Source: Jiella sonneratiae
GTDB taxonomy: Bacteria; Pseudomonadota; Alphaproteobacteria; Rhizobiales; Rhizobiaceae
Reading direction: 5' to 3'
NCBI RefSeq assembly: GCF_017353515.1
Contig: NZ_JAFMPY010000018.1
Location: 62,001 to 126,000, forward strand
DNA length: 64,000 nucleotides
The notes below the pieces were generated by a model. That model did not search any database and was not told the DNA's origin. It saw only the letters and a program-made list of their open reading frames with translations. Shown here piece after piece: positions 1-64,000 of this stretch. The first letter of the stretch is position 1. Every line of letters begins with the position of its first letter. Position numbers and translations under genes: made by a program.

Positions 1-94
1 CCAGTTCGGCAAGGCGATCTGCACCGCGCGGCGTCCGCGATGCGAGACGTGCTTTCTTGCCGACCTCTGCCGGTTCTATTCGACCACGCCGTAA
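1..94 (+). CDS. nth: Endonuclease III, C-terminal end (partial)
   Basis: This is the last 30 codons of a gene that enters from the left edge, read in the frame starting at base 2 and ending with TAA at 92-94. The visible residues carry the Cys-x6-Cys-x2-Cys-x5-Cys spacing (Cys codons at 20, 41, 50 and 68) of the [4Fe-4S] cluster at the C terminus of endonuclease III. That enzyme is a DNA glycosylase/AP lyase removing oxidised pyrimidines in base-excision repair. The helix-hairpin-helix and catalytic residues are outside the window, so the call rests on the cluster motif and the text around it (FGKAICTARRPRCETC). MutY has a similar cluster but continues with a further domain, which is absent here. 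Confidence 0.75.
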   Translation, partial: QFGKAICTARRPRCETCFLADLCRFYSTTP

Positions 95-107
95 GGGAAA
101 ATACGAA

Positions 108-134
108 AGGGTCGGCGCGCTGCGCACCGGCCCT
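108..134 (+). terminator. Possible terminator hairpin after nth
   Basis: An imperfect 13-bp stem (AGGGTCGGCGCGC against GCGCACCGGCCCT, with one G-T wobble and one mismatch) begins 13 bases after the nth stop and is followed by a modest T/C run. It is a plausible but weak intrinsic terminator. Nothing else is seen between it and the response-regulator gene. Confidence 0.35.
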
Positions 135-344
135 CTCGTCTTGCTCGATTCTATCGGACGATTGTCCGCCGCCACGTCCCCAGAGCCCGTCCGGAAAATC
201 ACTCGGGTCGGCTTGGCGGCGCTTTTCGCCGCTCGCTTCGTTGCCGATCCTCGCCGATGCCGCCGGCATCGACTGCGTTCGGCGCCTGGCGAGACGACGA
301 AAATCCCTCGCCAATCCTCAACCGGGGACTTCCCGGACGGGCTC

Positions 345-692
345 TCAGGCGGCGAGTGGCAGGACGGCCTCGATCTCCTGCGGCTCGAACGGCTTTCGCA
401 CCTGCGGAACCGACTGCATCTCGCTCGGGATGGCCTCCGTCGTCGCCGAGACGAAGCAGAACGGCACCTTCGCCCGCATCAGAATCTCTGCCACCGGCAG
501 CGAGGTCGATCCGTCGCGGCCGAGCTGCAGATCGAGCAGTGCGAAATCGAGATCGCCGCCGCACTCCCGCACATATCGAAGCGCGTCGCGCAGCGTTGCC
601 GCGACGACGACGGTGCCGGACGCCCGGCCGCTGACGATCTCTTCCAGATCGACGGCGATGATCGGTTCATCTTCCAGAATCAGTATGGTCAT
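345..692 (-). CDS. Receiver-only response regulator
   Basis: This is a 115-residue single-domain CheY-like receiver. It shows the acidic pair Glu7-Asp8 in ILEDEP, the phospho-acceptor Asp54 in ALLDLQLG, a Ser-Ala-Thr switch segment (FVSATTE) and the conserved Lys-Pro near the C terminus (VRKPFEP). There is no output domain, so it should act by protein contact or in a phosphorelay. Rhizobial stand-alone receivers of this type often pair with HWE/HisKA_2 kinases, but no kinase is adjacent. The ATG at 692 is chosen because AAGGAAGGG lies about eight bases upstream; the open frame continues further up without a family match. Confidence 0.85.
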   Translation of the reverse strand: MTILILEDEPIIAVDLEEIVSGRASGTVVVAATLRDALRYVRECGGDLDFALLDLQLGRDGSTSLPVAEILMRAKVPFCFVSATTEAIPSEMQSVPQVRKPFEPQEIEAVLPLAA

Positions 693-882
693 CGGTTTGC
701 CCTTCCTTGGCCAACCAATGCCGACCCCTGTGGTTTGGTTGCGTGGACCTGACGTCGCCTCGAAAAATTTGAGGTGAATTGGCAGATTTTCCACAGATGT
801 TGCAGGGCTCCCTGCCGAAATACTGCGTCATCGCGTCGCGAGGCGCCGTTTCGGCGGTGCGTAAGAAGGACGCGGAGGAAAA

Positions 883-926
883 CGACGACGCCGGCCGCGG
901 GGGCTTATTCGCGGCCGGCGTCGTCG
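883..926 (-). terminator. Strong intrinsic terminator, minus strand
   Basis: A perfect 17-bp inverted repeat (883-899 against 910-926, GC-rich arms, 10-base loop) is followed on the minus strand by TTTTCC. This is a classical Rho-independent terminator for transcription running right to left. It lies 53 bases after the stop codon of the coding remnant at 980-1084 and about 270 bases after the AraC gene. Confidence 0.8.
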
Positions 927-979
927 CTCTTGCGACGTCGGGGCGTCGGCAGGGTCTCGCGCGAGCCGTGCCGGGTCCA

Positions 980-1084
980 TCACCATCGCAAGCTGAAGCC
1001 GAACGTCACCGAATGGTCTGACAGGCGCCGCTTCTGCTCGTTGCCCCGATCTATGCGGAAGCGAGGGGAAGAACTTGACCGACC
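980..1084 (-). pseudogene. 3' remnant of a possible beta-barrel protein gene
   Basis: A minus-strand frame of about 34 codons, open from an in-frame stop near 1085 to TGA at 980-982, ends in SDHSVTFGFSLRW. Alternating hydrophobic residues and a terminal aromatic are the usual last strand of an outer-membrane beta-barrel. There is no start codon with a ribosome site, and a strong terminator follows 53 bases downstream. It therefore looks like the 3' end of a gene whose front was lost when the neighbouring region was rearranged. The family is not identified. Confidence 0.3.
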
Positions 1085-1196
1085 GTCTCAGCCGCGCCGC
1101 GGGATGCGCAAAGTCGAGGGCTGTTGCATCCGGGCAACCGCGTCGCCGAGCGGAGACAACCGTCGGAGTGCCCGCCGTGCCGCCCGGGTGAATGGC

Positions 1197-2243
1197 TCAG
1201 GCGCCGTCCGCGACCAGCCGGTCGTAATGCCGGCGCATGATGACGGTCCAATCGGCCAGCCGCCGATCGTGCTTCAGGAAGGAACAGTCGAGGCCCTGAT
1301 GCGCGAACGCCCTGAGGTCGCGCGGCGAAATCCCGTAGGCGGCCTTGAAGGCGCGGGAGAAATGCGCCGCGCTGGCGAAGCCGACGCCGTGCGAGACGTC
1401 TTCGATGCGGGCACCGCGCGCCGATGCGTCGGCAAGAAGATCGAAGGCGCGGGCGAGGCGCCGCCCCTGGACGAGCGCCGCGATGCCGCCGTCGACCTCC
1501 GCCAGGCGATAGAGGCTCGCCCGCGACAGGCCGCAGGCGGCGGCGATGCTGGCGGGGGACATTTCCGGATCGCCGAGCCTTTCGTCGACGAACTGGACGA
1601 TCCGCTGGCGCAGGCTCGCGGCCATCGCCGCGCGGGCCTGCGGGTCGCCGCCGCGCGGGTCGGCGCCACCCATCAGCGTAAGCAGCGCCTCGACCCCGGC
1701 CTCCATCTCCGCGCCGGAAAGGCGGGGGGCATTGTCCGCAAGAGCGGTGAGATGGCCGCGGATCAGCGGCGTCATCGCCGTCTCCGCGCCGAGCCTGCGG
1801 CCGTGGAAGAGGGCGCCCTGGACGCGGGCGCAAAGGGCCCGGGGCACGAGCAGCGTGACGTTGGAAAAGGCGCTCGCCGCGGTCTCGAAGGGGCGGGCGA
1901 GATCGAGCACGCTGATCTCGCCGGGACGGAGCTCGATGGTCTCCCCGGCACAGTCGCCGGCATAGCCGCCGCTTTCGTAGAGCTGGACCACCACGTGGTC
2001 CCAGTCGGGCATGGCGTAGCGGGAGACGTCGCGGCTGAAGCGCTGGGCGGTCGCCGCCGTGCGGGCGAGGAGCACGGTCCCGGCATGGCAAATGTCGGCG
2101 CCGCCCCTGAAGCGGGAGACGTCGCCGCCTTCCGGCTCGACGTCGAACATCGGGCGGACGAGCGTCCGCCACATCGCGAAGCTCTCCTCGCCGCTGAGGC
2201 CGTCCATCACCAGCGCGGCGCTGGCCGGCGCCGCGACCGGCAC
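1197..2243 (-). CDS. AraC-family transcriptional regulator
   Basis: A 348-residue protein with a C-terminal AraC/XylS double helix-turn-helix (about residues 215-320). The first helix region reads ASIAAACGLSRASLYRL and the second motif VGFASAAHFSRAFKAAYG. The N-terminal half resembles the AraC_binding_2 sensor domain (ELRPGEISVLDLARPFE followed by a LVPRALC segment), found in activators of aromatic and alkane catabolism. The start is GTG at 2243, preceded by GAGAGGAAG at good spacing. It is transcribed away from petABC with no target gene beside it on the same strand. The ligand cannot be told from sequence. Confidence 0.85.
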   Translation of the reverse strand: MPVAAPASAALVMDGLSGEESFAMWRTLVRPMFDVEPEGGDVSRFRGGADICHAGTVLLARTAATAQRFSRDVSRYAMPDWDHVVVQLYESGGYAGDCAGETIELRPGEISVLDLARPFETAASAFSNVTLLVPRALCARVQGALFHGRRLGAETAMTPLIRGHLTALADNAPRLSGAEMEAGVEALLTLMGGADPRGGDPQARAAMAASLRQRIVQFVDERLGDPEMSPASIAAACGLSRASLYRLAEVDGGIAALVQGRRLARAFDLLADASARGARIEDVSHGVGFASAAHFSRAFKAAYGISPRDLRAFAHQGLDCSFLKHDRRLADWTVIMRRHYDRLVADGA

Positions 2244-2679
2244 CCGCGCTTCCTCTCGAAGCCTCGAAATCTCGCAACCTCCCGGTCCGCGCGTGCCCTG
2301 CTGGCTGCCACCGGGGCTCGCAGCGCTTCCTCCCGCCGGGATCTAGCGAAAAATTGGTTCGCTTTACAACGGGTTAGTTTTGCGCAGGGAGCACGACGAT
2401 CCGTGCCCGGCTGCCGCTGCGTCTCGCAGACGTTCCGTGATCGCGGTGACCGATCTCTCGACGCGGACGCAAACGCCCGGCGCAAACGCAGCGACACGTT
2501 GCCTTTAGGCCTGCCACGGCACTGGACAAGGGCGGAGGTTCCCGAATAGAACCGCTCAAATCATCGCGGCGGGGGGCGTGGTTGTTCGTGTTCTGGCCAT
2601 TCGCGTGTCGCGAGGATGCTGATTTCGTCAGTCGGCTGGCCGGACGCTCCGGCGCAGCACCAAGGGAGTTGCAGCGACC
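2244..2679. other. Divergent promoter region, AraC / petABC
   Basis: About 435 bases between the AraC gene and petA. It must contain both promoters. A more AT-rich patch at about 2346-2375 (AAAAATTGGTTCGCTTTACAA) is the best candidate site, but no convincing -35/-10 pair can be fixed. No other gene is seen. Confidence 0.45.
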
Positions 2680-3261
2680 GTGAGCGTCCACGATACCGCC
2701 GAACCGAATCGCCGGGATTTCCTCTACATCGCGACCGGGGCCGTCGGTGCCGTGGGTGCCATCGCCGCGGTCTGGCCGTTCATCGACCAGATGAACCCTG
2801 ATGCCGCGACGCTTGCCCTCGCCGAGATCGACGTCGACGTCAGCCAGGTCGCCGAAGGTCAGTCGATCACCGCCAAGTGGCGCGGCAAGCCGGTGTTCAT
2901 CCGCCAGCGCACCGCGAAGGAGGTCGAGGAGGCGAAGGCCGTCGAACTCGGCGAGCTGAAGGACCCGATCGCCCGCAACGCCAACCTCGCCGCGGACGCG
3001 CCGGCCACCGACGTCAACCGGTCGGCTGCCGCCGAAGGCACCGACGCCGCCGCCAAGGAGCAGTGGCTCGTGATGATCGGCGTGTGCACCCATCTCGGCT
3101 GCATTCCGCTCGGCCAGTCCGGCCCCTACAACGGCTGGTTCTGCCCCTGCCACGGCTCGGCCTACGATACGGCCGGCCGCATCCGCCAGGGGCCGGCGCC
3201 GGAAAACATGGCGATACCGCCGTTCAAGTTCACGACCGATACCAACATTCGCATTGGCTGA
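2680..3261 (+). CDS. petA: Ubiquinol-cytochrome c reductase Rieske subunit
   Basis: This 193-residue protein is the [2Fe-2S] subunit of the cytochrome bc1 complex, carrying electrons from ubiquinol at the Qo site to cytochrome c1. The N terminus has a twin-arginine pattern (NRRDFLYIATGAVGA) before one membrane anchor (about residues 14-33), which stays uncleaved as in other Rieske proteins. The cluster ligands are in CTHLGC and CPCHGS, each with a Cys and a His, and the two further Cys form the usual disulphide. The start is GTG at 2680 with AAGGGAG upstream. It is the first gene of petABC, 18 bases before cytochrome b. Confidence 0.97.
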   Translation: MSVHDTAEPNRRDFLYIATGAVGAVGAIAAVWPFIDQMNPDAATLALAEIDVDVSQVAEGQSITAKWRGKPVFIRQRTAKEVEEAKAVELGELKDPIARNANLAADAPATDVNRSAAAEGTDAAAKEQWLVMIGVCTHLGCIPLGQSGPYNGWFCPCHGSAYDTAGRIRQGPAPENMAIPPFKFTTDTNIRIG

Positions 3262-3279
3262 CGGGGGACAGCGAAACCG

Positions 3280-4575
3280 ATGAGTGGTCATTCTTCCTAC
3301 GTCCCCTCGAAAGGGGTCATGCAGTGGCTGGACGCGCGGCTGCCGCTGCCGCGTCTGTTCTACGATTCCTTCGTCGCCTATCCGGTGCCGCGCAACCTGA
3401 ACTACGCCTACACCTTCGGCGGCATTCTGGCGCTGTTCCTCGGCGTCCAGATCCTCACCGGCATCGTGCTCGCCATGCACTATGCGGCGAACTCGGCGAT
3501 CGCCTTCGATTCGGTCGAGAAGATCATGCGCGACGTCAACTGGGGTTGGCTCCTGCGTTACATGCACGCCAACGGCGCCTCGTTCTTCTTCATCGCCGTC
3601 TACGTCCACATCTTCCGGGGCCTCTATTACGGCTCCTACAAGGCGCCGCGCGAGGTGCTGTGGATCCTCGGCGTCATCATCTTCCTCCTGATGATGGCGA
3701 CGGCCTTCATGGGCTACGTCCTGCCCTGGGGCCAGATGTCGTTCTGGGGCGCGACGGTGATCACCAACTTCTTCACCGCCTTCCCGCTGATCGGCGATCC
3801 GATCCACCAGCTGCTGCTCGGCGGTTTCGCGGTCGACAATGCGACGCTCAACCGGTTCTTCTCGCTGCACTACCTGCTGCCGTTCATGATCGCCGGCGTG
3901 GTGATCCTGCACGTCTGGGCGCTGCACGTCACCGGCCAGACCAATCCGACCGGCGTCGAGGTGAAGTCGTCGAAGGACACCGTGCCCTTCACGCCGCATG
4001 CGACGATCAAGGACGGCTTCGCCATGGTCGTCTTCCTCGCGCTGTTCGCCTACATGGTGTTTTATCTCCCGAACTATCTCGGGCACCCGGACAACTACGT
4101 CGAAGCCAACCCGCTGAAGACGCCGAGCCACATCGTGCCGGAATGGTATTTCCTGCCTTTCTACGCGATGCTGCGGGCGATCACCTTCAACATCGGGCCG
4201 ATCGATTCCAAGCTCGGCGGCGTCCTGGTGATGTTCGGGTCGATCCTCGTCCTGTTCTTCCTGCCCTGGCTCGACACGTCGCGGATCCGCTCCACCGCCT
4301 TCCGGCCGATGTACAAGATCTTCTTCTGGATCCTCGTCGCCGATTGCGTCTTCCTCGGCTGGCTCGGCTCGAAGCCGCCGGAGGGCGTCTATCCGGCCCT
4401 CGCCCTGGCCGGCACGATCTACTATTTCGGCCACTTCCTCATCGTCCTGCCGGTGCTCGGCCTCGTCGAGACGCCGAAGCGGCTGCCGGGGTCGATCACC
4501 GAGGCGGTGCTCGCCAGGAACGGCGGCGGCGGAACGCCGGCCGGGGCCGCTGCGGCGCCGGACACCAAAGGCTGA
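3280..4575 (+). CDS. petB: Cytochrome b subunit of bc1 complex
   Basis: A 431-residue integral membrane protein with about eight membrane helices. It binds the two b hemes and forms the Qo and Qi quinone sites of the bc1 complex. Visible landmarks are the [16 protein letters not shown] helix, the paired heme histidines of helices B and D ([18 protein letters not shown] with LHVWALH), and the Qo-site motif [12 protein letters not shown]. The last 30 residues are a low-complexity Gly/Ala-rich tail ([18 protein letters not shown]) beyond the conserved core. It lies between petA and petC in one operon. Confidence 0.97.
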
Positions 4576-4598
4576 AGCGTAGCGTGGGGGAGAGATCG

Positions 4599-5528
4599 AT
4601 GAAGAAACTGTTGCCGGCCCTTCTCGCCGCGGGCCTTGCCTTCGCGCCCGCCGCCTTTGCCCAGGACGGCAAGGGCCCGAACGAGAACTCGGCGTCCGAG
4701 CAGGCCGCGGCAGGCCAGGATCCGGCCGCGGAGGAGGCCGAGGAGGGGCACGCCGAGACGCCGCACTATCCGCTGAAGGAGCCCGAGGAGCTCGACTGGT
4801 CCTTCGCCGGTCCGTTCGGCCACTGGGATCTCGCCCAGCTGCAGCGCGGCCTGAAGGTCTACAAGGAGGTCTGCTCGGCCTGCCACGGGATGAAGCTCGT
4901 CGCCTTCCGCAATCTCGAGGCGCTCGGCTACAGCGAGGAACAGGTCAAGGCGTTCGCGGCCGAATACACCGTGCAGGACGGGCCGAACGGCGACGGCGAG
5001 ATGTTCGACCGGCCGGGCATCCCGTCCGACTACTTCCCGTCGCCCTTTCCGAACCCCCAGGCAGCCGCGGCGGCGAACAACGGCGCGGCGCCGCCGGACT
5101 TCTCGCTGCTCGCCAAGGCGCGGGCGGCAGAGCGCGGCTTTCCGACCTTCCTGTTCGACCTCCTCACCCAGTATCAGCAGGGCGGGCCGGACTACATCCA
5201 CGCGCTGATCACCGGCTACGGGCAGGAGCCTTCGCCCGCCGTCGAGAAGTCGATCCAGCCGGGCACCTACTACAATCCCTACTTCATGTCGGCGCCGGCG
5301 CTCGCCATGCCGCCGCCGATCTCGGACGGCCAGGTGGAATACGCCGACGGCGCGCCGCAGACCGTCGACCAGTATTCCCGCGACGTCGCGGCCTTCATGA
5401 TGTGGGCGGCCGAGCCGCATCTCGTCGAGCGCAAGGCCACCGGTTTCGTGACGATGATCTTCCTCATCGTCTTCGCGGGACTGCTCTATGTGGTGAAGGG
5501 CCGGGTCTGGGCCGGCACGCCGCACTGA
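4599..5528 (+). CDS. petC: Cytochrome c1
   Basis: This 309-residue protein is the heme-c subunit of the bc1 complex and passes electrons from the Rieske protein to soluble or membrane cytochrome c. It has a cleavable signal peptide ending near AFAQ (residues 1-22), an acidic Glu/Ala-rich linker, the heme attachment site CSACHG, and one C-terminal membrane anchor starting near TGFVTMIFLIVFAG. The ATG at 4599 follows GGGGGAGAG. The frame is open far upstream across petB, but only this start gives a signal peptide. A terminator follows at 5572. Confidence 0.96.
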   Translation: MKKLLPALLAAGLAFAPAAFAQDGKGPNENSASEQAAAGQDPAAEEAEEGHAETPHYPLKEPEELDWSFAGPFGHWDLAQLQRGLKVYKEVCSACHGMKLVAFRNLEALGYSEEQVKAFAAEYTVQDGPNGDGEMFDRPGIPSDYFPSPFPNPQAAAAANNGAAPPDFSLLAKARAAERGFPTFLFDLLTQYQQGGPDYIHALITGYGQEPSPAVEKSIQPGTYYNPYFMSAPALAMPPPISDGQVEYADGAPQTVDQYSRDVAAFMMWAAEPHLVERKATGFVTMIFLIVFAGLLYVVKGRVWAGTPH

Positions 5529-5571
5529 GGGCAGTGGGCCGGAGGCCTCGCCGGAGAGACATGACGCGACG

Positions 5572-5600
5572 ACGGGGAGCTTCGGCTCCCCGTTTCGTTT
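5572..5600 (+). terminator. Intrinsic terminator of petABC
   Basis: A perfect 9-bp stem ACGGGGAGC / GCTCCCCGT with a stable TTCG loop is followed by TTCGTTT. It lies 43 bases after the petC stop and separates petABC from the next gene. Confidence 0.85.
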
Positions 5601-5747
5601 CGCGGCTCGCGCGACGCTCCTTCCGTGGGAGAGCAACCGCCTTGCGGCGCAGGCACGGCGGGAACGAGCTTGCATTCCGCCGGTCGAGGGTCGAAAACCG
5701 CTTCGGGCGCCCGGAGGGGCCGCCGAGACGAGACGAGAGGGCGTTTC

Positions 5748-6068
5748 ATGTATATCGCGATGAACCGGTTCAAGGTGCTGCCCGGCGCGGAGTCGGAGTT
5801 CGAGCAGATGTGGCTCAACCGGGATTCGAAGCTGAAGGAGGTTCCCGGCTTCGTCGAGTTCCACATGCTGAAGGGGCCGGAGGGGGAAGGTCACCGGCTC
5901 TATTCGTCGCATACGGTGTGGGAGAGCCACGAGGCATTCCTCGCCTGGACCCGCTCCGAGGCCTTCCGCTCCGCCCATGGCGGCGCCGGCGGCACGCGTC
6001 CGCTCTATGACGGCCACCCGAACTTCGAGGGCTTCGAGGTCATCCAGACGATCGGCGGCGCGGCCTGA
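5748..6068 (+). CDS. ABM-fold monooxygenase, HmuQ/HmuD-like
   Basis: A 106-residue protein of the antibiotic biosynthesis monooxygenase (ABM) ferredoxin-like fold. The opening [13 protein letters not shown] and the segments [14 protein letters not shown] and [14 protein letters not shown] match the small heme-degrading monooxygenases known in rhizobia as HmuQ/HmuD (IsdG-like). These open the heme ring to release iron. The ATG at 5748 has GAGAGG upstream, and a longer frame from 5625 has no such support. No heme transport or Irr/RirA box is seen beside it, so the heme role comes from family resemblance only. The gene is 23 bases upstream of apt and may be cotranscribed. Confidence 0.75.
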
Positions 6069-6091
6069 GCGGCGCGCGGGACACAAGTGCC

Positions 6092-6634
6092 ATGTCCGAC
6101 ACGTCGATCGACTTCGTCTCCGCCATCCGGACCATCCCGGACTATCCCAAGCCCGGCATCATGTTCCGGGACATCACGACGCTGCTCGCCGACCCCGAAG
6201 TGTTCCGGGCGGCCGTCGACGCGATGGTCTCGCCCTACAAGGACCAGGGCGTTGCGCTGGTCGCCGGCATCGAGGCGCGCGGGTTCATCCTCGGCGGGGC
6301 GATGTCGCACCAGCTGTCCGCCGGCTTCGTGCCGATCCGCAAGAAGGGCAAGCTGCCGCACGAGACGATCCGCGTCGCCTACAGTCTGGAATACGGCGTC
6401 GACGAGATGGAGATGCACCGCGACGCCGTCGCGCCGGGGACGCGGGTGCTCCTGACCGACGATCTGATCGCCACGGGCGGCACCGCCGAAGCGGCGGTGA
6501 AGCTGCTGCGCGAACTCGGCGCCGAGATCGTCGGCGCCTGCTTCGTCATCGATCTGCCGGAACTCGGCGGCCGGCGCCGGCTCGAGGCGCTGGGCGTCTC
6601 GGTGAAGACGCTGGTCGCCTTCGACGGGCACTGA
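6092..6634 (+). CDS. apt: Adenine phosphoribosyltransferase
   Basis: A 180-residue cytoplasmic purine-salvage enzyme making AMP from adenine and PRPP. The PRPP-binding loop is [17 protein letters not shown], with the two adjacent aspartates. The adenine-site region reads [13 protein letters not shown] and the flexible loop [11 protein letters not shown], all typical of bacterial Apt, and the length is normal. It is convergent with the GntR gene that follows. Confidence 0.96.
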
Positions 6635-6696
6635 CTCCCGCGACGGTGCGGGCACGATGACGCGCCGCGCACGGTCGAGGGCTCCCTGCGGCCCGG

Positions 6697-7422
6697 CTAC
6701 AGTTCCAGCCGATAGTGGAACCGCTCGGTCGCACAGAGCGAGTGGCGGTGCTCGACGGGCGTGCCGTCGAGCGCCAGGGCCAGCCGCTCGATCGCGAGCA
6801 GCGGCGCGCCGACGGCGCAGCCGAGCCGCTCGGCCGCCGTGGCGTCGGCCGGGCTCGCCTTGAGCTTTTCGCTGGCCCGCGCGACGGTGATGCCGAATCG
6901 CTCCGAATAGAGCGCGTAGACGTTGTTCGGGATCGTCTCCATCTCGCCGAGGCCGGCGAACCGTTCGAGCGGCAAAGTGATTCGTTCCGAGATCACCGGC
7001 GTGCCGCCGAGATGGCGAACGCGTTCGATCCGCCAGACCTCCGCCCCGGTCGCAAGGCCGAGGATCGCGCGCTCCGCCTCGCTCGCCGCGCCGCGCGTCC
7101 GCGCCACCACCCGGCTTTCGGGAAAGATCCGCCCGCCGTCGTCTGAGGCGAGGCGGAAGAACTGGAACAGGATGCGGCTTTCCTCCGGCAGGGCGACGAA
7201 GGTCCCGCGCCCCTGCCGCCTGACCAGCAGGTGCTCCGCCGTCATGGCGTCGAGGGCCTTGCGCACCGTGCCCTGGCTGACGCCGAGTTCGCCGGCGAGC
7301 TGGAATTCGCTGGGCAGCATCGCGCCCGGCAGCCAGGCGCCGTCGATCAGCCGCTGGACGAGCGTGTCGCGGACCTGCCGGTAGAGCGGCGCGAATGCCG
7401 GGCCTTGTCTCGTTTCGCTCAT
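6697..7422 (-). CDS. GntR-family regulator (HutC/UTRA type)
   Basis: A 241-residue repressor with an N-terminal winged helix-turn-helix (LPSEFQLAGELGVSQGTVRK, about residues 30-70) and a C-terminal UTRA ligand domain. The latter is recognised by VWRIERVRHLGGTPVISE and the closing HRHSLCATERFHYRLEL. It is divergent from suyAB-slcC-comC and is the obvious candidate regulator of that operon. A palindrome overlapping the promoter at 7501-7518 fits a GntR dimer. The ATG at 7422 is preceded by GGAAGGA. The inducer is not known; sulfolactate or sulfopyruvate would be a logical guess. Confidence 0.88.
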   Translation of the reverse strand: MSETRQGPAFAPLYRQVRDTLVQRLIDGAWLPGAMLPSEFQLAGELGVSQGTVRKALDAMTAEHLLVRRQGRGTFVALPEESRILFQFFRLASDDGGRIFPESRVVARTRGAASEAERAILGLATGAEVWRIERVRHLGGTPVISERITLPLERFAGLGEMETIPNNVYALYSERFGITVARASEKLKASPADATAAERLGCAVGAPLLAIERLALALDGTPVEHRHSLCATERFHYRLEL

Positions 7423-7474
7423 CGTCCTTCCGTCGATTTGGCACGCCGCCGCTTGTCCGGGCCGCTTCTTCGGC

Positions 7475-7518
7475 TTGACAGCGCCGCCGTGTTCTAATTT
7501 ATATCTTATATAAGACAT
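7475..7518 (+). promoter_or_regulatory. suy operon promoter with overlapping palindrome
   Basis: TTGACA at 7475-7480 is followed after 18 bases by TTATAT (7499-7504), a good sigma-70-type promoter pointing at suyA. Over the -10 region sits ATATCTTATATAAGACAT (7501-7518), an 18-bp palindrome with one mismatched pair and a perfect 12-bp core. A repressor bound there would block polymerase. The adjacent GntR/UTRA protein is the likely binder. Confidence 0.6.
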
Positions 7519-7627
7519 CAGAGTTCGGGCAAGGCGTTTCCGTTGCATCCCGTGGAAGAGTTCGCCTCTCGCGGGAGACGGGGCCGCCTCCCGGCCTCCG
7601 GGCCGCAAAGCGAAGGGAGAACCCCGC

Positions 7628-7918
7628 ATGACTGAGCATCCGCAGCTCCTCGTCCACGACCACAAGGACAACGTCGGCGTCGTCGTCGTCGAAAACCTCA
7701 AGGCGGGCACCGACATGCTGTGCGTCGTCACCGAGGACAACTCCTCCTTCCGCATGACCTGCGACGACGACGTGCCGATCGGCCACAAGGTGGCGCTGAA
7801 GGATATCGCGAGCGGCGACGTCGCGGTGAAGTACGGCGAGGACATCGGCCGCTTCAAGGCCGAGGTGAAGAAGGGCCGCCACGTGCACGTCCACAATCTG
7901 AAGACCAACCGCTGGTGA
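7628..7918 (+). CDS. suyA: Sulfolactate sulfo-lyase, small subunit (SuyA-like)
   Basis: A 96-residue SAF-domain protein of the UxaA/altronate-dehydratase small-subunit family ([34 protein letters not shown]). In sulfolactate sulfo-lyase the small subunit SuyA and large subunit SuyB together split (R)-3-sulfolactate to pyruvate and sulfite. The same fold serves altronate and galactarate dehydratases, so SuyA is chosen because SuyB and two sulfolactate-dehydrogenase-like genes follow at once. GAAGGGAG lies 7-10 bases before the ATG. It is the first gene of the operon. Confidence 0.75.
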
Positions 7919-7997
7919 CCGGCCGGCCGGCGCCGCGACGAGCCGCGCGCCGACCTTTCGAACGCCCGAGACCAACACGCTCTTTCAGGAAACCGCC

Positions 7998-9176
7998 ATG
8001 CCGATCGACACCAAACGCAAATTCATGGGCTACCGCCGCGAGAACGGCCGGGTGGGCGTGCGCAACCACGTCGTCATCCTGCCCGTGGACGACATCTCCA
8101 ACGCCTGCTGCGAAGCCGTCGCCAACAACATCAAGGGCACCCTCGCGCTGCCGCACGCCTATGGCCGGCTGCAGTTCGGCGCCGACCTCGACCTGCATTT
8201 CCGCACGATGATCGGCACCGGCGCCAATCCGAACGTCGCGGCCTGCATCGTCGTCGGCATCGAGCCCGGCTGGACGCAGAAGATCGCCGACGGCATCGCC
8301 GAGACCGGCAAGCCGGTGGCCGCCTTCTCGATCGAGCAGAACGGCGACCTCAAGACGATCATGGACGTGTCGCGCAAGGCCCAGCAGTTCGTGCAGTGGG
8401 CGACCGAAGTGCAGAAGGTCGAGTGCGACGTCTCCGAGCTGTGGATCTCCACCAAGTGCGGCGAGAGCGACACCACCACCGGCCTCGGCTCCTGCCCGAC
8501 CGTCGGCAACATGTACGACAAGCTGATCCCCGAGGGCATCTACGGCGTCTTCGGCGAGACCTCCGAGATCACCGGCGCCGAGCACATCTGCCAGAAGCGG
8601 GCGGTCGACGAGGAGGTCGGCGAGCGCTGGTACAAGATGTGGAAGTCCTATCAGGACGACGTCATCTTCGCCCATGCGACGAACGACCTGTCGGAGAGCC
8701 AGCCGACCAAGGGCAACATCGAGGGCGGCCTGACGACGATCGAGGAAAAGGCGCTCGGCAATCTCGAGAAGATCGGCCGCGAGTGCAAGTTCATCGACAT
8801 CCTCGAGCCGGCCGAGGCGCCGCAGAAGGGCAAGGGCCTCTATTTCATGGACACCTCCTCCGCCGCGGCGGAATGCGTGACCCTGATGGGGGCGGCGGGC
8901 TACGTCATCCACACCTTCCCGACCGGCCAGGGCAACGTCATCGGCAATCCGATCGTCCCGGTGGTGAAAATCTCCGCCAATCCGCGGACGCTGCGCACCA
9001 TGTCGGAGCACATCGACGTCGACGTCACCGGCATCCTGCGGCGCGACATGACCATCGACCAGGCCGGCGACGCGTTGATCGAGATGATCATGCGCACCGC
9101 CAACGGCCGGCACACGGCGGCCGAGGCGCTCGGCCACCGCGAATTCGTCATGACCAAGCTCTACCGCAGCGCCTGA
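7998..9176 (+). CDS. suyB: Sulfolactate sulfo-lyase, large subunit (SuyB-like)
   Basis: A 392-residue protein of the UxaA large-subunit family, the catalytic part of (R)-sulfolactate sulfo-lyase, acting in the cytoplasm with SuyA. It opens with [17 protein letters not shown] and has conserved Cys-containing stretches ([29 protein letters not shown]) expected for iron binding in this family. Small and large subunits are separate genes here, 79 bases apart, as in known suyAB. An altronate- or galactarate-type dehydratase is the alternative; no hexuronate genes are nearby, while slcC and comC are, which favours the desulfonating role. Confidence 0.75.
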
Positions 9177-9359
9177 TCGGAAAGACGGGTCGGCGTCCGG
9201 GCGATCGGGCGCCGGCCTTTCCGCAGTACGCCGTCAGCCGGCCTCGGCAGCGCCTCTTCGGGGCGTGAACAGGCGCGGGGCCTGGGAGCGGGGCGTTCCA
9301 GCGAACGCCCGACGAGCGCCCCGCCATCGCCCCGACCGCAAACTCGACAGGAGCCCCTC

Positions 9360-10292
9360 ATGCCCGAGGTCGTCATTTCCGAATTCATGGACGAGGCGGC
9401 GGTCGGCATGATCAGCGCCCGTCACGACACGCTCTACGATCCCGACCTCGTCGACCGGCCGCAGGATCTCGCCGCCGCAGCCGCCAAGGCGCGGGCGCTC
9501 GTCGTGCGCAACCGGACCAAGGTCACGGCGGCTCTCGTCGAAGCCGCGCCGATGCTCGCCTGCGTCGGCCGGCTCGGCGTCGGGCTCGACAACATCGATC
9601 TCGAGGCCTGCCGGGCGCGCGACGTCGCGGTCTATCCGGCGACCGGCGCCAACGACGTCGCGGTGGCCGAATACGTGGTGACGGCCGCCCTGTCGCTGCT
9701 GCGGGGCGCCTATGACGCCTCCTCCGAGGTGGCGGGCGGCGGCTGGCCGCGGCAGCGGCTGATCGGGCGCGAGGCCATGGACAAGCGCCTCGGCCTCGTC
9801 GGCTACGGCGCCATCGCCCGTCAGGCGGCACGGCGTGCCCGCGTCTTCGGCTTCTCGATCGCCGCCTTCGACCCGTTCCTACCGCAGGACGACGCGGCGT
9901 GGAACGACTGCGAGAGGCTCGATCTCGCCGCTCTCCTCGAACGCTCGGACGTCGTCAGCCTGCACGTGCCTCTGACGCCGAAGACGCGCCACATGATCGA
10001 CGCCGCGGCCATCGACGGCATGAAGCAGGGCGCGATCCTGATCAACACGGCGCGCGGCGGGGTGGTCGACGAGGCCGCGCTCGCCGAGGCGCTGAAGGCC
10101 GGCCGGCTGGGCGGCGCGGCGCTCGACGTCTTCGAGACCGAGCCGCTGACCGCCGAGGCGGGTGCGAAGTTCGCGGGGATCGCCAATCTCGTCCTCACCC
10201 CGCACATTGCCGGCGTCACCGACGAATCGAACGTCCGCGTGAGCCGCGTGACCGCCGAAAACGTTCTGAAGCATCTGGAGAATCTGTCGTGA
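9360..10292 (+). CDS. slcC: (S)-sulfolactate dehydrogenase (SlcC-like)
   Basis: A 310-residue D-2-hydroxyacid dehydrogenase of the SerA-like family. It has a Rossmann motif near residue 145 (LGLVGYGAIARQAA), the substrate/NAD signature NTARGGVVDEAAL with its catalytic Arg, and the Glu-His pair (ETEPL and LTPHIAGVT). SerA-like enzymes act on several 2-hydroxy acids. Next to suyAB and comC the best reading is SlcC, oxidising (S)-sulfolactate to sulfopyruvate, as described for Chromohalobacter salexigens. AGGAG precedes the ATG. It overlaps comC by four bases, so the two are translationally coupled. Confidence 0.75.
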   Translation: MPEVVISEFMDEAAVGMISARHDTLYDPDLVDRPQDLAAAAAKARALVVRNRTKVTAALVEAAPMLACVGRLGVGLDNIDLEACRARDVAVYPATGANDVAVAEYVVTAALSLLRGAYDASSEVAGGGWPRQRLIGREAMDKRLGLVGYGAIARQAARRARVFGFSIAAFDPFLPQDDAAWNDCERLDLAALLERSDVVSLHVPLTPKTRHMIDAAAIDGMKQGAILINTARGGVVDEAALAEALKAGRLGGAALDVFETEPLTAEAGAKFAGIANLVLTPHIAGVTDESNVRVSRVTAENVLKHLENLS

Positions 10293-11284
10293 CCACGACG
10301 CTTTCGATCGCCGAGGCGGAACGCCTCGTCGCTGCCGCCATGCAGCGGGCCCGCACCGGCGAGGCACAGGCGGCGTCCGTCGCCCGGGCGTTGGTCGCGG
10401 CAGAGGCCTCGGGGCAGGGCGGCCACGGCCTCAGGCGCGTCGAAGCCTATTCCGCCCAGGCGAGGGTCGGCAAGGTCGACGGCTTCGCCGCGCCGGAGCT
10501 CGATCGCGTGCGGCCGGCGGTGCTCGCCGTCGACGCGGCAAACGGCTTCGCCTATCCCGCCTTCGACCGCGTGGTCGAGGAACTACCCGCCATCGTCGCC
10601 GAGACCGGCATCGCCGCAGCGGCGATCCGCCGTTCCCACCATGCCGGCGTCCTCGGCCTCACCGTGGAGCGCTTCGCCGAAAAGGGCCTCGTCGCGCTGA
10701 TGGTCGCCAACGCCCCCGGGGCGATGGCGGCCTGGGGCGGCACGAAGCCGCTCTTCGGCACCAACCCGATCGCCTTCGCCGCGCCGCTCGACGCTGCCGA
10801 CCCGCTGGTGATCGACCTCTCGCTGTCGAAGGTCGCGCGCGGCAAGGTGATGGCCGCCCGGCAGAAGGGCGCGGCGATCCCGGAGGGCTGGGCGCTCGAC
10901 CGGGAAGGCCGCCCGACCACCGATCCGGAGGCGGCGCTCGCCGGCACCATGGTGCCGATGGGCGACGCCAAGGGCGCGGCGCTGGCGCTGATGGTGGAAA
11001 TGCTGGCGGCCGGCCTCACCGGGGCGAACTACGCTTACGAAGCCTCTTCCCTGTTCGACGACAAGGGCGATCCTCCGGGGCTCGGGCAGTTCCTGATCGT
11101 CATGGATCCCGCCGCGCTCGGCGGGGCCGGCGCGGTGCGGCGCCTGACCGACCTTGCCGGAGAGATCGCCGGCGAAGCCGCCACCCGTCTTCCGGGCCGG
11201 CGGGGCCTCGAGGCGCGGCGCAGGGCGGCTTCCGAGGGCATCGTGGTCGAGGACGACGTGATGGCGGCGATCGCCGCGGTCTGA
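10289..11284 (+). CDS. comC: (R)-sulfolactate dehydrogenase (ComC-like)
   Basis: A 331-residue member of the malate/L-lactate dehydrogenase family (Ldh2-type fold, unlike classical Rossmann enzymes). Family marks are the early SGQGGHGLRRVEAY region, the RRSHHAGVLG catalytic segment, LFGTNPIAFAAP and the closing substrate/NAD region PMGDAKGAALALMVE. ComC reduces sulfopyruvate to (R)-sulfolactate, the enantiomer that SuyAB cleaves, so SlcC plus ComC act as a two-step racemase. The start is GTG at 10289 inside the slcC stop (GTGA overlap). The frame is open further upstream inside slcC but is not conserved there. Confidence 0.75.
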   Translation: MTTTLSIAEAERLVAAAMQRARTGEAQAASVARALVAAEASGQGGHGLRRVEAYSAQARVGKVDGFAAPELDRVRPAVLAVDAANGFAYPAFDRVVEELPAIVAETGIAAAAIRRSHHAGVLGLTVERFAEKGLVALMVANAPGAMAAWGGTKPLFGTNPIAFAAPLDAADPLVIDLSLSKVARGKVMAARQKGAAIPEGWALDREGRPTTDPEAALAGTMVPMGDAKGAALALMVEMLAAGLTGANYAYEASSLFDDKGDPPGLGQFLIVMDPAALGGAGAVRRLTDLAGEIAGEAATRLPGRRGLEARRRAASEGIVVEDDVMAAIAAV

Positions 11285-11317
11285 CCCCGGCAGCGCCCGC
11301 CGGTGCGGACCGGCAAT

Positions 11318-12055
11318 TCAGTTCATGTCACGCCGTCTGGCAGCGCCCCGCGGGGCCGAGGGTGGCGTCCGGCGCCTGGCGATGGCATCGAGCACGCGCC
11401 GCGCGCCGTCGTCGATCGCATGCTCGATCGCCTGACGCGCGGCATGCGGTTGCCGCTGGCGCAGCGCCTTCAACAAATCGTCGTAATTCGTGTGTTCAGT
11501 GATTGTGCGGCGGTCGCCGTCGTACAGGTAGTTGAAACCAGGGCCGGCCTTCAGCCAGAGCAGCTCGATCACCCGCTCGAGCGTCGGCATGTCGGCAGCC
11601 TGATAGAGCACGAAGCGGAATTCCTTGTTGAGCCGCAGCGCGAGATGATGATCGTCGGCGGACTTCTCGGCGAGATACTGGCCGAGCAGGCTCTCCATCT
11701 GCGCGATCGCGGCCGGCGAGATGCGTTCCGCGGCCTTCGACGCCGCCAACCCCTCGACGGCTTTGCGCACCTCGCAGATCTCCGAATACTGCTCCCCGGT
11801 CAGGTTCGGCACGCGAAAGGATTGCGACGGTTCGGCCGTCAGCACCCCCGAGGCGACGAAGCGCACCAGCGCTTCGCGCACCGGCGTGATGCTCATGCCC
11901 AGATTGTCGGCGAGTTCGCGGGTGACGAGGCGGGTGCCGGGCTTCAGCCGGCCTTCGATCAGGGCCTGTTGCAGGGCCTCTTCGACATGGCTCACCAGGC
12001 TCTTGCGGGGCGCCACGGAGAGCGCTCCCAATCCCGTCGGTGCATCGTCGTCCAC
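11318..12055 (-). CDS. GntR-family regulator (FadR/FCD type)
   Basis: A 245-residue protein with an N-terminal winged helix (TRELADNLGMSITPVREAL, about residues 40-75) and a C-terminal all-helical FCD domain. The usual metal-binding FCD residues appear in RLNKEFRFVLYQAA and in the later ITEHTNYDDLLKAL. It sits between comC (convergent) and the ABC operon (divergent, 136 bases away), so it most likely controls the transporter operon. The intergenic region has a repeated TGTATG (12119-12124 and 12126-12131) that could be part of an operator. Confidence 0.85.
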   Translation of the reverse strand: MDDDAPTGLGALSVAPRKSLVSHVEEALQQALIEGRLKPGTRLVTRELADNLGMSITPVREALVRFVASGVLTAEPSQSFRVPNLTGEQYSEICEVRKAVEGLAASKAAERISPAAIAQMESLLGQYLAEKSADDHHLALRLNKEFRFVLYQAADMPTLERVIELLWLKAGPGFNYLYDGDRRTITEHTNYDDLLKALRQRQPHAARQAIEHAIDDGARRVLDAIARRRTPPSAPRGAARRRDMN

Positions 12056-12191
12056 CCGATCTGCCTCTTTCTTGTCGGTTACGCCGGTCCGCGCAATGCT
12101 TGCGCGAAGAACTACAGTGTATGATTGTATGGCAGTTCGATCCGGCCGGTAGTCGCCGGCCGGGGCCGCCGATCAAGGGGAAGCACCCGTC

Positions 12192-13691
12192 ATGAGATCG
12201 TTCCAGCGCGTTGCTCTGAGTCTTGCCCTGTTGCTTCTGCCGCTGTTTCCGGCGAGCGCGAAGGAGAGTGCGATCACCATCGCCCGGTCGGTCTCCACCA
12301 CGGCGATGGATCCGGGGTTCCTGCGCGAGGCCGCGACGATCGTCGACAACGTCTTCGACACGCTGGTGATGCGCGACGCCGACATGAAGCTGGTTCCGGG
12401 GCTCGCGGTGGCGTGGCGTCCGCTGGACGACACGACGTGGGAATTCGATCTGCGCAAGGACGTGAAGTTCCACGACGGCGAGGTCTTCGACGCAAACGCA
12501 GTCAAGTTCACCATCGATCGCATCCTCGACCCCAAGGCGAATTCGCCGACTCTCTCCTACATCCGGACGATTGCCAGCGTAGAGGTTGTAACTCCCTACA
12601 CGGTCCGCGTGAAGACCAGCGGGCCCGATCCGCTGCTGCCGACGCGCATGAGCCGCTACCCGACCTACATCGTGCCGCCGCGCTACGTGCAGGAGGTCGG
12701 CAACGACGTCTTCGCGGCAAAGCCGGTCGGCACCGGTCCCTACGCATTCGTCGAGTTCGTCCCCGACCGGCACGTCATCTTGCAGGCGAATCCGGACTAC
12801 TGGCGCGGCAGGCCCGCGATCGATCGGGTGACCTGGCGGGCGATTCCCGACGGCACCGCCCGCATCACGGCGCTGCTCACCGGCGAGGCCGACATCGTCG
12901 AGAACGTGCCGGTCGACCTCGCCCCGATGGTCGAACAGAGCCCCGACGCCGATCTCGTCAGCGTCAGGAACGGCGGCCTGACGGTCTATCTCGGCCTCGT
13001 GATGAAGGACGCCCCGCTCGACGAGCTGAAGGTGCGGCAGGCGCTCGACGCGGCGATCGACCGCAAGGGCATCGTGGACAACATCCTGCGCGGCATGGCG
13101 ACGCCCAAGGGCACCCAGGTCGGACCGGCCGACTTCGGCTATGTCGACATCCCCCCGACGCCCTACGACCCGGAGAAGGCGCGGGCGCTCCTGAAGGAGG
13201 CCGGCCATCCGGACGGCTTCACCGTCAAGATGCAGTCGACCCACCGCTACATGAAGGACGGCGAGGTGGCGCAGGCGATCGCCCAGCAGTTCGGCGACGT
13301 CGGCGTCAAGGTCGATCTCGAAGTCCTCGACTGGTCGGTCTACACCCAGCAGGTCCCGCACACCGGGCCGATCTTCATGCTGGGCTGGGGCTCGACCCAG
13401 ACGCTCGATGCCGACGCGGCGGTCTATGCGATCATGAAGAGCGGCGAGCCCTATTCGGCCGCCAACGTGCCGGAACTCGACGCGCTGCTCGACGAGAGCC
13501 GCAGCATCGTCGACCCGGAACGGCGCAGGAGCGTCCTGGAAAAGATCCAGAAGGTCGCGGCCGAGACGGTTCCGCTGCTGACGCTCTACCAGGAAGACGC
13601 CCTCTACGGCAAAGCCAAGGACGTCGAGTTCGTCGGCCGGCCCGATGCGCGCATCCCGGTCTACGAGATCAGGCGCGCCGATGCCGAATAG
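12192..13691 (+). CDS. ABC transporter substrate-binding protein (family 5)
   Basis: A 499-residue periplasmic binding protein of the DppA/OppA/NikA family (SBP_bac_5). Residues 1-23 form a signal peptide with Arg-rich start and ASA cleavage region. Family signatures follow: WRPLDDTTWEFDLRKDVKFHDGE near residue 75 and KPVGTGPYAFVEF near residue 180. It delivers its ligand to the two permeases and the double ATPase encoded next. The family takes di- and oligopeptides, nickel, heme, opines and glycosides, so the ligand cannot be fixed. The companion hydrolase and dehydrogenase suggest an acylated or peptide-linked amino acid. Confidence 0.9.
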   Translation: MRSFQRVALSLALLLLPLFPASAKESAITIARSVSTTAMDPGFLREAATIVDNVFDTLVMRDADMKLVPGLAVAWRPLDDTTWEFDLRKDVKFHDGEVFDANAVKFTIDRILDPKANSPTLSYIRTIASVEVVTPYTVRVKTSGPDPLLPTRMSRYPTYIVPPRYVQEVGNDVFAAKPVGTGPYAFVEFVPDRHVILQANPDYWRGRPAIDRVTWRAIPDGTARITALLTGEADIVENVPVDLAPMVEQSPDADLVSVRNGGLTVYLGLVMKDAPLDELKVRQALDAAIDRKGIVDNILRGMATPKGTQVGPADFGYVDIPPTPYDPEKARALLKEAGHPDGFTVKMQSTHRYMKDGEVAQAIAQQFGDVGVKVDLEVLDWSVYTQQVPHTGPIFMLGWGSTQTLDADAAVYAIMKSGEPYSAANVPELDALLDESRSIVDPERRRSVLEKIQKVAAETVPLLTLYQEDALYGKAKDVEFVGRPDARIPVYEIRRADAE

Positions 13692-13705
13692 ATGATGCCG
13701 GCGCA

Positions 13706-14548
13706 ATGATGACCCGGCTCCTCGCCGCACGGGAGAACGCCGATGCCGTCCTCGCCATGGCACTTCTCGCCTGTGTCGCCGCGCTCGCCGTCCTCGTGCC
13801 GCTGCTGTGGCCGCCGGATCCGCTGCGCGGGGTCCTGGCGGCGACCTTCCGGCCGCCGATGGCCGTGGTGGAGGGCGGCCTGCATCCGCTCGGGACCGAC
13901 CAGCTCGGGCGCGACCTTCTCGCGCGGCTGGGCCTTGGAACCGCCATCTCCCTCGGCATCGTCGTCCTCGCCTCGCTGATCTCCGTGGTGCTCGGAACCT
14001 CGCTCGGCATGATCGCCGGTTATTTCGGCGGCTGGGTCGACGCCGTCGTCATGCGCGCCGTCGATATCCAGCTGGCGATCCCCTTCATCCTCCTCATCCT
14101 TCTCGTCGTCGCCGTGGTCGGTCCGTCGATTTCGAATCTCGTCCTCGTCCTCGGCGTCACCGGCTGGGCGATCTTCGCCCGGGTGGCGCGCGCCCGCACG
14201 CTCGAGATCCGCGAACTGGAATATGTCGAGGCCTGCCGGGCGATCGGCGTCTCGGACGCCGGAATAATCTTCCGCCACGTCCTACCGAACATTTTCGGGC
14301 CGCAGACCGTGCTCCTGACGCTCGATCTGCCGCGCCTCGTCATCCTCGAGGCCTCGGTCGGCTTCCTGGGGCTCGGCGTGCAGCCGCCGACGCCGACGCT
14401 CGGCAACCTGATCGGCGAGGGCCGCGCCTTTATCCTCCTGGCGAACTGGCTGGTGCTCTATCCCGGGCTGACGATCGGCGCCCTCGTCGTCGGCTGCAAT
14501 CTCTTCGGCGACTGGCTGGTCCGCCGCGCCGACGCCAAGGCCGCGTAG
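13706..14548 (+). CDS. ABC transporter permease (DppC-like)
   Basis: A 280-residue inner-membrane protein with about six helices and the BPD_transp_1 domain. The N terminus shows the DppC-type LGTDQLGRDLLARL segment. The cytoplasmic coupling loop reads EYVEACRAIGVSDAGIIFRHVLPN. It starts 14 bases after the binding-protein gene at an ATGATG. The gene order binding protein, DppC-like, DppB-like is the reverse of the usual B-then-C order. Confidence 0.92.
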   Translation: MMTRLLAARENADAVLAMALLACVAALAVLVPLLWPPDPLRGVLAATFRPPMAVVEGGLHPLGTDQLGRDLLARLGLGTAISLGIVVLASLISVVLGTSLGMIAGYFGGWVDAVVMRAVDIQLAIPFILLILLVVAVVGPSISNLVLVLGVTGWAIFARVARARTLEIRELEYVEACRAIGVSDAGIIFRHVLPNIFGPQTVLLTLDLPRLVILEASVGFLGLGVQPPTPTLGNLIGEGRAFILLANWLVLYPGLTIGALVVGCNLFGDWLVRRADAKAA

Positions 14549-14553
14549 CGGCG

Positions 14554-15474
14554 GTGAAGAGCCTTCGCTTCGTCGCCGGCCGGGCCGTGCAGGGGGTGAT
14601 CGTGATGGCCGGCGTCTCGCTGATCGTGTTCTTCGCCCTGTTCCTGACCGGCGATCCCGCCGCGGTGATGATGCCGCCCGATGCGAACCGGGCCGAGATC
14701 GAGGCCTTCCGCCACGCCATGGGCTACGACGATCCGATCCTCGTTCAGTACCTGCGCTTCGTCGGCGGCGTCGCTTCCGGCGATTTTGGCCGCTCGCTCC
14801 GCTTCCAGCGTCCGGCCTTCGACCTTTTGTTCGAACGGCTGCCGGCGACGGCGCTCCTCGCCGTCACGGCGCTTTTGTGGAGTTCGCTGCTCGGCTTCGT
14901 CCTCGGCACGCTCGCCGCGGTCCGCAAGAACGGTGCGATCGACTTCGCCATCCGGGTGATCTCGCTCCTCGGCCAGGCGGTCCCGGTCTTCTGGCTGGGG
15001 CTCCTCCTGATCATCGTCTTCTCGCTGAAGCTGCGCTGGCTGCCGAGCGGCGGCATCGGCACCCCCGCGCAGCTCGTGATGCCGTCGCTCGCCCTCGGCG
15101 CCTATTATTTCAGCGCCATCACCCGGCTGGTGCGGGCGAGCCTGATTGAGGTGCTCGGCGAGAACTACATCCGCACCGCGCGGGCGAAGGGCACGAGCGA
15201 GTGGCGGATCGTCGTCCACCATGCCATGCGCAACGCGCTGATTCCGGTGATTACGGTGCAGGGCATGTATTTCGCCTCGCTGCTCGGCGGCGCGCTGATC
15301 ACCGAGATCATCTTCGCCTGGCCGGGGATCGGACGGCTCGCCGTCGATTCGATTCAGACCAAGGACTTCCCGGTCGTGCAGGCGGTGGTGCTTTTCGCCG
15401 CCTTCGTCTTCGTGGTGACGAACTTCCTCGTCGACGTCGCCCATGTCTTCCTCAATCCGAGGGTGAGGTTGTGA
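14554..15474 (+). CDS. ABC transporter permease (DppB-like)
   Basis: A 306-residue inner-membrane permease with about six helices and the DppB/OppB signature LTGDPAAVMMPPDANRAEI near the N terminus. The coupling loop is ENYIRTARAKGTSEWRIVVHHA and the C-terminal loop GALITEIIFAWPGIGRL. The start is GTG at 14554, five bases after the DppC-like stop. Its own stop overlaps the next gene by four bases (GTGA). It should form the heterodimeric channel with the preceding gene product. Confidence 0.92.
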   Translation: MKSLRFVAGRAVQGVIVMAGVSLIVFFALFLTGDPAAVMMPPDANRAEIEAFRHAMGYDDPILVQYLRFVGGVASGDFGRSLRFQRPAFDLLFERLPATALLAVTALLWSSLLGFVLGTLAAVRKNGAIDFAIRVISLLGQAVPVFWLGLLLIIVFSLKLRWLPSGGIGTPAQLVMPSLALGAYYFSAITRLVRASLIEVLGENYIRTARAKGTSEWRIVVHHAMRNALIPVITVQGMYFASLLGGALITEIIFAWPGIGRLAVDSIQTKDFPVVQAVVLFAAFVFVVTNFLVDVAHVFLNPRVRL

Positions 15475-16832
15475 CGGCGGATTTCGGCGATCTGGCAGGG
15501 CGGGCGCTCGATCTGACGCAGGCGTGGTGCGCCATCCCTTCGGTGCGCGGCGACGCCGCCGCGCTGGCGCGCCAGGCCGGGGCGCTGTGCTCCTTTCTGC
15601 GGCAGGAGCTCGGCGCCGAGATCGTTTCGGCGCAATCGAGCCGCGACCGGCCGCCGGTCGTCCATGCCCGGCTCGACGTTGGCGCATCCCGGACCGTCAT
15701 CCTCTACAACATGTACGACGTCATGCCCGCCGATGCCGCCGGCTGGCAGGTGCCGCCCTTCGAGGGCGGCATCGTCGCGCTGGAAGATGTCGGGCCGTGC
15801 TTCGTCGCGCGCGGCGCCGAGAACAACAAGGGGCCGCTCGCCGGCATGCTGCAGGTCGTCGCGGCGCTCGCCGCAAGGGGCGCGCTTGCGGTCAATGTCG
15901 AGATCCTGCTGGAGGGCGAGGAGGAGAGCGGCAGCGGCGCCCTCCGCGACTATCTCCTCGACGAGGACTGCCCGGTCCGGCCGGCCGCCGGCGGGCTGTT
16001 TCCGTCCTTCTGCGAATATGGCGGCGGCCCGCCGCGCCTCTATCTCGGCTTTTCCGGCATCGCCAAGGGCAAGATCCGCGTCGAAGGCGGGGCGTGGGGC
16101 GGGCCGTCGGCGGCGATCCATTCGAGCAACGCCCCCTGGATCGCCAATCCCGCCGGCCGGCTCGTCGAGGCGCTGGCGCGTTTCGGCAATGCGCCGACCG
16201 GCCGCCTCGGCGGGATCGCCCTCGACGACGAGGCGCGGCGGATCGTCGAGGATCTCGCCGCAGGGTTCGACCCGGCCGCCGAGCTGCGCTTCCGAAACAC
16301 CGCGCGCTATGCCCTCGACGGCGACGCGGCGGCGCTTCTGACAGCGGTGCTGACGACGGCCTCGGCGACGATCTCCTGCCTCGCCACCGAGCCCTCGGGC
16401 GGCGACGCCGTCATTCCCTCGGCGGCGGAGGCGGGCTTCGACCTGCGCTGTCCGCCCGGGCTCGATCCGGCGGCGTTCGTCGCGGCCTACCGCCGGCTGC
16501 TCGCAGTCGAGGAGCTGGGCGGTGTCTCCGTCACCCTTGCCGACAGCTATCCCGGCCATCGCTTCCCGCGCCAGGCCGCCGGGGTCGGGGCGCTCCTTGG
16601 CGCCTACGGCGAGACCGCCGCGGCGCCGCAGCTCTGGCCCTGGGCGATCGGCGCGGCCCCGGCCTACGCCTTCGCGCGCCATACCCCCTCCTTCCTGATC
16701 GGTGGGGCGGGCCGCGGCGGCAATGCCCACGGGATCGACGAATTCCTGACCCTCGAAGGCTATCCGCGCTTCCTGAAGTCGCTCGCCCTCTGGCTCGATG
16801 CCATGGGCCGCGGCGCGGAGGAGGGTCGATGA
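15471..16832 (+). CDS. M20-family peptidase/deacylase homologue
   Basis: A 453-residue protein of the M20 metallopeptidase fold (ArgE/DapE/CPG2). A catalytic domain is split by a lid domain whose HSSNAPWIANP motif resembles the dimerisation segment. Some expected metal-site features remain: the Glu pair in LLEGEEESGSG and the C-terminal NAHGIDEFL. Others do not: the usual GHxDVVP reads NMYDVMP (His to Met) and the bridging Asp motif reads ARGAENNKGP (Asp to Asn). It may be a diverged subfamily with another metal arrangement or a non-canonical activity. Cytoplasmic, with GTG start at 15471. Co-transcription with a Dpp transporter suggests cleavage of an imported amide. Confidence 0.8.
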   Translation: MTADFGDLAGRALDLTQAWCAIPSVRGDAAALARQAGALCSFLRQELGAEIVSAQSSRDRPPVVHARLDVGASRTVILYNMYDVMPADAAGWQVPPFEGGIVALEDVGPCFVARGAENNKGPLAGMLQVVAALAARGALAVNVEILLEGEEESGSGALRDYLLDEDCPVRPAAGGLFPSFCEYGGGPPRLYLGFSGIAKGKIRVEGGAWGGPSAAIHSSNAPWIANPAGRLVEALARFGNAPTGRLGGIALDDEARRIVEDLAAGFDPAAELRFRNTARYALDGDAAALLTAVLTTASATISCLATEPSGGDAVIPSAAEAGFDLRCPPGLDPAAFVAAYRRLLAVEELGGVSVTLADSYPGHRFPRQAAGVGALLGAYGETAAAPQLWPWAIGAAPAYAFARHTPSFLIGGAGRGGNAHGIDEFLTLEGYPRFLKSLALWLDAMGRGAEEGR

Positions 16833-17818
16833 TCGCGCTCCGCCACCTTTCGCGTTCCGACGTCCTTTCCGCCGGCGGCGGGGATTTCCGCCTCGCCCTC
16901 GACGACGTATGCGACGCGACGCGCCTGTTGCAGTTCGGAGAGGCGGCGATGGTCGCCGAAACCGTCATGCCGCTCGGCGCCGATCCGCGCGACAACGCCT
17001 ATGGCCTGCCGGCGCGGCTCGGCGGCCGCTTCGACGCGGTCGGCCTGAAATGGGCGATGCACCGCTCGGCGCCGATCGCGGACCTGCCGAGCGTCGTCAG
17101 CACGACCCTCGTCAGCCGCCTCTCGGACGGCCGGCCGATCGGCCTCGTCGAGAGCGCGCTTCTGACGCGCATGCGCACCGCCGCCGTCACCGCGATCGCC
17201 ATGGCGATGCTGCCGACCGACGCGATCCGCAGCGTCGCGGTGCTGGGGGCAGGCGAGCAGGCGCGCGCCCATGTTTCGATGCTGCGGGCGCTTCATCCCT
17301 CGCTGGCGAGAATTTCCGTCTGGAACCGCACGGCGGCGAGACGCGACGCGCTCGTCCGGGACTTCGCCGCTTCCGAAGGGAAGCCGATCCCGGCGGCGGC
17401 CGACACCATCGCCGGGGCGCTGGAGGGGGCGGAGGTTGTGCTCTGCTGCACCAACGCCCCCGAGCCGCTGCTCGGCGCCGAAGCGGTGGCGCCCGGCCGG
17501 CTGATCGTGCAGATCGGCTATCACGAGGTCGCCTTCGCGGCGATCGAGGCCTCGGATCGGGTGGTCGTCGACCTCTGGGGCGATTTCGCCGAAACGAGCG
17601 CCAAGAGCCTCTTCCGGATGTACCGCGCCGGGCGGTTCGCGCCGGGCCGTGTCGACGCCGACCTTGCCGGTCTCGTCGTCGACGGGTGGCGTCCCGAACC
17701 GGGCGCCTCGGTCTATTTTTCGAGCTTCGGCCTCAATCTCTTCGACATCGCCCTGGCCAGCCGCGTCCTCGCGGCCGCCGAACGGCACGGCCTCGGCGCC
17801 GTGCTGCCGCTGCTTTGA
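16829..17818 (+). CDS. Ornithine cyclodeaminase / mu-crystallin family dehydrogenase
   Basis: A 329-residue NAD(P)-dependent enzyme of the OCD/mu-crystallin family. The dinucleotide-binding motif is VAVLGAGEQARAHV (near residue 130), followed by ISVWNRTAARRDALV. The Arg and Lys that hold the substrate carboxylate lie in the N-terminal part (GLKWAM and TRMRTAAVTA), and the conserved Asp is in VVVDLWGDFAE. Family members include ornithine cyclodeaminase, archaeal alanine dehydrogenase, ketimine reductase and opine-related enzymes, so the amino-acid substrate is open. The start ATG overlaps the previous stop (ATGA) with GGAGGAGGG upstream. It likely handles the amine released by the M20 protein. 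Confidence 0.85.
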   Translation: MIALRHLSRSDVLSAGGGDFRLALDDVCDATRLLQFGEAAMVAETVMPLGADPRDNAYGLPARLGGRFDAVGLKWAMHRSAPIADLPSVVSTTLVSRLSDGRPIGLVESALLTRMRTAAVTAIAMAMLPTDAIRSVAVLGAGEQARAHVSMLRALHPSLARISVWNRTAARRDALVRDFAASEGKPIPAAADTIAGALEGAEVVLCCTNAPEPLLGAEAVAPGRLIVQIGYHEVAFAAIEASDRVVVDLWGDFAETSAKSLFRMYRAGRFAPGRVDADLAGLVVDGWRPEPGASVYFSSFGLNLFDIALASRVLAAAERHGLGAVLPLL

Positions 17819-19677
17819 CCCGCGCCCCGCAGACGGCGGCGGTGAACGAGCCGGTCGTCAGGGTCGAGGATCTTTCCGTCGCCTTCTCCGCCCGCGGCGC
17901 GTGGCGAAGCGTCGTCGCCGGCGTCTCCTTCGCGATCGGGCGGCGCGAGACGCTGGCGCTGGTCGGCGAGTCGGGCTCGGGCAAGAGCGTCACGGCCCTT
18001 GCGATGATGCGCCTCTTGCCCCGCGGCGCCACCCGCACGACGGGGCGCGTGCTGCTTCACGGCCGCGATCTCGTGGCGCTGCCGGAAGCCGGCATGCGGG
18101 CGATGCGCGGCAACGCGCTGGCGATGATCTTCCAGGAGCCGATGACCAGCCTCAATCCGTCGCTGACCGTCGGCGACCAGATTTCCGAGGTGCTGCGCCA
18201 GCATCGCCGCATGCGCTTCGCGCAGGCGAAGGCCGAGACGCTGCATCTCTTCGACAAGGTGCGCATCCCGGCGGCGGACCGCCGTTTCGGCGAATATCCG
18301 CACCAGCTCTCCGGCGGCATGCGGCAGCGGGTGATGATCGCGATGGCGCTCGCCTGCCGGCCGAAGCTGCTGATCGCCGACGAGCCGACCACGGCGCTCG
18401 ACGTCACGATCCAGGCCGAGATCCTCGCGCTGATCAGGCGGCTGCAGGAGGAGGAAGACCTCGCCGTCCTGTTCATCACCCACGACATGGGCGTCGTCGC
18501 CGAACTTGCCGATCGCACCGCCGTGATGTCGGCGGGGGCAATCGTCGAGAGCGCCGAGACGGCGCGGCTCTTCGCGGCTCCCCGGGAGGCCCATACGCGG
18601 ATGCTGCTCTCCGCCGTGCCGAGGCTTGGGTCGATGCGCGGGATCAGGCGTCCGGCGCGGTTTCCGCTCGCCGGCGCCGCAGGCGGCGAGGCGGTGGCCG
18701 AGGAAGACGTGAACGGCGGGCCGGCGGCCACCCCCGACGGCACGGGCTTGCCCGATGCCGGCGCGCCGCCGCTCCTGAAGGTCCGCGGTCTCACCGTCCG
18801 CTTCGACAGTTCGTCGGGCTTCTTCGGCCGGAGCACCGCCCGCGTTCACGCCGTCGAGGACGTCTCCTTCGACATTCGTCCCGGCGAGACCCTGGCGCTC
18901 GTCGGCGAATCGGGCTGCGGCAAGTCTTCGACGGGGCGCGCGATCCTGCGTCTCGTCCGCGCGCATTCGGGCGCGGTGGAGTTCGCGGGGCGGGACGTCC
19001 TCGCCCTGCCGAAATCGGACCTCGGCTTTCTCAGGCGCGACGTCCAGATGATCTTCCAGGATCCCTTCGCCAGCCTCGACCCGCGCATGCGCATCGGCGC
19101 GGCGATCGCCGAGCCGATGCTCGTCCACGGCGTCGCCTCGCGCCGGACCGTGCCGGAAAGGGTCGCGGAGCTCTTGGCAGAGGTCGGGCTGGAGGCGGCG
19201 ATGGCGGACCGCTGGCCGCACGAATTTTCCGGCGGCCAGCGCCAGCGCATTTGCATCGCCCGCGCCCTCGGCCTGGCGCCGAAGCTGATCATCGCCGACG
19301 AGGCGGTCTCCGCCCTCGACGCCTCGATCAAGGCGCAGATCGTCAATCTGATGCTCGACCTGCAGCGCGATCTCGGCCTCGCCTTTCTGTTCATTTCCCA
19401 CGACATGGCCGTCGTCGAGCGGATCAGCCACCGGGTCGCGGTGATGTATCGCGGCGAGATTGTCGAGATCGGTCCGCGCGCGGCGATCTTCGAGAACCCG
19501 CAGCACGCCTATACGCGGCGCCTGCTCGCCGCCGTCCCGGTTCCCGACCCGGCGCATAGGGGGCTTCGCCGGATATTCGACGACGCCGATCCGCAACCCC
19601 CGCTGCGGGCTATGGGCGATCCGCCGGTGCGGCGCCGGTGGCGGACGGTCGCGCCCGGTCACGCGGTGCAGGTCTGA
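17815..19677 (+). CDS. Dipeptide-type ABC transporter, fused double ATPase
   Basis: A 620-residue protein holding two complete ABC ATPases, equivalent to DppD and DppF joined in one chain. Walker A motifs are GESGSGKS (about residue 50) and GESGCGKS (about residue 365). The signature motifs are LSGGMRQR and FSGGQRQR, and Walker B ends in IADEPTTALD and IADEAVSALD. Each half ends with the oligopeptide-transporter C-terminal extension (AHTRMLLSAVP, HAYTRRLLAAVP). The TTG at 17815 overlaps the previous stop by four bases; GTG at 17842 is an alternative start with no better ribosome site. It powers the two permeases of this operon. Confidence 0.92.
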   Translation: MTRAPQTAAVNEPVVRVEDLSVAFSARGAWRSVVAGVSFAIGRRETLALVGESGSGKSVTALAMMRLLPRGATRTTGRVLLHGRDLVALPEAGMRAMRGNALAMIFQEPMTSLNPSLTVGDQISEVLRQHRRMRFAQAKAETLHLFDKVRIPAADRRFGEYPHQLSGGMRQRVMIAMALACRPKLLIADEPTTALDVTIQAEILALIRRLQEEEDLAVLFITHDMGVVAELADRTAVMSAGAIVESAETARLFAAPREAHTRMLLSAVPRLGSMRGIRRPARFPLAGAAGGEAVAEEDVNGGPAATPDGTGLPDAGAPPLLKVRGLTVRFDSSSGFFGRSTARVHAVEDVSFDIRPGETLALVGESGCGKSSTGRAILRLVRAHSGAVEFAGRDVLALPKSDLGFLRRDVQMIFQDPFASLDPRMRIGAAIAEPMLVHGVASRRTVPERVAELLAEVGLEAAMADRWPHEFSGGQRQRICIARALGLAPKLIIADEAVSALDASIKAQIVNLMLDLQRDLGLAFLFISHDMAVVERISHRVAVMYRGEIVEIGPRAAIFENPQHAYTRRLLAAVPVPDPAHRGLRRIFDDADPQPPLRAMGDPPVRRRWRTVAPGHAVQV

Positions 19678-19746
19678 ACGGTCGGCGCCGGCGCGGTGGG
19701 CCGGTGGATGCGGCCGTTCCCGGCGTGCGGTGGTGCTGCCCGGTGT

Positions 19747-20661
19747 TCAGCCGGAAAGCGCGCGCCGGCGCGGAACCTCGCGCAGATGGCTCGCCGTCCG
19801 CGCCCCGGGGAGCGCCGCGATGCGGTCGGCGGCGGCGAGCAGCCTTTCGCGGTCGATGCCGGTGGCGATGCCGCCCTCCTCGAAGGCGAAATGCAGGTCT
19901 TCGGTCGCGGTGTTGCCGGTCGCGCCCGGGGCGAAGGGACAGCCGCCGAGCCCGGCCGCCGCGCCCTCGATGATCGTGGCGCCGGCGGCGTGGGCGAACA
20001 GAGCGTTGGCGACGCCCATGCCGAAGGTGTCGTGGCCGTGGAATGCCCAGACCATCTCCGGCGGCGCCTCGGCCATCACCTTCTCGAAGCGTTTGGCGAC
20101 GGTCGTGGGGTCGGCGCGGCCGGTGGTGTCGCAGAGCGCGAACTCGGCCCGCGGGGCGATCGACGCCGCCCGTTCAAACAGCCGCCGGACGTCGTCGAGC
20201 GGCACCGTCCCCGTGAACGGGCAGTCGAAGGAGGTCGACAGGTCGACGCGGAGCCGCTTCCCGGCATCGCCGGCCTCGGCGACTATGGCGCGCAGCTGTT
20301 CGAGCGATTCGGCGACCGACTGGCGCACGTTGTTGCGGTTGTGGGCCTCGGAGACCGAGACGACGAAGACGAGATCGCGGTAGCCCGCCTGAAAGGCGAG
20401 GAGCGCGCCCTTGGCGTTGGGCACCAGAACCGACAGCCGGCAGGTCTCCTGGTCTCTGAAGCGGGCGGCGATTTCGGCCATGTCGGCCATCTGCGGCACG
20501 GCCCGCGGGCTGACGAAGGAGCCGAGCTCCATCCGCTCGACGCCCGCGGCGATCAGCATCTCGACGATGGCGATCTTCTCCTCGGTGGGTAGCGGCTCGG
20601 CGATCGACTGGAAGCCGTCGCGCGGCGCGACTTCGAGGAGCGTGACGGCGTGCGGCCTCAT
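19747..20661 (-). CDS. Hydroxymethylglutaryl-CoA lyase family protein
   Basis: A 304-residue TIM-barrel enzyme of the HMG-CoA lyase group in the DRE-TIM family. Visible marks are VAPRDGFQS (residues 9-17, Arg-Asp metal motif), ELGSFVSPRAVPQMAD, the metal-binding FHGHDTFGMGVANAL and the catalytic-loop GLGGCPFAPGATGNTATED with its Cys. Family members cleave HMG-CoA or related acyl-CoAs such as citramalyl-CoA. Because it follows a tricarboxylate transporter and a tartrate/malate dehydrogenase, a hydroxy-acyl-CoA of a transported di- or tricarboxylate is as likely as HMG-CoA. The ATG at 20661 gives normal family length. Confidence 0.85.
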   Translation of the reverse strand: MRPHAVTLLEVAPRDGFQSIAEPLPTEEKIAIVEMLIAAGVERMELGSFVSPRAVPQMADMAEIAARFRDQETCRLSVLVPNAKGALLAFQAGYRDLVFVVSVSEAHNRNNVRQSVAESLEQLRAIVAEAGDAGKRLRVDLSTSFDCPFTGTVPLDDVRRLFERAASIAPRAEFALCDTTGRADPTTVAKRFEKVMAEAPPEMVWAFHGHDTFGMGVANALFAHAAGATIIEGAAAGLGGCPFAPGATGNTATEDLHFAFEEGGIATGIDRERLLAAADRIAALPGARTASHLREVPRRRALSG

Positions 20662-20846
20662 CGGCGACCTTTCTCGCTGCACCGCGCCTGGCCTCCGCGG
20701 ACCGCCGCGAAGACCCCGGCATCCTCTCGATATGGGGCGCGGCGGGCGTTCCGGAAGCCGCCGCCGGCCGCCGGACCTCCGGGGCCGCCCGGTCGGATCG
20801 GCCGTCCGGGTCGGGTCACTCCGGGCGAGGGGCGGGGAGGCCGGCG

Positions 20847-21923
20847 TCAGCCGGCGGCGACGACGCTCGCGATCGCTGCGCCGCATTCGGCGGTGTTGGC
20901 CTTGCCGCCCATGTCCCTGGTGCGCGAGGCGGCGTCGGCGATCACCGTCTCGATCGCCGCGATCACCGCCTGAGCGGCCTGCGGGTGGCCGAGATGGTCG
21001 AGCATCATCGCCGCCGACCAGATCTGGCCGATCGGATTGGCGATGCCCTTGCCGGCGATGTCAGGGGCCGAGCCGTGCACCGGCTCGAACATCGAGGGGA
21101 AGTCGCGCTCCGGATTGATGTTCGCCGAAGGGGCGATGCCGATCGAGCCGGCGACGGCGGGGCCGAGATCCGACAGGATGTCGCCGAAGAGGTTCGATCC
21201 GACGACGACGTCGAACCAGTCGGGATGCTGGACGAAATGCGCCGTCAGGATGTCGATGTGATACTGGTCCGCCCGGATTTCCGGATAGTCGGCCTTCACC
21301 GCCTTGAAGCGCTCGTCCCAGAACGGCATCGTGTGGACGATGCCGTTCGACTTGGTCGCCGAGGTGACGTGCTTCTTCGGCCGGGTCCGGGCGAGGTCGA
21401 AGGCGTAGCGCAGGATCCGGTCGACGCCGCGCCGGGTGAAGATCGCCTCCTGGATGGCGATCTCGTCCTCGGTGCCGCGATAGAGCCGCCCGCCGGCCTC
21501 GGAATATTCGCCCTCGACGTTCTCGCGCACGACGTAGAAGTCGATGTCCTCCGGCCCGCGGCCGGCGAGCGGGCTGGTCGTGCCCTTGAGCAGCCGGACG
21601 GGGCGCAGGTTCACATATTGGTGGAAGGCGCGGCGGATCGGGATGAGCAGGCCCCAGAGCGAGACGTGGTCCGGCACGTCCGGCCAGCCGACGGCACCGA
21701 GGAAGACCGCGTCATGCGTCCTGAAGCGCTCCAGCCCGTCCTCCGGCATCATCCGGCCGGTCTTCTTGAAGGTCTCGCAGCTCCAGTCGACCTCGTCGAA
21801 CTGGAACGAGATGTCGAAACGCCGGCCGACCGCCTCGAGGACGCGCATGCCTTCGGGCACCACCTCCTTGCCGATCCCGTCGCCGGGAATGGTCGCGATC
21901 CTGAAAGCGTTGGTCGGTGACAT
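20847..21923 (-). CDS. ttuC: Tartrate / D-malate dehydrogenase
   Basis: A 358-residue NAD-dependent beta-decarboxylating dehydrogenase of the isopropylmalate/isocitrate family. It opens with FRIATIPGDGIGKEVVPEG. The substrate Arg cluster lies near IRRAFHQYVNLRPVRLL, the catalytic Tyr in YVVRENVEGEYSEAG, and the metal-binding Asp residues in the segment from DILTAHFV to SNLFGDILSDLG. Closest resemblance is to TtuC/DmlA enzymes acting on D-malate, tartrate or similar 2-hydroxy diacids, rather than to LeuB. It lies 75 bases after tctB on the same strand, so the imported acid is probably its substrate. Confidence 0.85.
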   Translation of the reverse strand: MSPTNAFRIATIPGDGIGKEVVPEGMRVLEAVGRRFDISFQFDEVDWSCETFKKTGRMMPEDGLERFRTHDAVFLGAVGWPDVPDHVSLWGLLIPIRRAFHQYVNLRPVRLLKGTTSPLAGRGPEDIDFYVVRENVEGEYSEAGGRLYRGTEDEIAIQEAIFTRRGVDRILRYAFDLARTRPKKHVTSATKSNGIVHTMPFWDERFKAVKADYPEIRADQYHIDILTAHFVQHPDWFDVVVGSNLFGDILSDLGPAVAGSIGIAPSANINPERDFPSMFEPVHGSAPDIAGKGIANPIGQIWSAAMMLDHLGHPQAAQAVIAAIETVIADAASRTRDMGGKANTAECGAAIASVVAAG

Positions 21924-21998
21924 GGAAGGGGCCTTTGCGAGATCGCGTCGAAGGTTCGTCGGCGAGAGTTCGTCGGAATGGATGGGCCGCCGCCGGGC

Positions 21999-22508
21999 TC
22001 AGAAGAACAGGCCGCGCGGCATCGGGATGAGGAGCACGTTTGCCATCAGGAGGTAGAAGGCGGTGAGGATCACCAGCCCGATCACGGCCAGCGCCGCGAC
22101 CTCCTTCGCCGAAACGCGTTCGTGGATCGCGACGGCGGTGATCGCGAGGAAGGCGAGGAGGCTCGCGACGAAGAAGCCGAGCACAGGGATCAGCCCGACC
22201 CAGGCCGCCATCATCAGAAGGAAGAGGATGCGGCGGACGATCGAGCCGCCTTCGCCCCGGACCGCTTCCTCGGCCTCTCCCGGCGCGGCGCGGCTTTTCA
22301 GGCCGATGACGACGTTGCGCAGGATCAGGATGGCCGAAAAGACGATCATCGCCGCCGAGATGGTGATCGGGAAGACCGAGCCCATCGGCGTCATGCCGCC
22401 GGTCTGGGCGATCAGGAAGGCGCCGAGGACGACGAACAGGACGGCGACGCCGGTCCCGGCCGGATCGTGCGGCATGAAGGAGCGATGCGCTTCAGCTCGG
22501 TGTGCCAT
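21999..22508 (-). CDS. tctB: Tripartite tricarboxylate transporter small subunit TctB
   Basis: A 169-residue membrane protein with four predicted helices (around residues 15-35, 45-65, 90-125 and 135-160), the TctB pattern. It is the small membrane subunit of a TTT-family secondary uptake system that works with the large subunit TctA and a periplasmic binding protein. Its start overlaps the end of tctA by 17 bases on the same strand, so the two are coupled. Sequence conservation in TctB is low; topology and position carry the call. Confidence 0.88.
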   Translation of the reverse strand: MAHRAEAHRSFMPHDPAGTGVAVLFVVLGAFLIAQTGGMTPMGSVFPITISAAMIVFSAILILRNVVIGLKSRAAPGEAEEAVRGEGGSIVRRILFLLMMAAWVGLIPVLGFFVASLLAFLAITAVAIHERVSAKEVAALAVIGLVILTAFYLLMANVLLIPMPRGLFF

Positions 22509-24036
22509 TGCGGCTCTCCACGACGATGTCCGTCCGCGACCGGCGGGCGCGTGCGGCGCCGATCGCCTTGGCGATGTAGGGATAGAAGAGGGTGAGAAGG
22601 GCGAAGGCGACGATGACCAGCGAGATCGGGCGGCCGAAGAACATGCCGAGGACGTTGTGCTGGGCGTTGCCGATGAGATAGCTCTGAACGTAGCCCTGCT
22701 CGGCGATCTGTCCGAGGACGAGGCCGAGAACGATGGGCGAGGGGGCGAAGCCGGCGCGGTTCAGCACCCAGCCGATGGCGCCGAGGCCGAGCATCACGGC
22801 GCTGTCGCTCAGATTGTTGTGGATCGCGAAGGAGCCGATCACCGTCATGAAGGCGATGGTCGGCACGAGCGCCGCCTTGGGAATGGCGATAATGCTCTTG
22901 TAGGCGTAGCGGCCGACGAGGAGCCCCACCGGCAGCATGATCAGCGTGCCGATGATCAGCCCGAAGATGAAGGTGTAGACGATCGGGCTCTGGGCGGAGA
23001 ACAGCGCCGGGCCGATCTTGATGCCCTGCACCAGCAGCGCGCCGAGGATCACCGCGTCCGGCGGCGTTCCCGGAATGCCGAGGACGAGGGTGGGGATGAA
23101 GCCGCCGCCGACGGTGGCGTTGTTGGCCGATTCCGTCGCGATGATGCCGCCGGGTTCGCCGGTGCCGTAGCGCTCGGGATGCCGCGAGGCGCGGCGCGCC
23201 TCCGAATAGGAGACGAGGCTCGCCACCGAGCCGCCGGCGCCGGGCAGGATGCCGACGAGGGTGCCGATGATCGAGGACCGCAGGAGGTTGAACTTCTCCC
23301 GCCAGCTGATCGACAGCGCCTCCCCGAGGCGAAAGCCGGTCTGTGCGCCCTCGACCTTCAGATGCGGATCGCGGGTCGCGACGAGGTCGATCAGCACCGG
23401 GATGCAGTAGAGCCCGATCAGCCCGGCGACGATGTCGATACCGCCGAGCAGCATGTGGCTGCCGAAGGTGAAGCGCACGTCCGCGCCGATGACGGCGACC
23501 CCGACCATCGACAGGAGCAGGCCGAAGCAGGCGCCGATCAGGCCTTTCATCAGGTTGCCGACCGAGAGCGCCGAGATCAGCGTCAGGCCGAAGACGGCCA
23601 GCCAGAAATATTCCGGCGGCCCGAAGGCGAGCGCGACCCGGGCGAGCGGCGGCGCGAGGAACATCAGCATCAGCGCGCCGACGAGGCCGCCGAAGACCGA
23701 GGCGAGGGTGGAGAGCGAGACCGCCAGCGCGCCGTCGCCGCGCTTTGCCATCGGAAAGCCGTCGAAGGTGGTGGCGATGGCCGAGGGGGTGCCGGGCGTG
23801 TTGACGAGAATCGCCGAATAGGACCCGCCGTAGATCGCGCCGGTGTAGATCGCCCCGAGGACGATGAGGCCCGATGCCGGCTCCATGGTGAAGGTGAAGG
23901 GCACCAGCACCGCCACGGCCATCGTCGCCGAGAGCCCCGGCAGGGCGCCGATGACGATGCCCGCCAGAACCCCCACGAAGGCCAGCAGAAGGTTGAGCGG
24001 GGTCAGCGCCTCGGCGAGATAGACCAGCTTGTCCAT
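22492..24036 (-). CDS. tctA: Tripartite tricarboxylate transporter large subunit TctA
   Basis: A 514-residue membrane protein with about 11-12 helices and the strongly conserved TctA segments: GVLAGIVIGALPGLSATMAV near residue 25, YTGAIYGGSYSAILVNTPGT near residue 65, and LPGAGGSVASLVSYSEARR near residue 255. It is the transport channel of the TTT system. Gene order here is C-A-B rather than the commoner C-B-A. In the sulfolactate cluster of Chromohalobacter a TTT system (slcHFG) is the importer, so a sulfolactate role is possible, but the adjoining ttuC favours a C4-acid. Confidence 0.92.
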   Translation of the reverse strand: MDKLVYLAEALTPLNLLLAFVGVLAGIVIGALPGLSATMAVAVLVPFTFTMEPASGLIVLGAIYTGAIYGGSYSAILVNTPGTPSAIATTFDGFPMAKRGDGALAVSLSTLASVFGGLVGALMLMFLAPPLARVALAFGPPEYFWLAVFGLTLISALSVGNLMKGLIGACFGLLLSMVGVAVIGADVRFTFGSHMLLGGIDIVAGLIGLYCIPVLIDLVATRDPHLKVEGAQTGFRLGEALSISWREKFNLLRSSIIGTLVGILPGAGGSVASLVSYSEARRASRHPERYGTGEPGGIIATESANNATVGGGFIPTLVLGIPGTPPDAVILGALLVQGIKIGPALFSAQSPIVYTFIFGLIIGTLIMLPVGLLVGRYAYKSIIAIPKAALVPTIAFMTVIGSFAIHNNLSDSAVMLGLGAIGWVLNRAGFAPSPIVLGLVLGQIAEQGYVQSYLIGNAQHNVLGMFFGRPISLVIVAFALLTLFYPYIAKAIGAARARRSRTDIVVESRNGTPS

Positions 24037-24065
24037 GACGGTCGCCTCGAAATCCTTGCAAACGA

Positions 24066-24093
24066 GGGGGCGGGGTCCGGGAACGCCGCCCCC
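24066..24093 (-). promoter_or_regulatory. Intercistronic hairpin between tctC and tctA
   Basis: A perfect 8-bp stem GGGGGCGG / CCGCCCCC with a 12-base loop lies in the 73-base gap after the tctC stop. There is no T run after it on the minus strand. Such stems often stabilise the binding-protein part of the mRNA or attenuate read-through into the membrane genes. Confidence 0.5.
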
Positions 24094-24109
24094 CGATCGG
24101 TCGAAGCGC

Positions 24110-25063
24110 CTATTTCTTGGCGATGCCCATCACCTTGGCCGCCTCTTCGTATTCCTTCTCGCGCTTGGCCATGAAGTCCGGCACCTGGTCGAAGGGAACG
24201 TTGATCAGGACGAAGCCGCCGTCCTCCATCTTCTTGATGAAGTCCGGATCGTGATTGATCTTGTCGAGGACGTCCGAAAGCTTCTTCTTGACGTCGTCGG
24301 GCGTCGCCTTCGGGACCGCGATGCCGCGATAGGCGCCGCCGACCATGTCGTAGCCGAGCTCCTTGAAGGTCGGAACGTCAGGGAAGCTCGGCACCCGCTC
24401 GTCGGCGGCGACGGCGAGGACGCGCAGCTGGTCGCCCTGGTTGATTGCCGCGGTGGTGTAGCTGAAGCCGGCGAGGACCTGGCTGCCGAGGACGGCGGCC
24501 GTCGCCGGGCTGGTGCCCGAGAACGGGATATAGGTGGTCGTCACCTCGGCGAGCTTGTCGAAGCGGGCCTTGGCGACATCGTTGGCGGAATTGGTGCCCG
24601 AGCCGGAAAAGGTGACGAGGCCGGGATTCTGCTTGGCGTAGTCGATGAGATCCTTCAGCGTCTTGAACTGGCTGTCCTTCGGCACGATGATCGCGTCGGG
24701 CGTGTACTGGAAGAAATAGACGTTGGCGATGTCGTCGGTCTTGTAGCCGACGTCCTGGGCCATCGGCTGCAGGATGATGTGCGGCAGGTTGGTGCCCATG
24801 ATCGTGTAGCCGTCGGCTTCCATGCCGTTCATCTGCGACCAGGCCTGGGCCCCGCCGGCGCCCGCCATGTACTGGACGACCATCGGCTGGCCGGTCAGCT
24901 TCTCGAAGACCGGCTGCTGCAGCCGGGCCGCGATGTCGCTTTCGCCGCCGGCGTTGAACGGGATGATGTAGTTGACCGGCTTCGACGGATAGTCCTGCGC
25001 CTGAGCAGCCGAGACGGTGCCGAGCGCGAAGACGGCGCCGGCGAGAATTGCCATGAGCTTCAT
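24110..25063 (-). CDS. tctC: Tripartite tricarboxylate transporter binding protein TctC
   Basis: A 317-residue periplasmic binding protein of the TctC/Bug family. Residues 1-22 are a signal peptide ending AAQAQ, and the mature protein starts with the typical DYPSKPVNYIIPFNAGG. The family segment RVPSFPDVPTFKELGYDMV sits near residue 235. Bug proteins bind carboxylated solutes such as citrate, tartrate, nicotinate or sulfolactate. It is first in the operon tctC-A-B-ttuC-lyase and divergent from a GntR gene. The ATG at 25063 follows GGAGGAAG. Confidence 0.92.
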   Translation of the reverse strand: MKLMAILAGAVFALGTVSAAQAQDYPSKPVNYIIPFNAGGESDIAARLQQPVFEKLTGQPMVVQYMAGAGGAQAWSQMNGMEADGYTIMGTNLPHIILQPMAQDVGYKTDDIANVYFFQYTPDAIIVPKDSQFKTLKDLIDYAKQNPGLVTFSGSGTNSANDVAKARFDKLAEVTTTYIPFSGTSPATAAVLGSQVLAGFSYTTAAINQGDQLRVLAVAADERVPSFPDVPTFKELGYDMVGGAYRGIAVPKATPDDVKKKLSDVLDKINHDPDFIKKMEDGGFVLINVPFDQVPDFMAKREKEYEEAAKVMGIAKK

Positions 25064-25179
25064 TGCTTCCTCCGCTGTGGCCGGCTGGTGTCCGGACGGC
25101 CGCTCTCCTCCGGAGCGCCATCCGCCGACCTCCTCCGTATCAGGGACCAGTTTCGGAGGGATGTCAACTTCCGCCGGAC

Positions 25180-25205
25180 TGATGTATGCAACAGTGAATG
25201 CATCA
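25180..25205. promoter_or_regulatory. Candidate GntR operator, tctC/gntR divergent region
   Basis: TGATGTATGCA at 25180-25190 and TGAATGCATCA at 25195-25205 form an inverted repeat with a 4-base spacer and two mismatched pairs. It lies in the 196-base region between tctC and the divergent FCD-type GntR gene, where such a repressor usually binds its own operator. Confidence 0.5.
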
Positions 25206-25259
25206 ACGCGTCGAAGCCGGCATCTCACCGGCGTCCGCATCCGCCGGAGGCAAGCCCCG

Positions 25260-25964
25260 ATGTCCGTGTCGCCGACCCTCACCGAAGACCCGAACGGCCG
25301 CCGGCGTCCCCGGGTCGAGGCCGCCTACGAGGCAATCAAGGCGGCGATCCGCGAGGGCGAGTTTCCGCCGGGATTCCAGGGCTCGGAACTCGCCATCGCC
25401 GAGCGGCTCGGCATGAGCCGCACCCCCGTCCACCACGCGATCATCCGGCTGCAGGCCGAGGGGATGGTCGAACTCCATCCCAAGCGCGGGGTCGTCATTT
25501 CGGCGCTTTCGCCGAAGGACATGCGGGAAATCTACGACGTGATCATCGCGGTCGAGGGCATGGCGGCGATGCTCGCCGCCGAGCGGCCGGGCGGCGAGCG
25601 CCACGGCTTCTGCGCCAGCCTCGAGGCGATCAACGCCGAGATCCGCAAGGCGATCGAGAGCGACGACCTGGAACGCTGGGCCGAACTCGACGGCCGCTTT
25701 CACCTCCGCCTGGTCGAGGGGGCAGTCAACCGGCGGCTCGAACAGATCGCACGGGTCAATCTCGACCAGTCGTATCGCGCCCGGCGGCTCACCGTCCGGC
25801 TGCGGCCGCGGCCGGTGCACTCGATCGCCGAACATCAGGCGATCGTCGATGCGATCCGCATCGGCGACGGGGCGGCGGCGCGCGACGCCGCGCAGGCCCA
25901 CAAGATCGGCGCCCGCGACATGATCGCCCGCCTGTTGCAAAGCTACCAGCTGTTCCGCCTCTGA
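25260..25964 (+). CDS. GntR-family regulator (FadR/FCD type)
   Basis: A 234-residue regulator with an N-terminal winged helix (SELAIAERLGMSRTPVHHAI, about residues 42-75) and a C-terminal FCD domain. The latter contains ELDGRFHLRLVEGAVNRRL and the metal-ligand His in HSIAEHQAIVDAI. It is divergent from the tct operon and probably represses it in the absence of the transported acid. The ATG at 25260 is chosen because it gives normal family length; the upstream extension is not family-like. Confidence 0.85.
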   Translation: MSVSPTLTEDPNGRRRPRVEAAYEAIKAAIREGEFPPGFQGSELAIAERLGMSRTPVHHAIIRLQAEGMVELHPKRGVVISALSPKDMREIYDVIIAVEGMAAMLAAERPGGERHGFCASLEAINAEIRKAIESDDLERWAELDGRFHLRLVEGAVNRRLEQIARVNLDQSYRARRLTVRLRPRPVHSIAEHQAIVDAIRIGDGAAARDAAQAHKIGARDMIARLLQSYQLFRL

Positions 25965-26022
25965 CCGCGCCGAGGGCGGTGCTACCCGCCCGCCGCCGGC
26001 CGGAACGACGAAGGCAGACGTC

Positions 26023-26925
26023 TCAGCAGGCGCGTTCCTCGCGGGCCGAGGCCTTGAGGAAGTCGCTGAAGGCAGCCACCGCCCGTGTTCGGTGCCGCCG
26101 GCGATGGGTGATCGCGAAGAAGCGGCGCATCGCGCCGGGCAGGGGAATCGCCGCGATGCGGCCGAGCGCGACAGCCGGCGCCGCGGCGCGGCCCGACAGC
26201 ACGCTGGCGCTGGAGCCGGCGGCGACGGCGGCGAGCACCGCCTCGTTGGAGGGAAGTTCCAGCATCACCCGCAGGGCCTGGAGCCGGCCGCCGAGCGCCG
26301 CGAACCACGCCTCGAATTCCGAGCGCGTTCCGGAGCCTTCCTCGCGCAGGATCCAGGAGGTCGTCGTCAGCGTCGCGACGTCGAGATCGCGGCCGTCGGT
26401 GAACGGATGGTCGGGCGCGCAGGCCACCACGAGATTGTCGGTGCCGACGATCAGCTGTTCGAGATCCGCCGCGTCGACCGCCCCTTCGACGACCCCGACG
26501 TCGGCGGCGCCTTCGACCACCTTGCGGGCGACCTGCGCGGTGTTGCCCACCGACAGCGACATGTCGACGTCGGGAAAGCGGTCGTGGAATCCCATCAGCC
26601 GGCTCGGCAGCCAGTAGCTCGCGACCGTCTGGCTGGCGGCGGCGCGCAGCCGGCCGATCGTCCGCTCCGACAGGTCCTGCAGCACGAGGCTGGCGGTCTC
26701 CACCCGGTCGATGATCGCCTGCGCCTCGGGCACGAAGGCGCGGCCGGCCTCGGTCAGTTCGATGCGTCGTCCGACCCGGTCGAACAGCGTCACCGCATGG
26801 CGGCTCTCGAGGGCGGCGATCGCCGCCGAGACCGCCGACTGGGTGAGGCCGAGGCCTTCGGCCGCGCGGGTGACGTGCTGGCGTTCGGCGACGGCGAGGA
26901 AGATGCGGAGCTGTTCGAGGGTCAT
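26023..26925 (-). CDS. LysR-family transcriptional regulator
   Basis: A 300-residue LysR protein with an N-terminal winged helix (LEQLRIFLAVAERQHVTRAA, then GLTQSAVSAAIAALE) and a two-lobed effector domain from about residue 90. The sequence is of the CbbR/CysB-like type (LFDRVGRRIELTEAGRAFVPEA). It ends 58 bases from the GntR gene and is convergent with it. The region upstream of its start has no divergent partner nearby (minC is 378 bases away), so its target is not obvious. Confidence 0.9.
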   Translation of the reverse strand: MTLEQLRIFLAVAERQHVTRAAEGLGLTQSAVSAAIAALESRHAVTLFDRVGRRIELTEAGRAFVPEAQAIIDRVETASLVLQDLSERTIGRLRAAASQTVASYWLPSRLMGFHDRFPDVDMSLSVGNTAQVARKVVEGAADVGVVEGAVDAADLEQLIVGTDNLVVACAPDHPFTDGRDLDVATLTTTSWILREEGSGTRSEFEAWFAALGGRLQALRVMLELPSNEAVLAAVAAGSSASVLSGRAAAPAVALGRIAAIPLPGAMRRFFAITHRRRHRTRAVAAFSDFLKASAREERAC

Positions 26926-27303
26926 CTGGCAGGCCGGAGGGTTTGATCGTTCGATTTTATCGGTTGGAATGAAAAAAACAATCCATGGAAATCGTTGATC
27001 GTCCGGACGCCGCGGCGGCGCTCAAAAGCGTCGGAAGACGCATGCGCCCGACCCCAACCGCACGACCGCCGCCCGCGGCGATCGGGGCCCCATGCCGAGT
27101 TGCGGGATCGCGGCGGAACGCCGGCGGGCCGATGGCAGACCGATGAAGACGCGCGCAGGCTCGACGCGTGCGGCATGCGGCTCGCGTGGCCGGCAGAGCC
27201 GGGTGCCGGGACCTCGCGGGCGAGGGGGGCCGGAGTCAGCCCTGCGCAAACTCCAATGGTTAACCCTCGTTAACCGGCCTTTTGCCCAACCGTTTCGTGG
27301 ACC
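26926..27303. other. Intergenic region upstream of minC
   Basis: About 380 bases between the LysR gene and minC without a recognised gene. The LysR-proximal end (26940-27000) is more AT-rich and probably holds its promoter. The minC-proximal end holds the TTAA repeat listed separately. Open frames crossing the middle show no family resemblance. Confidence 0.5.
27260..27273 (+). promoter_or_regulatory. CtrA-box-like site before minC
   Basis: TTAACCCTCGTTAA has two TTAA half-sites in the same phase, separated by six bases and centred about 37 bases before the minC start. The alphaproteobacterial cell-cycle regulator CtrA binds TTAA-N7-TTAA; this one is a base shorter. Control of min genes by CtrA has been described in Sinorhizobium. 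Confidence 0.35.
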
Positions 27304-28080
27304 ATGACGAAGACCATTTCCAAGCAGCTGACCGACACCCGACCGATCCGCCTCAAGGGGCGCTCGTTCCTGGCGCTGGTCCTCTCGCCCGAACTGCCCT
27401 TCTCGAACTGGCTCGAGCGGCTGGACGACCTCGCCGCCCGCTCCACCGGCTTCTTCCTCGGCCGGCCGATCGTCCTCGACGTCGAGGGCCTGGAGATCAC
27501 CCAGGCCGATCTGAAGGAACTCCTCGGCGAACTCGGCGAGCGCGGCGTGCGGGTGATGGGCATCGAGGGGGCGCGGGGCTCGCTCATCGGCCCGAACATG
27601 CCGCCGCTGATGAAGGGTGGCCGGCCCGCCGGCGACATCGAGCCGGAGCCGGCGCCCGGACCGGCCGCCGCGGCGACGCCCGCGACCAGCTCCGCGCCCG
27701 AACAGGCGGCGAAGGCGGAGCCGCGGGTCGAGGTTCACAGCCAGCGCGCCGTCTCCTCGATCGTCATCACCGAACCGGTCCGCTCCGGCCAGTCGATCAT
27801 CTTTCCCGAGGGCGACGTCACCATCCTCGGCTCCGTCGCCTCGGGCGCCGAAGTGGTCGCGGGCGGTTCCATCCACGTCTACGGCGCGTTGCGCGGCCGG
27901 GCGCTCGCCGGCTCCGTCGGCAACGCCTCGGCGCGGATCTTCTGCCGCAAGCTCGAGGCCGAGCTTCTGGCGATCGACGGCCTCTACAAGATGCCCGACG
28001 ACATGGACCCGAAACATCGCGGCCAGGCCGTGACGGTCTGGCTCGAAGGCGATGCAATCAAGGCCGAACGGCTGGCCTGA
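27304..28080 (+). CDS. minC: Septum site-determining protein MinC
   Basis: A 258-residue inhibitor of FtsZ assembly. The N-terminal domain (about 1-110) shows the MinC_N fold pattern. A Pro/Ala/Glu-rich linker follows (about 112-140), and the C-terminal beta-helix domain carries SGQSIIFPEGDVTILGSVASG, GGSIHVYGALRGRALAG and a closing RIFCRKLEAELLAIDG. It is recruited to the membrane by MinD to block division away from midcell. It is first of minCDE, 34 bases before minD. Confidence 0.95.
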   Translation: MTKTISKQLTDTRPIRLKGRSFLALVLSPELPFSNWLERLDDLAARSTGFFLGRPIVLDVEGLEITQADLKELLGELGERGVRVMGIEGARGSLIGPNMPPLMKGGRPAGDIEPEPAPGPAAAATPATSSAPEQAAKAEPRVEVHSQRAVSSIVITEPVRSGQSIIFPEGDVTILGSVASGAEVVAGGSIHVYGALRGRALAGSVGNASARIFCRKLEAELLAIDGLYKMPDDMDPKHRGQAVTVWLEGDAIKAERLA

Positions 28081-28114
28081 GGCCATGACGGCCGGGCAAA
28101 GACAGGAGACTGAA

Positions 28115-28930
28115 ATGGCGAAAGTGATCGTGGTGACATCGGGCAAGGGTGGCGTCGGCAAGACGACCTCCACCGCCGCCCTCGGGGCGGCGCTCGCCCA
28201 GCGCGGCGAGAAGACCGTCGTCGTCGACTTCGACGTCGGCCTGCGCAATCTCGATCTCGTCATGGGCGCCGAGCGCCGGGTGGTCTACGATCTGATCAAC
28301 GTCGTCCAGGGCGACGCCAAGCTCTCCCAGGCGCTGATCCGCGACAAGCGGCTGGAGACGCTGCACCTCCTGCCGGCGTCGCAGACCCGCGACAAGGACA
28401 ATCTCACCGCCGAGGGCGTCGAGAAGGTCATCGACGATCTGCGCAAGAGCTTCGACTGGATCATCTGCGATTCGCCGGCCGGCATCGAGCGCGGCGCGAC
28501 GCTCGCCATGCGCCATGCCGACGTCGCCGTCGTCGTCACCAATCCGGAAGTCTCGTCGGTGCGTGACTCGGACCGCATCATCGGCCTGCTCGACGCCAAG
28601 ACCAAGAAGGCCGAGAACGGCGAGCGGATGGAGAAGCACCTGCTCCTCACCCGCTACGACCCGATGCGGGCCGAGCGCGGCGACATGCTGAAGGTCGACG
28701 ACGTCCTGGAGATCCTGTCGATCCCGCTGCTCGGCATCATCCCGGAATCGACCGACGTCCTGCGCGCCTCCAACCTCGGCACGCCGGTGACCCTCAGCGA
28801 CGTCTCCTGCGCCCCGGCGCTGGCCTATCGCGACGCGGCCCGCCGCCTCGCCGGCGAGCAGGTGGCGATGACGGTTCCGGGCGAGCGCCGCGGCTTCATC
28901 AACAAGCTCTTCGGTCGGAGGGCTGCATGA
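28115..28930 (+). CDS. minD: Septum site-determining ATPase MinD
   Basis: A 271-residue membrane-cycling ATPase of the ParA/MinD family. The deviant Walker A is [10 protein letters not shown] (residues 10-19), with the signature Lys that acts across the dimer. Switch regions [14 protein letters not shown] and [15 protein letters not shown] follow. The C terminus is the amphipathic membrane-targeting helix ([12 protein letters not shown]). The ATG at 28115 has AGGAG upstream. Its stop overlaps the minE start by four bases. Confidence 0.97.
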
Positions 28931-29190
28931 GCCTGTTCAGTTTCCTCAACCGGCGCAGCACCGCCCCGATGGCGCGCGAGCGCCTGCAGGTCCTGCTCGC
29001 CCACGAACGCGCCCAGGTCGGCCATTCCGATCTCGTCGGCCTGTTGCGCGAAGAGATCCTCGCCGTCATCGCCAAGCACGTGAAGCTCGACGAGGACAAG
29101 GTCAACGTCACCATGGACCGGGGCGAGAACGTCTCGACGCTCGAAGTGGACATCGAGATCCCGGTGACGGCAAGCGTGCGGGCCGCCTGA
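28927..29190 (+). CDS. minE: Cell division topological specificity factor MinE
   Basis: An 87-residue protein that stimulates MinD ATPase and drives MinCD oscillation. The N-terminal segment [20 protein letters not shown] is the MinD-binding/membrane part. The rest is the anti-MinCD topological domain ([20 protein letters not shown], then [19 protein letters not shown]). It is translationally coupled to minD through an ATGA overlap. Confidence 0.96.
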
Positions 29191-29267
29191 CATCACGTCG
29201 AAGGTCCGTTGCCAGCGCCGCCGCCCGGCATGAGGCCGGAGGGCGGCTCGTATCAAGGAGAAGGACG

Positions 29268-29417
29268 ATGAGCCGAGCACAGCTTATCAGTCGCCTGCAG
29301 GAACTGCAGAAACTGCCGAAGTTCGAGAAGCGCGACATTCGCTCCATCGCGGGCTTCCTGCCGATGGACGCCTTGGCGAAGCACGTCGAGGCCTGCGAGG
29401 AAGCGGCGGCACGCTGA
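29268..29417 (+). CDS. Small conserved-looking protein, 49 residues
   Basis: A 49-residue reading frame with an excellent ribosome site (AAGGAGAAGG six to fifteen bases before ATG). It lies 77 bases downstream of minE and is closed by an intrinsic terminator. The product is charged and helical (ISRLQELQKLPKFEKRDIRS, ending EACEEAAAR) and has no signal or membrane segment. I do not recognise a family. The strong initiation signal, minE-terminator setting and GC-rich third positions support a real gene, perhaps read as the last cistron of min. Confidence 0.65.
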   Translation: MSRAQLISRLQELQKLPKFEKRDIRSIAGFLPMDALAKHVEACEEAAAR

Positions 29418-29440
29418 CCGCCTCGTCATCACGGCATTGG

Positions 29441-29473
29441 AAGGCCTCGGTCGCCCGGCGACCGGGGCCTTTT
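29441..29473 (+). terminator. Intrinsic terminator after min region
   Basis: AAGGCCTCGGTCGC pairs with GCGACCGGGGCCTT (14 bp, one T-G wobble) around a short loop, followed by TTTTC. It lies 23 bases after the small gene at 29268 and would end the minCDE transcript. Confidence 0.9.
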
Positions 29474-29590
29474 CGTCGCTCGGCGGCAAGGCTTTGCTTG
29501 ATGCCGGGGTCGCCGTCGCGGCGTTCATGCCATTGCTTGACAGACAGGGCGATCGCTCTGGAATTGAACGCCGCGCGAGACGATTGGCCT

Positions 29591-29715
29591 GATCTCCCCC
29601 CTTGCGGGGGAGATGCCGGCAGGCAGAGGGGGGTATCGTGTGGCGGCGGATCTTCGACCGATGACTCTCACCCCCCTCTGGGTTGCCACCCATCTCCCCC
29701 GCAAGGGGGGAGATC
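29591..29715. repeat. Rhizobial-type palindromic intergenic element
   Basis: A perfect 25-bp inverted repeat (29591-29615 against 29691-29715; arm core CTCCCCCCTTGCGGGGGAG, itself a hairpin) encloses about 75 bases. The inner flanks also match imperfectly (GGCAGAGGGGGGT and its complement near 29670). This layout resembles the RIME-type mosaic repeats found between genes in rhizobia. No coding potential is seen inside. Confidence 0.75.
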
Positions 29716-29779
29716 GAAGCGTCGCCGGCGGCCGCGAGCTTTCAAGCGATCCCCCCGCTTCACGGAGCGGCGGCCGGTT

Positions 29780-30106
29780 TCAGCGCCGCCTGCGCGTCGG
29801 CGCGTGAAAGTCCGGCGGCTTGCCGGCGATCCATCGGATGAACGGCCGCAGTTCCGGCCGCTCGCGGATCGCCTCGCCCGACGCTTCCATCCGTGCCAGC
29901 TCGACGTTGGAGAACGTCGCGTGGAGCGTGCGGTGGCAGATCGGGTGGACCGGAACGGTCATTGTGCCGCCACGGCTCTTCGGCAGCGGATGGTGCCACT
30001 CGACGCGGCGACCGAGCGGGCGGCCGCACAGCCAGCAGATGTCTTCGGCCTTACAAGTGGCGGGTGGCGGCGGGCCAGCCGCGCGATCGGAAGGTCGTCT
30101 TGCCAT
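29780..30106 (-). CDS. HNH endonuclease
   Basis: A 108-residue protein with a compact HNH/beta-beta-alpha-metal nuclease motif. CWLCGRPLG is followed by VEWHHPLPKSRGG (the double His) and by HPICHRTLHATFSN. The CxxC and HxxC pairs should bind a structural zinc. The C-terminal part ends in an Arg-rich tail. Stand-alone HNH proteins of this size are widespread in rhizobia with unknown cellular role. It sits between two palindromic repeat elements and has no operon partner. Confidence 0.85.
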   Translation of the reverse strand: MARRPSDRAAGPPPPATCKAEDICWLCGRPLGRRVEWHHPLPKSRGGTMTVPVHPICHRTLHATFSNVELARMEASGEAIRERPELRPFIRWIAGKPPDFHAPTRRRR

Positions 30107-30437
30107 CGCCGAACAAGATGGGGCGGACCGCAGACGGCGTCACCCGCGATGCTTCGTCCCGGCCGGTCGATGGCGTCCTGAGCAGGCAAGAGCGCGCCTG
30201 CTTCGTCATCCCGGCCTGCGAGCCGGGATCCATTCCAAACCGGTGCCACCGCCGCTCGGTCGGTTAATCAACCTACTGATTTTTATGGAGCGAAATACCG
30301 CTTCGATGCGGAGGCATGGATCCCGGCTCGGGGGCCGGGATGACGAAACGTCGGGGGTCGGCACTCATCTGTTCCGCCGTCACCGCGCAGCGGCAGCGAC
30401 GGTGCGGAAAACACGACGTGAGAGGGCGCCGCGAGGC
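30107..30437. other. Intergenic region with palindromic repeats
   Basis: About 330 bases between the HNH and Fae-like genes. They are occupied mostly by the paired repeat 30202-30347, listed separately, with an AT-rich spacer near 30265-30300 that may hold a promoter. No gene is recognised. Confidence 0.5.
30202..30347. repeat. Paired inverted intergenic repeat
   Basis: The 32-bp segment at 30202-30233 (core CATCCCGGCCTGCGAGCCGG) recurs in inverted orientation at 30316-30347 with only two mismatches. Each arm contains its own CCCGGC/GCCGGG hairpin. This is a second, different family of palindromic intergenic element within 600 bases of the first. Confidence 0.7.
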
Positions 30438-30986
30438 TCAGATCTTCCCGTCGAGGCCCATCTGATAGTATTTGTGGACGATCCGGTCCTGGTTCTCGAG
30501 CAGCCAGTCGATCGACGGCTCGTTGCGCATCGCCTTGGCGATCGCCTTCTTCATGCCCTCGCGGTGGATGTCGAAGAGCACCTTGTGATCGAGATTTTCG
30601 ACCCCGACGATGGTCGGGGCGAGCCAGACCGAGCAGATGATGCCGAGGTCGTTCACCTGATCCCTCGGCAGCAGCCCTTCGCGCACCGCGTCGAGCACGC
30701 CGTTGGCGATGGCGAACTGCACCGTGCCCATCAGGATGTTGGTGTATTTCGGATCCTCCACCGTCACCTTGGAGACGCAGAGCGTCGCCGGGCGGACCAT
30801 CACGTCGGTGTTGAGCAGCGCGAAGACGCGGCTGTGGCCTTTCACCTGGTCGCCGGCGAGCGTCGCCAGCGCGGTGCCGACCGGCCCGTCCAGCGCGCCG
30901 ATGACGACCTCCGGCTCGGCCGCGGTTCCCGGAGGGCCGCCTGCGACGAGCGCCTCGCCGGTGCGCATGATGATCTTCTGGCTCAT
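30438..30986 (-). CDS. Formaldehyde-activating enzyme homologue (Fae-like)
   Basis: A 182-residue protein of the formaldehyde-activating enzyme family. Fae condenses formaldehyde with tetrahydromethanopterin in methylotrophs. The family pattern is visible in GEALVAGG, VIGALDGPVGTALA, VRPATLCVSKVTVEDPKY and VLDAVREGLLPRDQVNDLGI. The His proposed as acid catalyst in Fae (His17, in an AHIDLIIG context) appears to be Glu here (AEPEVVIG). This is therefore probably a Fae2-type paralogue with altered or lost activity. The ATG at 30986 has AAGGAGTGA upstream. No other C1 genes are adjacent. Confidence 0.8.
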   Translation of the reverse strand: MSQKIIMRTGEALVAGGPPGTAAEPEVVIGALDGPVGTALATLAGDQVKGHSRVFALLNTDVMVRPATLCVSKVTVEDPKYTNILMGTVQFAIANGVLDAVREGLLPRDQVNDLGIICSVWLAPTIVGVENLDHKVLFDIHREGMKKAIAKAMRNEPSIDWLLENQDRIVHKYYQMGLDGKI

Positions 30987-31069
30987 GAAACGTCACTCCT
31001 TGTCCCACCGGGGTGCGGGGTAGCAGAGCTGGCCGGAGGCCTCAAATCCTCTGCTGTGCCGAAACCGCC

Positions 31070-31690
31070 TCAGCCTTCGAGCACGCGCTTTTCGGCGACC
31101 GTCGTGTCGGCGTTGAGCCGGTAGACGATCGGCACGCCCGTCGCGATCTCCTCGGCGACGATCTGATCCGGCGTCAGCCCGTCCAGCGCCATGACGAGCG
31201 AGCGCAGCGAGTTGCCGTGGGCGGCGACGAGGACGGTGCCGCCACCCATCACCTTCGGCAGGATCTCGTGGATGTAATAGGGCCAGACCCTGGCGCCGGT
31301 ATCCTTCAGGCTTTCGCCGCCGGGAGGCGGGGTGTCGTAGGAACGGCGCCAGACATGCACCTGCTCCTCGCCCCATTTTTTGCGCGCGTCGTCCTTGTTG
31401 AGGCCGGAGAGGTCGCCGTAGTCGCGCTCGTTGAGAGCGAGGTCGCGGGCGATCGCAAGGCCGGTCTGGCCGAGTTCCTCGAGCATCAGGTCGAGGGTGC
31501 GCTGGGCCCGCGACAGGACGCTGGTGAAGGCGGCGTCGAAGGTGAGACCTTCGGCCTTGAGCTTGCGGCCGGCGGAGCGCGCCTCCTCGACGCCCTTCTC
31601 GGTGAGGCCCGGGTCCTTCCAGCCGGTGAAGAGGTTCTTCAGGTTCCACTCGCTCTGGCCATGGCGCACGAGGACGAGGATGCGGGACAT
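31070..31690 (-). CDS. gpmA: 2,3-bisphosphoglycerate-dependent phosphoglycerate mutase
   Basis: A 206-residue glycolytic enzyme interconverting 3- and 2-phosphoglycerate. The phosphohistidine motif is [12 protein letters not shown] (His at residue 9-10). The second catalytic His lies in [13 protein letters not shown], and the substrate region is [16 protein letters not shown]. It is the short form (about 206 residues) usual in rhizobia. The ATG at 31690 is used; the longer frame upstream lacks a match. It lies 114 bases after dapB on the same strand, the usual rhizobial dapB-gpmA pair. Confidence 0.95.
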
Positions 31691-31804
31691 CGGCGGTGCC
31701 TTTCGATCAAGCTGACGTGTCGTGTCTGTCGAGGGTTGCATGAGACGGTGTGAGTCGGCGACGGGGGCGCCCGCCATCCCGGCGGGGAACGGCGAAACAG
31801 AGGG

Positions 31805-32614
31805 TCAGTCGCCGAGCCCGAGCACGTCGCGCATCGTGTAGAGGCCGGCGGGCCTGTCCTTCGCCCAGAGCGCCGCCTTCACCGCGCCCCTGGCGAAGAT
31901 CGCCCGGTCGCCGGCGGCGTGCGACAGCTCGATCCGCTCGCCCTCGCCGGCGAGGATGACCGAATGCTCGCCGACCACCGAGCCGCCGCGCAGCGTCGCA
32001 AAGCCGATCGTACCCGCGTCGCGGGCGCCGGTGATGCCGTCGCGGACGCGCACCGCACGATCGTCGAGGGCGACGCCCCGGCCCCGGGCCGCCGCCTCCC
32101 CGAGGAGGAGGGCGGTGCCGGACGGCGCGTCGACCTTGTGGCGGTGGTGCATCTCCAGCACCTCGATGTCGAAGGCGTCGGGGCCGAGCGCACGCGCCGC
32201 CTTTTCGACGAGGACGGCGAGGAGATTGACGCCGAGGCTCATATTGCCGGACTTGACGATCGTCGCGCCGTCGTCCGCCGCCTTGCGGATCGCGGCATCG
32301 TCGGCCGCCTCGCAGCCGGTCGTCCCGACGACGTGGACGAGGCGGCGTTCGGCCGCCCGCCGCGCCATTTCCACCGACACCGCGGGCGCTGTGAAGTCGA
32401 CGATGCCGTCGGCACCGTCGAGCGCCGCGTCGACGTCGTCGCCGATCGCAACGCCGTTCTCGCCGATCCCCGCCAGAAGGCCCGCATCGCCGCCGAGCGC
32501 CGGCGATCCGCCGCGCTCCAGCGCGGCGTGCAGCGAGGCGCCTTCGGTCTCGGCGATGACTTTCACCAGTGTCCGGCCCATCCGGCCGGCGGCTCCGAGA
32601 ACGACGAGCTTCAT
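31805..32614 (-). CDS. dapB: 4-hydroxy-tetrahydrodipicolinate reductase
   Basis: A 269-residue enzyme of the diaminopimelate/lysine pathway. The N-terminal NAD(P)-binding motif is [13 protein letters not shown] (residues 4-16). The catalytic signature is [20 protein letters not shown], with the His pair and Lys that bind and protonate substrate. The GTTGC segment ([11 protein letters not shown]) binds cofactor and substrate. It precedes gpmA, and its length is normal. Confidence 0.96.
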
Positions 32615-32811
32615 GGGCGGCTCCCTGTCAAATGGCGAGGCGGCGGCGCATGGCGATCGGCCACGACCCTCGTACCACCGTCATCCTCGGGACAAGCTTG
32701 ATGATGACGACCTGTCGGATTTCCGGCGCTCACCTGTTTGGCCGTTGCATACTTCATTCGCCAACGCCGTCAAAGGGTCGATCCCGCCGATGCGGGCGAC
32801 GGCGTCGCGTC

Positions 32812-34635
32812 TCAGCGCCTGGCTTCGGCGAGATGGGCGGAGCGCCGGCTGCCGCCGGCCTGCAGCCCGTAGAAGCGGGCGTAGAGGCCGCCCTCGCGGT
32901 CGACGAGATCGCGATGGGTGCCGCGCTCGGCGATCCTGCCGCTGTCGACGACGAGGATCTGGTCGGCGCCGGTGATGGTCGACAGGCGATGCGCCACGAC
33001 GATGACCGTGCGGTTCTTCATCGCCGCGTCGAGAGCGGCCTGGACCAGCGTCTCGGAGCGGGTGTCGAGGGCGGAGGTCGCCTCGTCGAGGAGGAGGATC
33101 GGCGCGTCCCGGACGAGGGCTCTTGCGATCGACAGGCGCTGGCGCTGGCCGCCGGAAAGCGTCATGCCGTTCTCGCCGACGGGGGTGTCGTAGCCCTGCG
33201 GCGCGGCGAGGATGAACTCCTCCGCCTGGGCCTGGCGGGCGGCTTCCTCGATCTCGGCGTCGGTGGCGTCCGGCCGGCCGAGGCGGATGTTCTCGCGGAT
33301 CGTGCCCTCGAACAGGTACGGCGCCTGCGGGACATAGGCGATCTTCGAGCGCAGCGAGCGCTTGGTGACGCCCCGCAGGTCTTCGCCGTCGATGGTCACC
33401 GAGCCGTCCCAGACGTCGTAGAAGCGCTGCAGCAGCGAGATGATCGTCGACTTGCCGCCGCCCGACGCGCCGATCAGCGCCGTCGTCCTGCCGGCCGGGG
33501 CGACGAAGGAGAGCCCCCGCAGCACCGGCTCGTCCGGATAGTAGCCGAAGACGACGTCGTTGAAGGCGATCTCGCCGCGCTCGATGGTCAGCGGCCGGGC
33601 GCTCGGCGCATCGGGCTGGCGCGGCTCCATGTCGAGGATCTCGTAGATCATCGAGGCGTTGACGAGCGCCCGCTCGAGCTGCACCTGCAGCTTGGCGAGC
33701 CGCCGCGCCGGATCGTAGGCGAGGAGCAGCGCGGTGATGAAGGCGAACATCGAGCCGGGCGAATAGCCGTAGACCACCGCCCGGTAGCCGGAATAGGCGA
33801 TGACGCCGGCGATCGCGAGGCCGGCGACCATTTCGGTGACGGGGCTGGTGCGCTCGGTGATCGCGGCGATCTTGTTGGAACGCGCCTCGGCCTTGAGGAT
33901 CAGCCGCTCGATGCGCTCGCGCAGCGGCACCTCCATGGTGAAGGCCTTGACCACGGTGATTCCCTGCGCCGCCTCCTGCATCGAGGCGAGGACGCGGGCG
34001 TTGATGTCGATCGCCTCCCGGGTCGCAGCCCTGAGCTTGCGGGCGAGGCGGCCGATCATCAGGACGATCGGCGGGCCGGCGAGCAGCGCGATGCCCGACA
34101 GCACCGGATCCTGCCAGATCATCACCAGGATGAGGAAGACGAGGCTGAGGGCGTCGCGGGCGAGCGAGGTGATGGTGAGGTTCAGCGTGTCGCGGATGCC
34201 GGAGACGTTCTGGTTGATCCTTGCGGCGAGATGGGCCGAGCGGTTCTCGGCGAAGAAGTCGACCGACAGTTCGGTGATGTGGGCGAAGAGCCGGCGCTGG
34301 TAGCGCGCGACGATGTTGTTGCCGATCCTCGCCAGCATCACCGCCTGGCCGTAGCTCGACACGCCGCGCACCGCGAACGTGATGAAGACGATGACCGGCA
34401 GGGTGAAGATCGCGGTGCGGTTCTGCTGCACGAAGATCTTGTCGATCACGTCGCGCATGATCCAGGCGAGGAATGCCGTGCAGGCCGAGCCGATCACCAG
34501 GCAGCCGATGGCGAGCGCATACTGGCGCACGAAGAGTCGGCCGTTCTCGCGGTAGATCCGGCCGATCAGTTCCGTCACCATGCCACGGCGCTCGGGGGCC
34601 GTGATCTTGAACGTCTTCTTGTTTTTCTGCGTCAC
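32812..34635 (-). CDS. ABC exporter, fused permease and ATPase (MsbA-like)
   Basis: A 607-residue half-transporter. Six membrane helices in the ABC_membrane domain (about residues 40-330) are followed by an ATPase with Walker A GASGGGKS, signature LSGGQRQRLSIARAL, and Walker B LLLDEATSALDTRSE. It would act as a homodimer exporting a lipid or other amphipathic substrate from the inner membrane. Sequence is nearest to MsbA/lipid-A-type exporters, but that class is hard to subdivide. It is transcribed alone, between dapB and a divergent acetyltransferase. Confidence 0.9.
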   Translation of the reverse strand: MTQKNKKTFKITAPERRGMVTELIGRIYRENGRLFVRQYALAIGCLVIGSACTAFLAWIMRDVIDKIFVQQNRTAIFTLPVIVFITFAVRGVSSYGQAVMLARIGNNIVARYQRRLFAHITELSVDFFAENRSAHLAARINQNVSGIRDTLNLTITSLARDALSLVFLILVMIWQDPVLSGIALLAGPPIVLMIGRLARKLRAATREAIDINARVLASMQEAAQGITVVKAFTMEVPLRERIERLILKAEARSNKIAAITERTSPVTEMVAGLAIAGVIAYSGYRAVVYGYSPGSMFAFITALLLAYDPARRLAKLQVQLERALVNASMIYEILDMEPRQPDAPSARPLTIERGEIAFNDVVFGYYPDEPVLRGLSFVAPAGRTTALIGASGGGKSTIISLLQRFYDVWDGSVTIDGEDLRGVTKRSLRSKIAYVPQAPYLFEGTIRENIRLGRPDATDAEIEEAARQAQAEEFILAAPQGYDTPVGENGMTLSGGQRQRLSIARALVRDAPILLLDEATSALDTRSETLVQAALDAAMKNRTVIVVAHRLSTITGADQILVVDSGRIAERGTHRDLVDREGGLYARFYGLQAGGSRRSAHLAEARR

Positions 34636-34860
34636 GCCTTCGGCCAGCCGCCCGTTGCGAGGTTTTGCGCCGTCTCACGCATGGTTTTCCGCCCTTCGCT
34701 TATGCCCAGCGGGCGCTCGCCGCAATGGCCCGGCCGGCCGGCGCGGAAAAGCCGGGACGATTTCACCGGGGAATCGTTGCAGCGATGCTACCCGCATGCC
34801 GGCGGAGCGGATAGGATTGCGCCGCATTTCAGCCCTGCGCAGCGAGAACGAGGTCTGCCG

Positions 34861-35439
34861 TTGTCTTCCGCTTTCGTGCTTCGCCCCGTGCATCCCGACG
34901 ACATTGCGGCGATCACGGCGATCTATCGCGACGCGGTGCTGACCGGCACTGCGACCTACGAGCTCGTGCCGCCGGGAGAGGGGGAGATGCAGCGACGCTT
35001 CGATGAGCTCGCGACGAGGCGCTATCCGCGGCTCGTCGCCGACGACGGCAAGGGCACGGTGCTCGGCTATGCCTATGCCGGGGGCTATCGACCCCGCCCG
35101 GCCTACAACTGGCTGGTCGAGGATTCGATCTACCTCGCGCCCGAGGCGCGCGGCAAAGGCGTCGGCACGGCGCTGCTCGGGCGCCTGATCGAGGAATGCG
35201 AGCGGCTGGGCTTCAGGCAGATGCTGGCGGTGATCGGCGATTCCGCCAATGCCGGTTCCATCGGCGTGCACCGGAAGGCCGGCTTCCGGATGATCGGCAC
35301 CATGCCGGCGACGGGGCTGAAATTCGGCCGCTGGATCGACACCGTCCTCATGCAGCGGCCGCTCGGCGAGGGCGCCCATTCGATTCCCGACAAGGCGCGT
35401 TATCCCGGCGATTTCGCCGCTCCCGAGCCGGGGCGCTGA
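34861..35439 (+). CDS. GNAT N-acetyltransferase (phosphinothricin type)
   Basis: A 192-residue acetyl-CoA-dependent acetyltransferase. The acetyl-CoA loop is LAPEARGKGVGTALLGRL (Q/R-x-x-G-x-G/A). The opening VLRPVHPDDIAAITAIYRDA, the AYAGGYRPRPAYNWLVEDSI strand and the SIGVHRKAGFRMIGTM motif are typical of the PAT/Bar subfamily, which acetylates methionine sulfone or phosphinothricin-like amines. The start is set at TTG 34861 with GAACGAGG upstream; no ATG fits the N terminus of the family. The C terminus carries an extra 20 residues. Confidence 0.85.
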   Translation: MSSAFVLRPVHPDDIAAITAIYRDAVLTGTATYELVPPGEGEMQRRFDELATRRYPRLVADDGKGTVLGYAYAGGYRPRPAYNWLVEDSIYLAPEARGKGVGTALLGRLIEECERLGFRQMLAVIGDSANAGSIGVHRKAGFRMIGTMPATGLKFGRWIDTVLMQRPLGEGAHSIPDKARYPGDFAAPEPGR

Positions 35440-35495
35440 GTTCGACCGGCCGCATTCCCGAAGAAGCCGGCTCGCGCAGCGTCTTCGATGGGGCG

Positions 35496-36683
35496 TCAGC
35501 TCCGCCGGCCGCCGGCCGACAGGCCCACCACCGCGACGAGGGCGAGAGCTGCCGGCAGCGCCGCCGCCAGCCATTCGGCGTTCTGGCGCGATCGCTGCCT
35601 TCCGCGGGCGCCTGCACCGCTGTAGAGCGCGTCGATGTCGCGCTTCAGTGCCGGGTTCTTCTCCGCATAGAGCCGGCCGCCGACGACCGTCGCGTCGGCG
35701 ACCTCGTCCGCCATGGTGGCGCCGCGGGCGCCCATCGGCCGTTCGGGTCCGGTGGTCGTGTCGCGGGCGGTCTGATGTTCCATCTCGGAGTTCAGTTCGC
35801 CGCCGACGATCAGCACGATCATCGTCAGCCACAGCCAGGTCATCATGCCGATCAGCGCGCCAAGCGAGCCGTAGGTGGCGTCGTAGGAACCGAAATTCGC
35901 CGTGTAGAAGGAAAAGGCTACCGAGACGAGCGCGATCACCACGACGGCGAGGACAGAGCCCGGCGTGATCCAGCGCCACTTCGCCGTCGCGCGGCATGGG
36001 CCCCAGCGATAGAGCGACGCGATGATCAGCGAGACGACGACGAGCGTCGCCAGGATCGAACCGGCGGAGATCGCCCATTCCATGCCGCTGCCGAGGCCGA
36101 CGCTGCCAAGGACCGCCGGCAGCACCACCGTCAGCGCCACGAGCAGGATCGCCGCGGCCAGAAGGCAGAGCGTGAAAACGAGGGAGACGAAGGTGAGCTT
36201 GACGAAGGAGCGCTCCTCCTTCTCGTCGTATGCGACGTTCATCGCCTCGAACAGCGCCTTCACCCCGGCGTTGGCGCTCCAGAGCGAGATCGCCAGGGAG
36301 ACGACGAGCGACAATCCGAGGGTGCTGTCGGCAGAGGAGGTCAGCCGCTGCAGCTGGTCGTCGATCACCTGGACGGCGCCGCCGGGCAGCAGCATCGACA
36401 TCTGGTCGATATTCGTCTTGACGGTCGTGGGGTCGGCGAACAGCCCGTAGACCGAGACGAGCGCCGCCATGGCCGGCACCATGGCGAGCAGCAGGTAGTA
36501 GGTGACGCCGGCGGCGACGAGGAGCACGCGGTCGTCGGAGATCTCGCCGAACACCCTGACGAGGATGTTCTTCCAGCCCGACGCCGGAATCCGCGTCGGG
36601 GTGTCGGCGCCGAGGCCGAGCCTGTCGGCTTGTCCCGTGTCAAGGGCGGTGGCTTGGGGCTCTGAGGCGGTCGGCTTCGGCAT
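35496..36683 (-). CDS. YihY/BrkB family membrane protein
   Basis: A 395-residue inner-membrane protein of the YihY (formerly RNase BN) / virulence factor BrkB family. About six or seven helices lie between residues 45 and 300. Conserved segments are LLVAAGVTYYLLLAMVPAMA, SLWSANAGVKALFEAMNVAY and GSYDATYGSLGALIGMMTWL. A further hydrophobic stretch near the C terminus (AAALPAALALVAVVGL) is unusual for the shorter homologues. Function of the family is unsettled. The ATG at 36683 is preferred over an upstream start giving 11 more residues. Confidence 0.88.
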   Translation of the reverse strand: MPKPTASEPQATALDTGQADRLGLGADTPTRIPASGWKNILVRVFGEISDDRVLLVAAGVTYYLLLAMVPAMAALVSVYGLFADPTTVKTNIDQMSMLLPGGAVQVIDDQLQRLTSSADSTLGLSLVVSLAISLWSANAGVKALFEAMNVAYDEKEERSFVKLTFVSLVFTLCLLAAAILLVALTVVLPAVLGSVGLGSGMEWAISAGSILATLVVVSLIIASLYRWGPCRATAKWRWITPGSVLAVVVIALVSVAFSFYTANFGSYDATYGSLGALIGMMTWLWLTMIVLIVGGELNSEMEHQTARDTTTGPERPMGARGATMADEVADATVVGGRLYAEKNPALKRDIDALYSGAGARGRQRSRQNAEWLAAALPAALALVAVVGLSAGGRRS

Positions 36684-36809
36684 CGCTCGGTCCAGATGGT
36701 GTCGCTGCCGGAACATCTATCGCGCGGCCGCGGCGTCCGGAGGGGCCGGGGCCGGCGGCATTTCGTTAGCCGGGCGTCGGTCCCCGCGCCGCTCTCGATC
36801 TTGCGCCGG

Positions 36810-37262
36810 TCAGCCGTTCTCGACGGCGCGCAGGTTGCGCTCGAACACCTTCAGGACGGCGCCGAGCTCCTGCCCGCGCTTCAGGACGAGGCCGCCCGCC
36901 GCGACCACCTGGTAGGCTCCCTGGCGGCGTGCCAGCTTGGGGTCCTTGACGATCCTGTAGAGCGGCATCTCGCTGGTGCGCCGGAAGATCGAGAAGACCG
37001 CCCGGTCCCTCAGCATGTCGATGGCATAATCGCGCCACTCGCCGCTGGCGACCATCTGGCCGTAGATCCGAAGGATCTGGGAAAGTTCCTGCCGGTCGAA
37101 GGAGACGACCGCCGCGCGCGAAGCCGCGCCGGGGAACGCCACGAGATCGGCCGAAGCCCCGCCGTCTACGGAAGATTGAGTCAAGATTGCCCCTGTCCCT
37201 CCGGTGTGTCCGCCGGCCGCCGCGCCGACCGACCATGACGATATGGTGACACGGTTCGCCAT
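36810..37262 (-). CDS. DUF2794 family protein
   Basis: A 150-residue protein of a short rhizobial/alphaproteobacterial family of unknown function (DUF2794). The conserved core spans about residues 50-145: VVSFDRQELSQILRIYGQMV, SGEWRDYAIDMLRDRAVFSI and YRIVKDPKLARRQGAYQVVA. The N-terminal 45 residues are low in conservation and the start (ATG at 37262) is approximate. No signal peptide or membrane helix is seen. It is transcribed in the same direction as yihY, 127 bases upstream of it. Confidence 0.8.
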   Translation of the reverse strand: MANRVTISSWSVGAAAGGHTGGTGAILTQSSVDGGASADLVAFPGAASRAAVVSFDRQELSQILRIYGQMVASGEWRDYAIDMLRDRAVFSIFRRTSEMPLYRIVKDPKLARRQGAYQVVAAGGLVLKRGQELGAVLKVFERNLRAVENG

Positions 37263-37350
37263 GTCGAGCAAAAGCTCTCCCGCCGGTCTTCCTGCGGGTC
37301 GATGCGGATGGCCCGGCCGTCGCCCCGGCGATGCCGCGTGCGAGGCGGGC

Positions 37351-37540
37351 CCAAATGCTGGAATCGGACCACTAGTGGTCCGATTCCGACATTTGGTACC
37401 GTGCTGTGGAGACCGCGAAGCAAATGTCGGAATCGAAAGACCACTAGCCAAGTATATGATCCTAGTGGATTTTTCGAATTTGACATTTGATAGGACGCCG
37501 CACCCGATCGGGACTCAAATGTCAAATTCAATCCACTAGC
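37351..37540. repeat. Cluster of mirrored CTAGTGG repeats
   Basis: Four related units share the half-site CCACTAG joined to CAAATGTC. Unit 1 (37351-37396) is a 46-bp near-perfect palindrome centred on ACTAGT. Unit 2 (37421-37447) repeats its right arm in inverse orientation. Unit 3 (37462-37490) and unit 4 (37515-37539) form another inverted pair with a diverged middle (AATTTGACATTTG). Unit 4 runs into the stop codon of the Crp/Fnr gene. The arrangement looks like one or two nested miniature elements with CTAGTGG ends. Confidence 0.65.
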
Positions 37541-38240
37541 CGTGATCGGCCAGAAGCCGCAGGCTCCTCTCGTCGGTGACCACGAGCCAGCCGTCCCTCA
37601 GATCGACGATCTCCTGGCGCTGCCAGCCCTTCAGGCAGCGATTGACGTTCTCCCGGGCACTGCCGATCATGTTGGCGAGTTCCGTCTGGGACAAGGAGAG
37701 GCGTTGCGGCCGCCTCGCCGCCTGGAGGGCCGGGCTCTCGACGAGGCGAAGCAGCGCCCGCGCCAGGCGCGTCGAGATGTCGAGGAAGGCGAGTTCCTGC
37801 ATCCGCTCGTCGGAGCGGCGCAGGCGGCGGCACAGAAGCTCGAGCAGCCGCAGCGCGCCGTCCGGATGCCTGGCGAGCACGGCGAGCACGTCGCGCCGCT
37901 CGATGACCAGCAGTTCGACGTTGGTGAGCGCGCGCGCATCCGCCGAGCGCGGGCCGCCGTCGAGCAGCGCGACCTCGCCGAAGACGTCGCCCTGGTGGCA
38001 GTCGGCAAGAACGAGGTCGCGGGCATTCGCGGTGACGATGGCGATGCGCACGGAGCCCTTCACGACGGCCATCATCGTCTGGCCCGGGTCGCCGGCGACG
38101 AAGATCGGATCGCCGGCGGCGAAGCTCTTCGGATAGGCGTGGGCCGCGAGTTCCTCGCGCGTTGCGGAATCGAGGGCCTCGAACACGATGCAGCGTTCGA
38201 GCGCCGCGACCCGGTCCGTCGGTCCGGCGGCGACAGCCAT
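37536..38240 (-). CDS. Crp/Fnr-family transcriptional regulator
   Basis: A 234-residue regulator with an N-terminal cyclic-nucleotide-binding-type beta barrel (GDVFGEVALLDGGPRSADA is the phosphate-cassette region, with the Arg-Ser-Ala usual for cAMP binders). It also has a long dimer helix and a C-terminal HTH. The recognition helix SARENVNRCLK keeps the Arg-Glu-x-x-x-Arg residues with which E. coli CRP reads TGTGA. There is no Fnr cysteine set. The ATG at 38240 has AGGGAGGG upstream. A TGTGA-N6-TCACA site lies 150 bases away in its divergent upstream region. The C terminus ends within a repeat element. Confidence 0.88.
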   Translation of the reverse strand: MAVAAGPTDRVAALERCIVFEALDSATREELAAHAYPKSFAAGDPIFVAGDPGQTMMAVVKGSVRIAIVTANARDLVLADCHQGDVFGEVALLDGGPRSADARALTNVELLVIERRDVLAVLARHPDGALRLLELLCRRLRRSDERMQELAFLDISTRLARALLRLVESPALQAARRPQRLSLSQTELANMIGSARENVNRCLKGWQRQEIVDLRDGWLVVTDERSLRLLADHG

Positions 38241-38390
38241 GGCGGCCCTCCCTCGAAGTCGTCGTGCGATGGCGAAGGACAATAGCGGCGAGGGAACGGG
38301 GAGTCACGGCCTTCGGCGCGGTGTCGTCCCGTGCGGGGCGGACCGGCTGCAGTGACTTCGACTTCGGCGGCTTCCTCCGCCTGTTTGCCC

Positions 38391-38406
38391 TGTGACGGGC
38401 GTCACA
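38391..38406. promoter_or_regulatory. CRP-type operator TGTGA-N6-TCACA
   Basis: TGTGACGGGCGTCACA is a perfect palindrome and an exact match to the CRP consensus. It lies between the divergent Crp/Fnr gene and the small secreted-protein gene at 38523, 132 bases before the latter's start. The adjoining regulator has the residues expected to read this sequence. Confidence 0.65.
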
Positions 38407-38522
38407 GAGGCGGAGGCGGGCGCCCGGTAGGGTTCATGACATCGGCGGACGCAGCGAGCCGCCGAAACACCGATCCCCGAAGGCTCCGAGAACCGGGCCG
38501 ATACCTCACAAGGAACCCCGTC

Positions 38523-38735
38523 ATGATCCGCAAGACCGTCATCGCCGTCGCCACCCTCGCCGTCGCCGCCACCGCTTCCGTCGCCGGCGCGCATGCTACC
38601 AGCTACTGGCCGACCTACAGCTTCTACGACGGCGGTCACGACGACTGCCGCTGGGTCCGCCAGAAGGTCGTCGTCGGCCACGACTATTACGGCAATCCGA
38701 TCTATCGCTGGACGAAGGTCCGGATCTGCGACTGA
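38523..38735 (+). CDS. Small exported protein, 70 residues
   Basis: A 70-residue product with a clear signal peptide (residues 1-23, MIRKTVIAVATLAVAATASV then AGA/HA cleavage). It leaves about 47 mature residues rich in Tyr, Trp and basic residues (DDCRWVRQKVVVGHDYYGNP, ending KVRICD). Two cysteines could form a disulphide. Similar tiny periplasmic proteins occur in rhizobia without assigned function. AAGGAA precedes the ATG at 38523. The CRP-type site upstream suggests control by the neighbouring regulator, and a hairpin follows the stop. Confidence 0.75.
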   Translation: MIRKTVIAVATLAVAATASVAGAHATSYWPTYSFYDGGHDDCRWVRQKVVVGHDYYGNPIYRWTKVRICD

Positions 38736-39245
38736 AGCTTCCGCCGGCCCGTCATACGAGATCCGCTCGATCGGAGCGGGGCTCGTATCAAGCCCGCGCG
38801 GCGAATGAGCGTCTTTGTTTCCGGCATCACGACGTGATCTGCCGAAAGCCGTCTGACGCGCCCCGTGGCCTCGCCGGGCCGCGGGGCGTGTCGCCGTGTC
38901 GCGGGGAGGGCCGGACACTGCGGAGGGCGTCCGATGCGAAGCGAAAGACGCCGGCCCGCGATCGTGCTACCGAGGCCCCCGTATGCAGCATTGGTCGTGA
39001 CCTTCGGACCGGGCGGTCTTGCCGAGGCGGACCAAATGGGGCAGTAGGGCTGTCCTAACGACAGCAGGACCGCTAGGGTGGGGTGCGCCGCAGCCTCGGC
39101 GGCAGTGGCTGCTTGCGGCCCGGCGGCCCGGCGAGGCGTCTTTCGGGCCCTGGCGGGCCAGCCGCTTGGAATGCGCAACGAGCGAGGACGGTCGCGGTCC
39201 GACAGGATCGCCGCCGGCTCTCGGAACGACGACGTGGGGGTGTGA
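38736..39245. other. Intergenic region upstream of gltD
   Basis: About 510 bases without a recognised gene. It begins with a hairpin (38754-38788) after the small exported-protein gene. The remainder is GC-rich and must contain the gltD promoter, although no clear -35/-10 pair is seen. In most relatives gltB would be expected next to gltD; no trace of it is present here. Confidence 0.5.
38754..38788 (+). terminator. Hairpin after small exported-protein gene
   Basis: ATACGAGATCCGCTC and GAGCGGGGCTCGTAT form a 15-bp stem with one wobble and one mismatch around a 5-base loop, 19 bases after the stop codon. There is no strong T run, so it may protect the mRNA end rather than terminate by itself. 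Confidence 0.5.
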
Positions 39246-40700
39246 ATGGGCAAGGTGACCGGGTTCCTCGAGATCGATCGGCAGACCCACAAATATCAGC
39301 CGGCCTCGGACCGGATCCGGCATTTCCGCGAGTTCACCCTGCCGATGTCGGACGAGGAGGTCGGCAAGCAGGCGGCCCGCTGCATGGATTGCGGCATCCC
39401 CTACTGCCACGGCCCGACGGGCTGCCCGATCCACAACCAGATCCCCGACTGGAACGATCTGGTCTATCAGGGCGACTGGGAGACGGCGATCCGCAACCTC
39501 CACTCGACCAACAATTTCCCGGAATTCACCGGCCGCATCTGCCCGGCGCCGTGCGAGGAGGCCTGCACCCTCAATCTCGAGGACACGCCGGTCGCGATCA
39601 AGACCGTCGAACAGGCGATCGCCGACAAGGCCTACAAGCTCGGCTTCATCCGACCGCAGCCGGCCACGACGAAAACCGGCCGGCGCGTCGCCGTCGTCGG
39701 CTCCGGCCCGGCCGGTCTCGCCGCGGCCCAGCAGCTCGGCCGCGCCGGCCACGAGGTCGACGTCTTCGAGCGGGAGTCGCAGCCGGGCGGGCTGCTGCGC
39801 TACGGCATCCCCGATTTCAAGATGGAAAAGCACTGGATCGACAAGCGCGTGGAGCAGATGCGCGAGGAGGGCGTCACCTTCCATTGCGGCGTCAATGTCG
39901 GCGTCGACCGGACGGTGGCCGAGCTCGCCGATGCCTATGACGCGGTGCTCTTCTGCGGCGGGTCGGAGACCCCGCGCGAAAGCGGCATCCCGCATGGCGG
40001 GCTGACCGGCGTCTACGACGCGATGCCCTATCTCGTGCAGCAGAACCGCCGGGTCGGCGGCGAGCCGATCCAGAGCAGCGGCTGGCAGTCCGAGGAGATC
40101 TGGGCCGGCGGCAAGCATGTCGTCGTCGTCGGCGGCGGCGACACCGCGTCCGACTGCGTCGGCACCGCATTCCGCCAGGGCGCGGTCAAGGTGACCCAGC
40201 TCGACATCCGCCCGCAGCCGCCGCAGACCGAGGACAAGCTGACCGTCTGGCCCTATTGGGCGACGAAGATGCGCACGTCTTCCAGCCAGGCCGAAGGGGC
40301 GGTGCGCGAATTCCAGATCGCGACGCTGGAATTCGTCGGCGAGGACGGGGTGCTGACCGGGGTGAAATGCGCCCAGGTCGACGAGAGCCGCAAGCCGCTG
40401 CCGGGCACCGAATTCGTCATCCGGGCCGACCTCGCCTTCATCGCCATCGGCTTTGCCGGGCCGCTCCGGACCGGCTTCCTCGCCGATGCCGGGGAGGCCT
40501 TGAAGACCCGCACCGACCGGCGCGGCAACCTGTCGATCGATGCCGACGACGAGCATTACCTGACGTCGCACGACAAGGTCTATGTCGCGGGCGACGCCCG
40601 CCGCGGCCAGTCGCTGGTGGTCTGGGCGATCCGCGAAGGACGTCAGGCGGCCCGCGCCATCGACCTCGACCTGATGGGAACGACGACGCTGCCGCGCTGA
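39246..40700 (+). CDS. gltD: Glutamate synthase (NADPH), small subunit
   Basis: A 484-residue flavoprotein feeding electrons from NADPH to the large subunit GltB for glutamate formation from 2-oxoglutarate and glutamine. The N-terminal cysteine-rich region (CMDCGIPYCHGPTGCP and CPAPCEEAC) holds the iron-sulfur clusters. FAD- and NADPH-binding motifs are VAVVGSGPAGLAAAQQLG (near residue 147) and VVVVGGGDTASDCVG (near residue 293). gltB is not adjacent on either side. Homologous small-subunit-like proteins serve other oxidoreductases, but the full length and cluster pattern fit GltD. Confidence 0.92.
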   Translation: MGKVTGFLEIDRQTHKYQPASDRIRHFREFTLPMSDEEVGKQAARCMDCGIPYCHGPTGCPIHNQIPDWNDLVYQGDWETAIRNLHSTNNFPEFTGRICPAPCEEACTLNLEDTPVAIKTVEQAIADKAYKLGFIRPQPATTKTGRRVAVVGSGPAGLAAAQQLGRAGHEVDVFERESQPGGLLRYGIPDFKMEKHWIDKRVEQMREEGVTFHCGVNVGVDRTVAELADAYDAVLFCGGSETPRESGIPHGGLTGVYDAMPYLVQQNRRVGGEPIQSSGWQSEEIWAGGKHVVVVGGGDTASDCVGTAFRQGAVKVTQLDIRPQPPQTEDKLTVWPYWATKMRTSSSQAEGAVREFQIATLEFVGEDGVLTGVKCAQVDESRKPLPGTEFVIRADLAFIAIGFAGPLRTGFLADAGEALKTRTDRRGNLSIDADDEHYLTSHDKVYVAGDARRGQSLVVWAIREGRQAARAIDLDLMGTTTLPR

Positions 40701-40731
40701 GCGGCGGCGTGGCGGCCGGGTTCGGCGCGGG

Positions 40732-42138
40732 CTATTTCTGCGCCGCGCCGCCGGCGGCTTGACTGTTGTCCTGCGACCAGTCGTCCATGATGGCGTCGAG
40801 GATCGACGGCATCTCCTGCGGCGGCTTGATGCCCTGTTCCTTGCGCACCTTCTGCAGGTCGATCGAGCCGCGGAAGGCGACCGGCTTGTCGTCGCTCGCC
40901 ACTGCCGAGGACTTGTCGTTCCAGGCGAAGTCGTCGGCGCGGCCGTCGACATGGCCGGTGCCGCGGCCGATGAGCACGAGCTTGTCGCGCGGCGAGGGCT
41001 CGAAGTCGATGCCGGCGGCGCGCGAGCCGCCGCCGAGGAGCGCCTCGCCGCCGTCGAGCGAGGGATCGTCGAGGGAGACCGGGGGCGAGCGGACGGCCGT
41101 CGCTGCGCCGGCGATCGGCGGCAGGTCGATTCTGGCGCCGGGCGCCGGGGCCTCGCTCGTCTGGTCGGCGGCGACGTAGCGGTCGATCGCCTTCCTGGCG
41201 AAGAAGGCCAGCTTGTCGTTGCCGGCGTCGGTCATGGTGATGCCGTCGGAATTGCGCAGCTGGACGGTCTGTCCGTCGACGCTCGGGCCGCTGTAGATGA
41301 AGCTGTCGTTCTCGTCGACGAAGCCTTCCCAGACGTCGACATATTCGCCCGACACCCGCTGCGCCGCCTGCCGGTAGAGGTCGTTGAAATAGACCATGTC
41401 CTCGCTCATCCGGTCGAACTTGAACGGCGGCGCTCCGACCCAGACCAGCGGGACTTTCTGCTTCGCCGCGATGTCGGCGATCTCGTCGACGCGGCGCTGG
41501 TATTCGGCGTTCCATTCCGGCGAGCGGACGGCGAGGCTGGCGTCGGTTCCGTAGAATGGCTGGCGATCGTTGGAGCCGATCATCATGACGAGGACGGCCG
41601 GATCGTTCGCCTCGATGAGGGGAGCGAGCTGCGTGCTCCAGTCGTAGTGGTCCTGGCGCACGAGGCCGGAGGAGCCGTTGGCGGCCGCCTTCACGACGAC
41701 CATGGGATTGTCCTCGTAGGCGTCCTTGAGGCCGTTGGCGAGCGAGGCGGCAAGGAAGTCGCCGACGACGAGGATCGTCTTCGCGTCCTCCTTCTTCGCC
41801 GCAACCGCCGGCTTGGCGGCAGTCTGGTCCGGCGCCGTCGCGGCCGCCTTGGGCGCCGGGTTCTGCGGCTTCGCCTTGCGGGTGGTGCGGCGCGCCGGCC
41901 GGCGCTCCGGCGTCTCCGGATCGGTGATCCGGTAGCGCGGCGAGATGCGGTAGGGCTGGCCGCGATCGAGCCCGTTGCCGAACAGCATGTCGAGGATTGT
42001 GCGCGGACGCTGCTGCGCCGCTGCGGGACCGGGCGAAACGAGGATCGCCGACGACAGCACGGCGACGACGAGGCACAACAGGGCAGCGACGACGCCTGCC
42101 CGCCTCTTCCGTCCGCCGGTCGTCCCGACCTTGTCCAT
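40732..42138 (-). CDS. DUF459 SGNH-hydrolase family protein
   Basis: A 468-residue exported protein: N-terminal signal/anchor (about residues 14-40, hydrophobic after KVGTTGGRKRRAG) and a Pro/Ala/Lys linker, then a SGNH/GDSL-hydrolase-like core (DUF459) from about residue 105. Core blocks are ILVVGDFLAASLANGL (block I, with Asp-Phe in place of the usual Asp-Ser), VVKAAANGSSGLVR, VLVMMIGSNDRQPF (block III Asn) and DGITMTDAGNDKLA (block V region, where a His would be expected). The altered block I suggests the nucleophile is not the standard Ser. A rhizobial periplasmic esterase/acyltransferase role is only inferred. Confidence 0.8.
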   Translation of the reverse strand: MDKVGTTGGRKRRAGVVAALLCLVVAVLSSAILVSPGPAAAQQRPRTILDMLFGNGLDRGQPYRISPRYRITDPETPERRPARRTTRKAKPQNPAPKAAATAPDQTAAKPAVAAKKEDAKTILVVGDFLAASLANGLKDAYEDNPMVVVKAAANGSSGLVRQDHYDWSTQLAPLIEANDPAVLVMMIGSNDRQPFYGTDASLAVRSPEWNAEYQRRVDEIADIAAKQKVPLVWVGAPPFKFDRMSEDMVYFNDLYRQAAQRVSGEYVDVWEGFVDENDSFIYSGPSVDGQTVQLRNSDGITMTDAGNDKLAFFARKAIDRYVAADQTSEAPAPGARIDLPPIAGAATAVRSPPVSLDDPSLDGGEALLGGGSRAAGIDFEPSPRDKLVLIGRGTGHVDGRADDFAWNDKSSAVASDDKPVAFRGSIDLQKVRKEQGIKPPQEMPSILDAIMDDWSQDNSQAAGGAAQK

Positions 42139-42226
42139 CGCGCCCGTCACCCTTCCTTTCGCCTGCGTTGCCGACGGCCTTGAAAGCGGCACCCGAAGCC
42201 TGCCGTCGCCACGCCGTCCGGAGAAG

Positions 42227-43459
42227 TTAGCGCTTGCGCAGGAATTCGAGTAGCGCCTTCGACGCATTGCCGTCCTGAGGCATGCCCGCCTGTTGCTGCA
42301 ATGCCATGATCGCAGCCTTCGAGCCGGAGCCGATCTTGCCGTCGATCTTGCCGTCATAGAGGCCGAAACGCGTGAGATGCTTCTGCAACTCGTAGCGCTC
42401 GTCCATCGAGAGCGGCGTGTAGCCGCGCGGCCAGTCGACCACGAGCCCCGGATAGCCGCCGATCTGGTCCCCGAGGAGGCCGACGGCAAGGGCGTATTTG
42501 TCGGCATTGTTGTATTTCTTGATGACGAAGAAGTTCTTGGTCATCAGGAAGGCCGGCCCGTCGTCGCCGGCCGGACGCACGAGGTTGGCGCGCTCGCCGC
42601 CGTCGGGGAAGGACCGGCCGTTGGCGCGGCGGAAGCCGAGGCTCGCCCACTGGCTGATCGACTTGCCGGCACGCTCGAGCTTGCCGCGATACTGCGGCGG
42701 GACGATCACCTCGTAGCCCCAGGTCCGCCCCGACTGCCAGCCGTTGCGGTGCAGGAGATTGGCCGCGGTGGCCAGCGCGTCGGGCACCGATTCCCAGATG
42801 TTGGCGTGGCCGTCGCCGTCCATGTCGACCTTATAGGCGAGATAGCTCGTCGGGATGAACTGGGTGTGGCCCATCGCCCCCGCCCAGGAACTGATCAGTT
42901 CCTGCACCTTGATGTCGCCGGACTGGGCGATCTTCAGGGCCGCGATCAGCTGCTGGCGGGCGAAGCTCGCCCGCGACTTGTCGCGATAGGCGAGGGTCGC
43001 CAGCGAGCGCGGCAGGCTGCGCATCACGTCGCTGCGCTGCAGGATCTGCCCGTAATTCGTCTCCATCGACCAGATGGCGAGGAGGATGTCCCGGTCGACG
43101 CCGAAGCGCTTCTCGATCCGGTCGAGCCAGCCGTCGAGCTGGGCCCGGGCCGCGCGGCCCTTGGCCACCTGTTCTTCGTTGACGCGGTTGTCGATGTAGT
43201 CCCACACCGTGTCGCGGAACTCCGGCTGGTAGCGGGCCTTCTCCAGCACCTCCGGATCCGGCTCGCTGATGCCGGCGAAGGCGGCGCGATAGACCTCGCG
43301 CGAGACGCCGGCCTTCGCCGCGACGTCCTCGAAATTGCGGATCCAGCGGACGAAACCCTGGTCGGCGCGCGCCGGCGCCGCCCCCGCGAAGGCCATGAGG
43401 AGAATCAGAAAACCGGTGGCGAGGCGGTTGAGCCCCATCGTCTTGCCTCGACGTTGCAT
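42227..43459 (-). CDS. Lytic murein transglycosylase (MltB type)
   Basis: A 410-residue periplasmic muramidase that cleaves peptidoglycan between MurNAc and GlcNAc with 1,6-anhydro formation. It has a signal peptide (about residues 8-32, ending PARAD) and the SLT_2/MltB catalytic domain. The catalytic Glu is in LLAIWSMETNYGQ, and the family segment is SSWAGAMGHTQFIPTSYLAY. A C-terminal peptidoglycan-binding domain (about 345-405) contains LTRFGLYDGKIDGKIGSGSK. The ATG at 43459 has GAGAGGAA upstream; a second ATG seven codons later is possible. Confidence 0.93.
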   Translation of the reverse strand: MQRRGKTMGLNRLATGFLILLMAFAGAAPARADQGFVRWIRNFEDVAAKAGVSREVYRAAFAGISEPDPEVLEKARYQPEFRDTVWDYIDNRVNEEQVAKGRAARAQLDGWLDRIEKRFGVDRDILLAIWSMETNYGQILQRSDVMRSLPRSLATLAYRDKSRASFARQQLIAALKIAQSGDIKVQELISSWAGAMGHTQFIPTSYLAYKVDMDGDGHANIWESVPDALATAANLLHRNGWQSGRTWGYEVIVPPQYRGKLERAGKSISQWASLGFRRANGRSFPDGGERANLVRPAGDDGPAFLMTKNFFVIKKYNNADKYALAVGLLGDQIGGYPGLVVDWPRGYTPLSMDERYELQKHLTRFGLYDGKIDGKIGSGSKAAIMALQQQAGMPQDGNASKALLEFLRKR

Positions 43460-43762
43460 TGCGTTCCTCTCGGCTTGGTTCCATGCATCACGACATGGGC
43501 GATTCTGCAGCAAAGACGTAAACGGGATGTTTACCATGACCTGCCGCGAGGAGAGCGCGCGCCGGCGCGCGGCCCGGGCCTTGCTGCGGCAGGGCGGACC
43601 GCGGGGATCTCGCCCGATCCTTAAGCGTCCGGAACGCCCGCCCGCCGCGGCGCCGCGCCGGCTCCACGGCTTTCCTGTTGACTTTGGTTCCAAGCGCAAG
43701 ATCTTCCCCCGCGTTCGACGGCCGGAACGTTTGGTCGCGCATCCCGAGGAGACGCAGTTTCG
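43460..43762. other. Divergent region, mltB-like / galU
   Basis: About 300 bases with no recognised gene. It holds a palindromic site at 43518-43534 and, before galU, a TTGACT at 43677-43682 that may be a -35 element. Confidence 0.45.
43518..43534. promoter_or_regulatory. Palindrome GTAAAC-N5-GTTTAC
   Basis: A perfect 6-bp inverted repeat with a 5-base spacer, 59 bases upstream of the lytic transglycosylase start and facing galU at longer distance. Its AT-rich arms stand out from the GC-rich surroundings. The binding protein is unknown. Confidence 0.35.
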
Positions 43763-44650
43763 ATGAAGAAGGTCCGCAAAGCCGTATTCCCCGTCGCCGG
43801 TCTCGGAACACGCTTCCTGCCGGCCACCAAGGCGATCCCGAAGGAGATGCTGACGGTCGTCGACCGGCCGGTGATCCAGTACGTCGTCGACGAGGCGAAG
43901 GAAGCCGGCATCGACCACCTGATCTTCGTGACCGGCCGCAACAAGGCGGTGATCGAGGACTATTTCGACATCCAGGTCGAGCTCTCCAACACTTTGGCCG
44001 AGCGCGGCAAGACCGCCGAACTGGCGCTCCTCGACGATCTCCAGCCGAAGCCCGGCACGGCGAGCTTCACCCGCCAGCAGGCGCCGCTCGGCCTCGGCCA
44101 TGCGATCTGGTGCGCGCGCGACCTCGTCGGCAACGAGCCCTTCGCCATCCTTTTGCCGGACATGATCATGCAGGCCGAGAAGGGCTGTCTGGCGGAGATG
44201 GTGGCGCTCTACGAGAAGACCGGCGGCAACGTCATCTCGGTCGAGGAGTGCGATCCGGCCGAGACCCACAAATACGGCATCGTCGGCAAGGGCGCGGACG
44301 TCGCCAACGGCTTCAGGATCACCGGCATGGTGGAAAAGCCCAAGCCCGAGGACGCGCCCTCGAACTTCTCGATCTCCGGGCGCTACATCCTGCAGCCGGA
44401 GATCTTCGACATCCTCGCCACCCAGGGCCGGGGCGCCGGCAACGAGATCCAGCTCACCGACGGCATGCTGAAGCTCGCCGAAGCCCAGGACTTCGCCGCC
44501 TATCCCTTCACCGGCCGCACCTTCGACTGCGGCTCCAAGGAGGGATTCATCGAGGCCAACGTCGCCTTCGCCCTCTACCGGCCCGACATCCGGGAAAAGG
44601 TCATCGGCAACATGGAAAAGCTGATGAAGACGGTGAAGCCGGCGGAGTGA
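43763..44650 (+). CDS. galU: UTP-glucose-1-phosphate uridylyltransferase
   Basis: A 295-residue nucleotidyltransferase making UDP-glucose for polysaccharides and envelope glycans. The N-terminal nucleotide motif is [20 protein letters not shown]. Other landmarks are [16 protein letters not shown], the LLPDMIM metal-site Asp, and [20 protein letters not shown]. The Lys in GIVGKG-region and the catalytic GLG/KE elements are intact. The length is normal for bacterial GalU. Confidence 0.96.
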
Positions 44651-44699
44651 GGCCGGCAGGGGCCGGTGCGGCGAAGACCCGGACGCGCCTTCGTGCCCG

Positions 44700-46487
44700 T
44701 CAGCGCTGCAGGGTGACGCCGAGCTTCACCGTGTCGGCGCTGTAGCGATTGTCGGGCAGAACCGCGAAGGCGCGGCGATGCTCGTAGGAGCCGGTCAGCG
44801 CGAACTGCCGGTTGAGCCAGTAGGTGAAGCCGGCCTCGCCCGAAAGCAGCATCTTGTCCTCGTTCGGCAGGGTCGAATCGTCGTAGCCGAAGCGCGCGGC
44901 GGCGGTCAGCGTCGTGCGCGCGCCGAGGGAATGGGCGATGGCGAGGGAGGTCTCGTAGCTGGTGGTGGCGGACTGGCCGGTCAGTTCCGGTTCGAAGGTC
45001 GTGCGGCCGGCCAGCGTGACGTCGGTGCCGCGCTGCGGCGACCAGACGAGGCTGAGGTCGAGGGTCGGCGACGCCGCGGTGGCGACGCTCGCGTCGTCGG
45101 GCACGTTCCAGGCGTAGCCGACTGCGATCTCGCCCTTCAGCTTGTCGCGTAGGTCGATGCCGAGGCCGGCCCTGAGGCCGGGCAACCAGGCATTGCGGCT
45201 CGGCCCGCTCCCCGCCGCGGCCTCGGGAACGTCGAACAGCCGCCGCCCGAGGCTCGCCTCGACGAAGGGCTGGAGGGCCGGGGAGAGGTCGTAGCCGGTG
45301 CGAAGCGCCGCCGTCAGCGTGGTATAGTCCTCGTCGACGCTGCCCTCGGGCAGGTCGGTGTAGGACTTGCGGGCCGCGGTCAGCGTGCCGGAGACGCTCA
45401 CCGGGTGGAAATCGTGGGAGAGCTCGGCGGCGAGCGAACCGGAGAACACGCCGGCGCGGCCGGAAAGCGCCGTGTCGTCGAGCACGTCGGAATAGTTCTC
45501 GCGGTCGTAGTCGATGGCGCCGCGCAGCGTCGCCACCGTGTCGCGCGAGACGTCGAGGCGCAGGCGCCCGTCGAGCGAGGCGCTCGGATCCTCGCGGTTC
45601 TCGCCGGCGAAGTCGTGCCGGTAGGCGAGGCGGGAGTTGAACTCCGCGGCGTTCGACGCCCAGTCGGAGACCAGCCGCGAGGAGAGGATGGTCTCGGCGA
45701 AGGCGCCCTTCGCGGCCGCGGCGTCGTTTTCGAGATTGTTGGAGACGCCGATCGTCTGGATCAGCTCGGGATAGAGGATGAAGCTGCCGGTGCGGATGCC
45801 GATCGGGGCGAAGGGGTCGTCGCTGCCGGCCTGCTTCAGCCGGTGGGCCTGGTCGACGGTCTCGGCCGCCCGGTTGCTGCGAAGCGTCGAGCGCGCCGGC
45901 AGGGTCTCGTCGGCAAGGCCGGGGCCGAGCGTCGGGTTGGCCTCGTCCGGCAGTCCGTCCTCGCGCGTCGCCGTGCCGGTGCGGGTCTTTTCGTCCACGT
46001 CCTCCGCGTCGCCGATTCCGCCGCCGTTTCCGCCATCGACGGGCAGGCCGACCGCGCCGAGAGGCGCCGCTGCCCGGTTGGAGCGTGCCGCCGGCTTTTT
46101 CCGGCCTCCGTCGAGAAGCGTCGTCGAGGGGCCGGCCGTCAGGTCGAAGCGGAAGCGCGGCTTCGCCTTCTTGCCGTCGTCCTCGGCGGCCGGATCGTCG
46201 TCGGCCGCCGCGTCATCCTCCGCCGCCGGGTCGGCGACCTGGCGAAGCTTGGCGGGATCCGCGCCCTTGGCGTCCGGGGCGACGAGCCGTTGCCGGTCAT
46301 AGGCGCCGAGGGCGTCGATCAGGTCGGCCTTGGGGTCGGCGAGACGCGTCGTAGCCGGCGGCGCGTCGACGCTCCGGCGCAGCGGCGTGTCGGAAATCTT
46401 CTCCTGCGCGCCGGCGGCGGCAACCGACGCGCCGAGCGCGGCCGCCGCGAAAAGCGCCGCCGAAATTGCCGTCCCTTTCCGGGCCAT
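44700..46487 (-). CDS. Outer-membrane beta-barrel protein (BBP2 type)
   Basis: A 595-residue exported protein. The signal peptide covers residues 1-27 (MARKGTAISAALFAAAALGA, cleavage near AGA/Q). A disordered Asp/Ala/Pro/Lys-rich stretch follows to about residue 220, and then about 370 residues of alternating strands end in NRYSADTVKLGVTLQR. That layout fits the putative beta-barrel porin 2 family (PF10082), found in rhizobia with exopolysaccharide-linked outer-membrane proteins. It is convergent with galU. The barrel part is confident; transport function is not known. Confidence 0.8.
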   Translation of the reverse strand: MARKGTAISAALFAAAALGASVAAAGAQEKISDTPLRRSVDAPPATTRLADPKADLIDALGAYDRQRLVAPDAKGADPAKLRQVADPAAEDDAAADDDPAAEDDGKKAKPRFRFDLTAGPSTTLLDGGRKKPAARSNRAAAPLGAVGLPVDGGNGGGIGDAEDVDEKTRTGTATREDGLPDEANPTLGPGLADETLPARSTLRSNRAAETVDQAHRLKQAGSDDPFAPIGIRTGSFILYPELIQTIGVSNNLENDAAAAKGAFAETILSSRLVSDWASNAAEFNSRLAYRHDFAGENREDPSASLDGRLRLDVSRDTVATLRGAIDYDRENYSDVLDDTALSGRAGVFSGSLAAELSHDFHPVSVSGTLTAARKSYTDLPEGSVDEDYTTLTAALRTGYDLSPALQPFVEASLGRRLFDVPEAAAGSGPSRNAWLPGLRAGLGIDLRDKLKGEIAVGYAWNVPDDASVATAASPTLDLSLVWSPQRGTDVTLAGRTTFEPELTGQSATTSYETSLAIAHSLGARTTLTAAARFGYDDSTLPNEDKMLLSGEAGFTYWLNRQFALTGSYEHRRAFAVLPDNRYSADTVKLGVTLQR

Positions 46488-46741
46488 GCTCGCTCGTCTT
46501 CCCGTCCGGTGCAGGCCGCCCGCCCGCAGGTGACATTCAGCACCATTGACCGACTGTTGCGGATCGGTCACTGCTGGTCGAAGAAGCTACCCGCTGGTGG
46601 TTGCGCGAAACAGGAATGGCCGCCGGCGTCCCGAGAAGGTCACGTTTGCCTCACAAGCCTTTGAGCCTCGACTTTCCGTAAGATGCCTGCGCGTTCGCGA
46701 TCGCCGCCGCAAAAGGCCAAGAAGACGAAAAGAGAAGACGA

Positions 46742-47743
46742 ATGTCGCTTCCAACCGCCGTTTCCGTCGCCGCCGCCGAACATGCCGGGTCGCGCTCCGC
46801 CGCCCACACGATCGAGACCGAGATCGAGGCGCTGAAGGCGCTGGCGGCGCTGATCAAGACGGACATGGCGTCGAGCTTCGAGAATGCGCTCGACCTGATC
46901 GCCCGGGTGACCGGACGGCTGATCGTCACGGGCGTCGGCAAGAGCGGCCACATCGGCTCGAAGATCGCCGCGACCTTCGCCTCGACCGGCACGCCCTCCT
47001 TCTTCGTCCATCCCTCCGAGGCCAATCACGGCGATCTCGGCATGATCGGCAAGGACGATGCGATCCTCGCCATGTCCTGGTCGGGCGAGACCGCCGAGCT
47101 CTACGGCATCGTCGCCTATTCCCGCCGCTTCCGCATTCCGCTGATCGCCGTCACCTCGCGCCCCAATTCGACGCTCGCCCGCGAGGCCGACGTGACGCTG
47201 CTCCTGCCCCGGGCGATCGAGGCCTGCCCGCTCGGGCTCGCCCCGACCTCGTCCTCGACGATGCAGCTCGTCATGGGCGACGCGCTGGCCGTCGCGCTGC
47301 TGGAGCGCCGCGGCTTCACGCCGGACGATTTCCACGTCTTCCATCCCGGCGGCCAGCTGGGTGCCAGCCTGAAGCACGTCGCCGACATCATGCATACCGG
47401 CGAGGCGATGCCGCTCTGCGCCTCCGGCACGATGATGTCCGAGGCGATCATCGTGATGTCGCGGAAGGGATTCGGCTGCGTCGGAGTGATTGGCGAGGAC
47501 GGCCGGCTGAAGGGCATCATCACCGACGGCGATCTGCGCCGCCATCTCGATCCGGGGCTGCTCGCGCGCACCGTCGACCAGGTGATGACCGCCGATCCGA
47601 AGACCATCCGGCCCGATACCCTGGCCGTGGCGGCGCTGGAGATGATCAACGCCCGCAACATCACCGCCCTGATGGTGGTGCGCGAGGGGCGGCCGGTCGG
47701 CATCGTGCATCTGCACGACCTGTTGCGCCTCGGGGTCGCCTGA
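46742..47743 (+). CDS. kpsF: Arabinose-5-phosphate isomerase, KpsF/GutQ family
   Basis: A 333-residue aldose-ketose isomerase converting ribulose 5-phosphate to arabinose 5-phosphate, the first step to KDO in lipopolysaccharide. An N-terminal SIS domain (about residues 40-170) includes VTGVGKSGHIGSKIAATFAS, HPSEANHGDLGMI and SWSGETAEL. Two C-terminal CBS domains (about 215-330) include LKGIITDGDLRRHL. Catalytic residues of the SIS domain appear intact. It is divergent from the beta-barrel gene. Confidence 0.94.
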   Translation: MSLPTAVSVAAAEHAGSRSAAHTIETEIEALKALAALIKTDMASSFENALDLIARVTGRLIVTGVGKSGHIGSKIAATFASTGTPSFFVHPSEANHGDLGMIGKDDAILAMSWSGETAELYGIVAYSRRFRIPLIAVTSRPNSTLAREADVTLLLPRAIEACPLGLAPTSSSTMQLVMGDALAVALLERRGFTPDDFHVFHPGGQLGASLKHVADIMHTGEAMPLCASGTMMSEAIIVMSRKGFGCVGVIGEDGRLKGIITDGDLRRHLDPGLLARTVDQVMTADPKTIRPDTLAVAALEMINARNITALMVVREGRPVGIVHLHDLLRLGVA

Positions 47744-47756
47744 CCGCCCGGTCAAA

Positions 47757-48431
47757 TCAGTCGCGGCCGCCGACCTCGTCGAGATGGCGCAGCATGTCGG
47801 CCGGGTCCTCGTAGACCCGGAAGGCGCCCGCCCGCTCCAGTTCCTCGCCGCCGTAGCCGCCCGACAACAGCCCGACGCCGAGCGCCCGGCAGCGCTGCGC
47901 GGCCAGCATGTCCCAGATCGAATCGCCGACGACCATCGCCGTCTCGGTCGGCACGCCGAGCCGCTCGGCCGCCGCGATGAAGAGGTCAGGCTCGGGCTTG
48001 GCGTAGGTGACGGCGTCGCGCGTCACCACCGGCACGACGTCGGGGTCGATGCCGAGCCGGTCGAGATTGTGCTTCGCCGTCTCCATGCGCCCGCTGGTGG
48101 CGATCGCCCAGGCGATGCCGTGCCGGGTCAGGGCGTCGAGCAGCGCGCGCGCCCCGGGCAGCGGCACGACGCTCTTGGAATGGTGGCGATAGGCCTTGGC
48201 GTGGCGCTCGCGCAGCCGCTCGCGCCGCTCCTCGGTGATCTCCTCGCCGATCTCGCGCAGCAGCTGGTTGGTGAAGAGGCCGCCGCTCATGCCGATCTTG
48301 CGGTGGATGCGCCAGACCGACAAAGCGATGCCCTCGGCGTCGAGGGCGTCCTTCCAGGAGAGGACGTGCTGGTAGACGCTGTCGACCAGCGTGCCGTCGA
48401 GATCGAACAGGAAGGCGGGGCGTCGGCGCAT
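47757..48431 (-). CDS. HAD-family phosphatase (PGP/beta-PGM-like)
   Basis: A 224-residue HAD-superfamily hydrolase of subfamily IA. Motif I is LFDLDGTLVDS (nucleophile Asp at residue 9, DxDGT). Motif II is WAIATSGRM, the motif III Lys is in YAKPEPDLF, and motif IV is VVGDSIWDM. The helical cap between about residues 15 and 85 fits phosphoglycolate phosphatase or beta-phosphoglucomutase-like enzymes. Substrate cannot be assigned. It is convergent with kpsF, 13 bases apart. Confidence 0.9.
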   Translation of the reverse strand: MRRRPAFLFDLDGTLVDSVYQHVLSWKDALDAEGIALSVWRIHRKIGMSGGLFTNQLLREIGEEITEERRERLRERHAKAYRHHSKSVVPLPGARALLDALTRHGIAWAIATSGRMETAKHNLDRLGIDPDVVPVVTRDAVTYAKPEPDLFIAAAERLGVPTETAMVVGDSIWDMLAAQRCRALGVGLLSGGYGGEELERAGAFRVYEDPADMLRHLDEVGGRD

Positions 48432-48759
48432 GGCGGGCCTCCGGGGGCGGCTTGATGAGAAGCGGTATCGGCGAAGATAAGCGGGGCGGGGCGGGCGTCC
48501 ATGCCGACCCCGCGGGGCGGCATCCGCGTCGATCCGCGCCGCGTCGGACCGGGGCCGCCCGGCTCGCCGCGGCGGCGCGGCGGGACGGCCAAGAGCTTGC
48601 GGGAAAGCGCCGCAGAACGCGCCGGAGAACGCGACCGGGAAAAAGTCTTCGGCCGATGGGGCTTGGCGCTGGACAGGCCCGATCGACCCATCTATAAGGC
48701 CGCCACTCCCCGCCGGTTCGGTGCTGAAGAACGCTTCTCGGCGATCCTGAAGGGGCGGC
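48432..48759. other. Intergenic region upstream of tRNA-Phe
   Basis: About 330 bases of GC-rich sequence between the HAD gene and tRNA-Phe. Apart from the tRNA promoter at 48670-48698 no feature is recognised. Confidence 0.5.
48670..48698 (+). promoter_or_regulatory. Promoter of tRNA-Phe
   Basis: TGGACA at 48670 and TATAAG at 48693 are separated by 17 bases, a good sigma-70-type pair, and lie about 60 bases upstream of the mature tRNA 5' end. Confidence 0.55.
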
Positions 48760-48835
48760 GCCCAGGTAGCTCAGTTGGTAGAGCATGCGACTGAAAATCG
48801 CAGTGTCGGTGGTTCGATTCCGCCCCTGGGCACCA
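48760..48835 (+). tRNA. tRNA-Phe (anticodon GAA)
   Basis: A 76-base cloverleaf: acceptor stem GCCCAGG paired with CCTGGGC, D arm around AGCTCAGTTGGTAGAGC, anticodon loop CTGAAAA giving GAA, T arm with GGTTCGATTCC, and an encoded CCA end at 48833-48835. Its 3' end is the apparent insertion point of the integrase-bearing island that starts right after it, and the tRNA is intact. Confidence 0.97.
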
Positions 48836-49014
48836 TCAGTTGATTTTCTCCACGACAAAGTTGATATTCAACCGAGACCCATGATGTTTCTTGGTGTCTC
48901 AGATTGCCCGTAAAGCCTTGCAATCCAGGCGTATTTGAGGAATCGCGGCTAAGCCGATTTTCAACTCAAACCGTCTTATGAAGTTTCAACTTCTATCGCT
49001 CTATGTCGAGCATG

Positions 49015-49090
49015 TTTACGTATTTTCTACGTACTGAATTGTGCCATCGGGATAAATACGTATTGTGGTTCCTATAATACGTATTTGTGG
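49015..49090 (+). promoter_or_regulatory. Repeated TACGTA sites before the integrase
   Basis: Four TACGTA-type palindromes occur in 76 bases: TTTACGTATTTT (49015), CTACGTACTG (49028), AATACGTATTGTGG (49055) and AATACGTATTTGTGG (49076). The last two are direct repeats 21 bases apart, and the last overlaps the integrase start. They may be arm-type sites for integrase/excisionase or an autoregulatory operator. Confidence 0.5.
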
Positions 49091-50313
49091 AGTTCGCCGT
49101 GAATCACCTCAAAGCGACGCAATTGCGCGGGATCGCCGCGACCGGGAAAATTCAGAAATTCAATGACGGGGGTGGTCTTTATCTGCATGTGACGCCGAAG
49201 GGCTCGGCATCATGGCGGATTGAATACGCCGTCGCAGGGGAGCGCCGTTCCAAATCCTTCGGCAAATTTCCCGAGGTCTCGCTTGTCGAGGCCCGCGCAT
49301 CCAGAGATCGTCTGAAATCCGACATCGCCGGCGGCATCGATCCCGATCCGATGGTTTCTGCGCAAGAGCCGGCCGCCTCGGCGCCGAGCGCGCTTCTTTT
49401 CGGGGAGCTTGTCACTGAATATCTCGCGATCTTGCGGAAGACAGAGCCAGCCGTGCGGACAATCGCGAAAAACGAATGGCTCCTTCTCAAGCTCGCCGCG
49501 CCACTCCACGGCTTGCCTGTCGCCAGCCTGAGGGCATCGGACATTCTGCCGATCCTACAGCAAGTCGCTGCATCCGGCCGGCGCGAGAGCGCGGTGCGTC
49601 TGCGCGGCGTCATTGGTACGGTGTTCAATCACGCGATCCGCAACGACCTCGCTGAGCGAAATCCTGCCGACGCCCTCAAGGGTGTGCTTCCAAAGGTCGA
49701 GGTCGAAGGGCGGGCTGCCATCACCGATGAGCCCGAATTCGCGGTGCTCCTTCGAGCAATCGACAGTTACGACGAGCCGACGCTCCGCCATGCTCTTCAA
49801 TTCTCGGCACTCGTTTACGGCCGGCCGGTCGAGACGCGGACGATGCGCAAGGGCGAGATCGACTTCGCGAACTCTCTGTGGAATGTGCCACGGACGACGA
49901 TGAAGATGCGGCGGGACCATGTCGTCCCGCTGCCACGTCAGGCAATCGAAGTCCTGAAGCGGCAATTTGAGATCGCGCCCGGTGACATTGTCTTCCCGCA
50001 ACGGCGCAAGCAGGATCGACCCATCTCGGAAAACGCTCTGAACGTCGCCCTGGATCGCCTCGGCTATGGTTCGGGCATCCACACCGCGCACGGCTTCCGA
50101 TCCTCGGCCTCGACGATCCTCAACGAGCGCGGCTGGCGCTACGACGTGATCGAGGCAAGCCTCGCTCATGTCGATCCCAACGCCGTCCGCCGCGCCTACA
50201 ACCGGGCCGCCTACCTGAAAGAGCGCGCCGAGATGGCGCAAGCCTGGGCTGATCTGTGCGACGAGTTCAGGAAAGCCGGGAAGCGGCGGCGCGAGATGGA
50301 AAGCCTTATCTAG
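49087..50313 (+). CDS. Tyrosine-type site-specific integrase
   Basis: A 408-residue phage/island integrase. An N-terminal DUF4102-like arm-binding domain (about residues 10-95) includes NDGGGLYLHVTPKGSASWRI and KSFGKFPEVSLVEAR. A core-binding domain follows (about 105-200), then the catalytic domain. Catalytic residues are the Arg in YGRPVETRTMRKGEI, the His-x-x-Arg in HTAHGFRSSAST, the His in SLAHVDPN, and the Tyr in VRRAYNRAAYL. It resembles P4-type integrases that use tRNA 3' ends, and it lies 250 bases after tRNA-Phe. The start is GTG at 49087; a later GTG (AVNHL) is possible. Confidence 0.94.
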   Translation: MEFAVNHLKATQLRGIAATGKIQKFNDGGGLYLHVTPKGSASWRIEYAVAGERRSKSFGKFPEVSLVEARASRDRLKSDIAGGIDPDPMVSAQEPAASAPSALLFGELVTEYLAILRKTEPAVRTIAKNEWLLLKLAAPLHGLPVASLRASDILPILQQVAASGRRESAVRLRGVIGTVFNHAIRNDLAERNPADALKGVLPKVEVEGRAAITDEPEFAVLLRAIDSYDEPTLRHALQFSALVYGRPVETRTMRKGEIDFANSLWNVPRTTMKMRRDHVVPLPRQAIEVLKRQFEIAPGDIVFPQRRKQDRPISENALNVALDRLGYGSGIHTAHGFRSSASTILNERGWRYDVIEASLAHVDPNAVRRAYNRAAYLKERAEMAQAWADLCDEFRKAGKRRREMESLI

Positions 50314-50325
50314 CCAGGCTGCCAA

Positions 50326-50739
50326 TCATCCGAACCCGGATTCGGGCCAGTCGGTCCGGTCGTCACCCAGGAGGCGTTCGCCGTCGCGGGAGCGGTAGCG
50401 CACCGCATAGGGTGGATCGGTGAGGATGAAGTCCACCGAGCCTGCCGGCAGGGTGGCCATCACCGTCACGCAGTCGCCGAGGATGACCGTGTTGCGTGGA
50501 GTGTCCGCACCCCCGGGTGGCGGGGACGGGACTCGTTGCCCCGCCTCCCGGTCGGATTTGGCCTTGGCGTTGCGGATCACCAGGCGGCCGTCGATCGGCA
50601 GCGCGGTGAGCTTGAGGTTGAAGCCGTCGCCGTCGTCATGGCGGCAGGCGGAGCCGACCTTGGTCCAGAAGGTCCGGTCGCCGTCGCCCTCGACCACATA
50701 GACGCTGTGGCTGGGGACGGGTTTGGATTTCGATGTCAT
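50326..50739 (-). pseudogene. Fused, truncated remnant: plasmid-type protein plus DNA methyltransferase
   Basis: One 137-codon frame joins two normally separate genes. Residues 1-70 (PSHSVYVVEGDGDRTFWTKV, then NLKLTALPIDGRLVIRNAK) are the start of a small protein common on rhizobial plasmids and islands. After a junction near GQRVPSPPPGGADTPR comes the front of an N6/N4 DNA methyltransferase (NTVILGDCVTVMATLPAGSV) including its catalytic DPPY motif. The frame then ends at residue 137, where a full enzyme would need about 150 residues more. It looks like a deletion product and cannot encode a working methylase. Confidence 0.65.
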
Positions 50740-51201
50740 GGGTTAGTCTCCCGTTGGTTTGTCCGGCCACGCCCATCGCGGCCGGTCGGGTGACCTTCGG
50801 AGCTGGCCCGGACGGCCAGGCAAGGAGGCTCCGGCCGAGGGGCTCCCTTCAGGGACACGTCTGGATGCCTTGCCGGGTCGGACGGCCGGGTCCATCACCC
50901 CGACCGTTCCGGCTGCGTGGCCTGGCCGGCACACGGGAGAGCGCCGGCAGCGCCAATCCGCAACGCCCCCGTCCTGGCAGGGGTGAGACGATACGACCGG
51001 GCCACCTCTGTGCCGTCGGGCGCCCCTGAGCATGACGCTGCGGCTTGCCTTTCGGAGTGCTGCGTCATCCGGATGATGGAGATCCGGATACTACCGTGAA
51101 AAGATGGACGCGCCATAGAACGCCATGGCGGGGCCATTGAAACTTCTTCGCGGACGTGGAGGATGGCGACCATTGGCCATCGGTCAGCCGGGATCCGCAT
51201 A
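50740..51201. other. Intergenic region of the island
   Basis: About 460 bases with no supported gene, GC-rich and probably derived from the plasmid-type module to its left. Near its right end two identical self-complementary ATCCGGAT sites (51067-51074 and 51082-51089, 15 bases apart) may be an operator for the next gene. Confidence 0.45.
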
Positions 51202-52908
51202 ATGTCTGGTCGGTTCGCTCTGTTCGCGGCCTTGTCCGCGGTGCCACTTTTATTGGTTTTTGCGTCGGTCGACGGCGCTTCGGCCCGCTCCCAAAGCTTT
51301 GGCCCGTTTCGCGTCGACGACGCACGGCCGGACATCGTCCGCCTTGAGGGGATCATCGATAATCGGGCGGGGCTCGCCTACGACAGTGTCCGATGGTCTT
51401 TCCCCCACGCCAGGACGCTGGAACTTGCCAGTCCGGGCGGCAACCTGATCATCGCCCTGCAGATCGCGCAGGCGGTCTACCGCGACGGACTCGCGACGCG
51501 GATCCCAGCGGGCGACCAGTGCCTCTCTGCCTGCGCCTTCATCTTTTTGGCAGGACATGAGCGGGAGGCCAGCGGCAAGCTCGGCGTGCATCGGGTCGCC
51601 TCGGCGGCGGGCGACGTGATCGCTGCGCAGCTTATCCTCGGCGACATTGCCGAGTTCCTCGACCGGATCCAGGCATCGCCGCAAATTTTGAGGATCCTCC
51701 TTTCGACGCCCTTTGAGTCGATGCACGTCTTCGACGCCGACGAGATTGTCAGCCTCGGCATCAACCGCTCGGCGACGACCGGAAGTCCCGCGATTGGAGA
51801 GAAGACGGTGAAAACGGAATCCGTGGCCGCGCTTGTCCGCCGGTGCGACGAACTTGTGGCTTCCGACCTCGACGACCGAAGGCCGGACGGGATCGCCGGG
51901 GTGCCGCTTGAGAGCATCGAGGCAGCCAAGGCCGTCGCGGCCTGCGAGGTGGCGGTCAAGGCGCAGCCGGGCGAGGTTCGACTCGGCTTCGAATTGGCGC
52001 GCTCACTGCAGGCGGACGGTTCGCGGGAGGAGGAAACGCTCGTCCAGTACCGCGAGGCTGCGGAACTCGGCTATCCGGCGGCGCAGACCGCACTGGGATT
52101 GCTTTACGCGACCGGCCGAGGCGTCGCGCGCGACACGGCCGCGGCCGAGACCTGGTTCAATAAAGCCGCAGAGCAGGGAAGCGCCGAGGCAAGGCAGGTG
52201 CTCCACGACCTCACCGAGCCTACGAAGACGAAAGAAGTGGAAGGAAGGGTGCTGCTCGGAACCCTAGGGGGGCGCACCGTCCAGGAAGTCTATGATCTCG
52301 TTGGCGCGAATGGTGATCTTTCGGGGCCGCTGCCCGAACTGGTGCCGGAAGGTACGTTGCAGGCAGCCAACAATCAGTATGCGAAAGGCGCGACACGTTC
52401 CGACGTCATCCAGTCTATGCGCCGAGCACAGGACGAGTTGGTGGCGAGGATCTGGAGAACGCGGGATCCCGACCTGCCGGTGACGTCGGTCAATGAGTTC
52501 ATGACGCTGGCCTCGATGATCGAGCGCGAGACCGCGGTTCCCTCGGAACGCCCGCGTGTCGCGGCGGTCTTCATGAACCGGCTGAGGAAGGGAATGAGGT
52601 TGCAATCCGATCCGACCGTCCTTTATGGCATCCGCGGCGGGAAAGGCGCGTCCGAGGACCGGCCAATGACGGTCTCCGATCTCGCCAGCTACAGCCCTTA
52701 CAATACCTACATCATCAAGGGCCTGCCGCCTGGCCCCATCGCCAATCCTAGTGGAGGGTCCCTGGAGGCCGCGGCGCATCCGGCAAGAACCGACGACCTT
52801 TACTTCGTTTCCGACGGTAAGGGTGGACACGCCTTCGCGTCCAACCTCTCCGATCATGCCCAGAACGTTCGCTTATTCAGGCAGAGCACGGCCAATTCTT
52901 CGCAGTAG
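51202..52908 (+). CDS. ClpP-like / Sel1 / MltG fusion protein
   Basis: A 568-residue exported protein with three joined parts. Residues 1-28 are a signal peptide. About residues 45-190 form a ClpP/crotonase-fold domain of the COG3904 kind: ELASPGGNLIIAL, probable nucleophile Ser109 in QCLSACAFIF and His130 in LGVHRVAS. About 205-260 is a CDELVAS...AC module, and one Sel1 repeat follows (YATGRGVARDTAAAETWFNK). About 345-560 is an MltG/YceG endolytic transglycosylase domain with Glu441 in ASMIERETAV matching the catalytic Glu, then LQSDPTVLYGI and SYSPYNTYIIKGLPPGPI. It probably acts on peptidoglycan strands in the periplasm. An ATG at 51163 gives 13 extra residues; the 51202 start gives the better signal peptide. 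Confidence 0.85.
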   Translation: MSGRFALFAALSAVPLLLVFASVDGASARSQSFGPFRVDDARPDIVRLEGIIDNRAGLAYDSVRWSFPHARTLELASPGGNLIIALQIAQAVYRDGLATRIPAGDQCLSACAFIFLAGHEREASGKLGVHRVASAAGDVIAAQLILGDIAEFLDRIQASPQILRILLSTPFESMHVFDADEIVSLGINRSATTGSPAIGEKTVKTESVAALVRRCDELVASDLDDRRPDGIAGVPLESIEAAKAVAACEVAVKAQPGEVRLGFELARSLQADGSREEETLVQYREAAELGYPAAQTALGLLYATGRGVARDTAAAETWFNKAAEQGSAEARQVLHDLTEPTKTKEVEGRVLLGTLGGRTVQEVYDLVGANGDLSGPLPELVPEGTLQAANNQYAKGATRSDVIQSMRRAQDELVARIWRTRDPDLPVTSVNEFMTLASMIERETAVPSERPRVAAVFMNRLRKGMRLQSDPTVLYGIRGGKGASEDRPMTVSDLASYSPYNTYIIKGLPPGPIANPSGGSLEAAAHPARTDDLYFVSDGKGGHAFASNLSDHAQNVRLFRQSTANSSQ

Positions 52909-53010
52909 CGGAGCACCGCAAACTCACCCGGGGGCAGCTCGAAGAGGTCGGCCGTTTGCTGTAGGTTGGTGGCTATCGCTGCGGCAGTCGGCGGTCCGGA
53001 GACTTGGTCT

Positions 53011-54417
53011 ATGAGTGAAGTGGCTGTGCTTTTTGCCGCCCTGCGACGGGCGGCCGACCCGCGGACGGTAGAATGCATCGAGGACGCCGTTCTCCACGCT
53101 TCGGATCGCGAACTCAACCGCATCAATGCTCTCGCCTTTGCCAGCGTGCATGGCCTTGACGAAGAAGAGACGGTTGCCGCGCTACTGCATGCGGCTCGCA
53201 TAGGCGCTTTCGAGATGACGTGGAACGTTCTCTGCCCAGGATGCGGCGGAGTCCTCGACTCCGGCAGCACTCTGAAGACAGTTGATCGCGAAGCTTATCA
53301 TTGCTCGCTCTGCGCAGCTGGGTATGAGCCAACGCTGGACGAAATGGTCGAAGTGACATTCACGGTCAGCCCGAGGGTGCGCCGCATCGCCGCCCACGAT
53401 CCGGATCGCCTGCCGCCCTTAGAGTATTATCGGCAGATGTTCTTCAGCTCGGGAGTCGACATGGCGGAGAACTTCGCGGAGAGGTTCTCGCGAGTCCTGC
53501 TTGAGCTGATCGAGCTCGACCCTGGCGAACGGGCGTTCGTATCGCTACAGCTCCCGCGGCAGTTCATCATCATCTTTGATCCGGTGACGCATGCGACCCA
53601 GTTCATCAACGTGAAGGGTGAACCTGTCGAAGAACGGCAGAACCTCTCGATGGTCTTCAGCGAGGGGTACGCATCGAATGAGACCCTCGTTCTTCGCCCC
53701 GGCTTGCTGCGGCTTTCCCTCGAGAACCACACCGATCGCCGCGTCGTCCCGAATGTCTGCGTCGCAGGGGACGAGCTGCACGATATCTTGAGCAAGAGGC
53801 GGCCCTTTCTGACCGCGAAGCGGCTTCTGACCAACCAGAGTTTCCGTGACATCTATCGGACCGACACGCTCGACGTCGATCAACGCCTCAAGATCACGAG
53901 CATGACATTTCTCTTCACCGATCTCAGGGGCTCCACGGCGCTCTACGAGCGGATCGGAGACGTTGCCGCGTATGACTTGGTGCGCGCGCATTTCAAGGTT
54001 CTTCAGGAGATCATTGCAACGGAGACCGGCGCCGTCGTCAAGACAATAGGCGATGCAGTCATGGCAACCTTCCCGACACCGGATCGAGCAGTGATTGCCG
54101 CGCTGAGGATGCGAGACGCCATGCGCCAGCTGAATGGCGAGCGAGGACGCGAGGACCTTCTCCTGAAGATCGGCATCCATGAGGGACCATGCCTTGCCGT
54201 CAGCCTGAACGACCGGCAGGATTACTTCGGCCAGACCGTCAATATTGCATCCCGCGTCCAAGGACTTGCCGATCCCCAAGCGATCCTCACTACGGAAGCC
54301 ATTGTCGAGGATCCGCAAGTGTCGGGGATTCTGAGAGACAATGGTATCTTGCCGAGCTCCCGTCTTGAAGAACTTGCAGGCATCGGGAAAGATGTGACAA
54401 TCTTCGCGTTGTCGTGA
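53011..54417 (+). CDS. Class III adenylate cyclase with zinc-ribbon region
   Basis: A 468-residue protein. The C-terminal third (about 290-465) is a class III nucleotide cyclase: metal Asp in FLFTDLRGSTALYERIGD (Asp304), KTIGDAVMATF with the adenine-reading Lys344 and second metal Asp348, and YFGQTVNIASRVQGLA with the transition-state Asn and Arg. The Lys and Asp at base-reading positions predict ATP as substrate. The N-terminal 290 residues resemble the DUF5939-type region preceding such cyclases and include two CxxC pairs (CPGC at 75-78, CSLC at 98-101). There is no membrane helix. It lies 102 bases after the fusion gene on the same strand. The ATG at 53011 is preferred to an upstream TTG. 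Confidence 0.85.
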   Translation: MSEVAVLFAALRRAADPRTVECIEDAVLHASDRELNRINALAFASVHGLDEEETVAALLHAARIGAFEMTWNVLCPGCGGVLDSGSTLKTVDREAYHCSLCAAGYEPTLDEMVEVTFTVSPRVRRIAAHDPDRLPPLEYYRQMFFSSGVDMAENFAERFSRVLLELIELDPGERAFVSLQLPRQFIIIFDPVTHATQFINVKGEPVEERQNLSMVFSEGYASNETLVLRPGLLRLSLENHTDRRVVPNVCVAGDELHDILSKRRPFLTAKRLLTNQSFRDIYRTDTLDVDQRLKITSMTFLFTDLRGSTALYERIGDVAAYDLVRAHFKVLQEIIATETGAVVKTIGDAVMATFPTPDRAVIAALRMRDAMRQLNGERGREDLLLKIGIHEGPCLAVSLNDRQDYFGQTVNIASRVQGLADPQAILTTEAIVEDPQVSGILRDNGILPSSRLEELAGIGKDVTIFALS

Positions 54418-54717
54418 GCTCCGACTTGTCCGATTGATGCGCAACTTCCTGACGGTCGGTCGGCCTCCTTCGATTTCAGATCTATCATCCCCGGCCGCGC
54501 CTGTTACGGCCAGAACGTCAGAGGGATGCCGACGGCGGTCGGGCAAGGCCATCCAACCTCTCCTCAAAGAAAGTCCTCGACCGACGTCTCTTTGCTCACC
54601 GCGAGAGTAAGCGCCGCGTGCATAATTCACAAATTTTTTGGAATGCCTTGAGCGGCCGGGTTTGGTGGTCTTCTCATGTTTCGTCTCGGAGATGGACTGC
54701 GACTAGCGAGGTTGTCT
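54418..54717. other. Intergenic region left of the IS element
   Basis: About 300 bases between the cyclase gene and the insertion sequence. It is of mixed composition, with an AT-rich patch near 54625-54645 (CATAATTCACAAATTTTTTG). No gene or clear regulatory motif is recognised. Confidence 0.45.
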
Positions 54718-55652
54718 CAGAACCCGAGCGAAAAGAATTTGAGCGATATCATCAGGTTGTGATTCTCCTTCGTTGTCGAGACGATGGGAGAAGACAATGC
54801 CGTGGGATGATACCGCTCGCCGCGAACATAGCCGCGAATGCCCCCGCTATCCAAGCGATTTGACCGATCGGGAGTGGGCGCTGATCGCGTCGATGCTTCC
54901 GCCTGCCAAGCCTGGTGGCCGACCGCGGACCACCTCCCTCCGCGAGGTGATGAACGCGATCCTCTACATCGGATCGAGCGGTTGCCAGTGGCGCATGCTG
55001 CCGAAAGACTTCCCACCGCCCTCGACGGTGCGCGGCTATTTCTACGACTGGCGCGACAGCGATCTGCTGAGGGCGATCAACGGCGTTCTCGTGGTTGCGG
55101 CCCGCGAGTTGGAGGGGCGGGAGGCGAGCCCGAGCGCCGGCGTGATCGACAGTCAAAGTGTCAAAACCACTGAAGGCGGCGGTGTTTCGGGATATGATGC
55201 CGGCAAGAAGGTCAAGGGTCGAAAGCGCCATATCGTGACAGATACGCAGGGGCTTCTGCTCGTGATCGTCGTCCACGCCGCCGACATCCAGGATCGCGAC
55301 GGCGCGGTGGTGATTTTGAAATCCCTGCGTCATCGCTTCCCCTGGCTGCGCCACATATTCGCCGACGGCGGCTATGCAGGCGAAAAGCTGAGGCGCGCGC
55401 TGAGCGACAACGGTGACTGGACCATCGAGATCATCAAGCGATCAGACACCGCGAAAGGCTTCGAACTCCTGCCGCGCCGATGGGTGGTCGAGCGGACCTT
55501 CGCTTGGCTCGGCCGATGCCGACGTCTCGCCAAGGATTGGGAGCAATCCACCGAAAGCGCGACCGCTTGGGCGTTCATCGCCAACATCCGCCTCCTCACC
55601 CGACGCATCGCAAGGTATTGGATCTACACCTGAACTTTTGAATCGGGCACTC
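54718..55652 (+). mobile_element. IS5-family insertion sequence
   Basis: A single transposase gene lies between imperfect terminal inverted repeats of about 18 bp: CAGAACCCGAGCGAAAAG at 54718-54735, and the complement of CTTTTGAATCGGGCACTC at 55635-55652, 12 of 18 positions alike. The size, about 935 bp, fits the IS5/IS427 group. No target-site duplication is obvious, so the exact ends are approximate. Confidence 0.6.
54797..55633 (+). CDS. IS5-family transposase
   Basis: A 278-residue DDE transposase read in one frame. It has the N-terminal DUF4096-type region (YPSDLTDREWALIASMLPPA, GSSGCQWRMLPKDFPP), first Asp in GVIDSQSVKTTEGGG, second Asp in FADGGYAGEKL, and a Glu in RRWVVERTFAWLGRCRRLA. 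The catalytic set appears complete and the gene unbroken, so the element may still be active. Many IS427-group members need a frameshift between two frames; this one does not. The ATG at 54797 is preceded by GGGAGAAG. Confidence 0.93.
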   Translation: MPWDDTARREHSRECPRYPSDLTDREWALIASMLPPAKPGGRPRTTSLREVMNAILYIGSSGCQWRMLPKDFPPPSTVRGYFYDWRDSDLLRAINGVLVVAARELEGREASPSAGVIDSQSVKTTEGGGVSGYDAGKKVKGRKRHIVTDTQGLLLVIVVHAADIQDRDGAVVILKSLRHRFPWLRHIFADGGYAGEKLRRALSDNGDWTIEIIKRSDTAKGFELLPRRWVVERTFAWLGRCRRLAKDWEQSTESATAWAFIANIRLLTRRIARYWIYT

Positions 55653-55695
55653 ATGCCCACCATAATCGACTGCAATGAGTAAAGCGGATTAGAGC

Positions 55696-56841
55696 TCAGT
55701 GAGCCGGCAGCCGGTCTCTGGCAATCGCGACATGCAGGTGGGCACCGTGCAACAGCGCTGCATCGTTGAAATCGAACGCCGGGTTATGAAGCGGCGCGGA
55801 GGTCTCGCCGTTGCCGATAAACGCAAAGCATCCGGGCACATGGTCGAGGAAGCGCGCAAAGTCTTCAGAGGCGGTCATGGGGTCCGCTGTCGCATTGACG
55901 TGGCCGGAGACCGAATGCGCGACGGTGGCAAAGGCTGAGGTCAGGTCGGCGTCGTTTACGAGCGGAACGAACTCGCGGGAATAGCTCACCCGGGCAGCGA
56001 TACCGTGCAAAGTGGCAATGCCCGACGCCATGCGACGCATCTCGTCCTCGATCGTCGCCGAAACCTTGGCGGAGAAGCTGCGTGCATCGCCGAGGATTCG
56101 GGCTTGGCCGGGAAGCACGTTGCGCGTGCCATCGGTGAGAAGCTCGGTCACGGAAACGACACCCACGTCGGATGGGTTCAGCCGGCGGGAGACGATGGTC
56201 TGCAACTCCACGACCAGAGCGCAGGCCGGGACCATCACCTCACGCCCCCAATGCGGGCGGGCGGCGTGTCCGCCCTTGCCCTCCAGCACGATCTCGAAAA
56301 TATCCTCCGCGGACATGATCGCTCCGGGGCGCGTCTCGACATGTCCGACCGGCAGGCCCGGCAGATTGTGCAGCCCGAAGATTTCATCGAACGGAAACCG
56401 GACCATCAGCCCGGCCTCGATCATGGCCGATGCGCCTTTTCCCCATTCTTCGGCCGGCTGAAAGATAAAGCGGATCGTACCGTCGAAGCCGCCTTCCTCG
56501 GCCAGAAGCTTCGCCGCCCCAAGCAGCATCGCCGTGTGTCCGTCATGACCACAAGCGTGCATCGTGCCCGGGTTGACCGAAGACCACTCGGCACCAGTCG
56601 CCTCGGTAATGTGCAGGGCGTCCATGTCGGCGCGGAGCGCAATGGCGCGGTTGGAGGTACCGCGCCGCAAGGTCCCGACGACACCGGTGCCGCCTATGCC
56701 TTCGACGACCTCCAGGTTGAAGCCGCGCAAGGTATCGGCGACGAAGGCCGCAGTGCGGCGCTCTTCAAAGCCGAATTCAGGATGGCGGTGCAAGTCGCGG
56801 CGCCAGCCGGCCATCAGATCAAGGGTCGCCAACGGAATCAT
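55696..56841 (-). CDS. M20D amidohydrolase (hippurate hydrolase-like)
   Basis: A 381-residue metal-dependent amidohydrolase of the M20D/HipO/IAA-amino-acid hydrolase group. The opening WRRDLHRHPEFGFEE, metal motif MHACGHDGHTAMLLGAAKL (with the Cys and two His), FIFQPAEEWGKGA (Glu pair), FGLHNLPGLPVG and the final NDAALLHGAHLHVAI are all intact. It cleaves N-acyl amino acids; the acyl group is unknown. It ends near the IS element and is downstream of the sensor kinase on the same strand, 57 bases apart, so the two may be cotranscribed. Confidence 0.92.
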   Translation of the reverse strand: MIPLATLDLMAGWRRDLHRHPEFGFEERRTAAFVADTLRGFNLEVVEGIGGTGVVGTLRRGTSNRAIALRADMDALHITEATGAEWSSVNPGTMHACGHDGHTAMLLGAAKLLAEEGGFDGTIRFIFQPAEEWGKGASAMIEAGLMVRFPFDEIFGLHNLPGLPVGHVETRPGAIMSAEDIFEIVLEGKGGHAARPHWGREVMVPACALVVELQTIVSRRLNPSDVGVVSVTELLTDGTRNVLPGQARILGDARSFSAKVSATIEDEMRRMASGIATLHGIAARVSYSREFVPLVNDADLTSAFATVAHSVSGHVNATADPMTASEDFARFLDHVPGCFAFIGNGETSAPLHNPAFDFNDAALLHGAHLHVAIARDRLPAH

Positions 56842-56898
56842 GATCTGTCCCTTACCTGTGAGGATGGTCTGTGCACGCTGCCGGACGGTTTGGCGCTC

Positions 56899-58566
56899 TC
56901 ACGACGCCATCCGCGGCGCTGTAGCGCTGTCGTCACGCGGGGATATCGCTTTGAGAGGCGCGCGCAATGTCCATTCAAATCCGCTGCTGGCGTAGCGAAC
57001 GTCGACATCGCCGCCCGTAATGGCCTGGATGTGATCTTTCAGAACGATCTGACCGAAGCCCCGCCGCGTCGGCGCGGCAACCGGCGGCCCGCCGCTTTCT
57101 TTCCAGGCAAACAGGAACGTTGCCTGATCTGGCGTCCCCACGATCTCCCAGCTGATGCTGATCCGCCCGGTTGTCATCGAGAGAGCGCCGTATTTCGTGG
57201 CGTTGGTCGCAAGCTCATGCAGGGCCATTCCCAGGTCTTGCGCGACATCTCTCGATAGCTCCAAGTCCTCGCCCTCGACACAAATGCTGCCGGCGGTATC
57301 GGCGAACGTTTCCAACTGTCTCCTGACCAACTCCCCGAGCGAGACGCTGTCGGCCGTCCCTCGCGTCAGCAAATCCACCGATGCGCCCAAGGCTGCGACA
57401 CGGTCGCCGAGCGTGCGCGCCATGGTAGCGGTGTCGTCGCTGTGGCGCGCGGTCTGCCGCACCATCGACAGGACAACCGCCATCAAGTTTTTCGTCCGGT
57501 GCGCAAGCTCCTGCATAATCACCGAAGTTCGCCGCTCGGCTTCCCTCCGGCTGAAAGATGCGTTCGATAACGCGATCGCGACCAGGTCGATTTCCTTGAT
57601 GCGCGAGCGCGCCGGAGAGACGAGTTCGCCATCGCCGACTTGCTCCGCCATATTGGCCAGCCGCGAGATGGATGCCCGCAAGGTCTTTGCGGCATAGAGG
57701 GTAAGAGCCACCAGGAGCACCAAAATCGTCGCTCCGCCAGCAATGAGGACACGCCAGTTTTCCAGGAGCGACGACCTGGCAGAACGTACAGGCCCCCATT
57801 TGAGCGCGTACCAGTTTGTGGCGGGAACGCGGGCGTAGCCAATCAGCACTTGACCGGAGGCGTCGCGAGAGAGACCGCCGCCGCCGTCGAAGCCAAGTTG
57901 AGGGACGATGTCAGGCGTCTCGCCTGCCGAGAGAACGGCCCTGGGGTTCCCGACGATCAGTTTGCCGGCGCCATCGACGATCGCAACCTTCCACCCCTGA
58001 GGCATTTCCTGAGAATTCAGAGCAATCCCGAGTTCGTCCGCGTTCTTTGTGATGATGAGACCACGGGCCGGGGAAGCGCTCGATTTCGGGAGGGGTTTGA
58101 CCACGTTGAAGACGTATCTCGCGCTGGTCTTGCCGAAAAACACATTGGAGACGATCGTCTTGCCGGTCTGAAGCGCCTCTTCCAGGGAGGCCATGTCCGC
58201 AGTCTTCCCGGTTTCCTGGCCGAATTCGACCCGGGTATTCAACAGCTGCTGGCCAGCCGCATCGACGACGATCACAAACTTCCCCGAGCCTTCGAGGATT
58301 CGTCCAGTCCGATAATGAAATTCCCGCAAGGCACCGGTTTCGAGATCCGGTGCCGATGCCACCAGATCGAGCGTCGATTTCATGTCGGCGACAATCAGGC
58401 CGGCGGCAGCTGAGATTGCTTTGGCTTCCCGCAACGTCCGGCGCTCCAATGCCGCCTGATCGCTGCGATTGAGCTGACTGAGCAGCAAAATCGCAAACAG
58501 GGCGATCAGCGAAGCAACAATGGCTGCCGTCACGATGAGCAGCGTTCGGATGGACAGTCTTCGCAT
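56899..58566 (-). CDS. HWE-family sensor histidine kinase
   Basis: A 555-residue membrane kinase. Helix 1 is about residues 8-30 (TLLIVTAAIVASLIALFAIL). A periplasmic cache-like sensor of about 220 residues follows, then helix 2 about 265-290 and a HAMP-like linker. The HWE kinase core carries phospho-acceptor His in VIMQELAHRTKNLMAVVLSM, HELATNATKYGALS (N box) and the Trp-x-Glu in FAWKESGGPPV. HWE kinases are common in rhizobia and usually signal to stand-alone receivers; none is next to it. ATG at 58566 is preferred to an upstream TTG. With the M20D gene it may form an operon. Confidence 0.9.
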   Translation of the reverse strand: MRRLSIRTLLIVTAAIVASLIALFAILLLSQLNRSDQAALERRTLREAKAISAAAGLIVADMKSTLDLVASAPDLETGALREFHYRTGRILEGSGKFVIVVDAAGQQLLNTRVEFGQETGKTADMASLEEALQTGKTIVSNVFFGKTSARYVFNVVKPLPKSSASPARGLIITKNADELGIALNSQEMPQGWKVAIVDGAGKLIVGNPRAVLSAGETPDIVPQLGFDGGGGLSRDASGQVLIGYARVPATNWYALKWGPVRSARSSLLENWRVLIAGGATILVLLVALTLYAAKTLRASISRLANMAEQVGDGELVSPARSRIKEIDLVAIALSNASFSRREAERRTSVIMQELAHRTKNLMAVVLSMVRQTARHSDDTATMARTLGDRVAALGASVDLLTRGTADSVSLGELVRRQLETFADTAGSICVEGEDLELSRDVAQDLGMALHELATNATKYGALSMTTGRISISWEIVGTPDQATFLFAWKESGGPPVAAPTRRGFGQIVLKDHIQAITGGDVDVRYASSGFEWTLRAPLKAISPRDDSATAPRMAS

Positions 58567-58629
58567 TCCGACGGCCTTCGCAAATCTCAGAGACGCCAAA
58601 ACGTCATGCTCTTTGGCAAGGGATTGAAG

Positions 58630-59202
58630 TCACAGCTCTGGGGTAGGCGGCGTAGCTTCGAGGTAGCGGTACAGGGTCGCCTTCGAGACGCCGAAGCGGG
58701 CAGCGACCTCCTTGGAGGTGAGGGTGCCATCGGCAAGGAGCGCGCGAGCCGCGGTCACGTCCTTGGGCGTCAGAGAACGCGGACGCCCACCGCGCTTTCC
58801 CCGGCGCTTGGCCTCGGCGAGGCCGGCCCCGGTCCGCTCGCGGATGAGGGCGCGTTCGAACTCGGCAATCGCCCCAAGCATATGAAACAGCAGCATGCCG
58901 CCGGGCGACGAGGTGTCGATGGCATCGGTCAAGGAAATGAGACCGATCCCGCGCGCCTTGAGATCCTCGGCCGTATCAATCAGCTGCTTCAGCGATCGCG
59001 CCAGGCGGTCGAGCTTCCAGACAACGAGAGTGTCGCCCTCGCGCAGCATATCCGTGAGAAGCCGCTGCAGCTCGGGCCGTGCGACCTTGGCGCCGGACCC
59101 CTTTTCCACGACCAGGCGCTCACAGCCGGCCTCCTTCAGCTTCTGCAGCTGAAGATCCGGGTTCTGGTCGAGGGTGGAAACGCGGGCGTAGCCGATTTTC
59201 AT
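58630..59202 (-). CDS. Serine recombinase (resolvase/invertase)
   Basis: A 190-residue small serine recombinase of the Hin/Tn3-resolvase group. The catalytic Ser is in IGYARVSTLDQNPDLQLQ. The VVWKLDRLARSLKQLIDT Arg cluster, the FERALIRERTGAGLAEAK helix, and a C-terminal HTH (TSKEVAARFGVSKATLYRYL) are all present. It is divergent from the AT-rich region at 59203-59740 that holds possible recombination half-sites and is separated from a second serine recombinase (61406) by the Sel1 gene. Confidence 0.94.
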   Translation of the reverse strand: MKIGYARVSTLDQNPDLQLQKLKEAGCERLVVEKGSGAKVARPELQRLLTDMLREGDTLVVWKLDRLARSLKQLIDTAEDLKARGIGLISLTDAIDTSSPGGMLLFHMLGAIAEFERALIRERTGAGLAEAKRRGKRGGRPRSLTPKDVTAARALLADGTLTSKEVAARFGVSKATLYRYLEATPPTPEL

Positions 59203-59738
59203 GGTCTGGTCTCAATTCTCGTCGGCACCATGACGTATCGAGACGCTTGTTTCAAGACCTGTTTTGAGACGAGTTACGTTATGGAATTTGTGCTATCGTA
59301 ACCAGAGACAGGTGCTGTCTCAAAAACGGTCGTTTATGAGAATTCGATCGTGGGTCAGCGTTTGCTCGACCTTTTCGCTATGCCGGTGGTAAATCTTGAT
59401 GGTTTGCGAGCGTCAGCGTTGACCATCAGTGCGATAGGATACTGGCACAAGCTCGGGCTGTTTTATTGCAATCTAATTCGATGTCGCGATTTTCCTGATG
59501 ACGCTGCGAGAGATTCATTAAACTCAGGCGCAATCATGGAGCATTGTTATGTCAAAAAGACATTTATCCAAATATTTGTCTCATAACGATTGGCATATGT
59601 TTAGGCTGCACACCTCATTTCGCGCTTGGAAAAAGTGCCGATAAAATTCATTCTGAAGCGAAGCGTCTTTATGTATTTCATATTAGCAATATTGCCGTTA
59701 ATTATATCTTCTAATCGCGTTTTTCCGCGAGCATATTT
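59203..59738. other. AT-rich gap with possible recombination sites
   Basis: About 535 bases, clearly AT-richer than the rest of the window, without a recognised gene. It holds an inverted repeat (59256-59331) next to the recombinase gene. Near 59671-59730 a stretch reads as a signal-peptide-like MYFILAILPLIISSNRVF in a frame different from the following Sel1 gene. A 78-codon frame at 59350 has no family resemblance. Confidence 0.5.
59256..59331. repeat. Inverted repeat upstream of serine recombinase
   Basis: GACCTGTTTTGAGAC (59256-59270) and GTCTCAAAAACGGTC (59317-59331) are inverted copies with two mismatches, 46 bases apart, 54 bases upstream of the recombinase start. A partial copy (GGTCTCAA) lies at 59209-59216. 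The spacing is like that of subsites in a resolvase res site or autoregulatory operator. Confidence 0.5.
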
Positions 59739-61342
59739 ATGGCCGCAGGACCCATATTATCTTTTGACAGCATGGATCTTTCTCCCGATGTCAATCTGCG
59801 CCGATTGGCCTCTAATCAGGCCAAACCGCCTGCGGATGTTGAAGACGCAGCCGTGATCACTGCTGCCGTGCACCAATGCGACGAATTGGCCGCGTCGCCG
59901 GAAGATGTGCATAAGCCGGCGGACGTGGCTGGGGTCACATATATTATCGGTTTGGAGGCCACCAACGCGGCGATCACGGCCTGCGAGAAAGCCGTCGCCC
60001 TTGACCCGACCAATGTCCGAATTGCCTATGAACTCGGCCGGGCCTTTCAGCAGGGGAGGCAAACTGACAAGGCTTTACGGTGGTACCGCAAAGCTGCCGA
60101 CCAGGGCTATGCCGCGGCACAGGTTGATCTTGCTGCCATCTATGCCCATGGCGATGGCGTTCCTCGCGATGAGGCAAATGCTGCCGTCTGGTATCGCAAG
60201 GCCGCTGAACAGGGGTTGGCCTCGGCGCAGGCCGAACTTGGTGACATTTACGCCCACGGCTGGGGTGTCTCGGAGAACGATGCGCAGGCCGTCCGCTGGT
60301 ATCGCAAGGCCGCCGACCAAGGGCTAGCCTCGGCGCAAGTAAAACTCGGCGAGATGTACGCCGAAGGCCAGGGGGTAGCGAGGGACGAGGCGGAAGCCGT
60401 CCGCTGGTATCGCAAAGCCGCCGAACAGGGTTCTCAGTCGGCGGAACTTCGTCTTGCTGCGATCTACGATGCGGGTCGCGGCGTCGCCAAGGACGAGGCG
60501 GAAGCTGCAGCGTGGTATCGCAAGGCCGCCGAACAGGGCTCGGAGTCCGCCCAAATCAATCTTAGTAGGAGATACGCCACCGGTCGCGGCGTTTCGAAGG
60601 ATCAAGCAACCGCTATCGAATGGTTTCACAGGGCGGCAGAACAGGGTGATCCCGCACCCAATTCATTCTCGGCATGACCTACGCTGTCGGTCACGGCGTT
60701 CCAAAGGACGATTGGCAAGCCATCAATTGGTTGGGAATGGCCGCCGAGCAGGACAATCTCGGCGCAGAATATTTTCTCGGGTTGCTATATGCCAGTAGCG
60801 GCGGCGGACCGGTCGACAATGCGAAAGCGGCCAAGTGGTTCGAAAAGGCGGCCATGCGGAGCGACACGCGCGCGCAATATCGGCTTGGCCTTCTATACAC
60901 ACTTGGTCGTGGCGTTCCTAAAGATGCTACGGAAGCGGCCAAATGGTTTCGCCGCGCGGCCGACGAGCGTGCCGATCAACTGTCTTTTTACGGCAGACTG
61001 TATGATCACGGCCTCGCCATTCCAGAAGATTTCGACAATGACAAGACTGCCAAATTATATCGCGAGGCCATCGATCGGGGGAGGGTCGACGTACTGAGGG
61101 AACTAGGAGACGTTTTTGAGGTCGGGCTGGGTGTCCCGCCCGATTTGGTCGCGGCCGCTGACCTTTACAGGAAGGCCGCGAGCCGAGGAAACGCCGCAGC
61201 GCAATTCAAACTCGGTAGGATGTACTCCCGCGGTACAGGCGTTCCTTTCAACCAAGCGAAAGCCTTCGAGTGCTATCGCAAAGCTGCTGACCAAGGTCAC
61301 CCAGGTGCAGAGGATGCCCTGAAACAGCTTGGCGGGCAATGA
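59739..61342 (+). pseudogene. Sel1-repeat protein gene broken by a frameshift
   Basis: Two overlapping frames (59739-60677 and 60674-61342) together encode about 14 Sel1 repeats. The first ends GDPAPNSFSA-stop, and the second would read AQFILGMTYAVGHGV across the same bases, exactly the next Sel1 repeat. A one-base loss near 60655 therefore split one gene. The first part also has the VHQCDELAAS...TACEKAVALDP module shared with the two ClpP-like proteins of the island but no ClpP domain. A signal-like sequence upstream is out of frame, suggesting further damage. Repeat units look like YRKAAEQG with about 36 residues each. Sel1 proteins act as protein-binding scaffolds. Confidence 0.8.
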
Positions 61343-61405
61343 AAGAAGAATTATGGAAGATTTTGGTTGCGCAGCCCGGCCAATGGGTTATCCTTTCCAT
61401 AAATC

Positions 61406-61975
61406 ATGGACAAAAGTCGCGCCTCTCTCCGCTCCTTCGGCTATGCCCGCGTCTCCACCGTCGGCCAGACCCTCGAGGCTCAGCTCGAGGAGCTGCACGC
61501 CGCCGGATGCACGACCGTCTTCCGCGAAAAGGTCTCCGGCGCCAAGGCCGACCGCAAGGAGCTGAAGAAGCTCCTCGCCACCCTCGGCCCCGGCGATGAG
61601 CTGGTGGTCACCCGCATCGACCGCCTGGCCCGGTCGACCTTCGACATGTTCGCCATCGTCAAGCGCATCGTCGACGCCGGTGCGCGGTTCCGGTCGCTGG
61701 CCCAGCCCTGGGCCGATACCGACGACAGCACCGGCCGCCTGATGCTCGCAGTGCTTGGCGGTCTCGCCGACGTCGAGCGGGATCTGATCAAGACCCGCAC
61801 CGCCGAGGGCCGCGCCCGCGCCAAGGCGCGCGGTGTGAAGATGGGGCGGCGCCCGAAGCTGACGTCGGCCCAAAAGGCCGAAGCGCTCGAACGCAAGGCC
61901 AATGGCGAGCCGCACATGTCGATCGCCCGTTCGTTCAACGTCAGCAACCAGACGATTGGACGGCTGCGGCCATGA
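61406..61975 (+). CDS. Serine recombinase (resolvase/invertase)
   Basis: A 189-residue small serine recombinase. The catalytic Ser is in FGYARVSTVGQTLEAQLEEL. The LVVTRIDRLARSTFDMFAIV Arg cluster, VERDLIKTRTAEGRARAKAR helix and a C-terminal HTH (MSIARSFNVSNQTIGRLRP) are intact. It is clearly different in sequence from the one at 58630, so they are not a duplicated pair. It overlaps the WGR remnant by four bases, an arrangement seen on rhizobial plasmids and islands. Confidence 0.93.
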   Translation: MDKSRASLRSFGYARVSTVGQTLEAQLEELHAAGCTTVFREKVSGAKADRKELKKLLATLGPGDELVVTRIDRLARSTFDMFAIVKRIVDAGARFRSLAQPWADTDDSTGRLMLAVLGGLADVERDLIKTRTAEGRARAKARGVKMGRRPKLTSAQKAEALERKANGEPHMSIARSFNVSNQTIGRLRP

Positions 61976-62236
61976 CGGTGCAGCTGGACCTTATAGACTG
62001 CCTTATGGCCTCCCTGCCGCCGCGCCTCTATCTGTGCCGGATCAATTCCAAGCAGCGCTCGTCGCGCTTCTACGTGCTGGCAATCGAGCCAACGCTGTTC
62101 GGCGGCTATGCCCTCACGCGCGAGCCGGATTGGCCGCGGCGGCCGGGTGATGCGGCAGTTCTTCGCGACGGCCGAGGCCGCCGTGAGGGAGTATGGTCGG
62201 CTCCGTCGGGTAAAGGGGCGCCGCGGCTACGCGTGA
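61972..62236 (+). pseudogene. WGR-domain protein gene with frameshift deletion
   Basis: The gene starts normally (MTVQLDLIDCLMASLPPRLY, then SKQRSSRFYVLAIEPTLFGG). After ALTRE the frame slips: a shifted frame resumes RIGRGGRVMRQFFATAEAA and continues to a TGA at 62234-62236. In intact WGR proteins the joint reads REWGRIGRGGR, so about five bases covering the Trp-Gly codons are missing near 62127. The read-through frame continues to 62280 with unrelated sequence. WGR domains bind nucleic acids; this copy should be inactive. It overlaps the recombinase stop (ATGA). Confidence 0.75.
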
Positions 62237-62372
62237 CGAGACGGGCTTCCTGCGTGGCGGCTTCGCTGGCGCCGAGATGAAACAGACTACAATGGAACTG
62301 TTTCAAACGGTCCGCTGGCCAGTCTAGACTTTCATGGCATGCTCGAAGGTGGGTCCAGGGAGGGATCGAACT

Positions 62373-63752
62373 GTGTGGCTTTCATCGCGGGGGAAGAGCC
62401 AAGTGGCCACGTTGGGCGGATTGGCCTCGGTGATAGCGATATGCATGGTTGCAACCCACGCTTCCGGTAAAACTCAAACCTTTGGTGCCTTCACCATCGA
62501 CGATGCCACTCCGACCGTCATCCGGTTGAAGGGCCAGATCACAGCGCGCGAAAGCTGTAATTTCAGGGCGGCCCTGCGCGCTGCGCCGCAAGCACGGACG
62601 GTGGAACTCGACAGCCCAGGCGGCTCGCTGATCATCGCCCTCGAAATCGCCGACACGATCCTGGACGAACAGCTTTCGACTGTCGTCCCGCAAGACGCCC
62701 AATGTCTCTCCGCCTGCGCCTTCGTCTTCTTCGCGGGCTCAGGGCGTGAGGTGAAGGGCGCGCTCGGCGTTCACCAGATTGCCTCGACGCAGTCGAACGA
62801 CTTTCAGTTCGGGCAGCTGAATTTGTCAGATGCCGCCGACTTCATGAACCGAGCGGGCGTCAGCCCGGGGGTGCTACCCATCATGCTGGTGACGCCGCCG
62901 GATCAGATGCATGTCTTCAGTCAGTCCGAGATCGCGAGCCTTCGGATCAATCGGACGGCGGCGCCGTCCCTTGGCTTGAGCTCGCAGAGACCGGCTGGTC
63001 CGACTCCAGACGAGCCAACGGAAGCTGCGGAAATCGACAAGACAGTCCGGCTTTGTGAGGAGTTGGCGGCAGATCGCTTCGATCCCGCCCGCCCGGCTGG
63101 CGTGAAAGGGGTCTACTTCGAAAAAATCGAGGCCGATCGTGCCGTGCCGGCCTGCCGGGCAGCCCAGGCGGCGCACCCCACAGAACCACGCCTGCAATTT
63201 TTGTTGGGGCGAGCCCTGGATGCGTCTGGCTCGGAGGATGAGGCGGTTGCCTGGTTCCGCAAGGCGGCCGAGCAGGGGGACGCGGAAGGACAAGCTAGCC
63301 TTGGAGCCATGTATTCCGAGGGAACAGGCGTCGAGAAGGACCTGGTGCAGGCAGTCGCTTGGTTCCGCAAGGCCGCCGAGCAGGGCGATACGCGAGGACA
63401 GATCAGCCTTGGTAACATGTACGCGGACGGCACGGGCGTCGAAAAGGATCTGGCACAGGCGGTTGCCTGGTTCCGCAAGGCAGCCGAGCAGGGCGACGCG
63501 AGGGGGCAGACCGCTCTCGGCACCATGTATGCAAATGGTAGGGGCGTCGAGAAGGATCCGGCACAGGCGGTTGCCTGGTATCGCAAGGCGGCCGAGCAAG
63601 GTGATGCACCGATGCAAGCCTATCTAGGTGCTGTGTACTTAAATGGTATTTTGCTGCCAAAAGACGAAATAAAGGCTGAATTCTGGTATCGCAAAGCTGC
63701 AGAACAAGGAGATTACTCTGCAAAATTAGCGCTAGAGCGGATGGGAAAGTAG
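62373..63752 (+). CDS. Exported ClpP-like / Sel1-repeat protein
   Basis: A 459-residue protein related to the fusion at 51202 but without the MltG part. Residues 1-32 form a signal peptide; about 35-195 is the COG3904-type ClpP-like domain with ELDSPGGSLIIALEIAD, Ser113 in QCLSACAFVFF and His134 in LGVHQIAS. About 225-285 is the RLCEELAAD...PACRAAQ module, and about 290-455 holds four to five Sel1 repeats. GTG at 62373 is chosen because GGGAGGG lies nine bases upstream and the signal peptide is good; an ATG at 62334 also fits. The last 45 codons are much more AT-rich than the rest. A periplasmic protease or protein-binding role is likely. Confidence 0.8.
   Translation: MWLSSRGKSQVATLGGLASVIAICMVATHASGKTQTFGAFTIDDATPTVIRLKGQITARESCNFRAALRAAPQARTVELDSPGGSLIIALEIADTILDEQLSTVVPQDAQCLSACAFVFFAGSGREVKGALGVHQIASTQSNDFQFGQLNLSDAADFMNRAGVSPGVLPIMLVTPPDQMHVFSQSEIASLRINRTAAPSLGLSSQRPAGPTPDEPTEAAEIDKTVRLCEELAADRFDPARPAGVKGVYFEKIEADRAVPACRAAQAAHPTEPRLQFLLGRALDASGSEDEAVAWFRKAAEQGDAEGQASLGAMYSEGTGVEKDLVQAVAWFRKAAEQGDTRGQISLGNMYADGTGVEKDLAQAVAWFRKAAEQGDARGQTALGTMYANGRGVEKDPAQAVAWYRKAAEQGDAPMQAYLGAVYLNGILLPKDEIKAEFWYRKAAEQGDYSAKLALERMGK
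63241..63620 (+). repeat. 108-bp tandem repeats inside the Sel1 region
   Basis: The DNA segment beginning GCGGTTGCCTGGTTCCGCAA recurs at about 63243, 63351, 63459 and 63567, a period of 108 bases (36 codons), with few differences between copies. Such near-identical units can recombine and change the number of Sel1 repeats. Confidence 0.75.
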
Positions 63753-64000
63753 CTGACCATGAAAAAAATTGCTTATCCTGTTCCCATCCCATCCCATCCC
63801 ATGCCGCGGCGACGTCAGTCCGGGTTGGCGGCCTGCGGGCCCGCCGAGACTGGTTGAGGTCAGGTCAGAATGGCCTGACCGCGCCCGCAGGGCAAACCAG
63901 CGGGCTCGCAGGCGGTCACCGCCGCGCGGGCCCCCATGTCCATGCGGGAGGCCCGGTTGCGCAGCAAACCCGCGAGACCCGTGGCTCGCGGGCAGGGCAG
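63753..64000. other. Right end of window, no gene recognised
   Basis: About 250 bases. A short tandem TCCCA run lies at 63782-63802. A 7-bp hairpin GGTCAGG/CCTGACC lies at 63858-63880, followed by strongly GC-rich sequence with further inverted repeats. It may be the start of another repeat or element that continues beyond the window. Confidence 0.4.

Follow-up and report, generated by a model that had tools for sequence, protein, structure and literature searches.

A single gene in the window, i.e., the whole stretch of 64,000 nucleotides analysed here, joins a ClpP-fold head, one Sel1 repeat and an MltG (YceG) module in an exported-looking protein of 581 amino acids (51163–52908, forward strand). 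We consider it almost certain that this architecture is genuine and that it originated by a domain swap. As to its role, we narrowly favour a domain-swapped member of an exported protein family that would cut nascent glycan strands, the head placing or restraining the cutting module, as far as can be judged from the sequence.

The gene is one stop-free frame with an alternative start at 51202. This alternative, used in the original prediction, is an internal ATG at residue 14 of the longer frame, and the residues called Ser109, His130 and Glu441 there (correct for that start) are Ser122, His143 and Glu454 when counted from 51163. A signal-peptide-like start (residues 14–42, MSGRFALFAALSAVPLLLVFASVDGASA; 51202–51288), judged by eye in the translation, is followed by a ClpP-fold domain (about residues 43–208; 51289–51786) recognized from an AlphaFold2 model, a PDB fold search and a profile alignment to E. 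coli ClpP, by a single Sel1 repeat (residues 305–340; 52075–52182; Pfam PF08238, 32.3 bits with a cut-off of 30.7, E 1.4e-7) and by the MltG/YceG module (residues 341–570; 52183–52872; Pfam PF02618, E 1.1e-57), all on the forward strand. The last match reaches 196.1 bits (cut-off 32.4) over profile positions 52–274 of 275, and the tail also matches the NCBIfam model TIGR00247, "endolytic transglycosylase MltG", at 180.8 bits (cut-off 103.4). Single frame, Pfam, NCBIfam and fold search all agree with the original prediction of ClpP-like, Sel1 and MltG parts in one protein. The same prediction had allowed for two genes joined by a frameshift artefact; codon-position GC looks like that of coding DNA throughout the protein (GC3 0.80, 0.81 and 0.74 in its three parts), which argues against such a join, and as the open frame is also free of stops and frameshifts, we reject it. 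Scans for promoters and terminators returned nothing firm.

The ClpP-fold head and its exchangeable tails

The two halves of the fusion were modelled separately, the head with AlphaFold2. The head model (residues 41–346) has a mean pLDDT of 88.6, mostly above 90 within the ClpP-fold domain, and all 50 of the PDB matches listed by Foldseek are ClpP (best E 1.7e-6, probability 1.00), i.e., structure prediction confirms the fold that had been proposed from the letters. Viral ClpP-like proteins are even better fold matches to this model (best E 1.3e-10). Profile alignment of the head to E. coli ClpP gave E 7.7e-5 and a probability of 61.7; no Pfam match (CLP_protease) to the ClpP-like part of the fusion was seen at E 0.1, and one sibling of the fusion reached E 0.014, under the cut-off.

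Ser122 (51526–51528) and His143 (51589–51591), the two residues singled out earlier, align with the catalytic Ser97 and His122 of ClpP and are invariant in 22/22 rows of an alignment of exported ClpP-like proteins, all of which also carry the C-x-S-x-C and GVH motifs. The position of the ClpP catalytic Asp171 is occupied by Met187 (51721–51723; Met in 20 and Ile in two of the 22 family rows), so the standard ClpP triad is absent from the head and proteolysis by it is doubtful, which takes much from the earlier idea of a proteolytic trigger. Thus, compared with ClpP (peptidase S14), the head shares the ClpP/crotonase-type fold and the Ser–His pair but has neither the Asp nor the Pfam match. A proteolytic head would seem unlikely, and a binding or assembly module or a weak Ser–His hydrolase is more likely than a ClpP-type protease. 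Two cysteines, Cys120 and Cys124, flank the would-be nucleophile Ser in all 22 rows (51520–51534), and in an exported protein such a pair might serve as a redox switch.

Proteins with this head form an exported family for which we take COG3904 to be the label. At E 1e-20 or better, 39 of the 394 genomes searched in the family carry the head, as do 10 of the 397 searched in the order; the window's genome is counted in both. Only the window's own locus has an MltG tail among 52 head-family loci examined, a set that includes duplicates and the window's own locus and leaves out the weakest head matches. The tails of the other loci looked at are Sel1 arrays, two PAN domains, PG_binding_1 or unassigned (ten loci were run against Pfam), and one sibling in the same genome carries a PG_binding_1 tail (31.9 bits, cut-off 23), suggesting that peptidoglycan is a target they have in common. 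The exported ClpP-like PAN/Sel1 proteins of the same taxonomic family have heads 35–51% identical to that of the fusion, with the C-x-S-x-C and GVH motifs and, by eye, signal-like starts; unlike the fusion, they are without MltG in the 51 other loci examined. Three plasmid copies of the head family are annotated as "PAN domain-containing protein", and relatives of the ClpP-like domain were also found in eight viral contigs and in Agrobacterium phage Atu_ph08.

The window's genome has 15 head-related matches. The best alignments of the fusion to four Sel1-tailed paralogues stop at residues 343–350 (one secondary alignment at 360), close to the start of the MltG Pfam match at 341. As siblings differ by their tails and the homology to Sel1 paralogues stops at MltG, a domain swap is the favoured origin. 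Syntenic ClpP–Sel1 genes on other contigs are common to the window's genome and two relatives (G005 and G009). With Sel1, PAN, PG_binding and MltG tails that can be exchanged for one another, these related exported families resemble an envelope toolkit that has been described only poorly. The genome's ordinary mltG gene (L001, C27:8622–9449 and following) and another ClpP-like frame are neighbours in tail-to-tail orientation, which may be chance, given the 15 head-related matches.

A shortened MltG module and its rarity

The original prediction of an intact catalytic Glu in the MltG part holds: Glu454 (52522–52524) is Glu in 98/98 MltGs and aligns with the catalytic residue of 2r1f, and the fusion keeps all 25 columns that are invariant among these 98 proteins, Glu454 included. 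In E. coli MltG the catalytic Glu is E218, according to the accessible part of PMC8135044. Forty-eight columns are at least 95% conserved among the 98 MltGs, and the fusion keeps 44 of these and loses four; two of the four are Thr403 (Asn here, Thr in 94/98) and the "PEG" Glu (present in 94/98). The LysM-like half, described earlier as partly replaced, is so indeed, with the first 51 profile positions of PF02618 missing and "QAANNQYAKG" standing where the consensus of the MltG alignment is "PDTYxFxRG". Some ordinary MltGs (e.g., L029 and L048) depart from "PDTY" too, retaining the Thr. By eye, no membrane-anchor-like segment directly precedes the MltG domain, the hydrophobic start of the protein (cleaved or not) lying about 300 residues upstream. 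The model of the MltG half (mean pLDDT 74.8, and below 50 at protein residues 483–496 and 507–520, which include several invariant MltG residues) matches the MltG structures 2r1f, 8yq7, 4iiw and 8yoa. Set beside ordinary MltG/YceG (E. coli 2r1f, A. baumannii 8yq7, L. monocytogenes 4iiw), the fusion has in common the YceG domain, the catalytic Glu and the 25 invariant columns, but it shows no adjoining anchor by eye, lacks the 51 profile positions, sits behind a ClpP-fold head and Sel1, and is a second copy in its genome, located on an island.

A second copy is unusual, as MltG is almost always single-copy in the family: of the 394 genomes of the family, 392 have a YceG match, exactly one in 389 and two in three (G429, the window's genome and G431). 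The matches in G429 are two non-overlapping partial YceG pieces on two contigs and look like one split gene. The window's genome has its own intact MltG elsewhere, 54% identical to the fusion module. Among the matches listed for 201 genomes (its own and 200 relatives), a span of both halves was seen in the window's own genome only, and no match covered both halves in 80 of 156 named loci, 105 plasmid records, 18 phage records and one viral contig. The searches of genomes, named loci, plasmids, phages and the viral contig returned no orthologue of the fusion; within this material, the suspected rarity is borne out, the domain-architecture search having found ClpP–Sel1–MltG in the window's genome only.

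The extra MltG of G431, which is from a related genus, follows a caspase head in an exported-looking protein (L264:8998–11286; Peptidase_C14 at residues 29–252, YceG at 328–538) and keeps 24/25 invariant MltG columns. The caspase–MltG head is 73–75% identical to two caspase–Sel1 proteins up to residue 317, and MltG begins at about residue 324. This parallel caspase–Sel1/caspase–MltG join in another genus also favours the domain-swap reading, and the existence of a second, differently built protein with a protease fold and a wall cutter suggests that such proteins, though rare, are genuine and no accident. Five other genomes of the same genus carry a single MltG each, so the caspase–MltG protein is also patchy in its occurrence. 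None of the 331 plasmid records that it matched covers 80% of its length. Three further candidate rows (G682, G639 and G156) were opened and contained no MltG; they came from the matches listed in a search with at most two candidates scored per genome, in which absence counts for little.

The four caspase genes at L264:5103–13154 form a same-strand tandem run of caspase–Sel1, caspase–Sel1, caspase–MltG and caspase–PG_binding_1, all exported-looking. Gaps of a few bases separate the genes, or a slight overlap results where the second one is taken to start at 7312. The run illustrates how tails are swapped from one neighbour to the next. All four have His and Cys motifs that we take to be caspase-type. 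The caspase–MltG protein and a ClpP-like protein (L163) both end in a domain of some 180 residues that has no Pfam match and is 45% identical between them; the two head types thus appear to use the same pool of tails.

In the MltG tree, the fusion module belongs to a group of 12 rows in which four MltGs of its genus also lie (100/99), on an end branch of 1.52–1.58 changes per column (median 0.04–0.08), and the caspase–MltG module is placed elsewhere, as sister to the MltG of its own genome (100/99). A recent copying of the genome's own MltG was rejected in the form of a clade with the four genus MltGs (p-AU 0.0148) and a single origin of both fusions received a p-AU of 0.077, in tests on groups that were named after the tree was seen and with the fusion as a long branch. 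A single origin of the ClpP–MltG and caspase–MltG fusions would thus be disfavoured.

An island beside tRNA-Phe

The mobile context that the original prediction had raised was found. The left edge of the island is a tRNA-Phe gene (48760–48835, forward strand), where homology of all nine genus relatives to the window stops at most two bases from the last base of the tRNA; past this point the nine show no homology to the window over the roughly 8–10 kb compared. A tyrosine integrase lies beside the tRNA (49087–50313, forward strand; Pfam Phage_integrase, E 9.6e-23), and mean GC drops there from about 0.69 to about 0.62. The accompanying statement that MltG is not part of mobile DNA was too strict, as MltG genes are present on some plasmids. 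With the 3' end of the tRNA as query no attR was found; the contig ends 3.6 kb past the window.

Island content was read from its first 18.7 kb, which includes an IS5-type transposase, a second ClpP–Sel1 gene and two Sel1 genes. A paralogue at 62334–63752 (forward strand) encodes an exported ClpP-like protein that has five Sel1 matches, lacks MltG and is 44% identical to fusion residues 39–350. The stretch 61346–62307 holds a serine recombinase (61406–61975) and a small WGR-like frame; it recurs many times across the genus, whole or in part, at 78–92% identity, and is probably a transposable unit. The M20 peptidase gene at 55682–56833 is repeated at 98% identity elsewhere in the same genome, on a different contig (C6:77096–78250). 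Beside the integrase, a short frame (50326–50739) matches the N-terminal part of DNA methyltransferase models and is apparently a methyltransferase remnant.

Possible role and its alternatives

We postulate that the MltG catalytic module was swapped in for the usual Sel1 tail, a stub of one Sel1 repeat remaining, and that the protein would be sent to the periplasm. There, the module would cleave nascent, uncrosslinked glycan strands, as MltG does, and the ClpP-fold head would place or restrain it, instead of a membrane anchor and LysM. Peptidoglycan as the target is supported by the alternative tails of both head types, which include PG_binding_1, and given that the catalytic residues are present, the LysM-like half largely absent and an anchor apparently so, any cutting is expected to be under the control of the new head. 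That the module is a working transglycosylase appears reasonably probable, because 25/25 invariant columns have been kept despite a very long branch. The explanation as a whole is weakened by the failure to find an orthologue, by the length of the branch with the loss of 4/48 conserved columns, and by a model of the MltG half that falls below 50 pLDDT over residues holding invariant positions. It is also weakened by the near loss of the LysM-like half, critical for MltG function (PMC12288455): in the available part of that source, the LysM part of E. faecalis MltG is vital and catalysis is not, and the accessible part of PMC8135044 describes MltG as cutting nascent strands, with its LysM domain proposed to help set product length.

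Two protease-like heads with an extra, shortened MltG point to a separate control of wall cutting, and both fusions are a natural test of a YceG domain working without its anchor and LysM-like half. More tentatively, exported protease-fold proteins of Rhizobiaceae-type bacteria may have captured MltG at least twice, with ClpP-fold and caspase heads, each time replacing a Sel1 tail. The products may then form a novel class of periplasmic transglycosylases that have no anchor and are governed by their heads, a protease-like module setting the place or the time at which the nascent wall is cut.

The same module could instead be a grip on glycan strands that replaces PG_binding_1 or Sel1 tails, its catalysis incidental or lost. 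PG_binding_1 tails in siblings of both head types, the degraded "PDTY" motif and LysM-like half of the fusion and the one invariant residue lost in caspase–MltG (24/25 kept) are all in keeping with a grip, but on so long a branch a mere grip would be expected to lose some of the invariant columns, and the fusion has kept every one of them, including the catalytic Glu; departures from "PDTY" are moreover seen in ordinary MltGs (L029 and L048), though these keep the Thr. We regard a grip as rather unlikely, and hold a similarly low opinion, if anything a shade lower, of a recombination by-product on the island, young or in decay and without selected function. An intact frame and active-site residues after great divergence speak against decay, as does the caspase–MltG protein of another genus, with its own genome's MltG as sister and the same kind of join; the by-product idea draws on the occurrence of the fusion in one genome only (within the searched material), on the very long branch of its MltG module and on an island that contains the IS5-type transposase, the methyltransferase piece, the 98%-copied peptidase gene and the repeated recombinase element.

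The original prediction had offered conjugation, lysis of invaders or phage defence as settings in which a proteolytic or sensing event on invasion triggers wall cleavage. Such a weapon or defence is very improbable, even with the island setting, the ClpP-like relatives in eight viral contigs and Atu_ph08 and the viral fold matches in its favour. At E 0.001 the fusion has no match among the PADLOC families, there are no conjugation or lysis families among the neighbouring genes scanned in the first 18.7 kb of the island, and no immunity-like partner was noticed, so these roles gain no support. The neighbouring downstream cyclase matches Pycsar cyclase models over its cyclase domain only; its homologues occur in Rhizobium plasmids, and the copy in pRL12, the sole record opened, was not seen paired with a fusion-type neighbour. 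An assembly or sequencing artefact is barely conceivable: the fusion is known from one genome, a draft assembly of 76 contigs, but the GC3 is coding-like on either side of a join that shows no stop or frameshift, and the MltG part differs from the genome's own intact MltG.

The favoured reading, a wall cutter attached to a protease-like head, has relatives among known proteins. Exported bacterial caspases with Sel1, PG_binding or Amidase_2 domains are already in print, four metacaspase–Amidase_2 proteins having been reported (accessible part of PMC3501461); like the fusion, they combine a protease-fold head with a wall-binding or wall-cutting domain, and the caspase–MltG protein is of the same kind. 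The window protein differs from them in its ClpP-fold head and in having MltG as the wall enzyme, and the term YceG is absent from the main text of PMC3501461. Published ClpP–MltG or caspase–MltG fusions were not found in the literature searched, most subscription journals being outside the reach of that search.

MltG is likewise the tail of a two-domain frame in three Methylococcaceae-type records (L080, L091 and L101), read from stop to stop. Their head is an aminotransferase class IV domain, presumably PabC-type; unlike the fusion, these frames match the YceG profile over positions 1–274 and have a metabolic enzyme as head.
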